From Clostridiales bacterium (GTDB lineage: Bacteria > Bacillota > Clostridia > Mahellales > Mahellaceae), in contig JASGMM010000001.1 of assembly GCA_030156435.1 (NCBI GenBank), positions 36,418 to 100,417 of the forward strand: a stretch of 64,000 nucleotides of DNA, in the 5' to 3' direction. The notes below the pieces were generated by a model. It did not search any database, was not told where the DNA came from, and was given only the letters and a program-made list of their open reading frames with translations. Positions 1 to 64,000 of this stretch are shown here, in pieces. Numbering within the stretch: the first letter of the stretch is position 1; the number at the start of each line of letters is the position of its first letter. Position numbers and translations under genes: made by a program.

Positions 1-998
1 CCATCGCCGATTATAGCACCCTGAAATATTATACAATTATTTACCACAGTCCCTTTGCCGACATGCACCTTTCGGAATAATATGCTGTTTTTTACAGTGC
101 CCTCTATGATAGAACCGTTGCCTATCATAGAGTTTTTTACCACATTGCCTTCAAGATATTTGGCAGGCACTTCAGTAGTAGTCTTGGTATAAATGGGCCG
201 CTCATCCAAAAACAGTTGTTTATATACGCGTGGATTTAGCAGCTCCATACTGGCCTTATAATAAGCATGCAGCGAATTTATACACCTGAGATATCCATTA
301 TACCCAAAAGCCCTTACCTTATAGCGATCCAACGAGCTGTATATAGCGTTCTTTATTTTCCTAAAGCGCCCACTGGTTACGCATTCGGTAAGTATTTCTA
401 TAAAGGTAGATTTCCTCATTAAATACATTTCCATGCAGATATCCGCTTCGTTATCCTTGCCGATGTTTCTACCCACACCTTCAATGCGCCCATCCTCGCC
501 TATGTCAAGCGTCTCACACAGAAAGAAATTATCCTGAGCATCATCGACGTGCTTATACACTATAGTTATATCATTGCCTGATCGCTTGTGAAAATCCATC
601 ACCTCATTGAAGTCTATATTGCACACCATATACGACGACGTCAGCAGAAGATACTCTTGAGCCGAACGCTCGAAATACTCTATATTATTGGCAAAGCTGT
701 ATACATCATCAACGCGTGGCTCCAGTGTACTGAAGTTGAATACGCGTATACCCTCTACCCTGCGGTTTAAATCCCATGGTCGGCCATCCCCAATATGATC
801 GGTCAATGAGCGGCACTGCATCTTGGAAAATATACCGACATTCTCCACTCCAGCATTGCTCAAACTCGATAATATAAAGTCTATCACTCTATACCTGCCG
901 GCTATGGGGACAGAAGCCAACAGCCTGTTTCGTGTAAGCTCCTGTATCATGTCCTCATTCTCGTCCAGATTTATAACGCCCATGCAATTTTTCAACAT
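1..998 (-). CDS. glgD: Glucose-1-phosphate adenylyltransferase GlgD subunit (partial; C-terminus beyond left edge)
   Basis: Minus-strand reading from ATG at 996-998 gives MLKNCMGVINLDENEDMIQELTRNRLLASVPIAGR..., GlgD-like; directly downstream of glgC. Not in ORF track because it runs off the window. Confidence 0.85.
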   Translation of the reverse strand, partial: MLKNCMGVINLDENEDMIQELTRNRLLASVPIAGRYRVIDFILSSLSNAGVENVGIFSKMQCRSLTDHIGDGRPWDLNRRVEGIRVFNFSTLEPRVDDVYSFANNIEYFERSAQEYLLLTSSYMVCNIDFNEVMDFHKRSGNDITIVYKHVDDAQDNFFLCETLDIGEDGRIEGVGRNIGKDNEADICMEMYLMRKSTFIEILTECVTSGRFRKIKNAIYSSLDRYKVRAFGYNGYLRCINSLHAYYKASMELLNPRVYKQLFLDERPIYTKTTTEVPAKYLEGNVVKNSMIGNGSIIEGTVKNSILFRKVHVGKGTVVNNCIIFQGAIIGD

Positions 999-1012
999 AC
1001 TCAGTCCCCTTT

Positions 1013-2167
1013 CTAATTAGCTACCATACCGGTCTTTATCTCTTCATAAAGGCCTATGGCGGTAACATTTCTGCCGTCACCAACGACGCTGTTTTTGCGT
1101 ATTATAGCATTACTTCCTACTATCGCTTTATTTACTATAGCGTTTTCACCTATATATACGTCGGGCATTATAACCGAATCTATTATCTTGGCATTTCTTT
1201 CTACTTTAACATTTGTAGATAACACCGAATGTATAACTTCGCCGTGTATCTCGCATCCGTCAACCACTATGGAATTCTGGACTTTAGCAGCGTTGCCTAT
1301 ATACTGAGCCGGCATGGCTTGTGCCAACGAATAGACGCGCCATGTAGGATCACCTATATTAAGATCATCATTTTCACTTAAAAGATCCATGTTAGCTTCC
1401 CAAAGGCTTTCCACTGTCCCCACGTCTTTCCAGTAACCTTTAAACGGGTAAGCATACAATCTCTCACCGCGCTCCAGGATAGCCGGTATAACGTTTTTAC
1501 CGAAGTCATGAACAGATTCAGGATTATTAGCATCTTCTATCAAGGCTTCTTTGAGCAATTGCCAGTCAAACACATATATGCCCATAGACGCCTTGGTGCT
1601 CTTGGGGTGTCGAGGCTTTTCTTCAAACTCGTATATAGAAAGGTCGTCATTGGTATTCATGATGCCGAATCTTGAGGCCTCGCTGAGAGGGACATCGGTA
1701 ACAGCTATGGTGCATCGTGCCCCTTTATCCTTATGAAATGCTATCATCTTATTATAGTTCATCTTATAGATATGGTCTCCCGATAGCACCAACACTAGAT
1801 TCGGTTCATACGCATCTATAAAGGGAATGTTCTGGTATACGGCATCGGCTGTGCCCTGATACCAATTGGCCCCCGAGGCCTTCTGATGCGGCGGCAATAT
1901 GAATACCCCGCCATTCAGCCTGTCCAAATCCCAGGGACTACCTACCCCTATATGCGTGTGGAGTTCCATAGGCATATATTGGGTCAGTACCCCCACAGTG
2001 TATATGCCGGAATTGGAGCAGTTGCTCAGCGTAAAATCAATTATCCTATACCTGCCGCCAAATGGCACGGCCGGTTTAGCTAAATTTTGAGTTAGAACAC
2101 CCAGCCTCGAACCTTGACCTCCGGCCAATATCATCGCTACTACTTCCCTTTTTCTCATAACGCGCAC
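1013..2167 (-). CDS. glgC: Glucose-1-phosphate adenylyltransferase
   Basis: [39 protein letters not shown] signature; 384 aa. Confidence 0.97.
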
Positions 2168-2171
2168 CCCT

Positions 2172-3947
2172 TTACATGAATATTTTAAAATCTAATGCGT
2201 TTATATCTATGCTAACCCCTTGTGTAGGAACGTCTACAGATACAGCCCTCTCAACATTCCTGTTTATAAACACAAAGGCTTTGCTCCCTTCATATGACCT
2301 CTCATAGCATAACACATCTCTGCCGGATGGATGAAATTTAAAATCCCCTTTATCAAATATATCGGTATTTCTTAAATCGGACATTCGCTTGTAAAAGGCT
2401 AAAATATCATCGTTCTCTCTACCCCATGGATATGTTCTCCTATTATCCGGATCTGTGCCCCCTTTGATGCCGACTTCATCACCATAGTATATAAGCGGCA
2501 CGCCAGGAAACGTCATCTGTATAACCACAGCCAGCTTGGCATACTTATATGCGTTTTCCCCCTTATCTTCGAAAACAGTAAATATCCTTTCGGTATCGTG
2601 CGTGCCCAGCACATTCAATGCCGCACAAAAGGTCTCGCGCGGATAATTTTCGTACAAGCTCATCATGCGCCTTGTAAATCCTGCAGAGTCTATATCACCT
2701 CTTAAAAAGCCTATAACCGCATTCCTAAACGGATAATTGGTCACTGAATCCAATTCGTTCCCAAAAAGATATCTCCGCCTTCTGGAGTAACTCACTTTAT
2801 TTGATGCATCTTCCCACACCTCTCCTATAAGCACGCTGTCTTTATTCACTTGTTTCATTTCGGCCTTAAAGGCTTCTATAAATTCATCGGGCAGCTCATC
2901 TGCCACATCCAGCCTCCAGCCGTACGCTCCCGCATTCATCCAATGTTTTAATACCGAGTCACCGTCGTATATTATAAAATTCTGGTAACTAGGAGCGAGT
3001 TCATTAACGTTCGGAAGATTTTTTATATTCCACCAACATTCATACTCATAAGGGTATTGTGTGAACCGGTACCAGCTATAATAAGGAGATTCTTTGGACT
3101 GATACGCCCCAATGCTGTCATATCGTCCAAATTTATTGAAATATATGCTGTCAGCCCCGGTATGGCTGAACACACCGTCCAATATTATTTTTATGCCTCT
3201 CTTGCCCGCTTCTATGCATAGTTTTTTGAACAAGCTTTCATCGCCATACATAGGGTCTATTTTTTTATAGTCCCCTGTATCATATTTATGATTGCTGCTG
3301 GCCTCAAAAATAGGGTTTAGGTATATGGCCGTAACATTTAACGATTTAAGATAATCCAGTTTTGCCATAACGCCCTTCAGATTGCCGCCGAAGAACTCCC
3401 AGCGTTCTATATCATCCTCTTTATTTCTTATATACATCGGGTCATCGTCCCAGCATCCATATATAAAACTGTTTTGCTTGGGATTTGATACTTTGCCATC
3501 CTCATTGCCGTTCAAAAACCTATCAACGAATATCTGATAGACTATACCCTCCTTAAACCATTGTGGTACGGTAAAGCCTTTATAGACCGTGATTTGATAA
3601 GGCGGAGGTACCGCATCGTACAGCTTGCCCGTACCTCCCATACCGTCCTGTTGGCACCCATAATAGAGCACATTTTGCCCTGCATACAGTATAAAATAAT
3701 AATTTATAAGGCCGGTATATTCATCGCCTATATCTACCCTTCCTTCAAAAGCGTGACCTTCTGCCCCGGCAGCCTTCGTCATAGATAAGATTTGTTCGCT
3801 GCCGTCGAAAAACTTCAGTGCTAATTCAGCGTTTTCGATACCACCCGCTTTAATCCTCAATGTCACTGTACTGCCGCTTTTAACCGCCCCAAACGGCGTA
3901 CGATAAAATGTATCATGCGAATCATGTTTGGCGTAAACCTCTATCAT
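2172..3947 (-). CDS. GH13 alpha-amylase family / neopullulanase-like glycosidase
   Basis: GH13 motifs ([30 protein letters not shown]), N-terminal CBM34-like region. Confidence 0.9.
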
Positions 3948-3959
3948 AAAGCCCCTTCT

Positions 3960-6398
3960 TTATAGATTTTTGTATAAATAATCTGATCCCCATATGCCTA
4001 CGGCATATTCCTCAATGGTCCTGTCGCTAGAAAATATGCCAGAATGGGCTATATTTACTATAGCCATCTTATTCCATTTAATGCGATCCTCGAACATTTC
4101 ATCCACCCTAGCCTGTGCTTCCAAGTACGGCACGAAATCCTTTAGCACGAAGAATTCATCGTTATATGTCGTCAAACTATCATATACGGCACGGAATTTA
4201 TCCTTATCTTTAGAATATTTGCCGTTTATAAGGTCATCCAGCACGCGTTTTAACGCCGGAGCAGCCTCTATTACATCAGCCGCTGAATAACCGCCGTTTC
4301 GATAATAATTCAGCACCTCTTTGCTGGTCAGGCCAAATATGACTATATTATCATCGCCTACCTCATCGCGTATTTCTATATTAGCCCCATCCAACGTTGC
4401 AATGGTTATGGCACCGTTCATCATAAACTTCATATTACTGGTACCCGATGCTTCTTTGGTGGTAGTGGATATCTGTTCGCTGAGGTCGGATGCCGGTATT
4501 ATAACCTCAGCCAGCGATACTCGGTAATTTTCCAAAAAAACCACTTTCATGAGGTCGTTGACCCTCGGATCATTGTTTATCTTATCAGCTATAGCATTTA
4601 TCAGCTCTATAATATTTTTTGCCAAATAATAACCGGGTGCTGCCTTACCGGCAAATATGAATGTCCTGGGCACTATATTCACATGCGGATTATCCAGCAA
4701 CCTATTATAGAGGTCCATTATGCGCAGGCAATTCAGCGTTTGCCTTTTATAGGCATGTATGCGCTTTATATGGGAGTCGAACATAGAAGACGGGTCGACA
4801 GTTATGTCATTGTGTTCTTTTATATAATGAGCCAACCTCTCTTTATTAGCTTTTTTTATACTCTCTAACTCGGCTTGAACAGCACCATCATAAGCATATC
4901 TCTCAAACCGTTCCAAGTCGATGGGGTGTCTTATCCAACTATCCCCTATAGTTTGCCTTAACAGCGATGCAAGGCCCGGATTAGCCTTCATAAGCCATCT
5001 GCGATGCGTTATACCGTTGGTCTTATTGTTGAACTTTTTGGGATCCAGATAATAAAAATCCGCCATGACCTCTTTCTTAAGTATTTCAGTATGCAGCTTA
5101 GCCACGCCGTTTACGCTGTGTGAGCCTACCACTGCCAGATGGGCCATGCGCACATAGCCGTCTGCTATTATAGCCATCCTGGCTATCTTATCCCATTGCC
5201 CCGTATAAAGATTCCACAACTGCCTGCAGAATCTCTCATTTATCTCGTTGACTATCATATAAATACGCGGCAACAACTCCTGGAACATGGATACCGGCCA
5301 TTTTTCCATAGCTTCGGGCATAATGGTATGGTTGGTAAACGACATGACATCGGTGGTTATACGCCACGCCTCATCCCATCCCAAACCCTCTTCATCCATC
5401 AGTATTCTCATGAGTTCCGGTATAGCAAGGGCCGGATGCGTGTCATTTATATGGACAGCTATACTGTCATCCAATTCCTTTATATTGCCTCCACAAGCTT
5501 TAAACTTCTTTATAATGCTCTGTATACCGGCAGATACGAAGAAGTATTGCTGTTTTAACCTCAGTTTCCTGCCTTCATAAAATGTGTCATCAGGATAAAG
5601 CACCTGGGAAATCGCCTCTACAGAATTCCTATAATCCACAGCTTTTGAATATTCGCCCCTGCTGAACGAGGAAAAGTCAAATTCATCCACAACAGGCTCG
5701 GCGCTCCACAGCCTAAGCGTATTTACAGTGCCATTTTCATAACCCACTATAGGTATGTCATAAGGAACTGCCATAACCGGCTCATAATCCCTCTGATAAA
5801 ATACAAGGCGTCCACCCTGGTTTATCATATCCACATATCCCCCGAATTTAACTATCTCAGCCTCATCGGGTTTTTTTATTTCCCATACGTTACCGTTTTT
5901 CAGCCAATCGTCAGGCGCTTCCACCTGAGCCCCGTCGATTATCTTCTGCTCAAAGAATCCATACTTATATCTTATGCCGCAGCCATGGCCGTATATATTC
6001 AACGATGCCATGGAATCCAGGAAGCACGCGGCCAGCCGACCCAAGCCTCCATTGCCCAAACCTTGATCCTCTTCCAATTCCTCCAGCTTATCCAGATCTA
6101 TACCCAATTCAGAAAGCGCCTCTTTACACATATCCCTTATACCTAGGTTGAGAAGTGTAGTTCCTAAAAGTCTGCCCAATAAGAATTCCATAGAAAAGTA
6201 ATATACTTGTTTTTGGTGCGAAAATGAGCATTTTTTATTGCTGGCCACCCATAATTTTGCTACATAATCCCTTATTAAGCCGGCCAGCGCTTCATATTTA
6301 TCATAATCCGCTCCTTCCGACAATTCTTTACCGTTTATCTCTATAAACTTCTCCTGGTAATCGCTTTTGAATTTATCTTTATTTATATTTAGTAGCAT
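3960..6398 (-). CDS. glgP: Glycogen/starch phosphorylase
   Basis: 812 aa; EASGTSNMKFMMNGAITIATLDGANIEI PLP-site signature. Confidence 0.97.
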   Translation of the reverse strand: MLLNINKDKFKSDYQEKFIEINGKELSEGADYDKYEALAGLIRDYVAKLWVASNKKCSFSHQKQVYYFSMEFLLGRLLGTTLLNLGIRDMCKEALSELGIDLDKLEELEEDQGLGNGGLGRLAACFLDSMASLNIYGHGCGIRYKYGFFEQKIIDGAQVEAPDDWLKNGNVWEIKKPDEAEIVKFGGYVDMINQGGRLVFYQRDYEPVMAVPYDIPIVGYENGTVNTLRLWSAEPVVDEFDFSSFSRGEYSKAVDYRNSVEAISQVLYPDDTFYEGRKLRLKQQYFFVSAGIQSIIKKFKACGGNIKELDDSIAVHINDTHPALAIPELMRILMDEEGLGWDEAWRITTDVMSFTNHTIMPEAMEKWPVSMFQELLPRIYMIVNEINERFCRQLWNLYTGQWDKIARMAIIADGYVRMAHLAVVGSHSVNGVAKLHTEILKKEVMADFYYLDPKKFNNKTNGITHRRWLMKANPGLASLLRQTIGDSWIRHPIDLERFERYAYDGAVQAELESIKKANKERLAHYIKEHNDITVDPSSMFDSHIKRIHAYKRQTLNCLRIMDLYNRLLDNPHVNIVPRTFIFAGKAAPGYYLAKNIIELINAIADKINNDPRVNDLMKVVFLENYRVSLAEVIIPASDLSEQISTTTKEASGTSNMKFMMNGAITIATLDGANIEIRDEVGDDNIVIFGLTSKEVLNYYRNGGYSAADVIEAAPALKRVLDDLINGKYSKDKDKFRAVYDSLTTYNDEFFVLKDFVPYLEAQARVDEMFEDRIKWNKMAIVNIAHSGIFSSDRTIEEYAVGIWGSDYLYKNL

Positions 6399-6422
6399 AT
6401 GATTACCTCACATCTATATCCA

Positions 6423-7850
6423 TTAAGTTATGCTTTTATATAACTCCATGTACTCTCTGGCAGAATTTTGCCAACTATTGTCGCAATTCATCGCCTGTAC
6501 AACTATATTATACCATATTTCTTCATCATAACGATAGTATTTCAGCGCCATGTCTAAAATTTTTGTTAAAGTCAGTGGGTCATATGACACAAAGCTAAAT
6601 CCAGTACCTTCGCCAGTAAATTCATTATAAGGTTTTACGGTATCTTTAAGACCACCCGTTTCATGAACCAGCGGCAGGCTTCCGTAACGCATGGCTATAA
6701 GCTGGCTTAATCCGCACGGCTCGAACAAAGATGGCATAAGGAAGATATCCGATGAGGCATATATCTTATGTGCCAACACATCATCGAATAATATATTGGC
6801 CGATACCTGCCCTGGATACATGCGCTCAAGGTTTCTGAAAAACCATTCGGCATTATGTTCGCCGGTACCCAGCACCACCAATTGGATGCCCATTTTAAGC
6901 ATATCATGTGCTGCCGCCTCTATAAGCCCTACACCCTTCTGCCATGTCAGCCTTGATATCATGCCGATCATCGGCATATGTTCATCTATACTCAAACCCA
7001 GTTGCTTTTGAAGCTTTAATTTATTTTCTGTCCTTGTTTTGACAGTTTCCACATCATAATTTTTGAATATATATTTATCTACGGCAGGATCATATATTTC
7101 ATAGTCTATACCGTTTATTATGCCATGAAGGTGATCGCGGCGACTTCTCAAAAGACCGTCCATGCGCTCTCCATATTGTGGCGTCTGTATCTCCTCGGCA
7201 TAGGTTTTGCTTACGGTGGTTATTTCATCGGCAAAGCTTATGCCTCCCTTCATAAAACTGACGGCGCCATAGAATTCCAAAGTGCCGTTATAATAGAGTT
7301 CTTGTCCTAAGCCGAAAAGATCCGATAATATATTGGGATCAAAATTGCCCTGATATGCCAGATTATGTATGGTAAATACCGTCTTTATATCGCTGTAAAA
7401 TGGATCATATTGATACTGAATCTTATATAGAACCGGCACCATCGCGGTTTGCCAATCATTGCAATGTATAATATCGGCCTTCCAGTGTATTTCTTTAAGC
7501 AGCATCAACACCGCGCGATCAAAAAATGCAAACCGCTCGGCTTCATCGTCATATCCGTAGCATCCGTCTCTCAAGAAATAATACTCATTGTCGATAAGGT
7601 AATATGTCACGCCGTCGACGTTATATTCAAAGATACCGCAATATTGATTGCGCCAGCCCACCGGTACCATAAACCATTTTACGAAATTGAGGTCTTCCGC
7701 CGGCACCTTCATGTTTTTATATTTTGGCATCACCACTCTAACATCCACGTCCATGCGCTTGAGGTATTTGGGCAATGCGTATGAAACATCGGCAAGACCT
7801 CCTGTTTTTATGAATGGCTCAGCCTCAGATGTTGCAAATAAGACGTTCAT
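6423..7850 (-). CDS. glgA: Glycogen synthase (GT5)
   Basis: MNVLFATSEAEPFIKTGGLADVSYALPK; 475 aa. Confidence 0.97.
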   Translation of the reverse strand: MNVLFATSEAEPFIKTGGLADVSYALPKYLKRMDVDVRVVMPKYKNMKVPAEDLNFVKWFMVPVGWRNQYCGIFEYNVDGVTYYLIDNEYYFLRDGCYGYDDEAERFAFFDRAVLMLLKEIHWKADIIHCNDWQTAMVPVLYKIQYQYDPFYSDIKTVFTIHNLAYQGNFDPNILSDLFGLGQELYYNGTLEFYGAVSFMKGGISFADEITTVSKTYAEEIQTPQYGERMDGLLRSRRDHLHGIINGIDYEIYDPAVDKYIFKNYDVETVKTRTENKLKLQKQLGLSIDEHMPMIGMISRLTWQKGVGLIEAAAHDMLKMGIQLVVLGTGEHNAEWFFRNLERMYPGQVSANILFDDVLAHKIYASSDIFLMPSLFEPCGLSQLIAMRYGSLPLVHETGGLKDTVKPYNEFTGEGTGFSFVSYDPLTLTKILDMALKYYRYDEEIWYNIVVQAMNCDNSWQNSAREYMELYKSIT

Positions 7851-7882
7851 TCTTTATCCCCTTTCTGTTTTTGCGATAGGTT

Positions 7883-8569
7883 TTATGAATCGCGCAATTT
7901 TTTATCGATTTGTTCTAAAATAGCCCTGCCTTTAAATATACCTAAAAGAAAGAGACTCGCCGCTATGACAGCAATACCAGCTAACAGCCAGTAATTTCTC
8001 TCGACTATATTAGAACCCCAATAGGCTGAAATCAGTATACCGGGTAGCCTGGCTATAAACGTTATAATAAAGAAATTACGGAACCGTATAGGCGAAAGAC
8101 CCGCTGCATAAGCCAGCACGTCCTTCGGCAAACCGGGTATAAGAAATATAAGAAATAATAAGGCCTCGCCCTTAGGCTGGTTTATAAAATCATCGAATTT
8201 ATGAACCCTCTCGCACCCTATAATACTCTCTATAGCTCTACGCCCAAGCAATCTGGCCAACCCAAAACATATGAGCGAGCCTATTGTTATTCCTATGGAT
8301 GACAAAAGCGTACCCAAGAGCGTCCCATATAAATAGCCTCCTGCTATCTGAACCACTTCTCCGGGTACTATAAATACTATGACCTGCAATACCTGTACTA
8401 TGATAAACACTGCAAATCCCATGCTGCCGTAGCCCTGTATCCACAGGCGAAATCTATCGGCATCGCGTACCAATTCGATAAAGGGCTGAGCAAGGAATAT
8501 CATAGCGATGATGATGGCAACAATAAGTAAGATAAACGGCAGTATCTGCCGAAATGTATTTTTCTTCAT
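7883..8569 (-). CDS. TVP38/TMEM64 (DedA-like, SNARE-associated domain) family membrane protein
   Basis: VPGEVVQIAGGYLYGTLLGTLLSSIGITIGSLICFGLARLLGRR; multiple TM segments. Confidence 0.85.
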   Translation of the reverse strand: MKKNTFRQILPFILLIVAIIIAMIFLAQPFIELVRDADRFRLWIQGYGSMGFAVFIIVQVLQVIVFIVPGEVVQIAGGYLYGTLLGTLLSSIGITIGSLICFGLARLLGRRAIESIIGCERVHKFDDFINQPKGEALLFLIFLIPGLPKDVLAYAAGLSPIRFRNFFIITFIARLPGILISAYWGSNIVERNYWLLAGIAVIAASLFLLGIFKGRAILEQIDKKLRDS

Positions 8570-9147
8570 CGTTTAAGCGATTTAACCATACCTATAAAAT
8601 TACTTAAAAGCTCTCGACCCTGATGGGTCAATATAGCTTCCGGATGAAACTGTACCCCTTCTATAATATAATTTTTATGCCTTATACCCATAATCTCTCC
8701 ATCTTCTGTAGTAGCCGTAATCTCGATATCATCCGGTATGCTGTTTGGTTCCAGCACCAGCGAATGATAGCGACAAACACGGAGCGGGTTATCAATGCCT
8801 TTATATATAGTCCGTCCATCATGTTGCATAAAAGATATTTTGCCGTGCACTGGTTGGGCCGCTTTAACCACCCTTGCCCCAAATACCTGTCCTATAGCTT
8901 GATGCCCCAGACATACACCTAACATAGGTATCCGCCCAGCAAACCGCCTTATAGCATCCATAGTTACACCTGCCTTGTCAGGTGTGCAAGGCCCAGGCGA
9001 TATAACCAACATATCGGGTTGCATCTGTTCTATTTCATCCAATTTTATGGCGTCATTTCTATATACTTTTACATCCTGCCCCAATTCTCCGAAATATTGT
9101 ACCAGGTTATAAGTAAAAGAATCGTAGTTATCGATCATCAACAACAT
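8566..9147 (-). CDS. pabA: Glutamine amidotransferase, anthranilate/aminodeoxychorismate synthase component II
   Basis: MLLMIDNYDSFTYNLVQYFGELG, GVCLGHQAIG, VQFHPEAILT. Confidence 0.9.
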   Translation of the reverse strand: MLLMIDNYDSFTYNLVQYFGELGQDVKVYRNDAIKLDEIEQMQPDMLVISPGPCTPDKAGVTMDAIRRFAGRIPMLGVCLGHQAIGQVFGARVVKAAQPVHGKISFMQHDGRTIYKGIDNPLRVCRYHSLVLEPNSIPDDIEITATTEDGEIMGIRHKNYIIEGVQFHPEAILTHQGRELLSNFIGMVKSLKR

Positions 9148-9238
9148 AGCTAATCTCCTCTCCTCTCATCTCGTCTATTATGCATTTATTCTAACATTTT
9201 TTACGAACGAGCGCAACAATTCAAAACATATGTTCTTT

Positions 9239-9459
9239 GATTCGTAATATAGCAAATTCAGCGCGTGCAATGATATAAAGTCTGCGCTCGCTACAGGCTT
9301 GACATATATACTTCGCTACGGCTGTGAAGCTGGACCACTACGCAATCAAAGATTGTTGTGGTCCTACGCTTCAAAAGCCCGATCAGCATATATGTCAAGC
9401 CTCATGCCACGTAATGATTGCTTACTTACAACTCGTTTCAGTCACATATTACTAATCGC
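9239..9459. repeat. MITE-like intergenic repeat, copy A (terminal inverted repeats plus 108-nt internal imperfect palindrome)
   Basis: Matches copy B (45911-46223) in inverted orientation. Ends GATTCGTAAT... / ...ATTACTAATCGC. Internal AGGCTTGACATATA...TATATGTCAAGCCT at 9295-9402. Flanked by AAAACATATGTT at 9223-9234 and 9460-9471. Confidence 0.85.
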
Positions 9460-9477
9460 AAAACATATGTTTATATA

Positions 9478-9515
9478 TAAAAGGAGAGAACGACTTAGAC
9501 CGCTCTCTCCTTTTT
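9478..9515 (-). terminator. Rho-independent terminator of the encapsulin operon
   Basis: aaaaggagagaacgacttagaccgctctctccttttt; inverted repeat with T-tract just downstream of the 9518 stop. Confidence 0.75.
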
Positions 9516-9517
9516 CA

Positions 9518-9847
9518 TCATACATTACCTACCGTAAATCCGCCGGACGAGGCTTTAGAAGCTGCTTCATTCTCAAAATGATCCTCTTCAAATTTTTGAT
9601 TTTGAACCGGATCAAATCTCTGAAGCAGATGCGTCAATTCAGCAATATGCTCCTTTTCTTCGTCCCTTATATGAGCAAGGATTTCTTTTATTTCCGGGAT
9701 ATCTATAGAATCGATGTGATACTGATAATTGTTTGTAGCATCTATTTCCCCGGCTATGTCTTCCCTGAGCCATATCAAGAACTGCTCTAGGCCTTCCGTC
9801 TTATATCTGTTACCATTGTTAGAAGCAGAACCATTTCCATATGCCAT
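9518..9847 (-). CDS. Encapsulated ferritin-like protein (EncFtn) with C-terminal cargo-loading peptide
   Basis: EDIAGEIDATNNYQYHIDSIDIPEIKEILAHIRDEEKEHIAELTHLLQRFDP matches EncFtn-type half-ferritin; C-terminal SSGGFTVGNV after a low-complexity linker; adjacent to encapsulin. Confidence 0.88.
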   Translation of the reverse strand: MAYGNGSASNNGNRYKTEGLEQFLIWLREDIAGEIDATNNYQYHIDSIDIPEIKEILAHIRDEEKEHIAELTHLLQRFDPVQNQKFEEDHFENEAASKASSGGFTVGNV

Positions 9848-9848
9848 A

Positions 9849-10643
9849 TTACTGCACCTCCTTGTAAGTTAACGCAACTATGCTATCTGGACGTTTTATT
9901 CTCAAGCCTAGTATCTCCAATATTCTGAAGCGATGATTCATGTCGGCGGTTTCCACAAATGCTGTTATAATATCCTGTCCGATAACAAGATCTATATTCT
10001 GTGGATTGGCCGATACAATGAAAGCATCTTCGTCCTTCAGTACAGGAGACTGATACAATTTGACTCCAAGCCTCTCTATCCTTTCGGCATCCAAATAAGG
10101 CGTATCTTTATATACTTTATTGAGCGATGCAAATAATGGTGGACTTGTAACCATAACATAAGGGCCAAATTGATAATGGCTCCTTAAAAGCGCAAGCACC
10201 GCCACCACATCATCGTATGCGCTGCCTTTTTGCCAGTCGTTTCTCGCATACGATAATTTGCCGTTGACCGTCAATATGCCTTCGGCTCCTTTTTCAGCAT
10301 CCCCGTAGAATAAAAGCTTGTCCTCATCTGCCGCCAACATAGCAGCAGCGCTAAAGACCTTTCCAGTGTCCAGGGGCAGGTCGTTCTCTTCAAAATACTG
10401 AATATCTCTCCATCCGTAAACAAAATCGCGGCAAAGCATGTTCAGCCTTACAAACTTCATGCCCGCTCCCTCGTCAGCCTCTCCGTTTGGTACCACAAAA
10501 GTGCCGGCACCGACAGGGCCAAATAAAGGAAGGAACTTCCTGCCTACCAGCACAGCTTTAGCGCTCTCTACTACAGCTCTATCAATGCTATCCCATTGCT
10601 CCTTCGTCAGCGGAGCATCGTCTCGCAATAAATAATCAGCCAT
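9849..10643 (-). CDS. Encapsulin shell protein (family 1, linocin M18-like)
   Basis: DDAPLTKEQWDSIDRAVVESAKAVLVGRKFLPLFGPVGAG; GRKFL..GP.GAG and HK97-like encapsulin features; 264 aa. Confidence 0.95.
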   Translation of the reverse strand: MADYLLRDDAPLTKEQWDSIDRAVVESAKAVLVGRKFLPLFGPVGAGTFVVPNGEADEGAGMKFVRLNMLCRDFVYGWRDIQYFEENDLPLDTGKVFSAAAMLAADEDKLLFYGDAEKGAEGILTVNGKLSYARNDWQKGSAYDDVVAVLALLRSHYQFGPYVMVTSPPLFASLNKVYKDTPYLDAERIERLGVKLYQSPVLKDEDAFIVSANPQNIDLVIGQDIITAFVETADMNHRFRILEILGLRIKRPDSIVALTYKEVQ

Positions 10644-10740
10644 TTTATTTACCTCCTATACTATGTATGATATCTGTATCTATCTAATATTATATATCAT
10701 CCGCTAATAATTTTCCAGTATGAATTTCAATTTTACTGTA

Positions 10741-10800
10741 ATTCGTGCTAGCGCGTGCAATGATATAAAGCCTACGCCCGCTCATGAAATATTGTATAGG
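10741..10800. repeat. End fragment of the MITE-like repeat family (copy C)
   Basis: ATTCGTGCTAGCGCGTGCAATGATATAAAGCC...TGAAATATTG shares GCGCGTGCAATGATATAAAG with copy A and ATTCGT..AATGATATAAAGCC..TGAAATATTG with copy B. Confidence 0.65.
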
Positions 10801-10904
10801 CATTGTATAAGCATAGTAGAATCCAAAGTAAGGCCACGCCTCGTATATGTTATAATAATATTATTGCTTTATAAGCAAATTCATCCAAACTGAAAGGAGT
10901 AAAA

Positions 10905-11645
10905 ATGGAATTAAACGGCAAAACAGCGCTTGTGACAGGCGCCTCGCGCGGTATAGGGCGTCAAATAGCCATCGAATTAGCTAAGGCCGGCGCTTCTGTA
11001 GCCATAAATTATAAGACCGATGAAGCCGGCGCCATAGAAACCTTACATGCCGTACGCCAAGCTGACAGATACGGCATAACGATAATGGCCGATGTAAGCG
11101 ATTATGAATCGGTACGGCAAATGTTGGACGATACCGTGCAAAAGCTGGGTAAAATCGATATATTGGTCAATAATGCAGGAATTTCACATATAGGCCTTTT
11201 TATTGATACCGACATAAGTCTATGGGACAATATCCTGAACACCAATCTCAAAGGCACTATGAATTGCTGTCATGCTGTTCTAAGGCATATGTTACCTCGC
11301 CAAAGCGGCAGCATAATAAATATATCGTCCATATGGGGTGATTCAGGGGCTGCATGCGAAGCGGTATATTCGGCATCTAAAGGAGGCATAAATGCCTTCA
11401 CGAAGGCACTGGCAAAAGAACTGGGCGCATGTGGCATACGCGTAAACGCCATAGCACCCGGCGTTATAGACACTGATATGAACAAATGGATGACTGCCGA
11501 AGATAAGCAGATAACGCTGGACCAAATATCCATGAAACGCTTCGGGCAGTGCTCGGAAGTATCCGCTTTAGCGGCTTTCTTGGCCTCCGAAAAATCATCA
11601 TATATAACAGGCCAGATAATAGCAGCAGATGGTGGAATATTCTAG
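10905..11645 (+). CDS. SDR family oxidoreductase (FabG-like; possibly EF-P 5-aminopentanone reductase type)
   Basis: TALVTGASRGIGRQIA, NNAG, YSASKGG motifs. Confidence 0.9.
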   Translation: MELNGKTALVTGASRGIGRQIAIELAKAGASVAINYKTDEAGAIETLHAVRQADRYGITIMADVSDYESVRQMLDDTVQKLGKIDILVNNAGISHIGLFIDTDISLWDNILNTNLKGTMNCCHAVLRHMLPRQSGSIINISSIWGDSGAACEAVYSASKGGINAFTKALAKELGACGIRVNAIAPGVIDTDMNKWMTAEDKQITLDQISMKRFGQCSEVSALAAFLASEKSSYITGQIIAADGGIF

Positions 11646-11707
11646 GCGCTTGTATCATAAAATGAATAAAGGGGATATGACTTAAAAACATAAAGGAATG
11701 GTAAAAT

Positions 11708-12607
11708 ATGAATTCTCAAATAGTGCGCACCGATATACCATATGATTATCAGACCATGGTCTCTGACCTGGAAGCGCTTAAATCAGCGTATCCTATTATA
11801 CAGAGTAACACCATAGGTAGCTCGGTTTTGGGAAAGGAGATTTACACCCTAAGCATAGGCATAGGACAAAGGCAAGTATACTATAATGGGTGCCATCATG
11901 CCAACGAATGGATAACAGCTCCTTTATTGATGCAGTTTGCTGAAAGTTATGCTCAAGCCTATCAAACAGGTACCACCATCCTTGGATGGGATATACGGTA
12001 TTTATTCAATCATACGACTATATGGCTGACACCGATGGTAAATCCTGACGGCGTGGATTTGGTCATACATGGCATCGATACAAGCAATCCTTTTTATGAG
12101 CAGGTGTTAAGGTGGAACAATTACAGCACGAATTTCAGCAACTGGAAAGCCAATATACGCGGTGTGGATTTGAATCATCAATATAACGCGCATTGGTATG
12201 AGCAAAAAAGCCGAGGTCCAGTCGGGCCGAGCCCTGCAAATTATTCGGGCTCAGCCCCGGAATCGGAACCTGAATCCAGAGCCGTAGCTGATTTTACACG
12301 ATATCATAACCCGAATTTAATTATAGCATATCACTCTCAAGGGAGAGTAATATATTGGGGATACAGAGGCCTGGAACCTCCCGAATCACAAACCATAGCA
12401 ACATATTTCGGCACATTGAGCGGATATACGCCCATAAGATATGCCGGCACCGACGCCGGTTATAAGGACTGGTTTATACAGGATTGGCGCCGCCCCGGCT
12501 TTACCATAGAAGTAAGCATGGGCATAAATCCCCTCCCGGCATCACAGCTACCGCAAATATATCGTGATAATCTGGGCATTATGCTACATGGTGCCGGCTT
12601 AACATAG
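11708..12607 (+). CDS. M14 family zinc carboxypeptidase / gamma-D-glutamyl-diamino-acid endopeptidase-like
   Basis: YNGCHHANEWITAPLL (HxxE), VDLNHQY, IAYHSQG, FTIEVS. Confidence 0.88.
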   Translation: MNSQIVRTDIPYDYQTMVSDLEALKSAYPIIQSNTIGSSVLGKEIYTLSIGIGQRQVYYNGCHHANEWITAPLLMQFAESYAQAYQTGTTILGWDIRYLFNHTTIWLTPMVNPDGVDLVIHGIDTSNPFYEQVLRWNNYSTNFSNWKANIRGVDLNHQYNAHWYEQKSRGPVGPSPANYSGSAPESEPESRAVADFTRYHNPNLIIAYHSQGRVIYWGYRGLEPPESQTIATYFGTLSGYTPIRYAGTDAGYKDWFIQDWRRPGFTIEVSMGINPLPASQLPQIYRDNLGIMLHGAGLT

Positions 12608-12610
12608 ATG

Positions 12611-13120
12611 CTATATGCTATCCGTATCCAACATGTCCAAAAGGCGCTGTATATCTATAACGTGCTTTCTCTCCTCGGATATAAGGGTGCTAAATGCAGA
12701 TTTAGCGGCTGGATTCTTGGCATGCGCGGCAAGTTCGCTGTAATATAATATAGAATCCTTCTCGGCTTGTAACGCCAAATCCAATACGTCATATAGATCT
12801 GTTACCTGCTCTATGACATCATCTATTTCTCCGGCCGGTGGAAATACAGCTGACATTGATATGGCCCTAAGATAAGAAGATACTTCCGGATCATATATGT
12901 ACTCATCACTGCTTTCGGGGTTATCAGCCAGGTACTTATCATATATGGCTTGGAAACGGGCGGCATGAGTTTTTTCTTCTCTGGCAAGCCTTTGAAATAG
13001 GGCTTTTACTTCTATATCCGATACCTTTTCAACCGCTTTTGTATAGAATTCATATCCGTTCTCTTCTATCTCCACGGCTATACGCAATGCTTCCAATTCA
13101 TTGATTTGATCCAATTCCAT
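12611..13120 (-). CDS. Rubrerythrin / ferritin-like domain protein
   Basis: IEENGYEFYTKAVEK...AREEKTHAARF and second E..Y / EERKH pair. Confidence 0.88.
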   Translation of the reverse strand: MELDQINELEALRIAVEIEENGYEFYTKAVEKVSDIEVKALFQRLAREEKTHAARFQAIYDKYLADNPESSDEYIYDPEVSSYLRAISMSAVFPPAGEIDDVIEQVTDLYDVLDLALQAEKDSILYYSELAAHAKNPAAKSAFSTLISEERKHVIDIQRLLDMLDTDSI

Positions 13121-13145
13121 TTAATCACACCTCTCTGTATATAAC

Positions 13146-13176
13146 AAAAGCCCACAGACAAAACGCCTATGGGCTC
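13146..13176 (-). terminator. Rho-independent terminator after tRNA-Tyr
   Basis: minus strand AGCCCATAGGCGTTTTGTCTGTGGGCTTTTGTT. Confidence 0.75.
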
Positions 13177-13178
13177 AT

Positions 13179-13263
13179 TGGTGGAGGGAGATGGATTCGA
13201 ACCATCGAAGGCTGAGCCAACAGATTTACAGTCTGCCCCCTTTGGCCACTCGGGAACCCCTCC
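13179..13263 (-). tRNA. tRNA-Tyr (anticodon GTA), CCA encoded
   Basis: GGAGGGGTTCCCGAGTGGCCAAAGGGGGCAGACTGTAAATCTGTTGGCTCAGCCTTCGATGGTTCGAATCCATCTCCCTCCACCA; class II tRNA with long variable arm. Confidence 0.97.
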
Positions 13264-13335
13264 GTGTCACAAATGCTATTATACAATATCTATTTCCTGC
13301 AGTCAATAGCCATAGCACAAATTTTTTATGGCTTA

Positions 13336-13839
13336 TCACGCAGTCCTGGTAACTGAAGGAAATACTTTTGCGCTTATAAGCGAGCGATATACTGCCAACG
13401 ATATGACCGAATCCACCGCGTGGTGCAGTGCCGTTCCTATGCCCACTATCACAAGGGCCGAATATATATCGAAACCGAACGGCAGTACCACCAATGCCTC
13501 TAATCCTGCATGTATAGGCAGCGTAACAGCTAATGCTCCTGTAAACGGCACACCACGTTTTACAAGCCGAGCTCCAACAAAAGCAAAGATCGGATGCATA
13601 GCCGCCCTAGCCACTATTACTAACGGTAAACCTTTCAGCAAAAAGCCCAACGCCGAACCTAAGCCGACTACCACAGCCACCAGAGGATTGACAGCCATAG
13701 CCAGCATAACAGGCACATGAGAGGCTATAGTGGCCGAGAAAGGTGGTATGGTTACAGCCAGTACACCTCCAAACCATAACGGTATCATTATGGCAAAAGC
13801 CGTCAATATACCAGCAAGTACTATATCTTTAGTTTTCAT
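13336..13839 (-). CDS. ECF-transporter S-component-like integral membrane protein (substrate unassigned)
   Basis: 167 aa, strongly hydrophobic, VLAGILTAFAIMIPL start typical of S components. Confidence 0.65.
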   Translation of the reverse strand: MKTKDIVLAGILTAFAIMIPLWFGGVLAVTIPPFSATIASHVPVMLAMAVNPLVAVVVGLGSALGFLLKGLPLVIVARAAMHPIFAFVGARLVKRGVPFTGALAVTLPIHAGLEALVVLPFGFDIYSALVIVGIGTALHHAVDSVISLAVYRSLISAKVFPSVTRTA

Positions 13840-13850
13840 ATATATAAGCC

Positions 13851-13888
13851 CTTTCTATATAATATTTCTAGAAATATTATATAGAAAG
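13851..13888. promoter_or_regulatory. Perfect 38-bp palindrome overlapping the RBS of the 13336-13839 gene
   Basis: ctttctatataatatttctagaaatattatatagaaag is its own reverse complement. Confidence 0.9.
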
Positions 13889-13920
13889 ATTAATGTCTTG
13901 TCAACTGTATTGTCAATCTC

Positions 13921-14871
13921 TCAATACTGTTTATCCAAATCTATCTTGTTTATAAATTGGTCGTTACCATATATATATGCCCTTAAATTAGGTATAAATA
14001 TATTCATAACCCTTTCAATATAGCGGCCATTATCGCCCGCCGTATGCGGCGTTATGATGACATTATCCATATCCCACAACGGGCTTTGCAATGGCAGCGG
14101 CTCTTGTTCGAATACATCCAACCCTGCCCCAGCTATCCATTTTTCTTTTAATGCCTTTATAAGCGCCTTCTCGTCATGAGTGGAACCTCTTCCGGCATTT
14201 AAGTAATAAGCCGTCGGCTTCATAATTTTGAAACGCTCTTCGTTCATTATATGAAATGTGTCCTTGGTCAAAGGCAATATATTTACGACATAGTCGCTTT
14301 TCTTAAGCAATTCTTCCCAATTGGCAGGCCCATACATCTTATCTACATAATCGGCAGGTTTACCCGAATAGCGAAATCCCAGCGTCCTCATTCCCAACGC
14401 TTTTGCCAATCTGGCCACTTCCAGCCCTATAGCCCCTACGCCCAATATACCTGCTGTCTTGTCGAACAATTCATCGGCATTATACGAACGATCCCACTTT
14501 TTATTCATTTGATTGCGTATATATGTATTTATTTTTCTGGCAAAGGCCAGCATCATACCTATAAGCGTTTCAGATATAGGCACGCTATGAACGCCGCTGG
14601 CATTTGTAAGTATTATACCGTATTTCTTAAATGCCTCAAACGGCATGTCGTTAACCCCGGCACTCCACGTCTGTACCCATTTGAGCGGCGTACCATCATA
14701 CAGACATTGCTCGGCGGCACGCTTATCCCAACCCAGCAGTATTTCGGCATCTTTTAATGAAATCTCGCCGTTATCATCAACAGCAAACTCGATCTCCCAA
14801 TCGGGAATTATTTTTCTTATTTCGTCTACGTACTCATCGTCAATATCCCTAAAAACAACCAACTTACGCAT
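13921..14871 (-). CDS. D-2-hydroxyacid dehydrogenase family protein
   Basis: GILGVGAIGLEVARLAKALGM, NAGRGSTHDEKALIKAL, GAGLDVFEQEPLP. Confidence 0.92.
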   Translation of the reverse strand: MRKLVVFRDIDDEYVDEIRKIIPDWEIEFAVDDNGEISLKDAEILLGWDKRAAEQCLYDGTPLKWVQTWSAGVNDMPFEAFKKYGIILTNASGVHSVPISETLIGMMLAFARKINTYIRNQMNKKWDRSYNADELFDKTAGILGVGAIGLEVARLAKALGMRTLGFRYSGKPADYVDKMYGPANWEELLKKSDYVVNILPLTKDTFHIMNEERFKIMKPTAYYLNAGRGSTHDEKALIKALKEKWIAGAGLDVFEQEPLPLQSPLWDMDNVIITPHTAGDNGRYIERVMNIFIPNLRAYIYGNDQFINKIDLDKQY

Positions 14872-14883
14872 CGATATTCTCCT

Positions 14884-16281
14884 TTACTTATATCCTAATC
14901 TTAAAGCCTGCTCCATTACCTTACGGGCTATAGGGGCGGCCTGAATACCTCCTGTACCAGCATTCTCCACTATAACAGCCACCGCTATAGATGGATTGTC
15001 GGCAGGTGCAAAGCTTATAAACCAGGCATGATCCTCCTGTTGGCCACCAGCTTGCGCCGTGCCGGTCTTACCGGCAACATCGACACCGGATATGCGTGCA
15101 GATTTGCCAGTTCCATCTGTTACTACCGATACCATCATATCGGTTATCTTGTCAGCTATGGGCTTGTCTATCACATGAGCATAGCGCCTTGGACTAAAGC
15201 GCCTTATGATGCGCCCTCTGCTGTTCTCCACCGCCTTGACAAGTCTCGGCTGCATCATATCTCCATCATTGGCTATAGCCGATGTTATCATGGCCATGTG
15301 CATGGGGGTCACCGTCACTTTACCTTGCCCTATGGCATCCTTAGCCAACTCATCGTCAGTTATATGCTCTTCTTTCGGAAAATTACTGGCGTATACCGTC
15401 ATATCATCCCAGGCAAATGTTTTGTTAAACAAAAACTCCTTAGCGGTTTGTGACAAAAGCTTATCGCCAAGCTGTAACCCTATACTGGCAAATGTGGTAT
15501 TACACGACACCTCTAATGCCTCATTTATATTCAGTTGGCCATGTGCTTTATTGCCTGAGCAACTGAGTTTATAATTTCCCACATTTATATATCCCTTACA
15601 TGTAAAAGTTTGCGAATCTATATCCGGTATATTTTTCAAAGCCGATGCCAGCGTTACCACTTTAAATGTAGAACCCGGCGGATATGTGCCCTGCAACGCT
15701 TTATTATATAATACATCCTTATCGTTCAATGAAGCCAGATTATTAGGATCAAAGTCCGGTTTGCTCACCATCGCCAGCACCTCGCCTGTGCGCGGATCCA
15801 TAGCCACCACCGCGCCCCGTCTATTGCCCAGCGCATCATAAGCCGTCTTCTGCAACCGATAGTCTAATGTCAATATAACGTTATTCCCGTGCAATTCATG
15901 GAATACGAAACGCTGTACGGCCTGCTCAAGTACGCCATTGTTCAAACCCAAAAGATAGGTGGCTTGAGAATTTTCTATGCCAGCTCGGCCAAGTTTCGGG
16001 TCCACGTATCCGACTACATGCGCGGTCACCGCTCCATGCGGATAATCCCTTACCCACTGATTGTCCTTTTGTCGGCTTACAGCAAGCATTTCACCATTTC
16101 TGTCTTTTATATCTCCCCATACTACATCCTGGCTTTTCTGCGTTATACGTTTATTATAATAGCTGTTGGCCAGCCTATTGCCCTGGAAAAAATAAGTATA
16201 CAACAGGTACCCCATTAACAGCATAAATACGGCTGCGAAAACGACCAATACTTGTTTGGTATTTCTCTTAATACGATTCAC
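14884..16281 (-). CDS. Penicillin-binding protein (PbpA/FtsI-like transpeptidase)
   Basis: PPGSTFKVVTLASAL (SxxK), SCN, KTGTAQ motifs. Confidence 0.95.
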   Translation of the reverse strand: MNRIKRNTKQVLVVFAAVFMLLMGYLLYTYFFQGNRLANSYYNKRITQKSQDVVWGDIKDRNGEMLAVSRQKDNQWVRDYPHGAVTAHVVGYVDPKLGRAGIENSQATYLLGLNNGVLEQAVQRFVFHELHGNNVILTLDYRLQKTAYDALGNRRGAVVAMDPRTGEVLAMVSKPDFDPNNLASLNDKDVLYNKALQGTYPPGSTFKVVTLASALKNIPDIDSQTFTCKGYINVGNYKLSCSGNKAHGQLNINEALEVSCNTTFASIGLQLGDKLLSQTAKEFLFNKTFAWDDMTVYASNFPKEEHITDDELAKDAIGQGKVTVTPMHMAMITSAIANDGDMMQPRLVKAVENSRGRIIRRFSPRRYAHVIDKPIADKITDMMVSVVTDGTGKSARISGVDVAGKTGTAQAGGQQEDHAWFISFAPADNPSIAVAVIVENAGTGGIQAAPIARKVMEQALRLGYK

Positions 16282-17533
16282 TGTAGCGTTCTCCTGTTAT
16301 TTTCTCTGGATAAACCCCATCGGAAGGCTTAGTCTGGATAACCGTACTTTGTATAACGCCCACTAGCATAAAACTGGCCACCATAGAACTACCGCCATAA
16401 CTGACAAACGGCAACGTCACCCCGGTAAGGGGTATAAGCTTTATAACGCCTCCTATGATAACAAAGGTTTGAAATCCCAACATAGCAGCCGCACCTATCG
16501 CTATCAGCGCATTAAACGGATCATTCGAGCTCAAGGCTATTTTCATTCCTCTGTAAATGAGGATAAAATACATAGCTATAATCGCCACAGCTATCAATAT
16601 GCCAAATTCTTCGGCGATAGCAGCGAATATGAAATCGGTCTTAGCAGCCGGTATTATATATGGTTGGCCTAAGCCTAATCCGGATCCAAGCCACCCACCC
16701 GAGCCTATAGCTATCAGCGACTGCACTATCTGATAACCGCGGCCCGTAGCGTCCGCCCAAGGGTTAAGCCAAGCCTCCACCCTTATCCTCACATGTCCCA
16801 AGGCCAGATATGCCACGTAGCCAACTGCACCTGCCAGTATAAGGCTGCCCAAAACGTAAATGATATTGGAGGTGGCTACATAAAGCATTATAACAAAAAC
16901 AGCAAAATATATAGCCATGGCGCCGAGATCATTTTCCAATATTAATATCACCATGCATATGGCCGCAAAAACCATCAATGGCAACAGCTCTTTCATGCTC
17001 CTTTTCTCTTTTAGTATAGATGCCGTTGCCAAAATAAAAAGCAATTTTACGAACTCTGAGGGCTGAACGGTATAACCGCCCACTTCTATCCAGTTTTTAG
17101 CTCCGCCCCTTATCGTGCCTATTATCATGGGCAGTAAAAGCAATACCACCGATGCTACAGCATAAATATGAAAGTATCGGTCTAAACCACGCATATATCT
17201 AGATAATATCATCATGGTAAAAAAAACCGATATACCGAGTACAAACCACTGTACCTGCCGTATGGCGGTTTGTGCATCTAACCTATACAGCATAATGAAG
17301 CCTATACTGCTCAGAGCAAATATAAGCAACATTATATACTCATCGCATTGCTTAAAAAAGCTTATTACGATAATATAAGATATCGCATATACCGCCGATG
17401 TAAATACAGCTATATATAGCGCCTGATCATCTATAGGTGATGATCTAAAAGCCAGCAATATAAACCCTGCTAGATTAAATGCTATTATGGTTATCAATAT
17501 ATCCCACGCCCTACTTCTAACTCGATAAGTCAT
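16268..17533 (-). CDS. FtsW/RodA/SpoVE family SEDS protein
   Basis: 421 aa polytopic; FVKLLFILA, PFVSYGGSSMVASF. Confidence 0.95.
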   Translation of the reverse strand: MTYRVRSRAWDILITIIAFNLAGFILLAFRSSPIDDQALYIAVFTSAVYAISYIIVISFFKQCDEYIMLLIFALSSIGFIMLYRLDAQTAIRQVQWFVLGISVFFTMMILSRYMRGLDRYFHIYAVASVVLLLLPMIIGTIRGGAKNWIEVGGYTVQPSEFVKLLFILATASILKEKRSMKELLPLMVFAAICMVILILENDLGAMAIYFAVFVIMLYVATSNIIYVLGSLILAGAVGYVAYLALGHVRIRVEAWLNPWADATGRGYQIVQSLIAIGSGGWLGSGLGLGQPYIIPAAKTDFIFAAIAEEFGILIAVAIIAMYFILIYRGMKIALSSNDPFNALIAIGAAAMLGFQTFVIIGGVIKLIPLTGVTLPFVSYGGSSMVASFMLVGVIQSTVIQTKPSDGVYPEKITGERYSESY

Positions 17534-18085
17534 TCACCCTATCTCCCGATTTTTAGTGGCAGCAGGAATTTTCACCATGAACATCACAGGGCCTATGGCG
17601 ATGGAGTCACCATCTCTTATGCGAGTGGCTTTTTTGACTCTTTTGCCATTAACAAACGTTCCATTTTTGCTGTGCCTATCTTCTATATATATTTTTTTAT
17701 CTTCCACATATATAACAGCGTGCTGTTTGGATACATCATCCCTATCTATAATTATATAATTATCTCTGCTTCTGCCTATAGTATTCCACTCTTTTATAGG
17801 AAATTCCATGCCTGCCCATATAGTCGAAACACCGTCGAGGCATTCCACCACTGATAATATGCCATACGACGGCTCTATAGAAGGTTTAGCAGATCCAGCA
17901 GCGGCCAATGCATATTCCATCTTTATACCCTTTATGGTGCGATACAGGATGATATATATGAGTATTATAAATATATAACGGCTGCTCAGTGCAGTTACTT
18001 CATAGATGTCGGCCCTCATTGCTATCATCCCCCAATCATAAAATTTTACCTGCCTTATTATAGCACGCTGCCGCATTTGTTTCAA
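17534..18085 (-). CDS. FHA domain protein with N-terminal TM
   Basis: TIGRSRDNYIIIDRDDVSKQHAVIYVEDKKIYIEDRHSKNGTFVNGKRV. Confidence 0.93.
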   Translation of the reverse strand: MKQMRQRAIIRQVKFYDWGMIAMRADIYEVTALSSRYIFIILIYIILYRTIKGIKMEYALAAAGSAKPSIEPSYGILSVVECLDGVSTIWAGMEFPIKEWNTIGRSRDNYIIIDRDDVSKQHAVIYVEDKKIYIEDRHSKNGTFVNGKRVKKATRIRDGDSIAIGPVMFMVKIPAATKNREIG

Positions 18086-18097
18086 ATCAGCACTGCG

Positions 18098-18466
18098 TTA
18101 AGAATACATCACGCGCTGTATAGCCTCCATCAACCTGGATTTCTCAAACGGCTTAACCACATACTCTTTAGCGCCGCTTCTAATGGCCTCTAACACCATA
18201 TTTTTTTGTCCCAATGCCGAGCACATTATTACCTTAGACTTTGGACTTACTTTAAGCAACTCTTTAACCGCCTGTATGCCGTCCATATCGGGCATAGTTA
18301 TATCCATCGTTACGATATCCGGTTTTACCTGTGCGGCTTTTTCGACAGCCTGAAGGCCGTTGCCGGCCTCAAATATTTTGTCATAGCCATTCTCCGCAAG
18401 CATATCTTTTACGACCTTGCGCATAAAAGCCGAGTCGTCCACAACCAAAAACGTCAGATCATCCAT
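18098..18466 (-). CDS. CheY-like single-domain response regulator
   Basis: LVVDDSAFMRKVVKDML, DIVTMDITMPDMDG, KPF. Confidence 0.95.
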   Translation of the reverse strand: MDDLTFLVVDDSAFMRKVVKDMLAENGYDKIFEAGNGLQAVEKAAQVKPDIVTMDITMPDMDGIQAVKELLKVSPKSKVIMCSALGQKNMVLEAIRSGAKEYVVKPFEKSRLMEAIQRVMYS

Positions 18467-18485
18467 AAGAACCCCTTCCTTCCCG

Positions 18486-19454
18486 CTATAAAATACTATT
18501 TAAATCTATTATTCCCAAAATCATCATTAGCTGCAACACCAATTCAGCCGCTATAAATACTATCCCTATTATAAGCGGTATAAAATGAACGAATTTAGGG
18601 TGTTCAATATTCCCAGCCGCAGGAATATGCGTCCTTTTATTCGCTGTTGTAGCCTTCAACATATTTATAAACCATATGAATAGCATCAACGAAGCAAAAC
18701 CTATTACTGCATACACGCCCATAGTAATCCATAATTGAGAAGCAGGCAGATCGGCTAACGACTGGGCTATCTCCCCTTCGCCCATCGTCTCAGCCAATAT
18801 AGTAGCTATATACGACAGCGTTACAGCTACCGCATTATTTATAAAATGCGCTATCATTCCCGAAAATATAGAATCGGTAATATACACCATATAGCCTATG
18901 GTTATGCCGAGGAATATAGGCCCTATGAAATTCTGTATGTTAGCGTGCATAAGGCCAAATAATATGCCGCTGTAGATTACAGCTTTACGTCCCCCGTAAA
19001 CCTCATAGCCTCTCAATATCACCCCTCTGAATAAAGTTTCCTCACATATGGCCGCCGAACCAGCTATGATAGCCAATGCCTGTAAGTATGCCCTCCCGGT
19101 ATTGATAACAGGTATAGGCTGCGGCAGCAGTTGGCCTGACAAATCCAGCACATATATCCATATAAGCGATAGAAATGTTACCACCCCATAACCACTCACG
19201 GCCACTAGCACGATGAGCACGACCTGCCGCCATGTTATAGGATTTAACCGCATAACATCTTTTATAGGCATTCTTTGCGAACCTACATAAATCAGGGATG
19301 ACGCTAGTATTATGCCAAACTCGGTTATCAACAAGCCCATGTAAATATCATATTGCTGAGCCATAGCTCCCACGGTAAAAAATAAAACCACTACTACCAA
19401 AAACAATATGTTTACGCCTAATACCGTCGGTCTCTTAGTGATGCTGCCTTCCAT
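18486..19454 (-). CDS. CPBP family intramembrane metalloprotease
   Basis: CEETLFRGVIL...GILFGLMHANIQNF. Confidence 0.92.
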   Translation of the reverse strand: MEGSITKRPTVLGVNILFLVVVVLFFTVGAMAQQYDIYMGLLITEFGIILASSLIYVGSQRMPIKDVMRLNPITWRQVVLIVLVAVSGYGVVTFLSLIWIYVLDLSGQLLPQPIPVINTGRAYLQALAIIAGSAAICEETLFRGVILRGYEVYGGRKAVIYSGILFGLMHANIQNFIGPIFLGITIGYMVYITDSIFSGMIAHFINNAVAVTLSYIATILAETMGEGEIAQSLADLPASQLWITMGVYAVIGFASLMLFIWFINMLKATTANKRTHIPAAGNIEHPKFVHFIPLIIGIVFIAAELVLQLMMILGIIDLNSIL

Positions 19455-19536
19455 AACAAGCTTAATACTCCCGTCTATATGTATTTAGTAATATTATACT
19501 ACATTTATGTTATGCGATAAAGAAGCAAAAATTTTA

Positions 19537-19575
19537 TTTGCATTTTTATGCATTATTATGTATAATTATTAATAT
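19537..19575. promoter_or_regulatory. Two tandem ARG-box-like sites upstream of argF
   Basis: tttgcatttttatgcatt - att - atgtataattattaatat; 18-bp boxes with 3-bp spacing resembling TGAATwwwwATTCA. Confidence 0.6.
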
Positions 19576-19593
19576 ATTAAACACGTATGTTTT

Positions 19594-20571
19594 TTGGAGG
19601 ATAAAATAATGGATTTAAACCTTTACGAATATAAAGCAGAAACTGCTTTTAGCCATAAGGACCTGTTATCTATACACGACCTTACACAGGACGAGGTATA
19701 TCAAATTCTAAGCCTTGGGTTAAAGCTTAAGGCTCAGTCAAAAGCCGGTATACCGCACCCATTGCTCAAAGGTAAAACGCTGGGCATGATATTTCAGAAA
19801 TCATCAACGCGCACGCGCGTGTCATTTGAGGTGGGCATCTACCAATTAGGTGGCTACGGGCTTTTTTTGAGCAGCAATGATCTGCAACTTGGACGGGGTG
19901 AAACCATCGCTGATACCGCCCGCGTTTTGTCACGCTATTTAGACGGCATCATGATACGCACGTTCAAGCAAAAGGACGTCGAGGATTTGGCCCATTACAG
20001 CTCTATACCGGTTATAAACGGCCTGACAGATCTCTTGCACCCGTGCCAGGTATTATCAGATTTATTGACCGTATATGAAAAAAAGCAAAGATTTTCAGGC
20101 TTGAAACTGGCATTCATAGGAGATGGCAATAACATGGCCCATTCGCTTATGTTCGGCTGCACCAAGGTAGGTATGGATATAGCGCTGGCATGCCCAAAGA
20201 GTTATATGCCTGATGATGATATAGTCAAAGCCGCTAAGGCCGATGCACAGCTATCGGGCAGTAAAATAACGATAACGGCCGAGCCGGCGGAGGCTATAAA
20301 GGACGCTGATGTGGTCTATACCGATGTATGGGCCAGTATGGGGCAAGAAGCAGAAACGCAGGCGCGCAAAAAGGCTATGCGGAATTATCAGGTGAACGAG
20401 TCCCTTTGGCAATCGGCAAAGCCAGACGCTATATTCATGCATTGCCTGCCGGCTCATCGCGGCGAAGAGGTAACCGACGCTATTATAGACGGACCAATGT
20501 CGGTCATTTTCGACGAGGCCGAAAATAGATTACACGCTCAAAAAGCCATAATGGCGCTTTTGATGGCATAA
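19594..20571 (+). CDS. argF: Ornithine carbamoyltransferase
   Basis: FQKSSTRTRVSFEVG, HPCQVLSDLLT, MHCLPAHRGEEV; start may be the second Met at 19609. Confidence 0.96.
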   Translation: MEDKIMDLNLYEYKAETAFSHKDLLSIHDLTQDEVYQILSLGLKLKAQSKAGIPHPLLKGKTLGMIFQKSSTRTRVSFEVGIYQLGGYGLFLSSNDLQLGRGETIADTARVLSRYLDGIMIRTFKQKDVEDLAHYSSIPVINGLTDLLHPCQVLSDLLTVYEKKQRFSGLKLAFIGDGNNMAHSLMFGCTKVGMDIALACPKSYMPDDDIVKAAKADAQLSGSKITITAEPAEAIKDADVVYTDVWASMGQEAETQARKKAMRNYQVNESLWQSAKPDAIFMHCLPAHRGEEVTDAIIDGPMSVIFDEAENRLHAQKAIMALLMA

Positions 20572-20584
20572 AAGGAGGATTGTT

Positions 20585-21082
20585 ATGGAAATTATAGTTA
20601 GAAAGGCCACTCTAGATGATGCGGCATCCATTTATGATATCATACAGGAGGCCTTCACAAAATATCAGGAAGACCTCGACACAGATACCAAAGTGGCCGC
20701 TTTATGTGAAACGGTAGAGGATATAAAGCGTGATATAGAATGCAAATGCGTTTTGATAGCGCATTTGGGCAACATACCGGTAGGCACCATACGCTATGAG
20801 ATAAAAGCCGACGGTACCGCTTATTTGAGCCGTTTTGGCGTACGGCCGGCTTATCAAAAATACGGAGCCGGTACCGCCTTAATGAAAGCCTTAGAGCAGG
20901 ATGCCGAAAAAAATGGGGCCACCGCCATAGTCCTCCATACTGCCTTAAAAATGAAACACCTTATAGGCTTTTATCAGCATATGGGCTATTATGTGGCTTC
21001 CACATCCGATGATACCGGCTATATACGCGCTTTGCTTCGCAAACCGCTACAACAACAAGCCGAAGCGGTCAGTCCTTCATGA
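20585..21082 (+). CDS. GNAT family N-acetyltransferase
   Basis: LSRFGVRPAYQKYGAGTALMKALEQDA. Confidence 0.9.
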   Translation: MEIIVRKATLDDAASIYDIIQEAFTKYQEDLDTDTKVAALCETVEDIKRDIECKCVLIAHLGNIPVGTIRYEIKADGTAYLSRFGVRPAYQKYGAGTALMKALEQDAEKNGATAIVLHTALKMKHLIGFYQHMGYYVASTSDDTGYIRALLRKPLQQQAEAVSPS

Positions 21083-21920
21083 TCACTGTTTTATTCGGAC
21101 TGTTTCGACCTTCTATCATAGGCGGCCGTCCCTCAAGTATGGCCAACGATATTTCTATGTCTTCCTTCGCTTCCTGAGGCGTCAGACAGCCCACCGTTAC
21201 CATATCACACGGTCGTATGGTATGCCATACGAATGTAAGACCCACAAATGGGCTTACGCGTCCTGCCGCCATCGGTTTTATGGTCATGACTGGTTTTTTT
21301 GCATTCCAAATGACTTTATTAATATACTCCACTTCAACCTGCATTAAAAATCCCATGCAGTTATATATCTGTATATACGTTTCAACATCGTATCCATTGA
21401 GATCGGAATAAATGATCAACTCCGGCATATGGCATGAGAGCCCTGGTATCATGCCTTGATCACGTATCATCTTAAGATAATCCGGCAGTCTTTCTATAGT
21501 TTGTTTGTTTTTGTTAACCAACTGCTCTACGGACGTATGGTGCGGCAAACAAAATGTAGCGCCGAGCTTACGAGAATCGGCTATAACTTTTTCTGCTTCC
21601 TTTCTGGCCACGACATTGTCATCCACATTGATTATAGGCGTATCTATAATTATCATGCCTCTGCCGGTGCGATCCTCAGCTAATTTCACGGCATCGATCA
21701 AATGTTGATTGCCCCCAAATGGAGCCATTATAGCATACACACCGCTCCGCAAAAACACTTCCAGCATATCGGCAATAGCCTCCGCAGTGGCATTCCTGTG
21801 TTTTATAAGCATATCGGCCGCAGATGTGGTGTGGCTATATCCCAATATCCAATTAGTGCCTATTATCATTCTAGGCAACTGTACACCGCCAACCTCGGTG
21901 CATGGAAAAACATCGCTCAT
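21069..21920 (-). CDS. Uncharacterised TIM-barrel-like protein (aldo/keto reductase-like?)
   Basis: 283-aa intact ORF; MIIGTNWILGYSHTT..., C-terminal VTVGCLTPQEAKEDIE. Confidence 0.6.
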   Translation of the reverse strand: MSDVFPCTEVGGVQLPRMIIGTNWILGYSHTTSAADMLIKHRNATAEAIADMLEVFLRSGVYAIMAPFGGNQHLIDAVKLAEDRTGRGMIIIDTPIINVDDNVVARKEAEKVIADSRKLGATFCLPHHTSVEQLVNKNKQTIERLPDYLKMIRDQGMIPGLSCHMPELIIYSDLNGYDVETYIQIYNCMGFLMQVEVEYINKVIWNAKKPVMTIKPMAAGRVSPFVGLTFVWHTIRPCDMVTVGCLTPQEAKEDIEISLAILEGRPPMIEGRNSPNKTVIMKD

Positions 21921-21962
21921 AGACTTTCCCCTTTCACATCGTTTCAGCCACCATTATATCCT

Positions 21963-24530
21963 TCACATACAACTTTTGCAATATGGTGCTCCACGCAATT
22001 TTAGGCCATGCCGCTCAAACCATTCATAATAGTCCTCTACATCCGTCTTAGCCGGTGTCGCATCGGCCTCAAGCTCGGCTATCGCCTTCTTTAACAGCAT
22101 TTTCACTTTATCCTCGGTATCCGTCGATATGCTGTAGCGCCACACAAACACCGTAAAATATCTGGCCTCCGATTGCCCTTTCCATATAAGCGGCTCCCAT
22201 GGATTCTTTGTCTCCTTATATTTGCCAGTATTGTTATCAAAACCAGTATTGTTCAAATAATCATTAGCAAAATCATCCCTCAGCCACATTTCTATGCTCT
22301 TGCCCAGTATATCATTTATCTGGGCTTCTATAGCAGGAGTCCTTGCCCCAAAATCGGCATATATGCCCTTGCGCACGCCTTTCGCCATATCATACAGAGA
22401 CACTACCCCATCGCCGCAATCGCAGAGAACACGCCGGGCCAATGTTTGAAGGTATCGGGCCACCAATTGATCATCCCCAGGTTTCTGCTCAGGCCGGTGT
22501 CTGCCGACAATTTGCTCCGATATATACCGCCGGTCGGCCGAGCTTATACCGTACAGGTCAAATACCGTATTGTCTATGGTATCGGCCATTTCCCCTATGG
22601 ATAAATCATAGTCGTGCAGTTTATCCCGAAACGCCTCGCAAAGCCCATACATATCGGCCGTATTGCCCAGCGATAATTGCTCGGATATACCATCGGTTTG
22701 GTATATCTCGGACAGCACATCGTATTTATATACTTGTTTCTTTAATTCTATAATGCTCTTTACCATCCCGCTCACTTTATTCGATGTCTCTATGTCAGGC
22801 TTTTTAAATGGCAACCTGCATACATCGCCGACCTGGAAATTGACCGTGGGATTAAGTATAGTCATAAAATAGCATGCCAGTTTTGAATTTACGAACCCCA
22901 AGAGATAATAAAGGTCAATGCCTTTTGGAAAGATGCAGGAACCTCCCACATCGAATATCCAGCCCGGTGGCAGATACCTCGCGTTGAAATTATCGTATGC
23001 TATCAAGCTGAATGTTATGCCCTCGCGAAAGTAATATTCTCTATTTCTGATAACCGAACCTTTGAATTTTCTTATCTCATTTCCGTTATTCGCCCAATCG
23101 ATGACAAAATCATTCCGTCCAAGGTACTTATTATAACCCCCTCCCTTGGCATACGGTATCCAGCGCTGATCAACCTCGTCTGGTGAGACTTCCCACCTCA
23201 TATATACGAATCTGTTGTTACATCCGGTAGCCAAGCCCTGCTTGACATCGGCGTAAGAGGGCGACAACGCCGGCAGATTATTTAATATCTCCAATATACT
23301 GGCTGGCACATTATATAAGAACCTTTCGCCGTCCAATGACTTGAAAATGCATTGTTCTTTTATATGTACATACCTATCATCTATGCAGTATAACGCCCCT
23401 TTCTTATCTTTAACCCTTCGCAGATCATAAAACCAGCTTACTCCCCTGTTTTTTGCATCATTGCGCGCTATAAGCACGGCCACGCTTACGTTGGCATTTG
23501 CGAATACATCATTGCCTAAATGCACAAGCTTATCTATATATAGTTTGTCCAATAAAACATGGCGCAGTGTTTCGAACCTTTTTATGTATAAATATGTATC
23601 GGGCGTAATATAACCCAAATAGCCCTCAGGGGCTAAAAGCTCCAACCCTCGTTCAATAAAGGCAGCATAAAGATCGGTTTTGCTGCGGTTGTACCATTGA
23701 GCAATATTCCCCCTTAAATCATCGGTCATTTTGCGGTTATTTAAGTAAGGCGGGTTGCCGACCACCACATCGTATAATTGTCCGCCCACCTTATCGTGGA
23801 TACCATGTCGCACCAGGCTGCCCATATCGTGATCCGAGCAGATTATGTTCTTAGTCAGCACATCCACGTCGGTATTCATGCTCTTTGCCTTCATATAGAG
23901 GTTTAAACGCGCTATGCGCACAGCTCTGGGGTCTATATCCACGCCGTATATATTTTTGTTCAAAATACTGCGCGGTATATCCCCGACAGGCACGCGGCCT
24001 TCTTCCACATACATATCATAAAATCTATCGAATGCGTATAATAAGAATGAGCCACCGCCGCACGACGGGTCCAACAGCTTTATATTTTCTACGCTCATAC
24101 CCATCTCATGCCAATAAGGCGTCAGCGTATTGTCTATTATATATTTTACTATCCAATCATATGTATAAAACCGGGTTTTAGACTTAGGATCGGCACTATT
24201 AGCACAATATCGGTAGATCCATGCTATTATATCATCCTTAAGCCAATCATCTTCGCTTATACCGTGCGACAGTATGTGGGCAAGTTTTTGTACACAAGCG
24301 GTATGAGCATTACAATCATAAGCTTGGAAAAGCGGCTTCACCGGATTTGGTAAAGCATCGGTTATATCCCTCAAAGTCATCCGTCCAGCTATCAAGCCGT
24401 CGGCGAGCGGGGGCATAAGCCCCCGCCGCTCCAATGCGATAGCCGCGCATACGGCTATAACCGTATCAATATCGCATCCAGCAGCCAGCAACGGTCTTAT
24501 ATCTTTCACAGCAGAATGTATGCCGTCCAA
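21963..24530 (-). CDS. N6-adenine DNA methyltransferase (Eco57I/PglX-like, possible type IIG)
   Basis: LLDPSCGGGSFLLYAFD (motif I), VVGNPPYLNNRK (motif IV NPPY), C-terminal TaqI-like specificity region. Confidence 0.88.
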   Translation of the reverse strand: MDGIHSAVKDIRPLLAAGCDIDTVIAVCAAIALERRGLMPPLADGLIAGRMTLRDITDALPNPVKPLFQAYDCNAHTACVQKLAHILSHGISEDDWLKDDIIAWIYRYCANSADPKSKTRFYTYDWIVKYIIDNTLTPYWHEMGMSVENIKLLDPSCGGGSFLLYAFDRFYDMYVEEGRVPVGDIPRSILNKNIYGVDIDPRAVRIARLNLYMKAKSMNTDVDVLTKNIICSDHDMGSLVRHGIHDKVGGQLYDVVVGNPPYLNNRKMTDDLRGNIAQWYNRSKTDLYAAFIERGLELLAPEGYLGYITPDTYLYIKRFETLRHVLLDKLYIDKLVHLGNDVFANANVSVAVLIARNDAKNRGVSWFYDLRRVKDKKGALYCIDDRYVHIKEQCIFKSLDGERFLYNVPASILEILNNLPALSPSYADVKQGLATGCNNRFVYMRWEVSPDEVDQRWIPYAKGGGYNKYLGRNDFVIDWANNGNEIRKFKGSVIRNREYYFREGITFSLIAYDNFNARYLPPGWIFDVGGSCIFPKGIDLYYLLGFVNSKLACYFMTILNPTVNFQVGDVCRLPFKKPDIETSNKVSGMVKSIIELKKQVYKYDVLSEIYQTDGISEQLSLGNTADMYGLCEAFRDKLHDYDLSIGEMADTIDNTVFDLYGISSADRRYISEQIVGRHRPEQKPGDDQLVARYLQTLARRVLCDCGDGVVSLYDMAKGVRKGIYADFGARTPAIEAQINDILGKSIEMWLRDDFANDYLNNTGFDNNTGKYKETKNPWEPLIWKGQSEARYFTVFVWRYSISTDTEDKVKMLLKKAIAELEADATPAKTDVEDYYEWFERHGLKLRGAPYCKSCM

Positions 24531-24539
24531 CTTTTATGT

Positions 24540-26633
24540 TTACTCCTGTTGTTCGTCAAATAATACTTTGATGTGTACCGGCCCCTTTATATCATCACAA
24601 TTGACCAGATACAGCACATCGTCTTTACCATAGCCGTATACTGTGCCGTTAACATATATGCCGGCAGGCTCATTAAGCGATACAAAGCCGAATTGCCCGC
24701 CCTCGGACAATATGACGTCCATAACCCCTCCTGTCATGGAAGCGTATTTTACAGCAGCCGATGATATATATTTATCGATTAATCCCAGTATTGCACGGCC
24801 GGCATTTAGCGGAACTAGCTGATATAACGCCACGCCATCGTTCTTTAGTTCGAACGAAATCTCATCTTTTTGACTTATAATCCGTGCCGAACGACTGAAA
24901 TGCTCATAGACGGCCACATCGGGCATGGTCAATCCCGGTATATCCGAAGCTCTTATGCTGCCGCTTACCGTTAACCCGTCATTATTTATATTAAAAGCTG
25001 CTATTATGCCTGCATTGCCAGCCTTATTCCATATTTTAAGCGGGACAGGTTCGCTGCATGGATCTCTCATCAGGCAATCGGCCGTGGGCACCCCTGGGCG
25101 CTTACAGCGAAGTATGCGTCCATTGGAAAGCATAAGCGGCTTTAGCATATCGCCAGATGTTTTTCCCACTGGATCGCTTATATATACAGGTCCACCGCTT
25201 ATCGCCCTAAGCACCGCATTGTTGACAGCCTGTGGATGGGAAGTCCACCACATATCCCAGTCTCCCCATATGAAATTACCGTATATATATGAATTATACG
25301 CGTTCTGCAGCGCATGCTCCCTGAAGCTGCCCTCGTTATGCGGCAAGAAATCATCGCTATTGCGCGATACGGCCGATGCCCTCCTGTGCCACAAATCCTC
25401 CTGTGCCATGCCCATGCAATTTATGACTAAACCGCCGAAATTAAGCCCCACAGATGCCTCCAGAGCGTCATGCATGCCGCTCGCCGCTCCAGCCGCAGGC
25501 ATGTTATACTTAATAAAGTTGATCAGCGAACTTTGATTGTCCACCTTGACAAAATCCACGCCTTTGCTTGCAAGATACGAATGCCATGCATTCCAGAAAG
25601 CGAACCCCTTGGCTGCATCAGGATAAGGGATGAGCCTGCCGGCCTTGGTTGTATATATATTTTCCTTAAACTCCTTGGCTAATGCACCATCTTTAGCTAT
25701 ACCGTCCCAGTATCCGGTAAAAGCATGCCACACCCCTACCCAGTTGACTCCATATTGTTCCTTCAGCTTACTTATAACGCTGGCCAAGCCTTCGGGAAAT
25801 TTATCGCTGTCGGCATCAAAGGACTTGAGCTTTCGATCCTCGGTCTCCGACCATCCATCGTCTATTATAAACCAGCGCACCGGTATACCTTTATCATGGA
25901 ACTCCCGAGCCTTGTCCAATAAACCCTGATGATTTACATCATGGTAAAAAGCATCCCAACTGCACCAACCGAGGTATTCCAATTCATCCGGATATGGCCG
26001 TTCGTCTATAGTTTTGCCCGGCGTCCTAAGAGATTTAAGTCCGGCAAAAGACGAGGTTTTAACCAACTTAAACGGGTCGGCATCCGATGCCAATACAAAG
26101 GCCAGCGTATCGCAGCTATTGTAACCCGCATCATATGCGGAAAGCGTTATCTCCATGCCGCTATCCGCACCGGATAATTCCGCTCTGAATATCTCGTCGC
26201 ATACGGGCAGCATATGATGGTACATAGCACCGTCTTTCCATACCAACGATTGAGTGCGCGGCGGTATTTTCTCTATATCCGTATCAAACCACGGCCTGGT
26301 CCACCAATCCTTATGCAGATAATTAGCCATGAGCCCTTCAACATTACCGATGGCATCTATATGTAACTTCACACCGCCTATAGGCTCTAAAAAGCCCTTC
26401 TTTAGATCAGCGCGCACCCTAAAAAGCGTGGCTCCGCGGTAAGCACGAAATATCAAGCTAAGCGACATATCGTCGTCTCCATATTCGGCCGCATCCGAGC
26501 CGCACTCCTTAAGCGGTAATTCATATATACAGCCGTCTGCATTTACAAGCGGCTTTAATCCTCCTAAAACCAACTTTCCCTCCAAAGTGACATCCAAAGC
26601 TTTGTTTTCTCTGTTAAATACTATGTTATACAT
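24540..26633 (-). CDS. GH36-like / raffinose-synthase (Sip1) family glycoside hydrolase
   Basis: YLGWCSWDAFYHDVNHQGLLDKAREFHDKGIPVRWFIIDDGWSE; VDFVKVDNQSS. Confidence 0.88.
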   Translation of the reverse strand: MYNIVFNRENKALDVTLEGKLVLGGLKPLVNADGCIYELPLKECGSDAAEYGDDDMSLSLIFRAYRGATLFRVRADLKKGFLEPIGGVKLHIDAIGNVEGLMANYLHKDWWTRPWFDTDIEKIPPRTQSLVWKDGAMYHHMLPVCDEIFRAELSGADSGMEITLSAYDAGYNSCDTLAFVLASDADPFKLVKTSSFAGLKSLRTPGKTIDERPYPDELEYLGWCSWDAFYHDVNHQGLLDKAREFHDKGIPVRWFIIDDGWSETEDRKLKSFDADSDKFPEGLASVISKLKEQYGVNWVGVWHAFTGYWDGIAKDGALAKEFKENIYTTKAGRLIPYPDAAKGFAFWNAWHSYLASKGVDFVKVDNQSSLINFIKYNMPAAGAASGMHDALEASVGLNFGGLVINCMGMAQEDLWHRRASAVSRNSDDFLPHNEGSFREHALQNAYNSYIYGNFIWGDWDMWWTSHPQAVNNAVLRAISGGPVYISDPVGKTSGDMLKPLMLSNGRILRCKRPGVPTADCLMRDPCSEPVPLKIWNKAGNAGIIAAFNINNDGLTVSGSIRASDIPGLTMPDVAVYEHFSRSARIISQKDEISFELKNDGVALYQLVPLNAGRAILGLIDKYISSAAVKYASMTGGVMDVILSEGGQFGFVSLNEPAGIYVNGTVYGYGKDDVLYLVNCDDIKGPVHIKVLFDEQQE

Positions 26634-26679
26634 ACTGAATTTCGCCTCCTGACGTTCTTTATGTAATTATTATATCACA

Positions 26680-26715
26680 AACAAAGCCTGCCATCACAAG
26701 ATGACAGGCTTTGTT
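26680..26715 (-). terminator. Rho-independent terminator of the por operon
   Basis: aacaaagcctgccatcacaagatgacaggctttgtt. Confidence 0.8.
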
Positions 26716-26727
26716 ATTATATAGAGT

Positions 26728-27663
26728 TTATTTTTCACCACATAGCTTTAATAGATCGTCCCATTCTTTATCCACATAAGCCTGGAATTCGTCTATAAGG
26801 TGGCGGTTTTGCGGCGCGAATAGGTGCTTAAACCTACCCTGCGGCTTTAGCCAGTCCTCTACGGGGCGTTTATTCTTCGGCTTATAGCTCAGGTGATATT
26901 CACCGTTCACAACTTCATATAACGGCCACACGCACGTATCCACTGCTATTTCTATAAGCTCCATCATTATAGGCGTATCGTATCTCCAACCTCTCGGACA
27001 CGGAGCCAATACATTCAAGAATGCTGGTCCTTGTGTATATATAGCCTTTTCGGATTTCTCATACAAATCCCTAAAATTCTTCATCGGCGCTGACTGGGCT
27101 ACATACGGGATGCCATGGGCCGCCATTATCTTTGTCAAATCCTTTTTATACTGCAATTTACCCGGTATTACTGAGCCTGCAGGCGATGTGGTGGTATCGG
27201 CAAACTTAGGCGTTGACGATGAACGCTGTATACCGGTATTCATATAGGCCTCGTTATCATAGCATACATATACCATGTCATGCCCGCGCTCCATGGCGCC
27301 TGACAATGATTGAAAGCCTATATCGTAGGTACCGCCGTCTCCTCCGAAGGCTATAAATTTAGTATCATATGGTATTTTACCCTGTTTCTTGAGTGAAACA
27401 TATGCCGCTTCCGCACCTGACACCGTGGCTGCAGCGTTTTCAAAAGCGCTGTGTATATATGAATCCTTCCATGCTGAATAAGGATATATGCTGCTGGATA
27501 CCTCAAGACAGCCTGTAGCATTGGCTATAACGGCATGGTCTTCAGGCTTCAATGCGCGGAGTACAGTGCGCACTACCACAGGAGCACCGCAGCCAGCACA
27601 CATTCTATGTCCACCTGTAAACCTTTCAGGCTTCTGCGCTGTTTTCTTAAAATTATATGGCAT
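26728..27663 (-). CDS. porB: Pyruvate:ferredoxin oxidoreductase beta subunit
   Basis: TPP-binding GGDGGTYDIGFQSLSGAMERGHD; GHRMCAGCGAP. Confidence 0.95.
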   Translation of the reverse strand: MPYNFKKTAQKPERFTGGHRMCAGCGAPVVVRTVLRALKPEDHAVIANATGCLEVSSSIYPYSAWKDSYIHSAFENAAATVSGAEAAYVSLKKQGKIPYDTKFIAFGGDGGTYDIGFQSLSGAMERGHDMVYVCYDNEAYMNTGIQRSSSTPKFADTTTSPAGSVIPGKLQYKKDLTKIMAAHGIPYVAQSAPMKNFRDLYEKSEKAIYTQGPAFLNVLAPCPRGWRYDTPIMMELIEIAVDTCVWPLYEVVNGEYHLSYKPKNKRPVEDWLKPQGRFKHLFAPQNRHLIDEFQAYVDKEWDDLLKLCGEK

Positions 27664-27675
27664 ACTTTACACCTC

Positions 27676-28857
27676 CTATTCCCTTATACCTAGATAGTTA
27701 TATAAATTGTCTACTTGACCGCTATCCGCTATCTTCTGCAAGTGATCGTAGACTTGTTTGATATCATAAACACCGACGTCACGGCCTCCCAGACCGTAGA
27801 TGTAATTTATAACCTTAACGCCGTCGGCTTTGCCGTACATAGCGCTGCGCACATCGACGAATATAGGTCCGCCTGCCGCTGAGAATCCCTCCGCTTTATC
27901 CATAACGGCCACTGCCTTGACATGCGATAATGCTTTGGCTATCTCATCAGCCGGGAAAGGCCTGAACAAGCGTATCTTCAACAAACCGGCCTTTATGCCC
28001 TGCTCGCGCAGCATATCCACTGTATCTTTGGCTGTACCAGCCGTAGAGTTGGCTATCACTATAGCTATATCGGCATCGTCGAGCTTATACTCCTCAAACA
28101 GGCCATACTGGCGCCCTGAAATCTTGGCGAATTCGTTTTGTACGTCGATCAACACTTGTTTCGCATTTTTTATAGCCTCAGCCTGTTGGCGCTTATGCTC
28201 GAAATAAAATGCCGGCAGATCGAACATACCCATGCTTACCGGGTGTTCTTTATCCAAAAGCGAATATTTGGGTTTATATTCACCTACGAAATTTTTAACC
28301 AGTTCATCTTCAAGCAGCATTATATTTTCCACCGAATGGCTGGTTATAAAGCCGTCATAGCATACCATAACCGGAAGCTGCACATCTGCATGCTCGGCTA
28401 CCCTTATAGCCATTATAAGGCTATCATAGGCCTCCTGATTGGTTTCATTATATATCTGTATCCATCCGGAATCCCTGGCACCCATAGCATCGCTGTGATC
28501 ATTGTGAATGTTTATGGGCGCGGACAATGCTCTGTTAACCGCTGTCATAACGATGGGTAAGCGCATGGATGCTGCTATGTAAAGCATCTCCCACATCAGA
28601 GCCAAACCCTGGGACGATGTAGCCGTCATGGTACGCGCTCCGGCAGCCTCGGCACCTATGCAGGCGCTCATGGCGCTGTGCTCGCTCTCTACAGCGACGA
28701 ATTCCGTATGAACCTGACCGTTAGCTACAAATTGGGAAAAGTATTGTGGTACCTCCGTAGACGGCGTTATAGGAAATGCCGCCACTACATCTGGATCTAT
28801 CTGTCTCATGGCAAAGGCTACTGCCTCATTGCCACTTAATCTTTCTCTTATGGCCAT
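27676..28857 (-). CDS. porA: Pyruvate:ferredoxin oxidoreductase alpha subunit
   Basis: GNEAVAFAMRQIDPDVVAAFPITPSTEVPQYFSQFVANG. Confidence 0.95.
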   Translation of the reverse strand: MAIRERLSGNEAVAFAMRQIDPDVVAAFPITPSTEVPQYFSQFVANGQVHTEFVAVESEHSAMSACIGAEAAGARTMTATSSQGLALMWEMLYIAASMRLPIVMTAVNRALSAPINIHNDHSDAMGARDSGWIQIYNETNQEAYDSLIMAIRVAEHADVQLPVMVCYDGFITSHSVENIMLLEDELVKNFVGEYKPKYSLLDKEHPVSMGMFDLPAFYFEHKRQQAEAIKNAKQVLIDVQNEFAKISGRQYGLFEEYKLDDADIAIVIANSTAGTAKDTVDMLREQGIKAGLLKIRLFRPFPADEIAKALSHVKAVAVMDKAEGFSAAGGPIFVDVRSAMYGKADGVKVINYIYGLGGRDVGVYDIKQVYDHLQKIADSGQVDNLYNYLGIRE

Positions 28858-28876
28858 ATTGCAACTCCTCTCTATT

Positions 28877-29188
28877 TTAAGATATATCCTCTACAAAATC
28901 TATTGCATCGAACGGGCATACCTCCACACATACGCCGCAGCCCTTGCAGTGATCATAGTCATATTTGATTTTACCATCATCAGTTGGTATTATCGACGTA
29001 TCTGGACAAGTCGGCCAACACAAAAGACAACCGGTGCATTTATCCTCGATCAACACAGGGCGCATGGTACGCCAATCCCCAGTGGTGAAGGTTTCTGCAC
29101 CTCCTGCCCACGGTGCCACGCCTCCCGGCGTTATGTCGCGCCAGCTTATATCCTCATTAATTTCTTCTATTTTTTTTACTTCGTTCAT
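28877..29188 (-). CDS. porD: Pyruvate:ferredoxin oxidoreductase delta subunit (2x 4Fe-4S)
   Basis: CTGCLLCWPTCPDTSI and CKGCGVCVEVCPFDAI. Confidence 0.95.
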   Translation of the reverse strand: MNEVKKIEEINEDISWRDITPGGVAPWAGGAETFTTGDWRTMRPVLIEDKCTGCLLCWPTCPDTSIIPTDDGKIKYDYDHCKGCGVCVEVCPFDAIDFVEDIS

Positions 29189-29763
29189 GATATTCTTACC
29201 TCCTCCATCGCCCTCTTCAAAGCCCGCACATTGCCATCTATAACCTCGGGCTTGGTGGCGAATTTATGATGGAATGACTCTTCCATACTTTTTATAAACT
29301 GTTCCTTCTCGACTAAACCAGTCATAGCCATTATAGCTCCCAACATCGGAACGTTGGGAAAATACCTACCCAACTCTTCTTCGGATATCTTCTTGGCATC
29401 GACTGTACCCACTTTACCTTTGTAATCCTTTAGATAATGCCTTATTTCCTCGGGCGACTTAGGGGTATTTACGACTATACCACCTGTTTCTTTTAGACCG
29501 GCTGTAACATCCACCGATGCAAGAAGTGTTTCGTCCACTACTACCACATAATCGGGTTCATAGATATTGGAATGCACCCTTATAGGCTCATCGCTTATCC
29601 TGTTATAAGCTGTGAGCGGTGCGCCGGAACGTTCGGGACCATATTCGGGGAAGCCCTGAATATATTTACCGGTGTTGAAGAGCGCCTCGGCTAAAAGCAA
29701 CGAAGCCGTCTTTGCACCTTGGCCTCCACGGCCATGCCAACGGATCTCTATCATCTTTCCCAT
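29185..29763 (-). CDS. porC: Pyruvate:ferredoxin oxidoreductase gamma subunit (start chosen at MGKMIEIRW rather than the 29835 Met)
   Basis: IEIRWHGRGGQGAKTASLLLAEAL; the upstream Met would place the palindrome 29771-29792 inside the gene. Confidence 0.92.
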   Translation of the reverse strand: MGKMIEIRWHGRGGQGAKTASLLLAEALFNTGKYIQGFPEYGPERSGAPLTAYNRISDEPIRVHSNIYEPDYVVVVDETLLASVDVTAGLKETGGIVVNTPKSPEEIRHYLKDYKGKVGTVDAKKISEEELGRYFPNVPMLGAIMAMTGLVEKEQFIKSMEESFHHKFATKPEVIDGNVRALKRAMEEVRIS

Positions 29764-29770
29764 ATGATGT

Positions 29771-29792
29771 CCTGGTTTGTAATTAAACCAGG
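29771..29792 (-). promoter_or_regulatory. Inverted repeat just upstream of porC start, overlapping the SD region
   Basis: cctggttt gtaatt aaaccagg. Confidence 0.5.
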
Positions 29793-29952
29793 TCCACACC
29801 TCCCTTATATATTTATAAACTATTAGTTTTAACAACGCAATTTTTATAGGTCAAAGATCTCATTTTAGCATCAGCTCCTATATAGCCTTAACCTTTCATA
29901 TTATAGCAGCAGCGTACAAGTCATGTCAAGGAAAGGCTAAAAGTCGCAAAAT

Positions 29953-31428
29953 TCAAAACTCAATGGCATCGCATCGATCGCATTTGCCGCATCTTGGAGA
30001 AATCGGTTTCTCTCCAAAGTAATTCAATATGTAATCCCTGCGGCAGGTATGGGCTTTGCAGTAACCCACCATGCTCTCCAACCGGTCCATATCGTATTGG
30101 CGCTGCCTGTTATAAACCGACATATCCACCGGCCAATATTCAAAGGATTTGCCTCTGTCAAGCAACCTATAGGCCCTTTGCCAAGTACCTTTAACCGGCA
30201 AGCGCTTTATGGCGCCGGCGCGTTCCAACGCCTCCAAAGCTACATTTACTGCCGAGGCGGATATATCGTCGGACAGTGACGCTGCTGTTTCTTTTATCCC
30301 TAGTGTCACAACATCAGCGTCTGAACGACAAAGCGAATTGTAGACGGCCCGTACAGCCTTTAGATTCGGATAATTATTATTTATCATAAATTCCTGTAAA
30401 TGTTTATCTGACGGCTTGTAGAGCAATATGCAGCATGCTGGCTGTCCATCCCGTCCCGCTCTGCCAGCTTCCTGATAATAGGCTTCCAAACTAGCCGGCA
30501 TATTATAGTGCAGCACAAAACCCACATCGGGCTTGTCCACCCCCATGCCGAAGGCATTGGTGGCCAATATGACAGGCAAACGTCCCTGCATGAAATCATC
30601 CTGTACGCGTATGCGCTGTTGGTCGCTTAGGCCGGCATGATAGGGGGCCGCAATAATGCCGGCGCGATTCAACCTTATAGCCATCATCTCGGCAGCCTTT
30701 CGCGTAGCGGTGTATATTATGCCCGGAAATCTAAGCTGACCTATCGTATCTAAAATAAAAGCCTCCCTTTGGCTTTCTGAAGATATGGCTTTTACTATAA
30801 AACGAAGATTGGGGCGCTCAAATCCCGTTACAAAACCTCTTGGATGCACTAGTTTCAACTGCCGTATGATATCATCCCTGACGTAGGGCGTAGCGGTGGC
30901 GGTAGTGGCTATAACCGGCGGCCGTCCGGCATATTCTATGGCCTGAGCCAGTCGCAGGTAATCCGGCCTAAAATCATGCCCCCACTGAGATATGCAATGC
31001 GCCTCGTCTACCGCAAACAATGATATATGTACTTCTTTTAAGCCATCTAAAAAACGCTGGCTGCGAAATCTTTCGGGCGCAACATATATCAACTTATACC
31101 GTCCTTTTTGCAGACGCCTCATACATTCCTGCTGTTGAGCCATCGTCAACGTACTGTTTATAAAAGCGGCCGGTATGCCGTTATACCTTAAAAAATCCAC
31201 CTGGTCTTTCATAAGCGCTATCAATGGCGATACTACTATGGCTGTACCGGGCAAAATCAACGCCGGCAATTGATAGCACAGCGATTTGCCGCTGCCGGTA
31301 GGCATCACCGCCAGTGTATCGTTGCCGCTTAATATGGAGCGTATAACAGCCTCCTGTTGACCGATAAACGCATCGTAACCGAAATATCGTTTGAGGTAAA
31401 TTAAGAGGTTATCGGTTTCAACGGCCAT
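29953..31428 (-). CDS. recQ: RecQ family ATP-dependent DNA helicase (short form)
   Basis: VMPTGSGKSLCYQLPAL, VDEAHCISQWGHDFRPDY, QEAGRAGRDG, zinc-binding C-terminus. Confidence 0.95.
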   Translation of the reverse strand: MAVETDNLLIYLKRYFGYDAFIGQQEAVIRSILSGNDTLAVMPTGSGKSLCYQLPALILPGTAIVVSPLIALMKDQVDFLRYNGIPAAFINSTLTMAQQQECMRRLQKGRYKLIYVAPERFRSQRFLDGLKEVHISLFAVDEAHCISQWGHDFRPDYLRLAQAIEYAGRPPVIATTATATPYVRDDIIRQLKLVHPRGFVTGFERPNLRFIVKAISSESQREAFILDTIGQLRFPGIIYTATRKAAEMMAIRLNRAGIIAAPYHAGLSDQQRIRVQDDFMQGRLPVILATNAFGMGVDKPDVGFVLHYNMPASLEAYYQEAGRAGRDGQPACCILLYKPSDKHLQEFMINNNYPNLKAVRAVYNSLCRSDADVVTLGIKETAASLSDDISASAVNVALEALERAGAIKRLPVKGTWQRAYRLLDRGKSFEYWPVDMSVYNRQRQYDMDRLESMVGYCKAHTCRRDYILNYFGEKPISPRCGKCDRCDAIEF

Positions 31429-31822
31429 GAATCACCGTCACCAACACCTGCCTCGGGCGCGGGCCGTCGAATTCGCAGAAATAAACGGCTTGCCAGCGAC
31501 CCAGCTTAAGCTTGCCGTTAACAATCGGCACTATTTGGGAACAGCCGAAGAAACTTGATTTTATGTGTGCATCGGAATTGCCTTCAACATGAGCATAATG
31601 TCCATATCTAGGCACAGCTTTATTAAGGTATTCAGCCACATCGGCCATCACGTCCGGATCGGCATTCTCATTGATAGTAACGCCGGCCGTAGTATGCGGT
31701 ACATATATCATGCATATGCCATCAGTTATATCGGAACGGTCTACCAGAGTCTGGATCTCGTTTGTAATATCGATAAATTGCTGCCGTTGCGTAGTAACAA
31801 CATCCAACTTCTCCATAAACAT
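31418..31822 (-). CDS. YjbQ family protein (secondary thiamine-phosphate synthase-like)
   Basis: YVPHTTAGVTINENADPDV, HVEGNSDAHIKSSFFG. Confidence 0.93.
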   Translation of the reverse strand: MFMEKLDVVTTQRQQFIDITNEIQTLVDRSDITDGICMIYVPHTTAGVTINENADPDVMADVAEYLNKAVPRYGHYAHVEGNSDAHIKSSFFGCSQIVPIVNGKLKLGRWQAVYFCEFDGPRPRQVLVTVIHGR

Positions 31823-31897
31823 ATTTTCCCCTCCAAATGATAAGCTCTCGTCTACAAGCTTATTATACCCTCCAATACATTTTATTGCAAACAGCAG

Positions 31898-31939
31898 TTA
31901 TACAAAGAGCTGACGAATATTCGTCAGCCCTTTGTATAA
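31898..31939. terminator. Rho-independent terminator
   Basis: ttatacaaagagctgacgaatattcgtcagccctttgtataa. Confidence 0.75.
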
Positions 31940-31948
31940 TAAAAAGTA

Positions 31949-32137
31949 TTACTTATGGGTCTCAGACAGTAACTTGCCACCTGCACCTATGTTATCCATA
32001 CTGTTCTCGCGTATGATCACGCTGAAGGCCTGCTCGGGTATGCCCAGTACCTCGTGAGCCGTCTGGGTCAGCTTGGCCACCAATTCAGCCTTTTTCTCTT
32101 TGTTCATCTGAGGGCCATCGAATTGGATAAACGGCAT
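31949..32137 (-). CDS. 4-oxalocrotonate tautomerase family (DmpI-like)
   Basis: MPFIQFDGPQMNKEKKAELVAKLTQ; the Met-Pro start with GGAG upstream gives the catalytic Pro1, so the longer ORF start at 32203 is disfavoured. Confidence 0.88.
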   Translation of the reverse strand: MPFIQFDGPQMNKEKKAELVAKLTQTAHEVLGIPEQAFSVIIRENSMDNIGAGGKLLSETHK

Positions 32138-32207
32138 ATGTATCATCTCCTTTCGTTTATTCCCGCCGAAGTTTATTATAACACCATAATTGCGGTATTT
32201 CACTCAT

Positions 32208-32867
32208 TCATATAAGCTCTTCCTCCAGCATAGCGCACAATGTGTGGTATACCGGCATATGAAACTCCTGCACATCCGGCGTATCATTCGCAGGCACTTT
32301 TATGGTTATGTCGCATATACCGTCCATTTTACCGCCGCTTCTACCGGTAAAACCCACAGTATCCATTCCCACTGACTTAGCTACATATAACGCATCTATC
32401 ACATTGGCGGAGTTGCCCGATGTACTTATGCCTATCAGCACGTCATATTTATTGCCCAGAGCATAAACCTGCTGTGCAAAGACTAATGAAGCGTCCACAT
32501 CGTTGGCAAAAGCGGTAAAAAACGCATCCTGTCCAACCAGCGCTATGGCCGGCAGAGCTCCTTGAAGTTTGGAGGCTATATAACGCCCCCTTTCTCCTCC
32601 GGCATCCTCTATAGAACGCTTTACATCATCGGGCAGAGGGCGGCTTTTTAGGAAACCTTTCATCAATTCTCCCACTATATGTTGAGCATCGGCCGCACTG
32701 CCGCCATTGCCGCATACCAGAATCTTACCGCCGCTCGCCAAATCCGCGGCTATGAGTTCAAAAGCCCTTTCTATATCACCCCTGCACGCATTCAGCGATG
32801 GGTAACGTTCTACGAGGCGGTCCAGATGCTTTTTGGTACTCTCCTTCATACTACATTCTCCCTCCAA
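32208..32867 (-). CDS. SIS domain sugar isomerase (GmhA/DiaA-like)
   Basis: ILVCGNGGSAADAQHIVGELM, GISTSGNSANVIDAL. Confidence 0.88.
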   Translation of the reverse strand: MEGECSMKESTKKHLDRLVERYPSLNACRGDIERAFELIAADLASGGKILVCGNGGSAADAQHIVGELMKGFLKSRPLPDDVKRSIEDAGGERGRYIASKLQGALPAIALVGQDAFFTAFANDVDASLVFAQQVYALGNKYDVLIGISTSGNSANVIDALYVAKSVGMDTVGFTGRSGGKMDGICDITIKVPANDTPDVQEFHMPVYHTLCAMLEEELI

Positions 32868-33811
32868 TTTTCTATAGCTATCGACAGGCTGGCATAATCC
32901 CCTATGGCCTCACCCAAGCCAGGCGTCATTATGCTGCAGCGCCGAGCCGCTATAGGCAACGCTTCTTCCTCTATTACTTTTTCGGCCTCGGGCTGCAGTA
33001 TATCGCGGCAGCGGGCAAATATGCTGCCTATGATAATCCTCTCGGGATTTAATATATCTATTATAATAGACAGTCCATATCCGAGATACTTACCTGATAT
33101 TTTCAGTATCTCTGTTGCTAAAGGATCGCCAACAGCAGCCGCCTTACCGACATCCTCCGCAGTTATACTATCCGCCTGTTCAACCGTGGGGCAAAACGCC
33201 ACGGTCTTGCCATTTTTAATGCTATCTTTTATCATTTGAGCGGCTAATTTCGCTATGCCGCCGCCGCTGCAAAAACCCTCGAAAGAGCCTGCTTTGCCAT
33301 AGCCGACGGGGCCATCCGGCGCTAACCTTATATGGCCTACCTCGCCTGCCGTATCGGTGATACCGCTGTACAAGCGACCATCGAGTATCAGCCCTGCTCC
33401 CATACCCGTACCAAAAGTCAAAAATACCATGTTATCGCATCCCACTCCGGCACCGAAGCGGTGTTCCGCCAAAACACACGCATTGGCATCGTTTTGCAGA
33501 TAAGCTGGTATGCCGAAACGCTGGCTCATTATATCGACAATGTGCACATTATCCCATCCTGGCAGATTAGGCGGCGACATGACAATGCCTCTGCGGCTGT
33601 CCAGCGGACCTCCGCAGCTTATGCCTATAGCGACCACTTCTGGTCCCATGAGCTGTTGCGCCATTGCCGTCAGTTTGTCCAACATTTGTTCCGGCCCTTT
33701 ATCGGCTTCTGATGGCAATTTGAGTTTTTTTAATATGCGCCCATCAGATGTTCCAAGTATGGCTGCGAGTTTGGTGCCTCCTATATCCAATCCTATGAAA
33801 TATCTTTCCAT
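32846..33811 (-). CDS. ROK family sugar kinase
   Basis: GLDIGGTKLAAILG, QNDANACVLAEHRFG, GTGMGAGLI. Confidence 0.92.
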   Translation of the reverse strand: MERYFIGLDIGGTKLAAILGTSDGRILKKLKLPSEADKGPEQMLDKLTAMAQQLMGPEVVAIGISCGGPLDSRRGIVMSPPNLPGWDNVHIVDIMSQRFGIPAYLQNDANACVLAEHRFGAGVGCDNMVFLTFGTGMGAGLILDGRLYSGITDTAGEVGHIRLAPDGPVGYGKAGSFEGFCSGGGIAKLAAQMIKDSIKNGKTVAFCPTVEQADSITAEDVGKAAAVGDPLATEILKISGKYLGYGLSIIIDILNPERIIIGSIFARCRDILQPEAEKVIEEEALPIAARRCSIMTPGLGEAIGDYASLSIAIENWRENVV

Positions 33812-33815
33812 CCCA

Positions 33816-36254
33816 TTATAGCTCCAGCATGTCGCTTTCGATTATTTTTTCATCGCTGTTTAGCGGTATCTTAAAGGTCTTAATCTCGCATGCTCCAAAG
33901 TGCGCTGTCCATTCCCTGTCAAATGCCGGCAGCTTCATCACAGCATCGGTCTCTTTCCCGGCCGTTTCGTAACACCGCACTGTTATAGCGTCCCTATCCT
34001 CGCCCAACTTCATCACCGTAGCCTCTATATTTTCAGCATCTATGGATATAAAGCCCTGCACCCCAGGCTGCGTGCCTTTATGCCATGTGTCAACCACCCA
34101 TGGTATAGGAACATTTAATTCATGGGCATATTTTACTGTCTGGCTTTGCTGCCAATTGTCTCTATGCGGGTACAGTATATAGCGGAATTCATAGACGCCT
34201 TGATCGGTGTATTCATATTCTTCCTCAGGATTCGGTTTGTGCGGGTCATGTTGGGCATATACGGGGCTTCTGAGCACCGTTATCCTCATATCATTGCCCT
34301 CTATGTCATAGCTGTAGAGGCTGTCGGTCGCTATAGCCAATCCATAGTCTTGCTGGCTGTCTGTTACATCTATCCATTGCTGCCCCGGTTCTTCTTCACC
34401 ATCTGCAGGGCGTTGTATATAACCGTAAGGTATCTCATACGTGGCCTGCGGTTCTTCAACGTTAACCGGAAAGCTAATTTTAAGCATCTTGTGTTTTTCA
34501 TGCCAGTCCACTTTGACCCTGCACTCGATATAATCCAGGTCAGCATACATTATGAAATCCTGTGTCAATATAGAATCGCCATATCGGTTTTTAACGCGCA
34601 ATCTTGAGTGCACCGGTCCTTGTTCTATCACCTTTATTTCAGCATCGGCAAAGCGGCCTATCTCATCTTTAAACCTGAACACGCCATGCGACCATGTATC
34701 GCTGGGATCGTATATCACAACCGGTATAGCTGCGGGTCCGGCAAATACCTCTTTGTCATTTATTTTATCGTACAGGCGTTTTATCCATCCTGTGCCAGCG
34801 TCTATTTCTATACGATAGTATCGGTTTTCAATGTTGTCCTTGGTTATAGCCACCGGTTCCGAGTCCTGAGCTTCTTTGCCTAAAAATACCCTGTAAAGCT
34901 TATATCCCATAGGCGGCAGCTTATCTGTAAAGGTTATGCGCAATCTCCCATTCCCTACGGTGGCGGATGTTTTAATAAATTGCAATGGTATGTCTTTGCC
35001 ATCGGCATCGGTTATAACTGCTTTGGGTATGTCATCCTCAAATTTTGTCCCTTGCATCTCGAATTCTATAGGAGCATGTCTTTCCCATGAAAGCGGATTA
35101 AAAGCTATGAGAGGTATGCCTTCTCCTTCGGTATTTATATGCCTTATAATGGAATTTACAGCATAATTCAGGCTTTCATCGGCCAGTTTGAGCGATTCTC
35201 CGAAGAAATCCCTCGCATCTTCGTAAGCTTCTTTTATGGATGATCCAGCCATAATATCGTGAAACTGATTGAACAGCACATTGTGCCATGCTTCTGTTAA
35301 TTCCCGCTGCGGATACGGCATATTAAACATGATATGAGCTATAAGGCTGAATTTTTCAGCGGTCGTCAATAGTTGCTCGCATCTTCTGTTCATGGCTTTA
35401 ACCCATGCGTTTACAGAATAGCATCCGCTGGCATGATGTTGCAGGTCGTCGATTACCGTCGGCAACGTCGGATCGTAGGCTCTGATGGTTTCAAAGTATT
35501 GATCGGGCGAGCTGAACGCAACACGAGGCATATTCGGATCGGCGGCCATCCGCTTTATCAAGGCTATATTCTCTTTTGTAGGTCCGCCTCCGTGATTGCC
35601 CACGCCGTAAAACTCCATCATATCGTTTACGCCCTCGGGAGCCATATCGGCTATCCTCTTAGCCATTTCCTCCATATGGGTACTGCCTACGTTATAGGAA
35701 AACGGTATGCGATATGTAAGGACACGGCTGCCATCGGCGCTCTGCCACCAAAATACATCCGGTAACCCGGGTTTCTCATGAGGGCCCGGGCGCATAAAGA
35801 CATAGTTATCCATGCCGCTCTTTTTCAATATCTGTGGCAGCATAGCGTTATGACCGAATGAATCCACATTATAACCTGTCCTGGCCATAACGCCCAGCTT
35901 TTCTTTGAAATACCGCTGGGCATACAGCGCCTGGCGTACAAATGATTCTCCTGAGGGTATATTGCAGTCGGGCTGCATCCACCATCCGCCCACTACCTGC
36001 CAGCGTCCTTCTTTCACCCTATGCTTTATTTCTTCAAACATATCGGGATCGGCCTGCTCTATCCATTTGTATACAGCCGCTTGAGCGCATGTGAATATAA
36101 AATCCGGTGTCTCGTTCATGCGGTCCAAAGCGGAACGGAATGTCGACCACGTCGCCTGAAATCCCTCCTGCCATCGCCATAACCACACAGGGTCTATATG
36201 GGCATTGCCTATCATATGTACCGTTATATCTCTGTGTTCCATAGTTACCTCCAA
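33816..36254 (-). CDS. GH38 alpha-mannosidase
   Basis: HMIGNAHIDPVWLWRWQEG, GYNVDSFGHNAMLPQIL; start probably second Met. Confidence 0.95.
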   Translation of the reverse strand: MEVTMEHRDITVHMIGNAHIDPVWLWRWQEGFQATWSTFRSALDRMNETPDFIFTCAQAAVYKWIEQADPDMFEEIKHRVKEGRWQVVGGWWMQPDCNIPSGESFVRQALYAQRYFKEKLGVMARTGYNVDSFGHNAMLPQILKKSGMDNYVFMRPGPHEKPGLPDVFWWQSADGSRVLTYRIPFSYNVGSTHMEEMAKRIADMAPEGVNDMMEFYGVGNHGGGPTKENIALIKRMAADPNMPRVAFSSPDQYFETIRAYDPTLPTVIDDLQHHASGCYSVNAWVKAMNRRCEQLLTTAEKFSLIAHIMFNMPYPQRELTEAWHNVLFNQFHDIMAGSSIKEAYEDARDFFGESLKLADESLNYAVNSIIRHINTEGEGIPLIAFNPLSWERHAPIEFEMQGTKFEDDIPKAVITDADGKDIPLQFIKTSATVGNGRLRITFTDKLPPMGYKLYRVFLGKEAQDSEPVAITKDNIENRYYRIEIDAGTGWIKRLYDKINDKEVFAGPAAIPVVIYDPSDTWSHGVFRFKDEIGRFADAEIKVIEQGPVHSRLRVKNRYGDSILTQDFIMYADLDYIECRVKVDWHEKHKMLKISFPVNVEEPQATYEIPYGYIQRPADGEEEPGQQWIDVTDSQQDYGLAIATDSLYSYDIEGNDMRITVLRSPVYAQHDPHKPNPEEEYEYTDQGVYEFRYILYPHRDNWQQSQTVKYAHELNVPIPWVVDTWHKGTQPGVQGFISIDAENIEATVMKLGEDRDAITVRCYETAGKETDAVMKLPAFDREWTAHFGACEIKTFKIPLNSDEKIIESDMLEL

Positions 36255-36259
36255 AATTT

Positions 36260-38800
36260 TTACTCCGCATTAATCCATCTTATTTTGAATTTAGGGTCAT
36301 TTTGAGTACATCTATCATTTGCAACCGTTATTTCCCGTTCTTCGCCAGGCATCAGCACAAAGTAATTTGATGAAAATCGCACGAAATCTGACGGATTTTC
36401 TCCATACAAAAATACTCCTATCGCGGCTAATGGCGAGTCATTCCTTAAAACCCAAACATTTTGGTCAATATCCGCCTTAACCGCTGTGACATTCGCCGGC
36501 GGCATATCCTTTATCGCCTTAAACGGATGCTCGCTATCGACGGTGAAAATATATGTGTTCTCGTCCATTATACCATATTTATTATCCGATAATTTTACTT
36601 TTACAAAGAATATATTGCCTTCACAACCTTGTATCTTCCACCTAATCTCATCTACAGGTATAACCGGTCCGTCCCCTCTTTTATCCCAATCCGTCGCGAA
36701 GAGCACATTGCCATGTACGTCCGTTATCTGCGCGCTTACTTTGAGATCTTTCGCTTCATCGCCGTCACATGTTACATAAATATACCCATTGAATACTTCG
36801 CCGGACACATAACAGATTCTATCGTACTTCAATGACACATGAAATCCCGAGTAGGCATTTTTTATCCAATAGTATGCTGGCTTCGGCGTGCCGTCATATT
36901 CTATTATCGACGTATTGGCATTGTTCGGATAGGGTTCATTGCCCATCCAGATGATAAAGCCGGAAGACAAAGGCTCCCTTCTCCTGGTAGCTTCAACCGC
37001 ATACCTCAATGCCTCGGCTTGTATATAGCGGCTGGCCTCTATATACCTTGGGAATTCTTCCTTCCTCCATTCTCCGAAAAGCTCGGTTAACTGTTTTATT
37101 TGTATCCACCATGCACCGCGATGCATCCATAATACATTGGTTTCATCGGGCGGCCACAATTCGTATTCACCTTTGTACTTTTCTAATGAATCCAACCGCG
37201 AAACAGCAGGACAGCCGGTTTCCGAACGGAAAAGCGAATCATCTCGGTTAAAGAAACGATAATAAGCCGGCTCTCCCATGTACTCCCATGGGCCATGTAC
37301 ATCATGATGCATATTCTTGCCGAAATTTTCCTCGCTAGCTGCAAAAGTCGGCCCCGATGGGCTGGTGGGCAAAAAGCATTTGCCGGGATCCATCTTGTTT
37401 ACCAATTCTTTAAGCATCTTTATGTTTAAGTGATTATCATTTACAGGTACATTGTTCTCCCACATGAGCTCGTTCCCTCCGCACCATATTATATGGCTGG
37501 CATGATGCCTTCTGCGTCTTATAAAAGTAGCGGCTGCCTCTTTTAATTTCTTCAGAAAATCCGGATCATCCGGAGGTGTATTATTGAGCCCGCTAGACGA
37601 TTGTGGGAATTCCTGCCATACCATTATGCCCATTTCATCGCAAATATTATAAAACGCCTCCTTTTCGAGGACAGCTCCACCCCATACTCTCAGTATATTG
37701 CAGTTCATGTCCTTAAAGCGCCGCAAATAATTTTTATAATCTTCTTCTTTTACAGCTCCATAAAATGGCGAGATAGGCACCCAGTCCACACCTCGCAAAA
37801 ATATGCGCTTTCCGTTGAGCAAAAGCGTGTATGGCAGAGCGCCTTCCGGCGAACCTGGGTTGCTCACGAACTCTACGCGCCGGAAGCCCACCCTTTTTGA
37901 AGCATCATCACATATGATACCCCTTTCATTGCGGATAGTAAGCTCGATATCGTAAAGCGGCTGCTGCCCGAAGTTATTAGGCCACCATGGTTTTATATCG
38001 TCCAGTTCTATTCGATGTACCACTTCTTGTCCTTTTGCAGCTAATAAACTATTATGAAATTCTTTTTCACATATCAATTCCCCATCAAATAAGACCCTAT
38101 AGTTAAATTCATATACCCCCGAAACATCAGCATCGACCTCCACATGCGCATTTACAACACCTTTTTTTAAAGCATCGTCTACCGATGTTTTAGGGAAAAA
38201 ATCCGTTATACGGGCATAATTATATACATTTATGTAAACGTCCTCCCATATACCTATTGGAATTATGCGAGGACACCAGTCCCACTGATAGTTAAAGCGA
38301 GATTTCAATATTTTTATCCTGTTAGAATATCCTATCTGGCCGTCCACTTCAGGGGTAATATAAAATACAACCCTTAAAAAGTTGACTTCATCTTTTTTCA
38401 CGATAGCCGTTATATCAAATTCATGTGGGATGAACATGCCGGAGAACTTCCCGAGCAATATGCCATTCAAATATATCTCGCCATGATAATCCAATCCGTC
38501 AAAGCACAAAATATACTTTTCACCCTGTTTATCGGGGGGAATGACGAATTCTCTGTCCATAAACCATTCTCTATTGTTAACCCATTCATCGAGGTTGCTG
38601 TCCAAACCGTAGTTGGGGTCTTTCAGTAATCCAGCCTTTATAAGATCAATTTGTACGGCTCCCGGTACACTCGCTTCTACCGTAGGTACACAACCTTTTA
38701 TCTTAATGCCGGTCTCCATAGATCTTATCTGTCTCCATTGATTCTTCCAAAATCCCGTAACCCTCCATTGATCACCGTTTAGTAAAATGTTTTTGCTCAT
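36260..38800 (-). CDS. GH2 beta-mannosidase-like
   Basis: LRGVDWVPISPFYGAVKEEDYKNYLRRFKDMNCNILRVWGGAVLEKEAFYNICDEMGIMVWQEFPQS; HIIWCGGNEL. Confidence 0.93.
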   Translation of the reverse strand: MSKNILLNGDQWRVTGFWKNQWRQIRSMETGIKIKGCVPTVEASVPGAVQIDLIKAGLLKDPNYGLDSNLDEWVNNREWFMDREFVIPPDKQGEKYILCFDGLDYHGEIYLNGILLGKFSGMFIPHEFDITAIVKKDEVNFLRVVFYITPEVDGQIGYSNRIKILKSRFNYQWDWCPRIIPIGIWEDVYINVYNYARITDFFPKTSVDDALKKGVVNAHVEVDADVSGVYEFNYRVLFDGELICEKEFHNSLLAAKGQEVVHRIELDDIKPWWPNNFGQQPLYDIELTIRNERGIICDDASKRVGFRRVEFVSNPGSPEGALPYTLLLNGKRIFLRGVDWVPISPFYGAVKEEDYKNYLRRFKDMNCNILRVWGGAVLEKEAFYNICDEMGIMVWQEFPQSSSGLNNTPPDDPDFLKKLKEAAATFIRRRRHHASHIIWCGGNELMWENNVPVNDNHLNIKMLKELVNKMDPGKCFLPTSPSGPTFAASEENFGKNMHHDVHGPWEYMGEPAYYRFFNRDDSLFRSETGCPAVSRLDSLEKYKGEYELWPPDETNVLWMHRGAWWIQIKQLTELFGEWRKEEFPRYIEASRYIQAEALRYAVEATRRREPLSSGFIIWMGNEPYPNNANTSIIEYDGTPKPAYYWIKNAYSGFHVSLKYDRICYVSGEVFNGYIYVTCDGDEAKDLKVSAQITDVHGNVLFATDWDKRGDGPVIPVDEIRWKIQGCEGNIFFVKVKLSDNKYGIMDENTYIFTVDSEHPFKAIKDMPPANVTAVKADIDQNVWVLRNDSPLAAIGVFLYGENPSDFVRFSSNYFVLMPGEEREITVANDRCTQNDPKFKIRWINAE

Positions 38801-38848
38801 GTCAACAACCTCCCATATTTAAAACATTGCCATATTGTATCTGCATCC

Positions 38849-40378
38849 CTAAAATTTATTAGCGCTACCTTTGTATAATGTATCCAGTTTATCGAAAGGG
38901 TCCTTTAAGCTACTATAGAGCCCTTTATACACATCAAAATAAGCCAAATAATTGTCATGAAGCACCATATTCGGATGAGTTACATCTCCGGGTTCAATCC
39001 ATGCCTCTGCGCACGCTTTTATTGATGGATACATGGCCAATCCGACAGCCGTCAGTATAGCCGCTCCGTAAGTAGAACCGGCAAGATCGATATGCCTAAT
39101 TATCGGCATACCGAATATATTAGCCGCCATTTGCCGCCAAACCATACTCTGTGCGGCCCCGCCCGTTATAGTGATGGCCTCGGGGTATTTACCTTTAAGA
39201 TCCGCAAGTATATTTATTGACTCGTACAAGGAAAACAGTACGCCTTCCAGCACGGCACTGACCATATGGCTTTTTGTATGATGAAAATCAAAGCCTATAA
39301 AGGCCCCCTTGGCTTTGGGATCCATAATAGGTGTACGCTCTCCGAATAAATAAGGCAGGAAGATCAATCCATCAGAACCACAAGAAGTCAAATCCACCGT
39401 ATTTACCAATTCATCATAAGCTTTATATCCACGCACCTGAAATATATGTTCGGCTAACCACTGCAATGACGCACCCGCCGACAAAGTCGCCCCCATCATA
39501 TGCCATTTATCTGGTACGCCATGGCACAATGTATGGACCCGCGCTTTTTTATCCACTATCACGCGATCTACAGGAGTAAAAATCTGCCCTCCTGTACCGA
39601 TAATACACAGCCACGAATCGTCATCAACCACACAGTTGCCCACAGCTTGTGCCTCGGCATCGCCTAAGCCGCATATAACAGGTATTCCTGGCCTTATATC
39701 AAGAAGTCCGGCTGCCTCATGCGACAAAACACCTGCGATATCAGACGATCCGAGTATGTCCGGCAGCATCGCACGCTCGATGTCGAACGCCGTTAATACG
39801 TCGTCTGCCCAACATTTATTAACTATATCGAACATTAACGTAGCCGATGCATCCGTTGGATCGGTCGCATAATTGCCCGTGAGCCAAAAACGGACATAGT
39901 CTTTGGGCAACAAAAAGTGACTGACTCGATTAAAAATATTCGACACGTGATGTCGCAACCACAAGATTTTAGGCAAAGTAAAACTCACATTAGGACGGTT
40001 ACCGGTCATATTCATCCAGGTGTCCAGGCTGAAATTAGCTTCCAGCTCTCCGACTTCTTCTTCACAACGCTTATCAGCCCATATTATGGCATTACATACT
40101 GGCACGCCGTTTTTATCCAATGACACCAAACCATGCATCTGGCCTGTTATGCCTATGCCTGCCACATCATACATGGCATCGGGCGATTCTTGTTTCAGAC
40201 GTTTAACTCCCTTTATCAATGCCCCTATCCAATCGCCCGGTTTTTGTTCCGCCCATCCCGGCTGCGGTATTTGGATATTATAGCTTTCTGTCACACTCCC
40301 CATCAATTTGCCGTTGCTGTCGACTAATATCAGTTTCAGTGCAGAAGTGCCCAAATCTATACTTAATATGGTACCCAT
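38849..40378 (-). CDS. xylB: FGGY family carbohydrate kinase, xylulokinase-like
   Basis: SIDLGTSALKLILVDSNGK, GITGQMHGLVSLD, FGERTPIMDP. Confidence 0.9.
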   Translation of the reverse strand: MGTILSIDLGTSALKLILVDSNGKLMGSVTESYNIQIPQPGWAEQKPGDWIGALIKGVKRLKQESPDAMYDVAGIGITGQMHGLVSLDKNGVPVCNAIIWADKRCEEEVGELEANFSLDTWMNMTGNRPNVSFTLPKILWLRHHVSNIFNRVSHFLLPKDYVRFWLTGNYATDPTDASATLMFDIVNKCWADDVLTAFDIERAMLPDILGSSDIAGVLSHEAAGLLDIRPGIPVICGLGDAEAQAVGNCVVDDDSWLCIIGTGGQIFTPVDRVIVDKKARVHTLCHGVPDKWHMMGATLSAGASLQWLAEHIFQVRGYKAYDELVNTVDLTSCGSDGLIFLPYLFGERTPIMDPKAKGAFIGFDFHHTKSHMVSAVLEGVLFSLYESINILADLKGKYPEAITITGGAAQSMVWRQMAANIFGMPIIRHIDLAGSTYGAAILTAVGLAMYPSIKACAEAWIEPGDVTHPNMVLHDNYLAYFDVYKGLYSSLKDPFDKLDTLYKGSANKF

Positions 40379-40398
40379 TTAAGTAGCCACTCTCCACA

Positions 40399-41625
40399 TC
40401 ATATATTATATATTCGTTTTGGGTTTTCTCTGAATATCATATCTGCGAATCTCTTGGCTTCACCTATATCGAAATAACCGTCTTTAATTTTTTCTTCCAG
40501 CACACGCGATACCGTTTCCCTTGCCACGATAGCATGAGCAAATGTATTTTCCACATGCATAAAATCACCGCCGAAACCTATTATCTTATTTCTAGGTATC
40601 ATCTCTATTGCATCCGATAGCATTCTCGCGGCTTTAGACGGGCTTATTATATAAATCCAAGAAAAATCCGCTATCGCATTCGGTATATTTTTGACCATGG
40701 ATAAATACTCTTCCTGATAAGGAAATCCACCGTGCAAAAGCACAAAGGCAGCATCCTTATGTGCAAAAAGCACAGGAATAAGGTCAGAAACCCTGCCGTT
40801 TGTAACGCTGTAAGGCCCCACGCAAGCAGAAGGTTCAACATGCCCAGTATGAATCTGTACAGGGATATCATGCCGCTCCATTATATTTATTATCCGATTA
40901 AATATATAATTCTCAAAATTAAACATGCGGTCAGAGCAAATGTCGAACTCCCCTTTAGCTTCCTCAAAAATATAATCGTGCAAGTTTAGATCACGCCAGT
41001 ATGGTATACCGAATTTCGCCGCCACAATCCCATGATCTATGCATTTCTGACAATAATCATCCACATACTCGACATAATCGGAAAATCCGTATTCTTTCTT
41101 GCCCTGCTCGGCACGCTTCTGATTAACCAGTTTTATATGATCGGCCCTCATCAAAAAATCTAAATACACCATCGGTTTAAGAAAATCAGGGAAATCAAAA
41201 CTCCCGTCATCTACGACAATAGCCTGTTCGATGTTGGCTCTTTCCACAAGCACTTCTTTATACCAGCCGTCATGCTGTGAGCATTCTTCAACCATTCTAT
41301 CCAATTCAGGGAGGGTAGTTCTATCTATTTTATCTATGCCGTACAGTTCTTTTGCAAATAATGGTATTAATTTGGCATAAGTTGTGTTCGACGTATTCTC
41401 AAAATATCGCAGAAAAATATCGTACTTTTCGCTCTTAGACATCGCATTATCGCTAAGCAATACATCTAAACCGGACGACACCATATCAGACTCGAAATAA
41501 TGCAATAAGCCGAAAAAGCCCGTCTTTTCTCGTTTCCTTATATTGGGATATAATAGATGTTCATGGCTGTCTATTATACTTAAGTTTTTTATATAATCAC
41601 GAATTTCCTCCATAATAACTCCCAA
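40399..41625 (-). CDS. Amidohydrolase family protein (amidohydrolase_2 / uronate isomerase-related)
   Basis: LSIIDSHEHLLYPN, VQIHTGHVEPS, IIGFGGDFMHVENTFAHAI. Confidence 0.8.
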   Translation of the reverse strand: MGVIMEEIRDYIKNLSIIDSHEHLLYPNIRKREKTGFFGLLHYFESDMVSSGLDVLLSDNAMSKSEKYDIFLRYFENTSNTTYAKLIPLFAKELYGIDKIDRTTLPELDRMVEECSQHDGWYKEVLVERANIEQAIVVDDGSFDFPDFLKPMVYLDFLMRADHIKLVNQKRAEQGKKEYGFSDYVEYVDDYCQKCIDHGIVAAKFGIPYWRDLNLHDYIFEEAKGEFDICSDRMFNFENYIFNRIINIMERHDIPVQIHTGHVEPSACVGPYSVTNGRVSDLIPVLFAHKDAAFVLLHGGFPYQEEYLSMVKNIPNAIADFSWIYIISPSKAARMLSDAIEMIPRNKIIGFGGDFMHVENTFAHAIVARETVSRVLEEKIKDGYFDIGEAKRFADMIFRENPKRIYNI

Positions 41626-41639
41626 GATGCTCTAAATTA

Positions 41640-41677
41640 TTCAAAAGGAACAAGCAAATCGCTTGCCCCCTTTTGAA
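41640..41677 (-). terminator. Hairpin terminator between solute-binding protein and amidohydrolase genes
   Basis: ttcaaaaggaacaagcaaatcgcttgcccccttttgaa. Confidence 0.65.
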
Positions 41678-41706
41678 TCTACAAAATATTCTATCACACG
41701 ATTAGT

Positions 41707-43017
41707 TTACTTGTCTAACTCTATCTCCGGATAAGCATTCTTAATTTTTTCTCTGAAGGCATTAAAAATTTGTTCATTGGTTTGGCCTTTGGTTATGCCC
41801 TCAGAAGCCGCTGTTCCAAACAAATTAATGGAATCCCTGTAATAGCGGTCAACCGGATGTGCCGGTACCTGGCTTATTATATCATAATAGGTTTTCAATA
41901 TTTTCTGGTCTCCAAATAAAGGATCTGTGTAGGTATCTATATTGTTTTTATAAACGCTGAGCTTGGCAGGTATATTGCCAGTTTCCTTAAGATTCTCCAC
42001 CTGATATTCATCTGTCGTGAAATACTTTATGAATTCAAATGCCAGATCTTTATTGGGAGATTTATCATATATAGCCCTCATAGTCGCACCTTCAAAGTAT
42101 GGCTTTGGAGCTTTAGCTATGCCAATTGTTCCGTTAGCCTTACCATCTTTATTGTCTATGAAGAAGCCTGCCCAGGAAGGCATAGCCCATGCTATGACGC
42201 TACCGTCATTTATAGCTGCACCCCATGCCGGAGACCATGGGTCAAGTTTGGCATCAAGATTTTTGCTCCTTATTCCCCTCATGGTGTCCAACACATCGTT
42301 CCAAGCAGGGTCTATGGTGAGCTTACTATCCTCTATAAACGGCTTTTTGGACAGCGCTTCTATCTTTATAGCATCGCTGAAATGGGCTAGCAGGTGAACT
42401 TTACCACCGCTTTTTTGTACTACATCCTGGCTCAACTTTATTATGCTATCCCAGCTTGAAAACATCTCCGATAATTTATCAGGATCATCGGTACCGAGAT
42501 ATTCCTTAGCAGATTTACGATTATACCAGAAACCGCCCGGTGAGCCGTTATCCGTAACAGCCTTTATCTTACCGCTTTTGTCCTTGCCAAGAGCTACTAA
42601 ATACGGAGCATAATCTTCCAAAAGCTTGTCCGCACCCATTGCTGAAAGATCAGCTAAAGCAGGATTATCGATAAATTTGCCGACATATGCTTCCTCAAGA
42701 TCAAACACATCCGGTGCATTCTGACCCGACTGCAACACCATACGGATCTTATTTTCGTACTGATCGCCGGGGAACACCTGCACATTGACTTTTATATTAG
42801 GATTTTTGCTCATAAAGCTCTCAGCTTGCCACTTGACCTGATCAAAGTAGGTCCACATAACGATTTCACCGCTTAGTTCTTTAGAGCCGCCGGTTTGGTC
42901 GTTTGTTTGATCGCCCGCCTGGTTGCTTTGCTGTGGTTCGTTTGCGCTTTTGCATCCCGTTAAAAGCGATGCAATAAGAACAAAGATCGCCAAAGCCAGA
43001 GTGATTTTTTTCGTCAT
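41707..43017 (-). CDS. ABC transporter sugar-binding lipoprotein
   Basis: Lipobox LLTGC; family 1 SBP fold MWTYFDQVKWQAESF. Confidence 0.93.
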   Translation of the reverse strand: MTKKITLALAIFVLIASLLTGCKSANEPQQSNQAGDQTNDQTGGSKELSGEIVMWTYFDQVKWQAESFMSKNPNIKVNVQVFPGDQYENKIRMVLQSGQNAPDVFDLEEAYVGKFIDNPALADLSAMGADKLLEDYAPYLVALGKDKSGKIKAVTDNGSPGGFWYNRKSAKEYLGTDDPDKLSEMFSSWDSIIKLSQDVVQKSGGKVHLLAHFSDAIKIEALSKKPFIEDSKLTIDPAWNDVLDTMRGIRSKNLDAKLDPWSPAWGAAINDGSVIAWAMPSWAGFFIDNKDGKANGTIGIAKAPKPYFEGATMRAIYDKSPNKDLAFEFIKYFTTDEYQVENLKETGNIPAKLSVYKNNIDTYTDPLFGDQKILKTYYDIISQVPAHPVDRYYRDSINLFGTAASEGITKGQTNEQIFNAFREKIKNAYPEIELDK

Positions 43018-43080
43018 CTTAAGACGTCCTCCTTAAAATATTATATTTATTTCAAAAACCATAAAAATGGCTTTCTGAAA

Positions 43081-43914
43081 TCAGCCCTTTACAGCACCTA
43101 TGGACACGCTGTTCATTATCCAGCGCGAGGAAATGCTGAAAATAATTATTATGGGTATAACCGATATTAGTATGCCAACATACTGGGCCCCGTAATCTGC
43201 CGTAAATTGCGTGCGAACGCTGGCTATCATTACGGGCAGAGGCTGTAGCGAATTATCTATTAATATTATCAATGGCATAAGGAAACTGTTCCATGCTCCT
43301 ATAAACGATAGGATTCCCAAAGCTGCCAAAGCCGGAAGCAGCATAGGCAACACTATACTGTTGAACAGCCTTAGCTCTCCGCATCCATCGACATATGAGG
43401 CCTCTATGATTTCATTAGGTACAGCGGTATCGCACATTTGTTTCATAAAAAATATGCCGAACGCATTAGCTATAGACGGTATTATCAGAGGAATATAAGA
43501 ATTAATCAACCCTATATCGTTCATCAGTTTGTAAAACCCTATAATTCCAAGCTGGCCCGGTATCATCATGGTGGCTACTACAAAAGCAAACAGCGAATCC
43601 CGTCCATAAAATTGGAACTTAGAAAATCCGTACGCCGCTAGTGCAGAGAAATAAAGCGTTAGGGCCGTCGACGAAATAGCTATAATAGTGCTGTTCAAAA
43701 ATCCTCTCCACACGTTTACTGTTTGCATAAGTCTGGCATAATTATCGAGAAAATTATTACCCGGTAAAACCAACAACTTGGTCGTTATGGATGTATTGTC
43801 ATGTGTAGAGGATATAAGCATGCTGTAAAAAGGTATAAGACACAGCAGCATTATTATAATAAGAAATACATATAAAATTATATTCGCAAACTTTTTCATT
43901 ATATGTTTCCTCAA
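43081..43914 (-). CDS. Carbohydrate ABC transporter permease (MalG-type)
   Basis: EIIEASYVDGCGELRLFNSIVLPMLLPAL (EAA loop). Confidence 0.93.
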   Translation of the reverse strand: MRKHIMKKFANIILYVFLIIIMLLCLIPFYSMLISSTHDNTSITTKLLVLPGNNFLDNYARLMQTVNVWRGFLNSTIIAISSTALTLYFSALAAYGFSKFQFYGRDSLFAFVVATMMIPGQLGIIGFYKLMNDIGLINSYIPLIIPSIANAFGIFFMKQMCDTAVPNEIIEASYVDGCGELRLFNSIVLPMLLPALAALGILSFIGAWNSFLMPLIILIDNSLQPLPVMIASVRTQFTADYGAQYVGILISVIPIIIIFSISSRWIMNSVSIGAVKG

Positions 43915-44786
43915 CTTTCTTTATTGGCGTTGGTTATTTTAAGCGATATAAGCGAAAATACAGCTATAATGATAAATATAGCGTACGCTATAGCCGACGC
44001 GTAACCAAAATGATATCTCGTAAACCCTGTTTCATAAAGATACATAACCATAGTTCTTATAAGGTCTTGAGGCGCATTCCTGAACATAGCCGGTACATCG
44101 AAAATCTGTAATCCGCCAATTATCGAAGTAATAAGCACGAATATTATAACTGGCTTTATTAAAGGTAAAGTTATCTTAAACGCTATCTGTCTTTGATTTG
44201 CCCCGTCTATATAAGCAGCTTCGTAGATCTCCTGAGAGATTGATTGGAGGCCAGCCATAAACATGAGCATATTATAACCGAACCATTGCCAGCATATTGC
44301 CAGGCCTATTATGAGCCTCGAGAAAAAAGGGGAATACATCCAATTTATATTTCCGTCGATAATACCTAAGGCCAGTAGCATCTTATTTACCGTACCCGTC
44401 TGCCAATCAAACAATAAACTGAATATGACACCTATAGTCACGGGCGTAACTATGTTTGGAAAGAAATATAGTGCTCTGAAGAAATCCCTACCTTTAATGG
44501 CCTTTTGATTTAAAATTATGGCCAGGAAAAGAGCTAGGCTTATTTGTGGAATAATGGAGCAAATCCATATAAACAGCGTATTAAATATGGAAGTATAGAA
44601 ATACGTGTCTGTTATAAGCCTTGAATAATTTCTTAATCCTATAAAAGACGGCAAATTCATGCCATCCCAATCTGTGAAACTAAGATAAAGCGAATATAAT
44701 ATGGGATATAAATTAAATACCGCAAACACTATAAAAAACGGGGCTATAAATGATATTCCATACAATGCTCTTTTTTTGTTATACAT
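43911..44786 (-). CDS. Carbohydrate ABC transporter permease (MalF-type)
   Basis: EIYEAAYIDGANQRQIAFKITLPLIKPV (EAA loop). Confidence 0.93.
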   Translation of the reverse strand: MYNKKRALYGISFIAPFFIVFAVFNLYPILYSLYLSFTDWDGMNLPSFIGLRNYSRLITDTYFYTSIFNTLFIWICSIIPQISLALFLAIILNQKAIKGRDFFRALYFFPNIVTPVTIGVIFSLLFDWQTGTVNKMLLALGIIDGNINWMYSPFFSRLIIGLAICWQWFGYNMLMFMAGLQSISQEIYEAAYIDGANQRQIAFKITLPLIKPVIIFVLITSIIGGLQIFDVPAMFRNAPQDLIRTMVMYLYETGFTRYHFGYASAIAYAIFIIIAVFSLISLKITNANKES

Positions 44787-44809
44787 GATCTACTCTCCTT
44801 ACCTATCAG

Positions 44810-45808
44810 TTATATAATAGCTCTGCAAGACTCTCGTTCTATCATAGTCGGCTTTAATATTATCCTGGAATAACATTGAGCTTTGTTATCTATTTTATCC
44901 AAAAGCTCCATTGCAGCTCTTCTTCCAACATCAAAAAAGGGTTGCCTTATCGTAGTCATAGGAGGCTGAGAAAAAGCTGCAATATCTATATCATCGAAGC
45001 CTGTTACGGATACATCCCCCGGCACATTCAACCCTGCATCCTGTATGGATCTCAAAGCTCCATAAGCAGAGTAGTCATTTGAACCTACAATAGCTGTAAA
45101 ATCTATCTTTCCAAGCACCTTTTTAACCGCATCATATCCTCCTTCAAATGTCCAATCCGATTTTATAACAAGGTTCGGATCATACAAAATACCACATTTC
45201 ATCAAGCCTTGAATATACCCTTTCTCTCTGGCAATTGCAGCATTAATATCTTTAGGGCCGCTTAAATAAGCAATTCTCCTATGGCCAAGCGAGTAAAGAT
45301 AGCATACCATCTCCGCTATGCCTTCTTCATTATCTATATCTATGGAAGTTATATCCTTATTATCAGCATTATCCCCTATTATTACAACCGAATCCTTTAA
45401 CTCTCTCAACTCTTTTACATCTTCGATATTTCTTACTGAGAACGTTCCCAGTATAAGACCGTCTACCCGTCCTTCATATATTAAATTTAAAAATTCATTT
45501 TCTTTCTTTTGGCTGGACAAACAACTGTAATATACGCAGCTGTAATTAAATTTGCGCGTTATGCTCTCAATTCCGGCAAGCATGCCGGCATAAAAATTAT
45601 TAGTTATATTATCCAAAACTATCCCTATTATATTCGTTTTGTTCAAAACTAGGCCTTTGGCATTGGCGTTGGGATGATACCCAAGTTCCTCTATAGCCTT
45701 AGCGATAGCTTTTGCAGTAGCAGGCTTCACCGTATAACCATTTAAATACCTCGATACCGTGCTTTTAGAGGTATTCGCTGCTTTGGCAATATCTTTTATA
45801 TTAGGCAT
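44810..45808 (-). CDS. LacI family transcriptional regulator
   Basis: MPNIKDIAKAANTSKSTVSRYLNGY HTH; periplasmic-binding-like effector domain. Confidence 0.96.
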   Translation of the reverse strand: MPNIKDIAKAANTSKSTVSRYLNGYTVKPATAKAIAKAIEELGYHPNANAKGLVLNKTNIIGIVLDNITNNFYAGMLAGIESITRKFNYSCVYYSCLSSQKKENEFLNLIYEGRVDGLILGTFSVRNIEDVKELRELKDSVVIIGDNADNKDITSIDIDNEEGIAEMVCYLYSLGHRRIAYLSGPKDINAAIAREKGYIQGLMKCGILYDPNLVIKSDWTFEGGYDAVKKVLGKIDFTAIVGSNDYSAYGALRSIQDAGLNVPGDVSVTGFDDIDIAAFSQPPMTTIRQPFFDVGRRAAMELLDKIDNKAQCYSRIILKPTMIERESCRAII

Positions 45809-45840
45809 ATAAAGAAACCCTCTTTTCTATCAGATATTTA

Positions 45841-45891
45841 GGAACGTTCCCATTCTGTTAATATAATAGCATTCTCTATATTCATTGTCAA
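45841..45891 (-). promoter_or_regulatory. LacI-gene promoter with overlapping/downstream LacI-type operator
   Basis: minus strand TTGACA (45886-45891) - 17 nt - TATTAT (45863-45868), then GGGAACGTTCC operator-like palindrome at 45841-45850. Confidence 0.7.
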
Positions 45892-45910
45892 TAATTAATT
45901 TGAGTTGCCT

Positions 45911-46223
45911 GCGATTCGTAATGTGTAACTAAAACGGGTAAGCAATGCAAATGATATAAAGCCGGAGAATGCTTTGAAATATTGCGTAGCAAATTGCCGG
46001 CGTTAGCTTGTTCAAGCGAAACGAATTGTAAGTACGCCGGGCATTACGTGGCATAAGACTTGACATATATGCTGAGCGGGCTTTTGAAGCGTAGGACCAC
46101 AGCAGTCCTTGATTGCGTAGTGGTCCAGTTTCACAACCGTAGCGAGGTATATATGTCAAGCCTGCAGCGGGCGTAGAATTTATATCATTACATACGCTGA
46201 ATTTGCTATAGCACGAATCGAAG
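45911..46223. repeat. MITE-like intergenic repeat, copy B (inverted relative to copy A)
   Basis: gcgattcgtaat...acgaatcgaag inverted termini; internal 108-nt imperfect palindrome 46056-46163 matching copy A. Confidence 0.85.
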
Positions 46224-46240
46224 AATTCATAAAGGGTTAC

Positions 46241-46269
46241 ATGACATCCTGCTCGACTGATGTTATAAT
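46241..46269 (+). promoter_or_regulatory. Promoter of the GH3 gene
   Basis: ATGACA (46241-46246) - 17 nt - TATAAT (46264-46269). Confidence 0.6.
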
Positions 46270-46302
46270 GGTATAAACGATATCATCAGGAGGAACATCA
46301 TT

Positions 46303-48438
46303 ATGAACCACGAAGAAAAATTACCTGCCTATAAAGACGTTTCTTTATCATTTGAAGACCGAGCAAAGGATCTGGTATCCAGGATGACGCTGTCCGAAAA
46401 AATATCTCAAATGATATATGACGCACCGGCTATACCCAGATTGGATATACCGGCATATAACTGGTGGAACGAGTGTTTGCACGGCGTGGCCAGAGCCGGC
46501 ATAGCTACGGTATTCCCCCAGGCTATAGCAATGGCCGCTACTTTTAATCCCGAATTAATACATAAAGTAGCCGAGGCTATATCCGATGAAGCCAGAGCCA
46601 AACATCACGAAGCTGTACGAAACGATGACAGAGGTATATATAAAGGGCTGACTTTCTGGAGTCCCAATATAAATATATTCCGCGATCCGCGATGGGGCAG
46701 AGGCCACGAAACTTACGGTGAGGACCCATATTTGACTGGACGCATGGGGGTGGCATTTGTAAAGGGCCTGCAGGGCGACGATCCAAAATATCTTAAGGTA
46801 GTGGCTACACCGAAACACTATGCTGTACATAGCGGCCCTGAAAGCCAACGCCATTCTTTCGATGCCAGAGTCAGCCTGAAAGACCTGAGAGAAACCTATC
46901 TGCCGGCATTTGAGGAATGTGTAAAGGAAGGCAAAGCGTATTCAATTATGGGGGCATATAATAGGACTAATGGCGAACCATGCTGCGCCAGCAAAACCCT
47001 GCTTAAAGATATACTGCGGGACGAGTGGGGCTTTGATGGATATGTCGTATCCGATTGCGGCGCCATCGACGACATACATATGCACCATAAGGTCACAAAA
47101 ACCGCTGCCGAATCCGCCGCGCTGGCAGTGAATAACGGCTGTGAGCTAAATTGCGGTAAAACATATGAGTATCTATGCCAAGCCGTTGAGCAAGGACTCA
47201 TATCCGAAGAAACCATCGATCAGGCTGTTATCAAGCTGTTCACAGCGCGCATGCGATTGGGCATGTTCGATCCGCCGGAAATGGTCCAATATGCACACAT
47301 ACCATATGAAGTCAACGATTCACCGGAGCATAGGGAATTAGCCCTGGAAACCGCCAGGCAGTCTATTGTTTTGCTAAAGAACGAGAAAAATATTTTGCCG
47401 TTATCCAAAAAGCTAAAAACCATCGCTGTAATAGGGCCCAATGCTGATGACCTTGATGTACTGTTAGCAAATTATTTCGGAACTCCATCGAAATATGTAA
47501 CGCCATTGGAAGGTATAAAGAATAAGATATTGCCTGATACAAAGGTGTTATATGCTAAGGGATGCGAGGTTACGGGCAACTCTGTTGATGGCTTTGATGA
47601 AGCAGTAAACATCGCCGAAATGGCTGACATCGTCATTATGTGCCTTGGCTTATCGCCCAGAATAGAAGGCGAAGAAGGCGACGTGGCCGACTCCGACGGC
47701 GGTGGTGACAGGCTGCACATCGATCTTCCCGGCATGCAAGAGCAATTGCTGGAAACGATATATGGTACCGGTAAACCAATAGTACTCGTCCTATTGAACG
47801 GCAGCGCAATAGCTATCAATTGGGCACATGAGCATGTACCGGCTATAATCGAAGCCTGGTACCCTGGAGAAGAAGGCGGTACGGCGATAGCCGACGTTCT
47901 GTTCGGCGATTACAACCCGGCAGGGAGATTGCCTATAACCTTTGTGCGGTCGCTGGACGATCTTCCGCCGTTTACCGATTACAATATGAAAGGAAGAACT
48001 TACCGGTATTTTGAAAAAGAACCTTTATATCCTTTCGGTTATGGACTCAGTTATACGAGCTTCAAGTACAGTAACCTGCGGCTAAGCGCCACGCGGTTGC
48101 CTACAGGCAATAATTTAAACATAAATGTAGATGTCGAAAATACAGGCAAATTAGCAGGGCGCGAAGTAGTACAACTTTATATAAGCGATGTAGAAGCATC
48201 GATTGAAGTGCCAATGCGCCAACTATGCGGTATACAGTGCATAACTCTCGAGCCGAGGCAAAAGCAAACCATCAGTTTCACCATAGAGCCACAGCACATG
48301 GCCTTATTCGATTATGACGGCAAACGCATATTGGAACCCGGACAATTTATAATTGCAGTCGGAGGGCATCAACCCGATCAACGCAGCATATCGTTAACGG
48401 GCAGCGATGTGCTCACAAGCACGTTTGAAATCGTATAA
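46303..48438 (+). CDS. GH3 beta-glucosidase / beta-xylosidase
   Basis: DGYVVSDCGAIDDIHMHHK; fibronectin-III-like C-terminus; FGYGLSYTSF. Confidence 0.94.
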   Translation: MNHEEKLPAYKDVSLSFEDRAKDLVSRMTLSEKISQMIYDAPAIPRLDIPAYNWWNECLHGVARAGIATVFPQAIAMAATFNPELIHKVAEAISDEARAKHHEAVRNDDRGIYKGLTFWSPNINIFRDPRWGRGHETYGEDPYLTGRMGVAFVKGLQGDDPKYLKVVATPKHYAVHSGPESQRHSFDARVSLKDLRETYLPAFEECVKEGKAYSIMGAYNRTNGEPCCASKTLLKDILRDEWGFDGYVVSDCGAIDDIHMHHKVTKTAAESAALAVNNGCELNCGKTYEYLCQAVEQGLISEETIDQAVIKLFTARMRLGMFDPPEMVQYAHIPYEVNDSPEHRELALETARQSIVLLKNEKNILPLSKKLKTIAVIGPNADDLDVLLANYFGTPSKYVTPLEGIKNKILPDTKVLYAKGCEVTGNSVDGFDEAVNIAEMADIVIMCLGLSPRIEGEEGDVADSDGGGDRLHIDLPGMQEQLLETIYGTGKPIVLVLLNGSAIAINWAHEHVPAIIEAWYPGEEGGTAIADVLFGDYNPAGRLPITFVRSLDDLPPFTDYNMKGRTYRYFEKEPLYPFGYGLSYTSFKYSNLRLSATRLPTGNNLNINVDVENTGKLAGREVVQLYISDVEASIEVPMRQLCGIQCITLEPRQKQTISFTIEPQHMALFDYDGKRILEPGQFIIAVGGHQPDQRSISLTGSDVLTSTFEIV

Positions 48439-48446
48439 CACCGCTA

Positions 48447-49259
48447 TCAATGCGTTATGGGAAGGTCTATCGCCTCTTCCATAACGCTAGAAATGATAAC
48501 CTCTACACCGCGTTCCCTTATTGCTCTCAACACGTCTTTATCGGCTAAATCGCTGGTGACCAGCACATCGATATCCTTAAAGTCTGCAAAGGCTATTAAT
48601 CCTTGCCTGTCAAACTTGCTGTGATCTGCCACTACCACCCTCTTACGGCCAGCCGATACCATGGCACGCTTGACCTCTGCTTCATATATATCCGAACTAG
48701 TAAACCCTTTGCTCAGAGATATGCCCGATACCCCTACAAAAACGATGTCAGCGTTATAGTTGCGCAGTTCTGCTTCAGCCTGAGGCCCTACCAAGCTCAT
48801 GGACTTTTTTATAAGTTTGCCGCCTATAACTATGACCTCCGTTCCATCGTCTTTACCGAATTCTTGAGCTATATCCACGCTATTGGTCACTACGGTTATG
48901 CCTTGTCTATCGTTCAGATGTCTGCTCACAGACCATGTAGTAGAACCAGCATCTAATATAACGGTATTTTTATCGGCAATCAAGCCGGCGGCATCGCGTC
49001 CTATGGCATCTTTTTCCTTAGAAAATTCAAATTTCCGTTGTTGTACTGGCGGTATGACCATGATGGCATTTTGCAATTCTTCAACCAGTACAGCCCCTCC
49101 GTAATTCTTTTTTATAAGCCCTTCTTTTTCCAGTTCGTTCAAATCGCGGCGTACAGTCTCTTCAGACACATTAAAATAACGAACCAGTTCGGACACCTTA
49201 ACGCTTTTATCCCGCAATAGTATCTCCTTTATCTTTTTACGCCTCTCATCCACCAGCAT
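48447..49259 (-). CDS. DeoR family transcriptional regulator
   Basis: KVSELVRYFNVSEETVRRDLNELEKEGLIKKNYGGA. Confidence 0.95.
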   Translation of the reverse strand: MLVDERRKKIKEILLRDKSVKVSELVRYFNVSEETVRRDLNELEKEGLIKKNYGGAVLVEELQNAIMVIPPVQQRKFEFSKEKDAIGRDAAGLIADKNTVILDAGSTTWSVSRHLNDRQGITVVTNSVDIAQEFGKDDGTEVIVIGGKLIKKSMSLVGPQAEAELRNYNADIVFVGVSGISLSKGFTSSDIYEAEVKRAMVSAGRKRVVVADHSKFDRQGLIAFADFKDIDVLVTSDLADKDVLRAIRERGVEVIISSVMEEAIDLPITH

Positions 49260-49280
49260 CTATAATCATCCTCTCAAATT

Positions 49281-50561
49281 TTATCGCCTTTTAAGATATT
49301 CAACAGCATTTATAAAAAAGTCATCGCTGCCAAAACTGCCGGATTTAAGTATAAGGAGCATCGGCTGCTGTGATATAGACATACACGAGGGCAATCCCGG
49401 CTGTATCTCATCCAGTATAATAAGACCGTTTACGCCTAACTTATCACAAACCGCCGCTGAGGTTTCACCTCCCGCTATGAGTATTCTGTTCTGACCGGAA
49501 CGCACCATAACATCCGATGCTATTTCGGCTACCGTCTCTGACACCAGGCGCGATACCTCAGTCAAGGATAGGCCTTTATTAATACCCGTTGCTTTGGTAC
49601 AGGCCACCTTATCCTCATCATTGCCCGAATAAATGACAGCATCGTGTCCACTCATTATACTGTCACTGACAGCCAAAACCAATCGCTGGATTTCAGCTTG
49701 TCTTTCCACATCATCAAAAAGCCTCTGCGTATTTAACTCAAAACAATCCGCACCCGCGTTGCAAAAATACCTCACCTGTCTGGCGGTCTGCGGCATAAGG
49801 CTGCCGGCCACACACAGTATACCCAGCCCTTCTTTACGGGGCACTTCGGCCAACGTAAGGTCGGCATATTCCGACCCCCAGAAAGCCGGCAGCTCTTCCG
49901 CCAATGCCGAACTGCCACCGAACATGACCTCATCGCTGGCCGCCTCGGCTATTACGCGCAGGTTGTGCTGGCTCAATACATCGAATATTAAATAATTATA
50001 CCTAAACCTCATGCTGTCTATAGACTTTTTCAACGCCTCTGGCCCCTCAGCTATCTGCTTATAGTTTATAAGACCAACATTTCTTCTTGTCTGCTCCTGC
50101 AATATATCTATTATATTAGATTTAAGCATAGGATGCACGGGATCATTTCTGAATTCCGATTCCTCAAGGCGTTTGCCATGAACGTAATGTATACCATCCT
50201 TGGTTATCCTACCGTTTTTAGGAAAGCCGAGAACTATTATGCCAAAATCCATGCCGAGCGCATCCAACATAGCATCGAATTCCGCCCCTACATTACCGCG
50301 AAAAACCGAACACGTCTTTTTGAAAAAATGAGCACAGTTTATATCTTTAAGCATCTCAGTGGCATAAAAGGCCTTTTGATAAGCCACATCCGCATCATCG
50401 AGGCGAGAATCCGTATTCAATATAAGAACATCGGGAAGGCTTTTTATATCCGATATACAAAAAGCATCGTAGCGGTACACGTACACCAGATAGCCGCTTT
50501 TGGCAAACATTATCCCTATATCGTTGGCACCTGTTATATCATCGGCTACTACACCGATCAT
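49281..50561 (-). CDS. Four-carbon acid sugar kinase family (DUF1537)
   Basis: MIGVVADDITGANDIGIMFAKSG; LIAGGETSAAVC. Confidence 0.92.
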   Translation of the reverse strand: MIGVVADDITGANDIGIMFAKSGYLVYVYRYDAFCISDIKSLPDVLILNTDSRLDDADVAYQKAFYATEMLKDINCAHFFKKTCSVFRGNVGAEFDAMLDALGMDFGIIVLGFPKNGRITKDGIHYVHGKRLEESEFRNDPVHPMLKSNIIDILQEQTRRNVGLINYKQIAEGPEALKKSIDSMRFRYNYLIFDVLSQHNLRVIAEAASDEVMFGGSSALAEELPAFWGSEYADLTLAEVPRKEGLGILCVAGSLMPQTARQVRYFCNAGADCFELNTQRLFDDVERQAEIQRLVLAVSDSIMSGHDAVIYSGNDEDKVACTKATGINKGLSLTEVSRLVSETVAEIASDVMVRSGQNRILIAGGETSAAVCDKLGVNGLIILDEIQPGLPSCMSISQQPMLLILKSGSFGSDDFFINAVEYLKRR

Positions 50562-51496
50562 TCCCGTTCACCTCGTATATGGTCAAAATCCGCGGCATGG
50601 CCTTGACTGCCTAAAAACCGTTCTATCTTCTGCCTCACTGTTTCCTCTACCGCCTCAGCGGCCTTGTTCAATATCTCATTATCCAATGCCGACAGCTGCG
50701 CATCAGTGACCGATGCCTCATACCCTAAACTCTTCAATAATGCCGCTTCTAAGTCAGTGGCTATATTGACTTTGGATACACCTCCGCCATCGAGATGTAT
50801 AGCCCTCATGATCATATCAGCCGGTACACCCGATGCACCATGCAATACCAGCGGTACATTGACCGCCGCCTTTATAGCTTGCAACCTTCGGTAGTCTATA
50901 TTCGGCTGCTTACCCTCATAAGGGCCATGAGCGGTACCTACCGATACAGCCAGTGCATCTGCTCCGGTTTCTTCTATAAAAATTTTAGCCTCTCGCGGAT
51001 CGGTATATAGCTGTCCATCGCTGTCAGTTTCAATGAAGTCAGTAGTGGATATCCTGCCCAGCTCAGCTTCGACAGATACGCCTCTATCATGCGCATATCT
51101 TACGACTTCGCGCGTTATGGCGATATTTCCTTCCAACGGGTTATTCGATGCATCTATCATCACCGACGTAAAATCCGCTTCAATAGCTCTCTCTATGACA
51201 GCAAAATCCTTGGTATGATCCAAGTGCAATGCTATGGGTATGTCGATGCCTTCTTCTATTATAGCAGTATAAAACTCATCTGAAAATTTGTCGATAGCCA
51301 CTTGATATTTATTTATCTCCTTTTGAGATATCTGAACTATCACAGGCGAGGCACACCTTTGGCCCGCCCTTAAAATGGAGCGGATCATAGGCGTATATCT
51401 TGCGGAAAATGCCCCTACGGCATAACCCTTTTGCGAGGTATGCTTCAATATTCCTTTCAACGTAAAAACATTTGGCATATTCATCCTAGTACTCAA
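50558..51496 (-). CDS. Class II ketose-bisphosphate aldolase
   Basis: HLDHTKD, VEAELGRI, SVGTAHGPYEG, LHGASGV. Confidence 0.93.
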   Translation of the reverse strand: MSTRMNMPNVFTLKGILKHTSQKGYAVGAFSARYTPMIRSILRAGQRCASPVIVQISQKEINKYQVAIDKFSDEFYTAIIEEGIDIPIALHLDHTKDFAVIERAIEADFTSVMIDASNNPLEGNIAITREVVRYAHDRGVSVEAELGRISTTDFIETDSDGQLYTDPREAKIFIEETGADALAVSVGTAHGPYEGKQPNIDYRRLQAIKAAVNVPLVLHGASGVPADMIMRAIHLDGGGVSKVNIATDLEAALLKSLGYEASVTDAQLSALDNEILNKAAEAVEETVRQKIERFLGSQGHAADFDHIRGERE

Positions 51497-52188
51497 TTAC
51501 AATTTTCCTCCTCCGTCTTTAGGCTTTGAATATCAAGTACCGCTTTAACTCGTTGCATAGCCAATACGGGGCTGGACAAAAATTTATCCCGAATTTCTGC
51601 AGGTAACAACGGTATAACACGTGCCATAGATGCCTGCGCTAAAATCACTATATCGACTTTATCAGCCAACTCCTTTAACGCCTTTATTAATATGGCATCA
51701 TGCGCATCTTTATGCCCTGTCATTAGCTGCTCATATGCACCATCGGCCAAAGCAGATTGCAATTCTATGTCTTTGCCTGCCTCTCGCGACTTCTTTCCCA
51801 ATAATGCCAAAGTTGGCCTCAGCGTAGTGGGCAGCGTAGCCGCTACCCCTATGCGCTGCGCTATGCCAATAGCTTTTTCAGCCATAGCCTCATCGATTCT
51901 AAGCACCGGTATCGATACCATTCGGCGAGCTTTTTCGGTAAGCTCACCTACCGACGAGCAGGCGTTGAGTACGCAATCTGCACCCACATCCTCGGCAAAA
52001 ACAACGTACTGTAGCCAGCGGCCCTCCACCGTGCTCAGATCGCCACCATTTTTCATCAATTGAGGTAATATAGAATCATCCATAAAATTAACCACTTCAC
52101 AGCCTATTATCGTATCTTTTGCCAAAGCCGTCAATGGCTCCACCGTGGCAAAAGATGTGTGAATAATGGCCAGCTTCTTCTCAATCAA
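51493..52188 (-). CDS. Aspartate/glutamate racemase-like family protein
   Basis: CVLNACSSVGELTEKAR; VDIVILAQASMARV. Confidence 0.8.
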   Translation of the reverse strand: MIEKKLAIIHTSFATVEPLTALAKDTIIGCEVVNFMDDSILPQLMKNGGDLSTVEGRWLQYVVFAEDVGADCVLNACSSVGELTEKARRMVSIPVLRIDEAMAEKAIGIAQRIGVAATLPTTLRPTLALLGKKSREAGKDIELQSALADGAYEQLMTGHKDAHDAILIKALKELADKVDIVILAQASMARVIPLLPAEIRDKFLSSPVLAMQRVKAVLDIQSLKTEEENCN

Positions 52189-52201
52189 AAGATCATCTCC
52201 T

Positions 52202-53059
52202 TTAGCCTTTCATACCTGCTGTCAAATTCATTCCTTCTATAAAATAGCGTTGGAACACAAAAAATATAGTAAGGACCGGCAGCAGCACCAACGTCGAGGC
52301 AGCCATCAGATAATGCCATTGCGTTTGTACCAGCCCACGGAAATTCTGTAGGCCTATCTGCAGCGTATACTTCATCTCATCGTTCAAATAAAGCAGGGGC
52401 CCTATCAGATCGTTCCACGCCCCATTAAATGAGAAAATAGCCACAGTAGCCAGAACTGGCTTTACCATGGGCAACATAAGCCAAAACCATATATAAAAAT
52501 GATTGGCTCCATCGATCTTAGCAGCCTCCACCAGTTCATTCGGTATGGTCATATAAAACTGCCGAAACATAAATATAAAGAAGGCGCTGCCGAAAAACGG
52601 CGGTATTATCAGAGGCAAATAGGTATTAACCCATCCGAGCTTTGAAAACAAAACATATTGCGGTATCAGCGTCACAAACCCGGGTATTATCATGGTAGCT
52701 AACACCACGCTCATAAAGGTTTCCCTTCCTCTAAAATGAATTTTGGCAAAGCCGTATCCGACAAAAGAATTAGATAGCACGCTGCCCGCTACGCTAAAAG
52801 CGCATATAAGCAAAGTGTTAAGCGTGTACCTCGTAAAAGGGGCCGTATGCCACGCTTCTATATAATTCTCCCAATGTACCTCATGCGGGTAGAACGTTGG
52901 TGGATACTGCATAATCTCGTCCATCGACTTCAATGACGTCGAAATCATCCACCACAATGGCATCAATAGTATTATACTTCCGGCCAGCAATATCACGCTG
53001 ACAATAATTTTAGATCTGCGCTGTTGCACATGACGACTGACATAATATCTATCGTTCAT
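52202..53059 (-). CDS. Carbohydrate ABC transporter permease (MalG-type)
   Basis: ELVEAAKIDGANHFYIWFWLMLPMVKPVL. Confidence 0.94.
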   Translation of the reverse strand: MNDRYYVSRHVQQRRSKIIVSVILLAGSIILLMPLWWMISTSLKSMDEIMQYPPTFYPHEVHWENYIEAWHTAPFTRYTLNTLLICAFSVAGSVLSNSFVGYGFAKIHFRGRETFMSVVLATMIIPGFVTLIPQYVLFSKLGWVNTYLPLIIPPFFGSAFFIFMFRQFYMTIPNELVEAAKIDGANHFYIWFWLMLPMVKPVLATVAIFSFNGAWNDLIGPLLYLNDEMKYTLQIGLQNFRGLVQTQWHYLMAASTLVLLPVLTIFFVFQRYFIEGMNLTAGMKG

Positions 53060-53970
53060 CTATTGTCGCCCCCTTCATAGTAGACCCAATTTTTAGAATA
53101 TTTTAGGTTCAAGGCTGTCAATATCATAACTATTACGAACAGTATCCATGCCATGGCCATGGCATAGCCCATATCGAACACCTCGAAGGCCTTATTCCAC
53201 ATATGAAGGTTATAGAACAGGAGCGAATTCATCGGCCCACCATCGCCGCTCTGGGACATGACATAGCCCTCTTGGAATATTTGAAACCCGCCTATAAGGC
53301 TGGTCACCAAGTCGAAAAAGATCACCGGCGTGATCATGGGCAATGTAATATAACGGAACTTATGCCACGCATTAGCCCCATCCAAATCGGCCGATTCATA
53401 CAGTTGTGTCGGTATGCCCTGCATGCTGGCAAGGTAGAGCAGCATACCGCCGCCTACGCTCCACATCTTCATAATTATAATTGCAGGCTTGGTCCAAGCA
53501 GGGTCAAAGAGCCACGCCGGCCCCTCTACACCTATCAATCTTAAAAGCGTGTTGAGCAAACCCGTTTCCGGACTTAAAATCTGCATCCACAGCATATATA
53601 CAGCCACACCCGATAAAACTGAGGGCATGTAGTATATCGTCCTATATACCCTTGTGCCCGACACTCGCTGGTTCAGCAAAACCGCCATCAATATAGAGCC
53701 TGCAGTGGTAAGCGGCACCATAAATATCACATAATAAAATGTATTATAAAGCGAGGTCCAAAACAACGGATCGCCGGTGAACATCCTTTTATAGTTATCA
53801 AACCCTATAAAATCCATACGGGATGTAACGTTATAATTTGTAAAACTGCCGTACAGCGAAAACAGCAACGGTCCAAGTACAAAAACAACAAACCCTATAA
53901 GCCAGGGCAATATAAATATATAACCCTGGATCTCTTCCCTCTGCCTTATGCTCGACGTTTTTCTATTCAA
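53056..53970 (-). CDS. Carbohydrate ABC transporter permease (MalF-type)
   Basis: QLYESADLDGANAWHKFRYITLPMITPV. Confidence 0.94.
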   Translation of the reverse strand: MNRKTSSIRQREEIQGYIFILPWLIGFVVFVLGPLLFSLYGSFTNYNVTSRMDFIGFDNYKRMFTGDPLFWTSLYNTFYYVIFMVPLTTAGSILMAVLLNQRVSGTRVYRTIYYMPSVLSGVAVYMLWMQILSPETGLLNTLLRLIGVEGPAWLFDPAWTKPAIIIMKMWSVGGGMLLYLASMQGIPTQLYESADLDGANAWHKFRYITLPMITPVIFFDLVTSLIGGFQIFQEGYVMSQSGDGGPMNSLLFYNLHMWNKAFEVFDMGYAMAMAWILFVIVMILTALNLKYSKNWVYYEGGDNR

Positions 53971-53992
53971 TATGGCTCACTCCTCATTTATT

Positions 53993-54025
53993 AAAAAGTG
54001 GAGCGGCGACGACCACTCCACTTTT
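53993..54025 (-). terminator. Hairpin terminator/attenuator between solute-binding protein and permease genes
   Basis: aaaaagtggagcggcgacgaccactccacttttt. Confidence 0.7.
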
Positions 54026-54039
54026 TCTTTTTATGCAAG

Positions 54040-55398
54040 TTACTTTTTATTGCTTTTTACCAGATTTTCGATATCGCTCTGCGCCTTTTTCAATGCATCT
54101 TGAACACTGGCCTTGCCTAAAACAGCAGCATCAATTTGCGGGTTCAATAAGCCGATGAAATCCGGAGCAAAAACAGGTGTAGGCGTTATCAAGGTTTTAT
54201 CCATGGCCTCCACTGCCACTTTATATACGTCTATGCTCTGCAATTCCGGATCATTGGCCGCATTTTTATTGGCCACCATATCCAGACCCCATTTCGCCCA
54301 GTAACTTTGAGCATCCACATCGGTAAGGTATTTGATAAACTGATACGACTCTTCAGGATGTTTGGCGCCATACGGTATTTCAACCGCAAAGCCTCCACCC
54401 CAGCTCCAATGGCCGGTTCCTTCTTCTCGCTCAGGCACAAGAGTCACACCATACTTTACGTCTTTACCGTAATCCCTCAATTGGGTATAGAAATTCATAT
54501 TCTGGACCATCATAGATACTTTGCCTGATATAAACGGGTCAGCCTGCTGGCTACCGAATTCAGCCTGAAATGCGTTTACCGTCTTGTCGCCCAAACGGTT
54601 TCTCCAATTGACTATCCATTCCAACGCTTGAATCTTTTCAGGGGTATTGACATAAACGTTGCCATCTTCATCTATGAAATTTTTACCGTCGCTGTTGAGC
54701 ATCCATATGTCAGCGCCTACTCCCCATAAAGGATAAAAGCCTATGCGCGTATATTTGCCATTCTCCACTTTATCCAGTTTTTTAGCATATTCCTCCAGTT
54801 CAGCCCAGCTCTGCGGCGGACTCTCTGGATCCAGGCCTACCTCGGCAAAATGTTCCTTATTCCAGAAAAGAAGCCGTGTGTCGGTGTTGAACGGGAGCCC
54901 GTAAGCTTCGCCGTTGAATAGTACTGCCTCCCAAAGTTGCGGGAAAAAGCGATCTTGTATATTTTCGCTTTCCTTAGCCAGATATGGGGTTAGATTGGTA
55001 TTCTGCTTTTGATTGGCCCTATGCGCCACGGTATTGATATCGTTTATTATCGCATCGGGTGGATTGCCGGCGGCTATAGCAGCCAAGTTCTTTGTCCAGA
55101 TATCGCCCCATGGCACAAACGTATACTTTACCTCAATGCTATCTTGAGAACCATTAAAATCACTGATCATTTTTTCAATAATAGGACGACGCGTTACCGA
55201 CCCCCAAAATGACCAGAAATCAAGCTTAACCTTCTCCTTAGGTGTATCGGCAGCAGCTTGTTCTCCATCATCCTGCCCTTGATCAGCGGGCGGCGCTGGT
55301 TGCTCCGATTGTTCAGAATTTGAACAACCTGCTAAAACCATGCTAAGGCTCAGCAATAGCACCAATAATATGGCCAAAGGTCTTCCAAATCTCTTCAT
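54040..55398 (-). CDS. ABC transporter sugar-binding lipoprotein
   Basis: Lipobox MVLAGCSN; family 1 SBP. Confidence 0.94.
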   Translation of the reverse strand: MKRFGRPLAILLVLLLSLSMVLAGCSNSEQSEQPAPPADQGQDDGEQAAADTPKEKVKLDFWSFWGSVTRRPIIEKMISDFNGSQDSIEVKYTFVPWGDIWTKNLAAIAAGNPPDAIINDINTVAHRANQKQNTNLTPYLAKESENIQDRFFPQLWEAVLFNGEAYGLPFNTDTRLLFWNKEHFAEVGLDPESPPQSWAELEEYAKKLDKVENGKYTRIGFYPLWGVGADIWMLNSDGKNFIDEDGNVYVNTPEKIQALEWIVNWRNRLGDKTVNAFQAEFGSQQADPFISGKVSMMVQNMNFYTQLRDYGKDVKYGVTLVPEREEGTGHWSWGGGFAVEIPYGAKHPEESYQFIKYLTDVDAQSYWAKWGLDMVANKNAANDPELQSIDVYKVAVEAMDKTLITPTPVFAPDFIGLLNPQIDAAVLGKASVQDALKKAQSDIENLVKSNKK

Positions 55399-55661
55399 CT
55401 ACAATTCCTCCTTACGAATTACGCATAATCCCACAGTATTTAATATGTATTATCATTATATTGTGGAATTGCGTTGTTTTCTTAATTATAAATCATGGTT
55501 CAGAAATGTTCAAGGAGGAATAATGACCATTAAGGTTGGTTAAATGCTAATATCACTCATCAATCTTCATTTATCGAGGTATTGCTTTGAATATCATCGA
55601 TTTTTATAATTTAACTCCACATAATCATTCAATTATATTTGTGATTATGATGCATTTAATA

Positions 55662-55693
55662 AAAGGCCGGAAGAAAAATTTCTTCCGGCCTTT
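55662..55693. terminator. Strong Rho-independent terminator
   Basis: aaaggccggaagaaaaatttcttccggccttt. Confidence 0.85.
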
Positions 55694-55702
55694 GGATGCT
55701 TA

Positions 55703-56158
55703 TCAATCATTCTCAAGAAGTTCGATCATAACCTTCAGATCTGCCATGCTGTCTATATAAGCGTAACGGCCCCCGGTATACTCTCCCTTCTGTACCAGCG
55801 GCATACCGATCTCCGCAAGCTTATTCACCTTACCTTGCATATCTTTTATAACAAAAGCTATATGGTGTATACCCTCTCCATGAGTATTCAGGAATTCTCG
55901 CCATGTCGAAGGTTCATCGTCCGGCTCTATGAGTTCGATATCGATGTTATTGGACATATGCAAGAATGCCAGTTTAGAACGGGCCTTGGTAGGTTCACCT
56001 TTGTATTGCGCCAATGTTTTATCATATGTATCGGTTATAGTTATCTCCGGCACTTCCATACCAAAAAAGTCTGCAAATTTCTTCGCTGATTGTTCTATAT
56101 TGTTAACAATAATCCCTATCTGTGCGACAGCAGTCGTTCCCAAAATCCCATTATCCAT
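55703..56158 (-). CDS. VOC family / glyoxalase-like protein (methylmalonyl-CoA epimerase-like)
   Basis: AQIGIIVNNIEQSAKKFADFFG; HGEGIHHIAFVIKDM. Confidence 0.88.
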   Translation of the reverse strand: MDNGILGTTAVAQIGIIVNNIEQSAKKFADFFGMEVPEITITDTYDKTLAQYKGEPTKARSKLAFLHMSNNIDIELIEPDDEPSTWREFLNTHGEGIHHIAFVIKDMQGKVNKLAEIGMPLVQKGEYTGGRYAYIDSMADLKVMIELLEND

Positions 56159-56232
56159 GCAAAAACTCCTCTCAATTTATTAAATCAGGCAGAGTGTCAC
56201 ATTACAACACTCCGCCCAAGGTTGACAATTGA

Positions 56233-57042
56233 TTATAAAAACCGTTTATTTTGATTTAAGCTGCTTATTCTTTCCATATCCTCTTGGGATAACTCAAAGT
56301 CAAATATATCGGCATTCTCTTTTATATGTCTCTCATGAGTAGCCTTCGGTATGGCAACGACATCTTTTTGAATGTCCCACCTCAACACTATTTGGGCAGG
56401 CGTCTTGCCGTATTTTTCTGCTAATTCCTTCAATAGCGGCACGCTATTGACATTGCCTCGCATTAAAGGACTGTAGGCTTCGAGCTGTATATTATTGGAT
56501 TTGCAATAATCATATAGTTCCGGTCTCGTGTTAAGAGGATGATATTCCACTTGATTGACGGCTGGAACTACACCGCTGTCTTTTATTATATCCTCCAAAT
56601 GATTGACATCAAAATTGCTGACCCCGATAGCGCGAGCTCTACCGGATTTATAGATATCGATCATAGCTCTCCACGCAGCTATGTATTTATCGCCAACCGG
56701 CCAATGTATCAGATACAGATCCACATATTCGAGCTGTAATCTCCTTAGGCTTTGCTCAAAGCCGTCCATTATTGCGTCATAACCATTCGCTTGGTTTTCA
56801 TTCCACAGCTTTGTGGTTATGAAAAGCTCCTCCCTCGGTATGCCACATTCCTTTATTCCCCGACCAACACCGCTTTCATTGCCATAGATAGCCGCTGTAT
56901 CTATACTTCTGTAACCAATCTTTGTGGCTATCTTTATGGACGACGTGGCCTCTTCATCGGTCATCTGCCATACCCCTAAGCCAAGCCATGGCATATTCAC
57001 ACCGTTATTCAATACGGTACATTCCTTTATGCTATCCCTCAT
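56233..57042 (-). CDS. Aldo/keto reductase
   Basis: YRSIDTAAIYGNESGVGRGIKE; LIHWPV; IGVSNF. Confidence 0.96.
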   Translation of the reverse strand: MRDSIKECTVLNNGVNMPWLGLGVWQMTDEEATSSIKIATKIGYRSIDTAAIYGNESGVGRGIKECGIPREELFITTKLWNENQANGYDAIMDGFEQSLRRLQLEYVDLYLIHWPVGDKYIAAWRAMIDIYKSGRARAIGVSNFDVNHLEDIIKDSGVVPAVNQVEYHPLNTRPELYDYCKSNNIQLEAYSPLMRGNVNSVPLLKELAEKYGKTPAQIVLRWDIQKDVVAIPKATHERHIKENADIFDFELSQEDMERISSLNQNKRFL

Positions 57043-57160
57043 CTTTAGTCCCCCTTATGTAATATTTATGTATATTTATATATTTATTTTAGCACAAAAC
57101 CCTAGATAGAACAAGTGAACTTTTTCTTATAAATTCCATTCACGCCTTCAACATTCGTGA

Positions 57161-57377
57161 CTATTCAGGTGTCATCATACCCGGTTTTTTTGCCTTAATT
57201 TCACCACATCTGTATCATGGGCGAAAGGAACAATACCGGGATAGTAAGCAATAAACATGCATAAAAACGCCTGCGGAAATCCTCTATCATGTGTTCATGA
57301 TGTTGACCATGATCATGGCTCTGATGCCCGTCATGCTGCATTACGTCATGTCCATTGTGCTGCATGTCATGGTTCAT
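57161..57377 (-). pseudogene. Decayed N-terminal fragment of CopB-type copper-translocating P-type ATPase
   Basis: Frame 1 from 57377: MNHDMQHNGHDVMQHDGHQSHDHGQHHEHMIEDFRRRFYACLLLTIPVLFLSPMIQMW*. Shifted frame continues ...GEIKAKKPGMMTPE*, matching a later conserved ATPase segment. Not in ORF track (<60 aa). Confidence 0.75.
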
Positions 57378-57417
57378 ATCGTGATGGACGTAATAGAGGC
57401 TTTTGCATTATACGCTG

Positions 57418-57900
57418 TTATTTATCCCAACCGTGGCCTCTGCGTTTACAATGCCTCTCCGAGGTTTCCTCGCCGGCACCGTCGTCAGCTCTGTATACCA
57501 TTTTCTGATGGCACTGCGGACATTCCATATCGCAGCCTCGCCCAGTACCAAAGGGCTCTTCAAATTCATAACCGCATGAGGCACAGCGAAAATGCCTTTT
57601 GGCCACCTGATAATTGCCACCCTCTATGCGTATGGCCTTGCCCTCGACCAAAGCCTCGGCGATCTTCTGATGGGCCATCACCAATATGCGCTGGAATGTG
57701 GGACGTGAAACCTGCATGCGCTGCGCACATTCTTCCTGTTCCAATCCCTCAAGGTCTTTTAATCTTATAGCCTCGAATTCTTCTATAGTTAAAGTTACTT
57801 CTCCCAACTGCCGCATAGGTATACCTGCCGGCTTAAAAAGCGAAACGTTAGGCAAATCCTCCACCCATCTGGTTTTTGGCGGTCTCGGCATTCCATTCAC
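57418..57900 (-). CDS. DUF134 family HTH protein with C-terminal zinc-ribbon-like region
   Basis: MPRPPKTRWVEDLPNVSLFKPAGIP...EAIRLKDLEGLEQEECAQRMQVSRPTFQRIL; CASCGYEF..CPQC. Confidence 0.92.
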   Translation of the reverse strand: MNGMPRPPKTRWVEDLPNVSLFKPAGIPMRQLGEVTLTIEEFEAIRLKDLEGLEQEECAQRMQVSRPTFQRILVMAHQKIAEALVEGKAIRIEGGNYQVAKRHFRCASCGYEFEEPFGTGRGCDMECPQCHQKMVYRADDGAGEETSERHCKRRGHGWDK

Positions 57901-57977
57901 TCCTGTCTTTAATATCTGGATTAATTATAACCTTTTTTATATTTTGTATCAAATACTATATTTTTTCGTTATTATTA

Positions 57978-58026
57978 TTGACATATGACCATAATATGAT
58001 TATACTTATTATTAGAGCATATGCTC
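57978..58026 (+). promoter_or_regulatory. Promoter of the NifX-like/Fe-S cluster with palindrome GAGCATATGCTC
   Basis: TTGACA (57978-57983) - 17 nt - TATACT (58001-58006); perfect palindrome GAGCATATGCTC at 58015-58026. Confidence 0.7.
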
Positions 58027-58055
58027 ACTATAAGCGAAATGGAGGATGTATTCAT

Positions 58056-58766
58056 ATGAAAATAGCAGTTACAGCTACAGGTAGAACGCCTTCCGTACCA
58101 ATAGACAGCCGCTTTGGAAGGAGCCCGTTTTTTATCGTATACGACACGGATAAGGATAGCTGGGAATGTCTTGGAAACGATAATATCGGCTCTGCTGGCG
58201 GAGTCGGTATAGCCACTGCTCAAATGTTGGCGGCAAAAGGCGTGAACGCCATCATAACGGGCAATGTAGGGCCAAATGCCATGCAAGCGCTTCAAGCTGC
58301 TGGTATCGAAGTATATACGGTATCCGGCGGCAGCGTAGAACAGGTCATCGAGATGTATAAACGCGGTATGTTAGAAAAACTTTCGACAGCCACTGTAGAT
58401 TCAAAACATGACGTGCGCCAAGCCGTTGGTAAAACAGCCAAGGTAGCCATAGCTACAGAAGGTAATATAGTATCTCAGCATTTCGGTCATTGTTCTCAGT
58501 ATACAATAGTCGATATAGAAAACGGCCAAGTAAAAAACAAAACCACCATTATGAATCCAGGCCATGAACCCGGTTTTCTGCCACGTTACTTGTCCGAGAA
58601 AGGCATAGATTATATCATCGCCGGTGGCATGGGTACACAGGCTCAAGTCCTTTTTAATGAAAGGGGCGTAAAACCTATACTAGGAGTATCCGGAACAATA
58701 GATGAAGTAACAGAGGCATTCATAAACGACAAACTACAAGCCGGCGAAAGCCTTTGCGACCATTAA
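58056..58766 (+). CDS. Tandem NifX/NifB-type (dinitrogenase iron-molybdenum cofactor) domain protein
   Basis: Two repeats: MKIAVTATGRTPSVPIDSRFGRSPFFIVYD... and KVAIATEGNIVSQHFGHCSQYTIVDIE...; GGAGG RBS before 58056, so the ORF-track start at 57876 is too early. Confidence 0.92.
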   Translation: MKIAVTATGRTPSVPIDSRFGRSPFFIVYDTDKDSWECLGNDNIGSAGGVGIATAQMLAAKGVNAIITGNVGPNAMQALQAAGIEVYTVSGGSVEQVIEMYKRGMLEKLSTATVDSKHDVRQAVGKTAKVAIATEGNIVSQHFGHCSQYTIVDIENGQVKNKTTIMNPGHEPGFLPRYLSEKGIDYIIAGGMGTQAQVLFNERGVKPILGVSGTIDEVTEAFINDKLQAGESLCDH

Positions 58767-58783
58767 AAAAGGAGAACGATGAA

Positions 58784-58960
58784 ATGACAGCAATTGTAAA
58801 TGAAGCAAGATGCAGCGGTTGCGGCGATTGTATGACGGTGTGCCCTGTAGATGCTATAACCATGGCACTCGGCAAGGCTGAAATAGATCCCGATGAATGC
58901 ATAGGCTGCGGGGCATGCATAGATGAATGCAGGCGCGGGGCTATAAGCATGCAGGATTGA
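58784..58960 (+). CDS. 2x[4Fe-4S] ferredoxin
   Basis: CSGCGDCMTVCPVDAI and CIGCGACIDECRRGAI; RBS ggag at 58771. Confidence 0.93.
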   Translation: MTAIVNEARCSGCGDCMTVCPVDAITMALGKAEIDPDECIGCGACIDECRRGAISMQD

Positions 58961-58976
58961 AAGGTTTGTAAGAGAA

Positions 58977-59822
58977 ATGATGATCGCAATAGCCAGCGGT
59001 AAAGGCGGAACCGGTAAAACCACTATAACCATAAACATGGCATTATCATTACATGAACGCAGAGACGTTCAGGTGCTTGACTGTGACGTGGAAGAGCCCA
59101 ATGCCGCTATTTTTCTTAATCCGCAATTTAGTGAAAGCGAAGAAATATCCATTCCCATACCTTCGGTGGATAATGAACTGTGCACCCTATGCGGGCGTTG
59201 CGCGCAGGTGTGTGCTTTTCATGCCATAACGGTTTTGGGCAGCCATCTCTTGACTTTCCCAGAATTATGCCATGGATGCGGGGGATGCATGCTTTTTTGT
59301 CCGACTGGAGCCATAACTGAAAAACCACAGGGCATAGGCATAATAGAAAGCGGATTGGCTCAAAATATTCCCTTTGTACAGGGCCGCCTTAACCCGGGCA
59401 GTACGGCTACATCGACATTGATAAAAGAGGTTCGGCGAAGAGCAAATGATCGCGATATTGTTCTCATAGATGCACCGCCGGGCACCTCCTGCCCGGTTAT
59501 CGCCTCGGTGGCCAAAACCGATTTTTGTTTGCTGGTCACAGAGCCTACACCCTTTGGACTAAATGATCTAACGCTGGCTGTAGAGATGGTAAAAGCGCTA
59601 AATGTGCCGTTGGGCGTTATTATAAACCGATCAGGAGCAAATGATGACATAATAAAAGAATACTGCGATAAAAATGATATACCCATACTTATGAGCATCC
59701 CTTTTGATCGCCAATTCGCAGCTTGCTATGCTAAGGGCATTCCATTGGTCAAAGCTTTCCCCGAATGGAAACGAGCCTTTCAGGAGCTATGGGATAACAT
59801 TGAGCGGAGGTTGAATGCATGA
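58977..59822 (+). CDS. MinD/Mrp-like P-loop ATPase with inserted ferredoxin domain
   Basis: ASGKGGTGKTTITINMA; CTLCGRCAQVCAFHAI; CHGCGGCMLFCPTGAI. Confidence 0.94.
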   Translation: MMIAIASGKGGTGKTTITINMALSLHERRDVQVLDCDVEEPNAAIFLNPQFSESEEISIPIPSVDNELCTLCGRCAQVCAFHAITVLGSHLLTFPELCHGCGGCMLFCPTGAITEKPQGIGIIESGLAQNIPFVQGRLNPGSTATSTLIKEVRRRANDRDIVLIDAPPGTSCPVIASVAKTDFCLLVTEPTPFGLNDLTLAVEMVKALNVPLGVIINRSGANDDIIKEYCDKNDIPILMSIPFDRQFAACYAKGIPLVKAFPEWKRAFQELWDNIERRLNA

Positions 59823-60679
59823 AAGAGATTCTTATAATCAGTGGCAAAGGAGGTACCGGTAAAACCTCCATTACCAGCTCATTTGCAGCTCTGTGCGAGA
59901 ATAAAGTAATGGCAGATGTTGATGTAGATGCTGCGGACCTTTATCTCGTGCTACAGCCTACAATAAAAGAAACCCATGAATTCTATGGTTCGAAAAAAGC
60001 GATCATAGATAGCGAGAAGTGCACGCGCTGCGGGCTCTGCATGCAAGTATGCCGATTTGATGCCATAGATGATTTCAAAGTCGATCCTATATCATGTGAA
60101 GGCTGCGGCGTATGCTATCAGATATGCCCGCAAAAAGCCATCACTATGGAAGATAATCTTTCAGGCCATTGGTATATATCCGACACGCCATATGGTACTC
60201 TCGTGCACGCCAAATTAGGTATAGCTGAAGAAAACTCCGGCAAATTAGTGGCTCAGGTGCGTCAAGCAGCAAAACAATTGGCCGAGCAGCGTCAAATACC
60301 ATACGTAATAACAGATGGCCCTCCCGGCATAGGCTGCCCCGTGATCTCAGCCCTATCAGGTGCAGATACTGTATTAATAGTTGTAGAACCCACCGCTTCG
60401 AGCATGCACGATTTACAGCGCGTATTGGAACTAACCTCTATATTCAAAAGCAATGTTTTCGTATGCATAAACAAGTATGATTTATCCGAGGAACAAAGCC
60501 AGCAAATAGAATGGTTCTGCTATGATGAAGGTATTTCAGTTATTGGCAAAATTCCTTTCGACGAAGCTGTCATAAAGGCCATAGCTCACGGCGTACCGCC
60601 GGTGGAATATCCCGGCCCGGCAGCACAGGCTATTAAAGATCTGTGGGAACGGATTTCCAGAGGTGGTCATGAAGAATAG
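59819..60679 (+). CDS. Second MinD/Mrp-like P-loop ATPase with inserted ferredoxin domain
   Basis: ISGKGGTGKTSITSSFA; CTRCGLCMQVCRFDAI; CEGCGVCYQICPQKAI. Confidence 0.94.
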   Translation: MKEILIISGKGGTGKTSITSSFAALCENKVMADVDVDAADLYLVLQPTIKETHEFYGSKKAIIDSEKCTRCGLCMQVCRFDAIDDFKVDPISCEGCGVCYQICPQKAITMEDNLSGHWYISDTPYGTLVHAKLGIAEENSGKLVAQVRQAAKQLAEQRQIPYVITDGPPGIGCPVISALSGADTVLIVVEPTASSMHDLQRVLELTSIFKSNVFVCINKYDLSEEQSQQIEWFCYDEGISVIGKIPFDEAVIKAIAHGVPPVEYPGPAAQAIKDLWERISRGGHEE

Positions 60680-60694
60680 CAAGGAAGGATATCT

Positions 60695-60982
60695 ATGGCA
60701 ACCACTTTTAAGCTTATTCAAGCTCCTACCGATAATACGATAATGATGCTAATGCAGCGGATGAATAAAGAAGAGCAACAGCATATAACCGGTAAACACT
60801 GGGACGCTGTGCTGTTGGTCCAAACAAATCTACCGGAAATGTATGCCTTAGCTGATATTGCTGAGAAGACCGCTAATGTTATTGTAGAAGAAATAAAAGG
60901 CGTATGCCCTCAGCATGTTGGTATGATAGCCGTATTTGGTAGCACATCAGCAATACAGTCGGTTATTGATGCCATGCAGTAA
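60695..60982 (+). CDS. Small BMC-domain-like protein (EutS/PduU-like arrangement suspected)
   Basis: WDAVLLVQTNLPEMYALADIAEKTANVIVEEIKGVCPQHVGMIAVFGSTSAIQSVIDAM resembles EutS [52 protein letters not shown] pattern. Confidence 0.6.
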   Translation: MATTFKLIQAPTDNTIMMLMQRMNKEEQQHITGKHWDAVLLVQTNLPEMYALADIAEKTANVIVEEIKGVCPQHVGMIAVFGSTSAIQSVIDAMQ

Positions 60983-61039
60983 AGCAATACCCAACTCTAT
61001 TATCAGGCAGGATGATTTAGCAATGGAGGATGAAAGCAA

Positions 61040-62008
61040 ATGATTGTCTATGGACCGGTGCCATCAAGACGTTTGGGCCAGAGCATCGGAATCAATAATA
61101 TTCCGCCAAAAACCTGTTCATATTCTTGCATTTACTGTCAACTCGGCAGAACAGACAAGATGTTGACTGTAAGGCGCGAGTTTTATAAACCGGAAGATAT
61201 TTACTATGAAGCCCAGGGCAAGCTAAAACAGCTTGAAGCAGATAACAAACACGCCGATTATTTCTCATTTGTTCCTGATGGGGAGCCAACATTGGATAAA
61301 AACTTGGGATCAGAGATCAGCATGCTGAAATCTTTCGATATTCAAATAGCTGTTATAAGCAATGCATCCCTTATCTGGATGGATACTGTAAAGGAAGACT
61401 TAATGAAGGCAGATTGGGTATCCGTAAGCATCGATGCTGTAAATGATGATATTGGGCGTAAAATAAACAGGCCGCACCGCTCATTACAGCATGAGGCTAT
61501 CTTAAACGGGATTATCGAATTTTCAAAAGCATTTAAGGGCACTTTGGTAACCGAGACAATGCTCGTCGATGCCATAAATGACAATAGCGCTTGCATTGAA
61601 GAAATAGCAGAACAATTGGCATTAATAAATCCATCTAAGGCATATATTTTGGTGCCAACTCGTCCTCCTGCAGAAAATACGGCAAAGCGGCCTTCAAAAG
61701 ATAGCCTTGTAAATGCCGTAAGGACTATTCGCAGTATAACCGGGGTGGATACGGAATGCATCACCGGTGACGAAAAAGAGGAAGATTTCTTTTTTACTGA
61801 TGATATTGCAAGCGATCTTTTGAGCATCGCATCGGTGCATCCGATCAGAGAAGATATTGTCGATGAATTGCTTAAAAAGAAAATTGCGGATAAAACAATA
61901 ATAACCGAATTGCTCGAGCAAGGTAAAATAATTGAATTTTGGTATGAGGGAAAGAAGTTTTATAAAAAAAACATACGAACGGAGAACACCAATGGAGATA
62001 TTTCTTGA
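61040..62008 (+). CDS. Radical SAM protein (COG0731-like)
   Basis: GPVPSRRLGQSIGINNIPPKTCSYSCIYCQLGRT (CxxxCxxC). Confidence 0.92.
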   Translation: MIVYGPVPSRRLGQSIGINNIPPKTCSYSCIYCQLGRTDKMLTVRREFYKPEDIYYEAQGKLKQLEADNKHADYFSFVPDGEPTLDKNLGSEISMLKSFDIQIAVISNASLIWMDTVKEDLMKADWVSVSIDAVNDDIGRKINRPHRSLQHEAILNGIIEFSKAFKGTLVTETMLVDAINDNSACIEEIAEQLALINPSKAYILVPTRPPAENTAKRPSKDSLVNAVRTIRSITGVDTECITGDEKEEDFFFTDDIASDLLSIASVHPIREDIVDELLKKKIADKTIITELLEQGKIIEFWYEGKKFYKKNIRTENTNGDIS

Positions 62009-62849
62009 CTGCCTACCGTGTATGCTCAGGCAGGCACTCGAAGCCTCTAGGATAGTGACTGATAATACTGAGTTACAAGAAAAAATAATTGCAGAAGCGA
62101 TCAATGTTATTGTTAACTATAAAAAATATGGATATTCACCAGAAATGGCTAGAGCTGTCCACCAGGTGGTAAAGAAACTCTCTGGTATTTACGATCCCTT
62201 TAAAAAAATTAAAGAAAGAGATATAAAAACAGCAAAGAAGGTTTATCCATCACTTAGAGATTTTTTACAACAAAAACGAAACGATCTGTACTGGGCTTTA
62301 AAAATAGCAGCGACGGGAAATATTATTGATTCTGCCATCAATAACAATGTAAATATAGAAGAAGAAAATGGATATATTGAAAAAGAACTAAAAAAAGAAT
62401 TTTCAATATGTGATATTGAAATCTTTCAAAATAAACTGAAAACAAGCAAAAGGCTCCTAATTATCGGTGATAATGCAGGCGAGACAGTGTTTGACCGTAT
62501 ATTAGCAGAACGTCTCTCTGATCTTGATATTATATATTCGGTAAGAAGCGAACCTATCATAAACGATGCAACCATTGAAGATGCCTTTGCCTCTGGGCTC
62601 AATGATTATGCAAAAATTATTTCCTCCGGATGCAGTGCGCCAGGTATAATTCTTAAAGAATGCAGTGATGAATTTTTAAAAGCTTTCGCCGACTCAGATA
62701 TTATAATTAGCAAAGGACAAGGTAATTTTGAATCGCTCTCTGGCATTGATAAGGAGGTTTTTTTCCTCTTAAAAGCAAAATGCCCTATGATATCGCAAAG
62801 ACTACATGTCAATCTAAATGAATATGTTTTTAAGTATCAATATTATTAA
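61992..62849 (+). CDS. DUF89 / ARMT1-like family protein
   Basis: MEIFLDCLPCMLRQALEASRI; LLIIGDNAGETVFDRILAERL; start at 61992 with GGAG RBS. Confidence 0.9.
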   Translation: MEIFLDCLPCMLRQALEASRIVTDNTELQEKIIAEAINVIVNYKKYGYSPEMARAVHQVVKKLSGIYDPFKKIKERDIKTAKKVYPSLRDFLQQKRNDLYWALKIAATGNIIDSAINNNVNIEEENGYIEKELKKEFSICDIEIFQNKLKTSKRLLIIGDNAGETVFDRILAERLSDLDIIYSVRSEPIINDATIEDAFASGLNDYAKIISSGCSAPGIILKECSDEFLKAFADSDIIISKGQGNFESLSGIDKEVFFLLKAKCPMISQRLHVNLNEYVFKYQYY

Positions 62850-62920
62850 CATATGTTCATTATTTGAGCAATAGCATGACAATAGTATGTTATGTCGGAA
62901 AGAAGGAGCGATACTTATAT

Positions 62921-63370
62921 ATGGAAATCAGCCGTATAGAAAATAAACTAAAAACCACCGGTTATAGCATTACCTCAAAGAGGCACATAATACTACAGAT
63001 TTTGGCTTTAAACGATGATAAATACCTTTCGGCCCAAGAGCTATATCAGTTAACCAAAGACAACGAAAGCAGGATAGGTATATCCACTATATATCGCACA
63101 CTGCATATATTAGATAAATTGAATTTGCTTACAAAATTTTCACTAAATGGTGCTATCAAGTATCAGCTAACATCCTTACGGCATATGAATATATGTCATT
63201 TAATATGCCTTAACTGTGATACTATCCTAAAAGTACCTATCCCCGATTTGGATAAATTAAAACAAGCTATTATGAATGAATATGGTTTTGATATAACAAG
63301 CTATTCCTTGAATTTCTTCGGCTATTGTAAAAAATGCTCTCAAGAAGTTAAAGCTTGTAGTTTTACATAA
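62921..63370 (+). CDS. Fur family transcriptional regulator
   Basis: LKTTGYSITSKRHIILQIL..GISTIYRTLHILDKLNLL; C-terminal CxxC pairs (CLNC, CKKC); RBS gaaggag before 62921. Confidence 0.92.
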   Translation: MEISRIENKLKTTGYSITSKRHIILQILALNDDKYLSAQELYQLTKDNESRIGISTIYRTLHILDKLNLLTKFSLNGAIKYQLTSLRHMNICHLICLNCDTILKVPIPDLDKLKQAIMNEYGFDITSYSLNFFGYCKKCSQEVKACSFT

Positions 63371-63656
63371 ATATATGCTTTAATGATGATCTTTGGGAAA
63401 GCATTGAAATTGCGGCACAACTCAAGCGTCCTTTTCCCATAATCATTATTCTATCTGCTATCTTCGGCGCCACAGCCCAAAGCATTAAGACTCTATATAT
63501 CCGTTCATCATTGCATAATGCACCATCAATAGCATTCCCATGTACATATCTTTCTATAACCTCCCAAATGTCAAAATGGTTGTTTTTCTATCACCGATCA
63601 TGCGCAGGAGACTTTCTCCATATCTCTGCGCCATACCCTTCCTCAGAAGGCTGTAT
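63363..63656 (-). pseudogene. Frameshifted ORF remnant of unknown family adjacent to the IscB-like gene
   Basis: Minus-strand YSLLRKGMAQRYGESLLRMIGDRK, then +1 shift at an A5 run (63583-63587), then NNHFDIWEVIERYVHGNAIDGALCNDERIYRVLMLWAVAPKIADRIMIMGKGRLSCAAISML...*. Confidence 0.45.
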
Positions 63657-63687
63657 CATATATTATATATTCGCCGTCCACGAAAAA

Positions 63688-64000
63688 TTACCGCAGGGGG
63701 CTCGCTACTTTAGTAGCGAGAGGAACGCGGTATTCCTCCTTTCTGTTAAATATTTGATATTCGTATCCGTCGTTTCTCTGTAATAGCTTCAAATACTTTG
63801 GATGTACGTCAAAGCCGTTTAGTTTGAAGCTCGGACGATGGCGTATCGCGACACGCCCGATATGAATACCTTTGTATTTCCCTTTTGGTATGACAGCCAG
63901 TACCGTATCGCCTGTTTTGAAGCCCAGAAACATTCGTGTTCTTTGGCGATGGCTACGAGGAAAGCCGTATTTGTCTGTATTGCACATTTGGCGTGTCCCA
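63688..64000 (-). CDS. iscB: IscB-like RRXRR/HNH RNA-guided nuclease, C-terminal part (N-terminus beyond right edge)
   Basis: GTRQMCNTDKYGFPRSHRQRTRMFLGFKTGDTVLAVIPKGKYKGIHIGRVAIRHRPSFKLNGFDVHPKYLKLLQRNDGYEYQ; conserved IscB C-terminal (DKYGFPR..., GF.TGD.V.AV.PKGK..G...GRVA.R, LLQR.DGY.Y). Frame remains open to window end. Confidence 0.88.
   Translation of the reverse strand, partial: GTRQMCNTDKYGFPRSHRQRTRMFLGFKTGDTVLAVIPKGKYKGIHIGRVAIRHRPSFKLNGFDVHPKYLKLLQRNDGYEYQIFNRKEEYRVPLATKVASPLR
63701..63720. repeat. Perfect inverted repeat (hairpin) within the last codons of the IscB-like gene, candidate right-end hairpin of an ISC/IS200-IS605-type element
   Basis: ctcgctact tt agtagcgag (9-bp arms), 11 nt before the stop codon in gene orientation. 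Confidence 0.65.

What the first reader, a model, noticed from the sequence alone, without database searches (positions are those of the whole stretch)
63688..64000. IscB-like OMEGA nuclease C-terminus at the window edge
DKYGFPRSHRQRTRMFLGFKTGDTVLAVIPKGKYKGIHIGRVAIR...KYLKLLQRNDGYEYQ is the conserved C-terminal region of IscB proteins (RRXRR/HNH ancestors of Cas9). The reading frame continues past 64000, so the RuvC/HNH domains and the omega-RNA (expected 5' of iscB, beyond the right edge) are not visible. A thermophilic or moderately thermophilic IscB would be valuable as a compact RNA-guided nuclease.
Basis: partly seen in the sequence, partly recalled or inferred. Interest (0 to 1): 0.65.

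Follow-up and report, generated by a model that had tools for sequence, protein, structure and literature searches.

The report
Multi-copy IscB mobile element, cut off
The window ends inside the gene for an IscB, a small RNA-guided DNA-cutting protein related to the ancestor of Cas9, carried by a mobile element present in at least five copies in this Mahella-like genome; it is a real but ordinary member of a known family, and comparing the copies shows which sequences its guide RNAs should target.

Summary
The last 103 codons of an iscB gene lie at 63688-64000 (minus strand), and the frame is still open at the edge. The window edge is also the end of contig C47: the assembly broke there because the element is repeated. 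The genome is Mahella-like; cultured M. australiensis grows best at 50 C.

I recovered the other end of the element. Five contig ends carry its left end, the 5' part of a HEARO (omega) RNA; four carry its right end, one being the window. Three left/right pairs lie side by side in relatives that lack the element, which delimits it as GTCAAC...TTTTTC. All nine right flanks examined (three lineages) start with GTGG, the predicted target-adjacent motif; the guide is the left flank. The window copy probably interrupts the 3' end of an fmdE-like gene.

A complete relative in a viral contig (1.58 kb: HEARO RNA plus an intact 444-aa RRXRR/HNH protein, 79% identical over the shared 103 residues) shows what the missing 1.1-1.2 kb should contain. 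That middle is absent from this assembly, so intactness and activity here are not shown. New member of a known kind.

The parts
63688..64000 (-). 3' end of iscB: last 103 codons plus stop (stop at 63688-63690); C-terminal TAM-interacting (TI) region of IscB; frame open at the window and contig end
   Evidence: homology to C-termini of full-length IscBs
63682..63735 (-). Right end of the element (after iscB): ends ...GCGGTAATTTTTC at 63682; overlaps the last codons and stop of iscB
   Evidence: Conserved in four G000 copies, four G001 copies and L215, flanks diverge after it
63701..63720 (.). Subterminal hairpin CTCGCTACTTTAGTAGCGAG of the right end, as in IS200/IS605 ends
   Evidence: DNA fold -11 kcal/mol, z = -3.1
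63678..63681 (-). GTGG (CCAC on +): target-derived tetranucleotide next to the right end; predicted TAM
   Evidence: 9/9 right flanks start GTGG; present in empty cdd, C70 and C82 sites
63663..63681 (-). Probable last codons and stop (W T A N I stop) of an interrupted fmdE-like gene whose main part is on contig C33
   Evidence: Joined reading frame and own paralogue ending ..RGW-stop; inferred pairing

Best explanation
The feature is the 3' end of one copy of a multi-copy, non-autonomous IS200/IS605-like element that carries a HEARO (omega) RNA followed by iscB, with no tnpA in the one complete relative. The expected whole is about 1.58 kb: left end GTCAAC and omega-RNA scaffold, iscB (~444 aa), right end TTTTTC. 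Shown: the boundaries, the RNA family, the protein family, at least five left and four right ends in this genome, and the joining of flanks in relatives without the element. Inferred: transcription enters from the left flank, so each copy's omega RNA carries the adjacent ~16-20 nt as its guide; IscB with that RNA cuts the empty site (guide match followed by GTGG) that appears when a Y1 transposase acting in trans excises the element; repair from a sister copy restores it, so the element persists and spreads. GTGG would be both the insertion motif and the TAM, read by the C-terminal domain that lies in the window. For the window copy the predicted target is the intact fmdE-like site, ...GTGAATATACCCGTGG followed by GTGG.
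For: C-terminal 103 aa homologous to 22 named-genome loci and L215; full-length homologues have RuvC and HNH motifs, confirmed by profile for L215 and C90; L215 protein matches OgeuIscB/TbaIscB by sequence and its AF2 model has IscB/IsrB as the ten best PDB hits. Left ends with HEARO 5' part at five contig ends; HEARO 156-166 bits in L215 and two G001 copies. Flank pairs adjacent in G001 and G002. GTGG after 9/9 right ends, background 0.0029. dN/dS 0.26 against L215. Both ends fold into hairpins.
Against: The middle ~1.1-1.2 kb is absent from the G000 assembly, so neither HNH/RuvC nor the full omega RNA was read in this genome. In two of three joined sites the relatives do not have GTGG (ATGG; ATGA/GTAA). 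The window's left partner (C33) is inferred. No tnpA sits with the element; the genome's two full TnpA genes are elsewhere and their ends showed no similarity. No activity data.
Confidence: 0.92

Rival explanations
1. The window copy and its sisters are decayed derivatives: the ends are still mobilised in trans, but the nuclease is broken in most or all copies of this genome.
For: Middle not assembled; copies differ by amino-acid changes (94% identity window vs C102); a truncated left end without iscB exists at C103:13758-13837; within-G001 copies show few silent and several replacement changes.
Against: All tails read are open to the same stop; dN/dS of 0.09-0.26 between lineages; L215 is intact.
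Confidence: 0.2
2. GTGG belongs to the element rather than to the target, so it is not the insertion motif or TAM.
For: It follows 9/9 right ends, and in two of three joined sites relatives lack it.
Against: The cdd site has a single GTGG both when empty (two relatives) and when filled; two G001 insertion sites read GTGG when empty in G000; counting GTGG once as target restores three reading frames.
Confidence: 0.07
3. The fragment is an unrelated beta-barrel protein, for example the C-terminal part of 3-dehydroquinate synthase II, not IscB.
For: Only profile hits of the fragment itself are DHQS models (Pfam E 1.1e-4, below cut-off); 8 of 18 homologous C-termini also hit it weakly.
Against: Every full-length homologue is an IscB, and the same genome carries HEARO left ends of the same element.
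Confidence: 0.01

Closest known systems
IMG/VR contig 3300033986_000276 (L215), complete HEARO-IscB element
   Same: Left end 95% identical, right end 90%, protein 79% over the shared 103 aa, GTGG right flank
   Different: Lies on a viral contig; complete; one copy seen
Characterised IscBs: OgeuIscB (7XHT, 7UTN), TbaIscB (9K30), HfmIscB (9K2Z), OrufIscB
   Same: PLMP, RuvC, bridge helix, HNH and C-terminal TI domain; HEARO/omega RNA 5' of the gene; GTGG fits the NNRR motif reported for OgeuIscB
   Different: Low sequence identity; the C-terminal 103 aa have no detectable sequence match to any PDB chain
Second IscB lineage of the same genome, C90:2320-3711
   Same: HEARO RNA (164.5 bits) and RRXRR-HNH protein
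   Different: 47% identity over the shared C-terminus; extra CxxC...CxxC insertion; right flanks start ATGAAA in three copies
IS200/IS605 elements with tnpA in this genome (C38, C5)
   Same: Hairpin-ended single-strand transposons; possible source of TnpA in trans
   Different: They carry tnpA next to a long ~500-codon frame (TnpB-like by position and length, not profile-checked); ends not similar to the IscB element

Membership tests
IscB (OMEGA nuclease) | PLMP/RRXRR-RuvC domain | tested here: inconclusive
   Met in L215 and C90 and visible in the other full-length homologues; the window copy itself is cut off before it
IscB (OMEGA nuclease) | HNH domain inserted in RuvC | tested here: inconclusive
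   Met in L215 and C90 by profile and in other homologues by motif; not readable in this copy
IscB (OMEGA nuclease) | C-terminal TI region homologous to that of full-length IscBs | tested here: met
   45-79% identity to C-termini of full-length homologues
IscB (OMEGA nuclease) | HEARO/omega RNA directly 5' of iscB, at the left end | tested here: met
   5' part at five G000 left ends; whole RNA in G001 and L215; the link to this copy rests on shared ends
IscB (OMEGA nuclease) | RNA-guided DNA cleavage | not testable with these tools
   Needs an assay
IS200/IS605-like element | Subterminal hairpins and insertion next to a fixed short motif without target duplication | tested here: met
   Hairpins at both ends, flanks adjacent in relatives, GTGG/CCAC at every right flank
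IS200/IS605-like element | Y1 transposase (TnpA) that moves it | tested here: inconclusive
   None in L215's element; two full TnpA genes elsewhere in the genome

The most novel reading that the evidence does not exclude
One moderately thermophilic genus keeps two separate multi-copy IscB/HEARO families with different target motifs (GTGG and ATGAA) and no tnpA of their own: natural, mutually independent RNA-guided retention systems that share transposases supplied in trans.
Probability: 0.5. Interest if true: 0.4.

Novelty: new member of a known kind. Interest (0 to 1): 0.3.

Why it matters
It adds a compact IscB lineage from a moderately thermophilic genus, with natural guides and a short predicted target motif (GTGG) that follow from insertion sites in three lineages, so a cleavage assay could start without a blind motif screen. 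It does not change the understanding of IscB.

Tried and rejected
PDB sequence search with the fragment or its profile gave no IscB. The Pfam/NCBIfam hits to 3-dehydroquinate synthase II (below cut-off) were rejected as a family assignment. Other repeats shared among contig ends do not resemble HEARO and are other elements. Pairing the window with left end C19 was considered: it gives only a 12-residue extension of an ABC-type start, whereas C33 restores an FmdE-like end. Off-site matches of the five 16-nt guides next to GTGG (up to 3 mismatches) were sought in the part of G000 held and none found. One literature search was malformed. Motifs of TbaIscB and HfmIscB were not found in text and not compared. 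The G001 left end L218 and right flank L025 lie about 106 bp apart in G000 C70; whether one event with a deletion or two insertions was not resolved.

Full report
Observation. The ORF at 63688-63999 on the minus strand encodes GTRQMCNTDKYGFPRSHRQRTRMFLGFKTGDTVLAVIPKGKYKGIHIGRVAIR...NDGYEYQIFNRKEEYRVPLATKVASPLR and is open at the window edge. The window is G000:C47:36418-100417 and C47 is 100,417 bp long, so the edge is the end of the contig.

What the protein is. The 103 aa match 22 loci of named genomes and one IMG/VR contig, L215, at 79% over all 103 residues. Aligned with full-length homologues they fall at the extreme C-terminus, after PLMP, RuvC-I (DPGSKTTG), an arginine-rich bridge helix, RuvC-II, HNH and RuvC-III (HWxDAxCVG). 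L215's protein scores 252 bits for RRXRR and 53.8 for HNH, matches OgeuIscB and TbaIscB by sequence, and its AF2 model (mean pLDDT 73.5) has IscB/IsrB as the ten best PDB matches. The fragment alone has no detectable PDB sequence relative. Its model is mostly beta, consistent with the beta-barrel TI domain described for OgeuIscB (PMC9640706); the two best structural hits, HfmIscB and DtIsrB, are weak (E 0.25-0.31).

Which organism. G001 coincides with Mahella sp. M2_7_6_bin.2 (same contig-end matches) and is listed as the same genus as G000. G002, 3.1 Mb in one contig, is probably M. australiensis (inference). M. australiensis grows at 30-60 C, optimum 50 C (PMC3156404). No name is available for G000 itself.

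Why the gene stops. The same 3' end sits at the ends of contigs C102, C103 and C17. A comparison of 202 contig ends finds five (C10, C19, C33, C51, C6) sharing GTCAACTACCCCCGTCTAAAGACGGAGGCATGAAGCCTCGAAGTTGACCAGCCTC.... This is the start of a HEARO RNA: it is 95% identical to the left end of L215, where HEARO scores 156 bits, and to two G001 left ends where HEARO scores 166 and 163 bits. The middle of the element is missing from the assembly: RRXRR and a complete HEARO occur only on C90, another lineage. In L215 the whole element spans 1739-3318 (1.58 kb), with iscB at 1978-3312.

Boundaries, guides and target motif. Left flanks end ...GATATAAAGAAATC (C10)...GGCAAGACCAAAGCA (C19)...GAATATACCCGTGG (C33)...GCATGAACGATTAT (C51)...GGTATGCTCGAT (C6); right flanks begin GTGGACGGC (window), GTGGACATG (C102), GTGGATCTT (C103), GTGGCAATA (C17). 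In G002 and G001 the C6 and C102 flanks abut exactly with GTGG present. The C10/C103 flanks abut with one base changed (ATGG). The C51/C17 flanks keep the same spacing with substitutions at the motif (ATGA, GTAA). The joins restore cdd, a 4Fe-4S-protein frame and a ZIP-transporter-like frame (names from the translated sequence, not profile-checked). The G001 insertion with left flank L216 corresponds to an empty ...ATACCTAA|GTGGAAATGG site in G000 C82, and right flank L025 to an empty AATGAA|GTGGCAGG site in C70. Nine of nine right flanks in G000, G001 and L215 begin GTGG, against a genomic frequency of 0.0029. GTGG fits the NNRR motif reported for OgeuIscB (PMC9640706).

The window copy. C33 carries a gene ending ...CAGEYTRG at the element (FmdE-like by its motif, from memory); the window continues W-T-A-N-I-stop; the own paralogue on C24 ends ...DYSRGW-stop. 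C33 is therefore the most likely left partner of the window. Neither flank had a DNA match in G001 or G002, so this pairing is inferred. C19 lacks a right partner in the data searched.

Working model. By established knowledge of OMEGA systems, the omega RNA takes its guide from the left flank and IscB cuts guide match plus TAM. The insertion itself separates guide match from TAM, and no guide (16 nt) has a GTGG-flanked match with three or fewer mismatches in the part of G000 held. The element would cut the empty site after excision and be restored by recombination. No tnpA lies inside L215's element; two full tnpA genes occur in other elements of this genome. Trans mobilisation, retention and cleavage are inferred, not shown.

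Selection. Over shared codons dN/dS is 0.26 (window vs L215) and 0.09-0.25 (window vs G001 copies); within genomes the changes are too few to judge. This suggests a functional lineage but does not prove that this copy is intact.

Verdict. A correct first reading of an ordinary kind of element. Added here: copy number, boundaries, five natural guides, a predicted GTGG motif and a complete relative. No paper in the library searched mentions both Mahella and IscB.

Noticed in passing
L011 (G000:C90) 2320-3711 iscB, 3759-3964 HEARO, minus strand: A second, complete IscB lineage with a CxxC...CxxC insertion after the bridge helix; three copies (one G000, two G002) all have right flanks starting ATGAAA, suggesting a different motif (ATGAA) from the window type.
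   Followed up: partly
L052:1501-1579 (G000:C103:13758 onward): A truncated left end: 80 bases of HEARO 5' part at 97.5% identity, then unrelated sequence and no iscB; a deletion remnant.
   Followed up: partly
window 63691-63999 (minus): The IscB C-terminus weakly resembles the C-terminal region of 3-dehydroquinate synthase II (Pfam E 1.1e-4, below cut-off); 8 of 18 homologous C-termini also hit at E 0.1 or better. Shared beta-barrel or chance.
   Followed up: partly
window about 63363-63595 (minus): Next to the element, an open stretch (..FDIWEVIERYVHGNAIDGALCNDERIYRVLMLWAVAPKIADRIMIMGKGRLSCAAISMLSQRSSLKHIFM) without an obvious full gene; looks like the remnant of a decayed gene.
   Followed up: no
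G000:C70 8226-8333 against G001 loci L218 and L025: A G001 left end and a G001 right flank map about 106 bp apart in the empty G000 region; either an insertion with an adjacent deletion or two separate insertions.
   Followed up: partly
G000 contig ends C37/C67/C7/C85/C89/C96, C44/C62/C64/C69/C77, C10/C27/C33/C44/C50/C8/C98: Several other repeat families break this assembly with shared ~99-base overlaps; probably other insertion sequences.
   Followed up: no
L215:400-1158: The complete relative of the element sits on a contig classed as viral, near an ORF that looks like a phage packaging or DNA-binding protein; not profile-checked.
   Followed up: no
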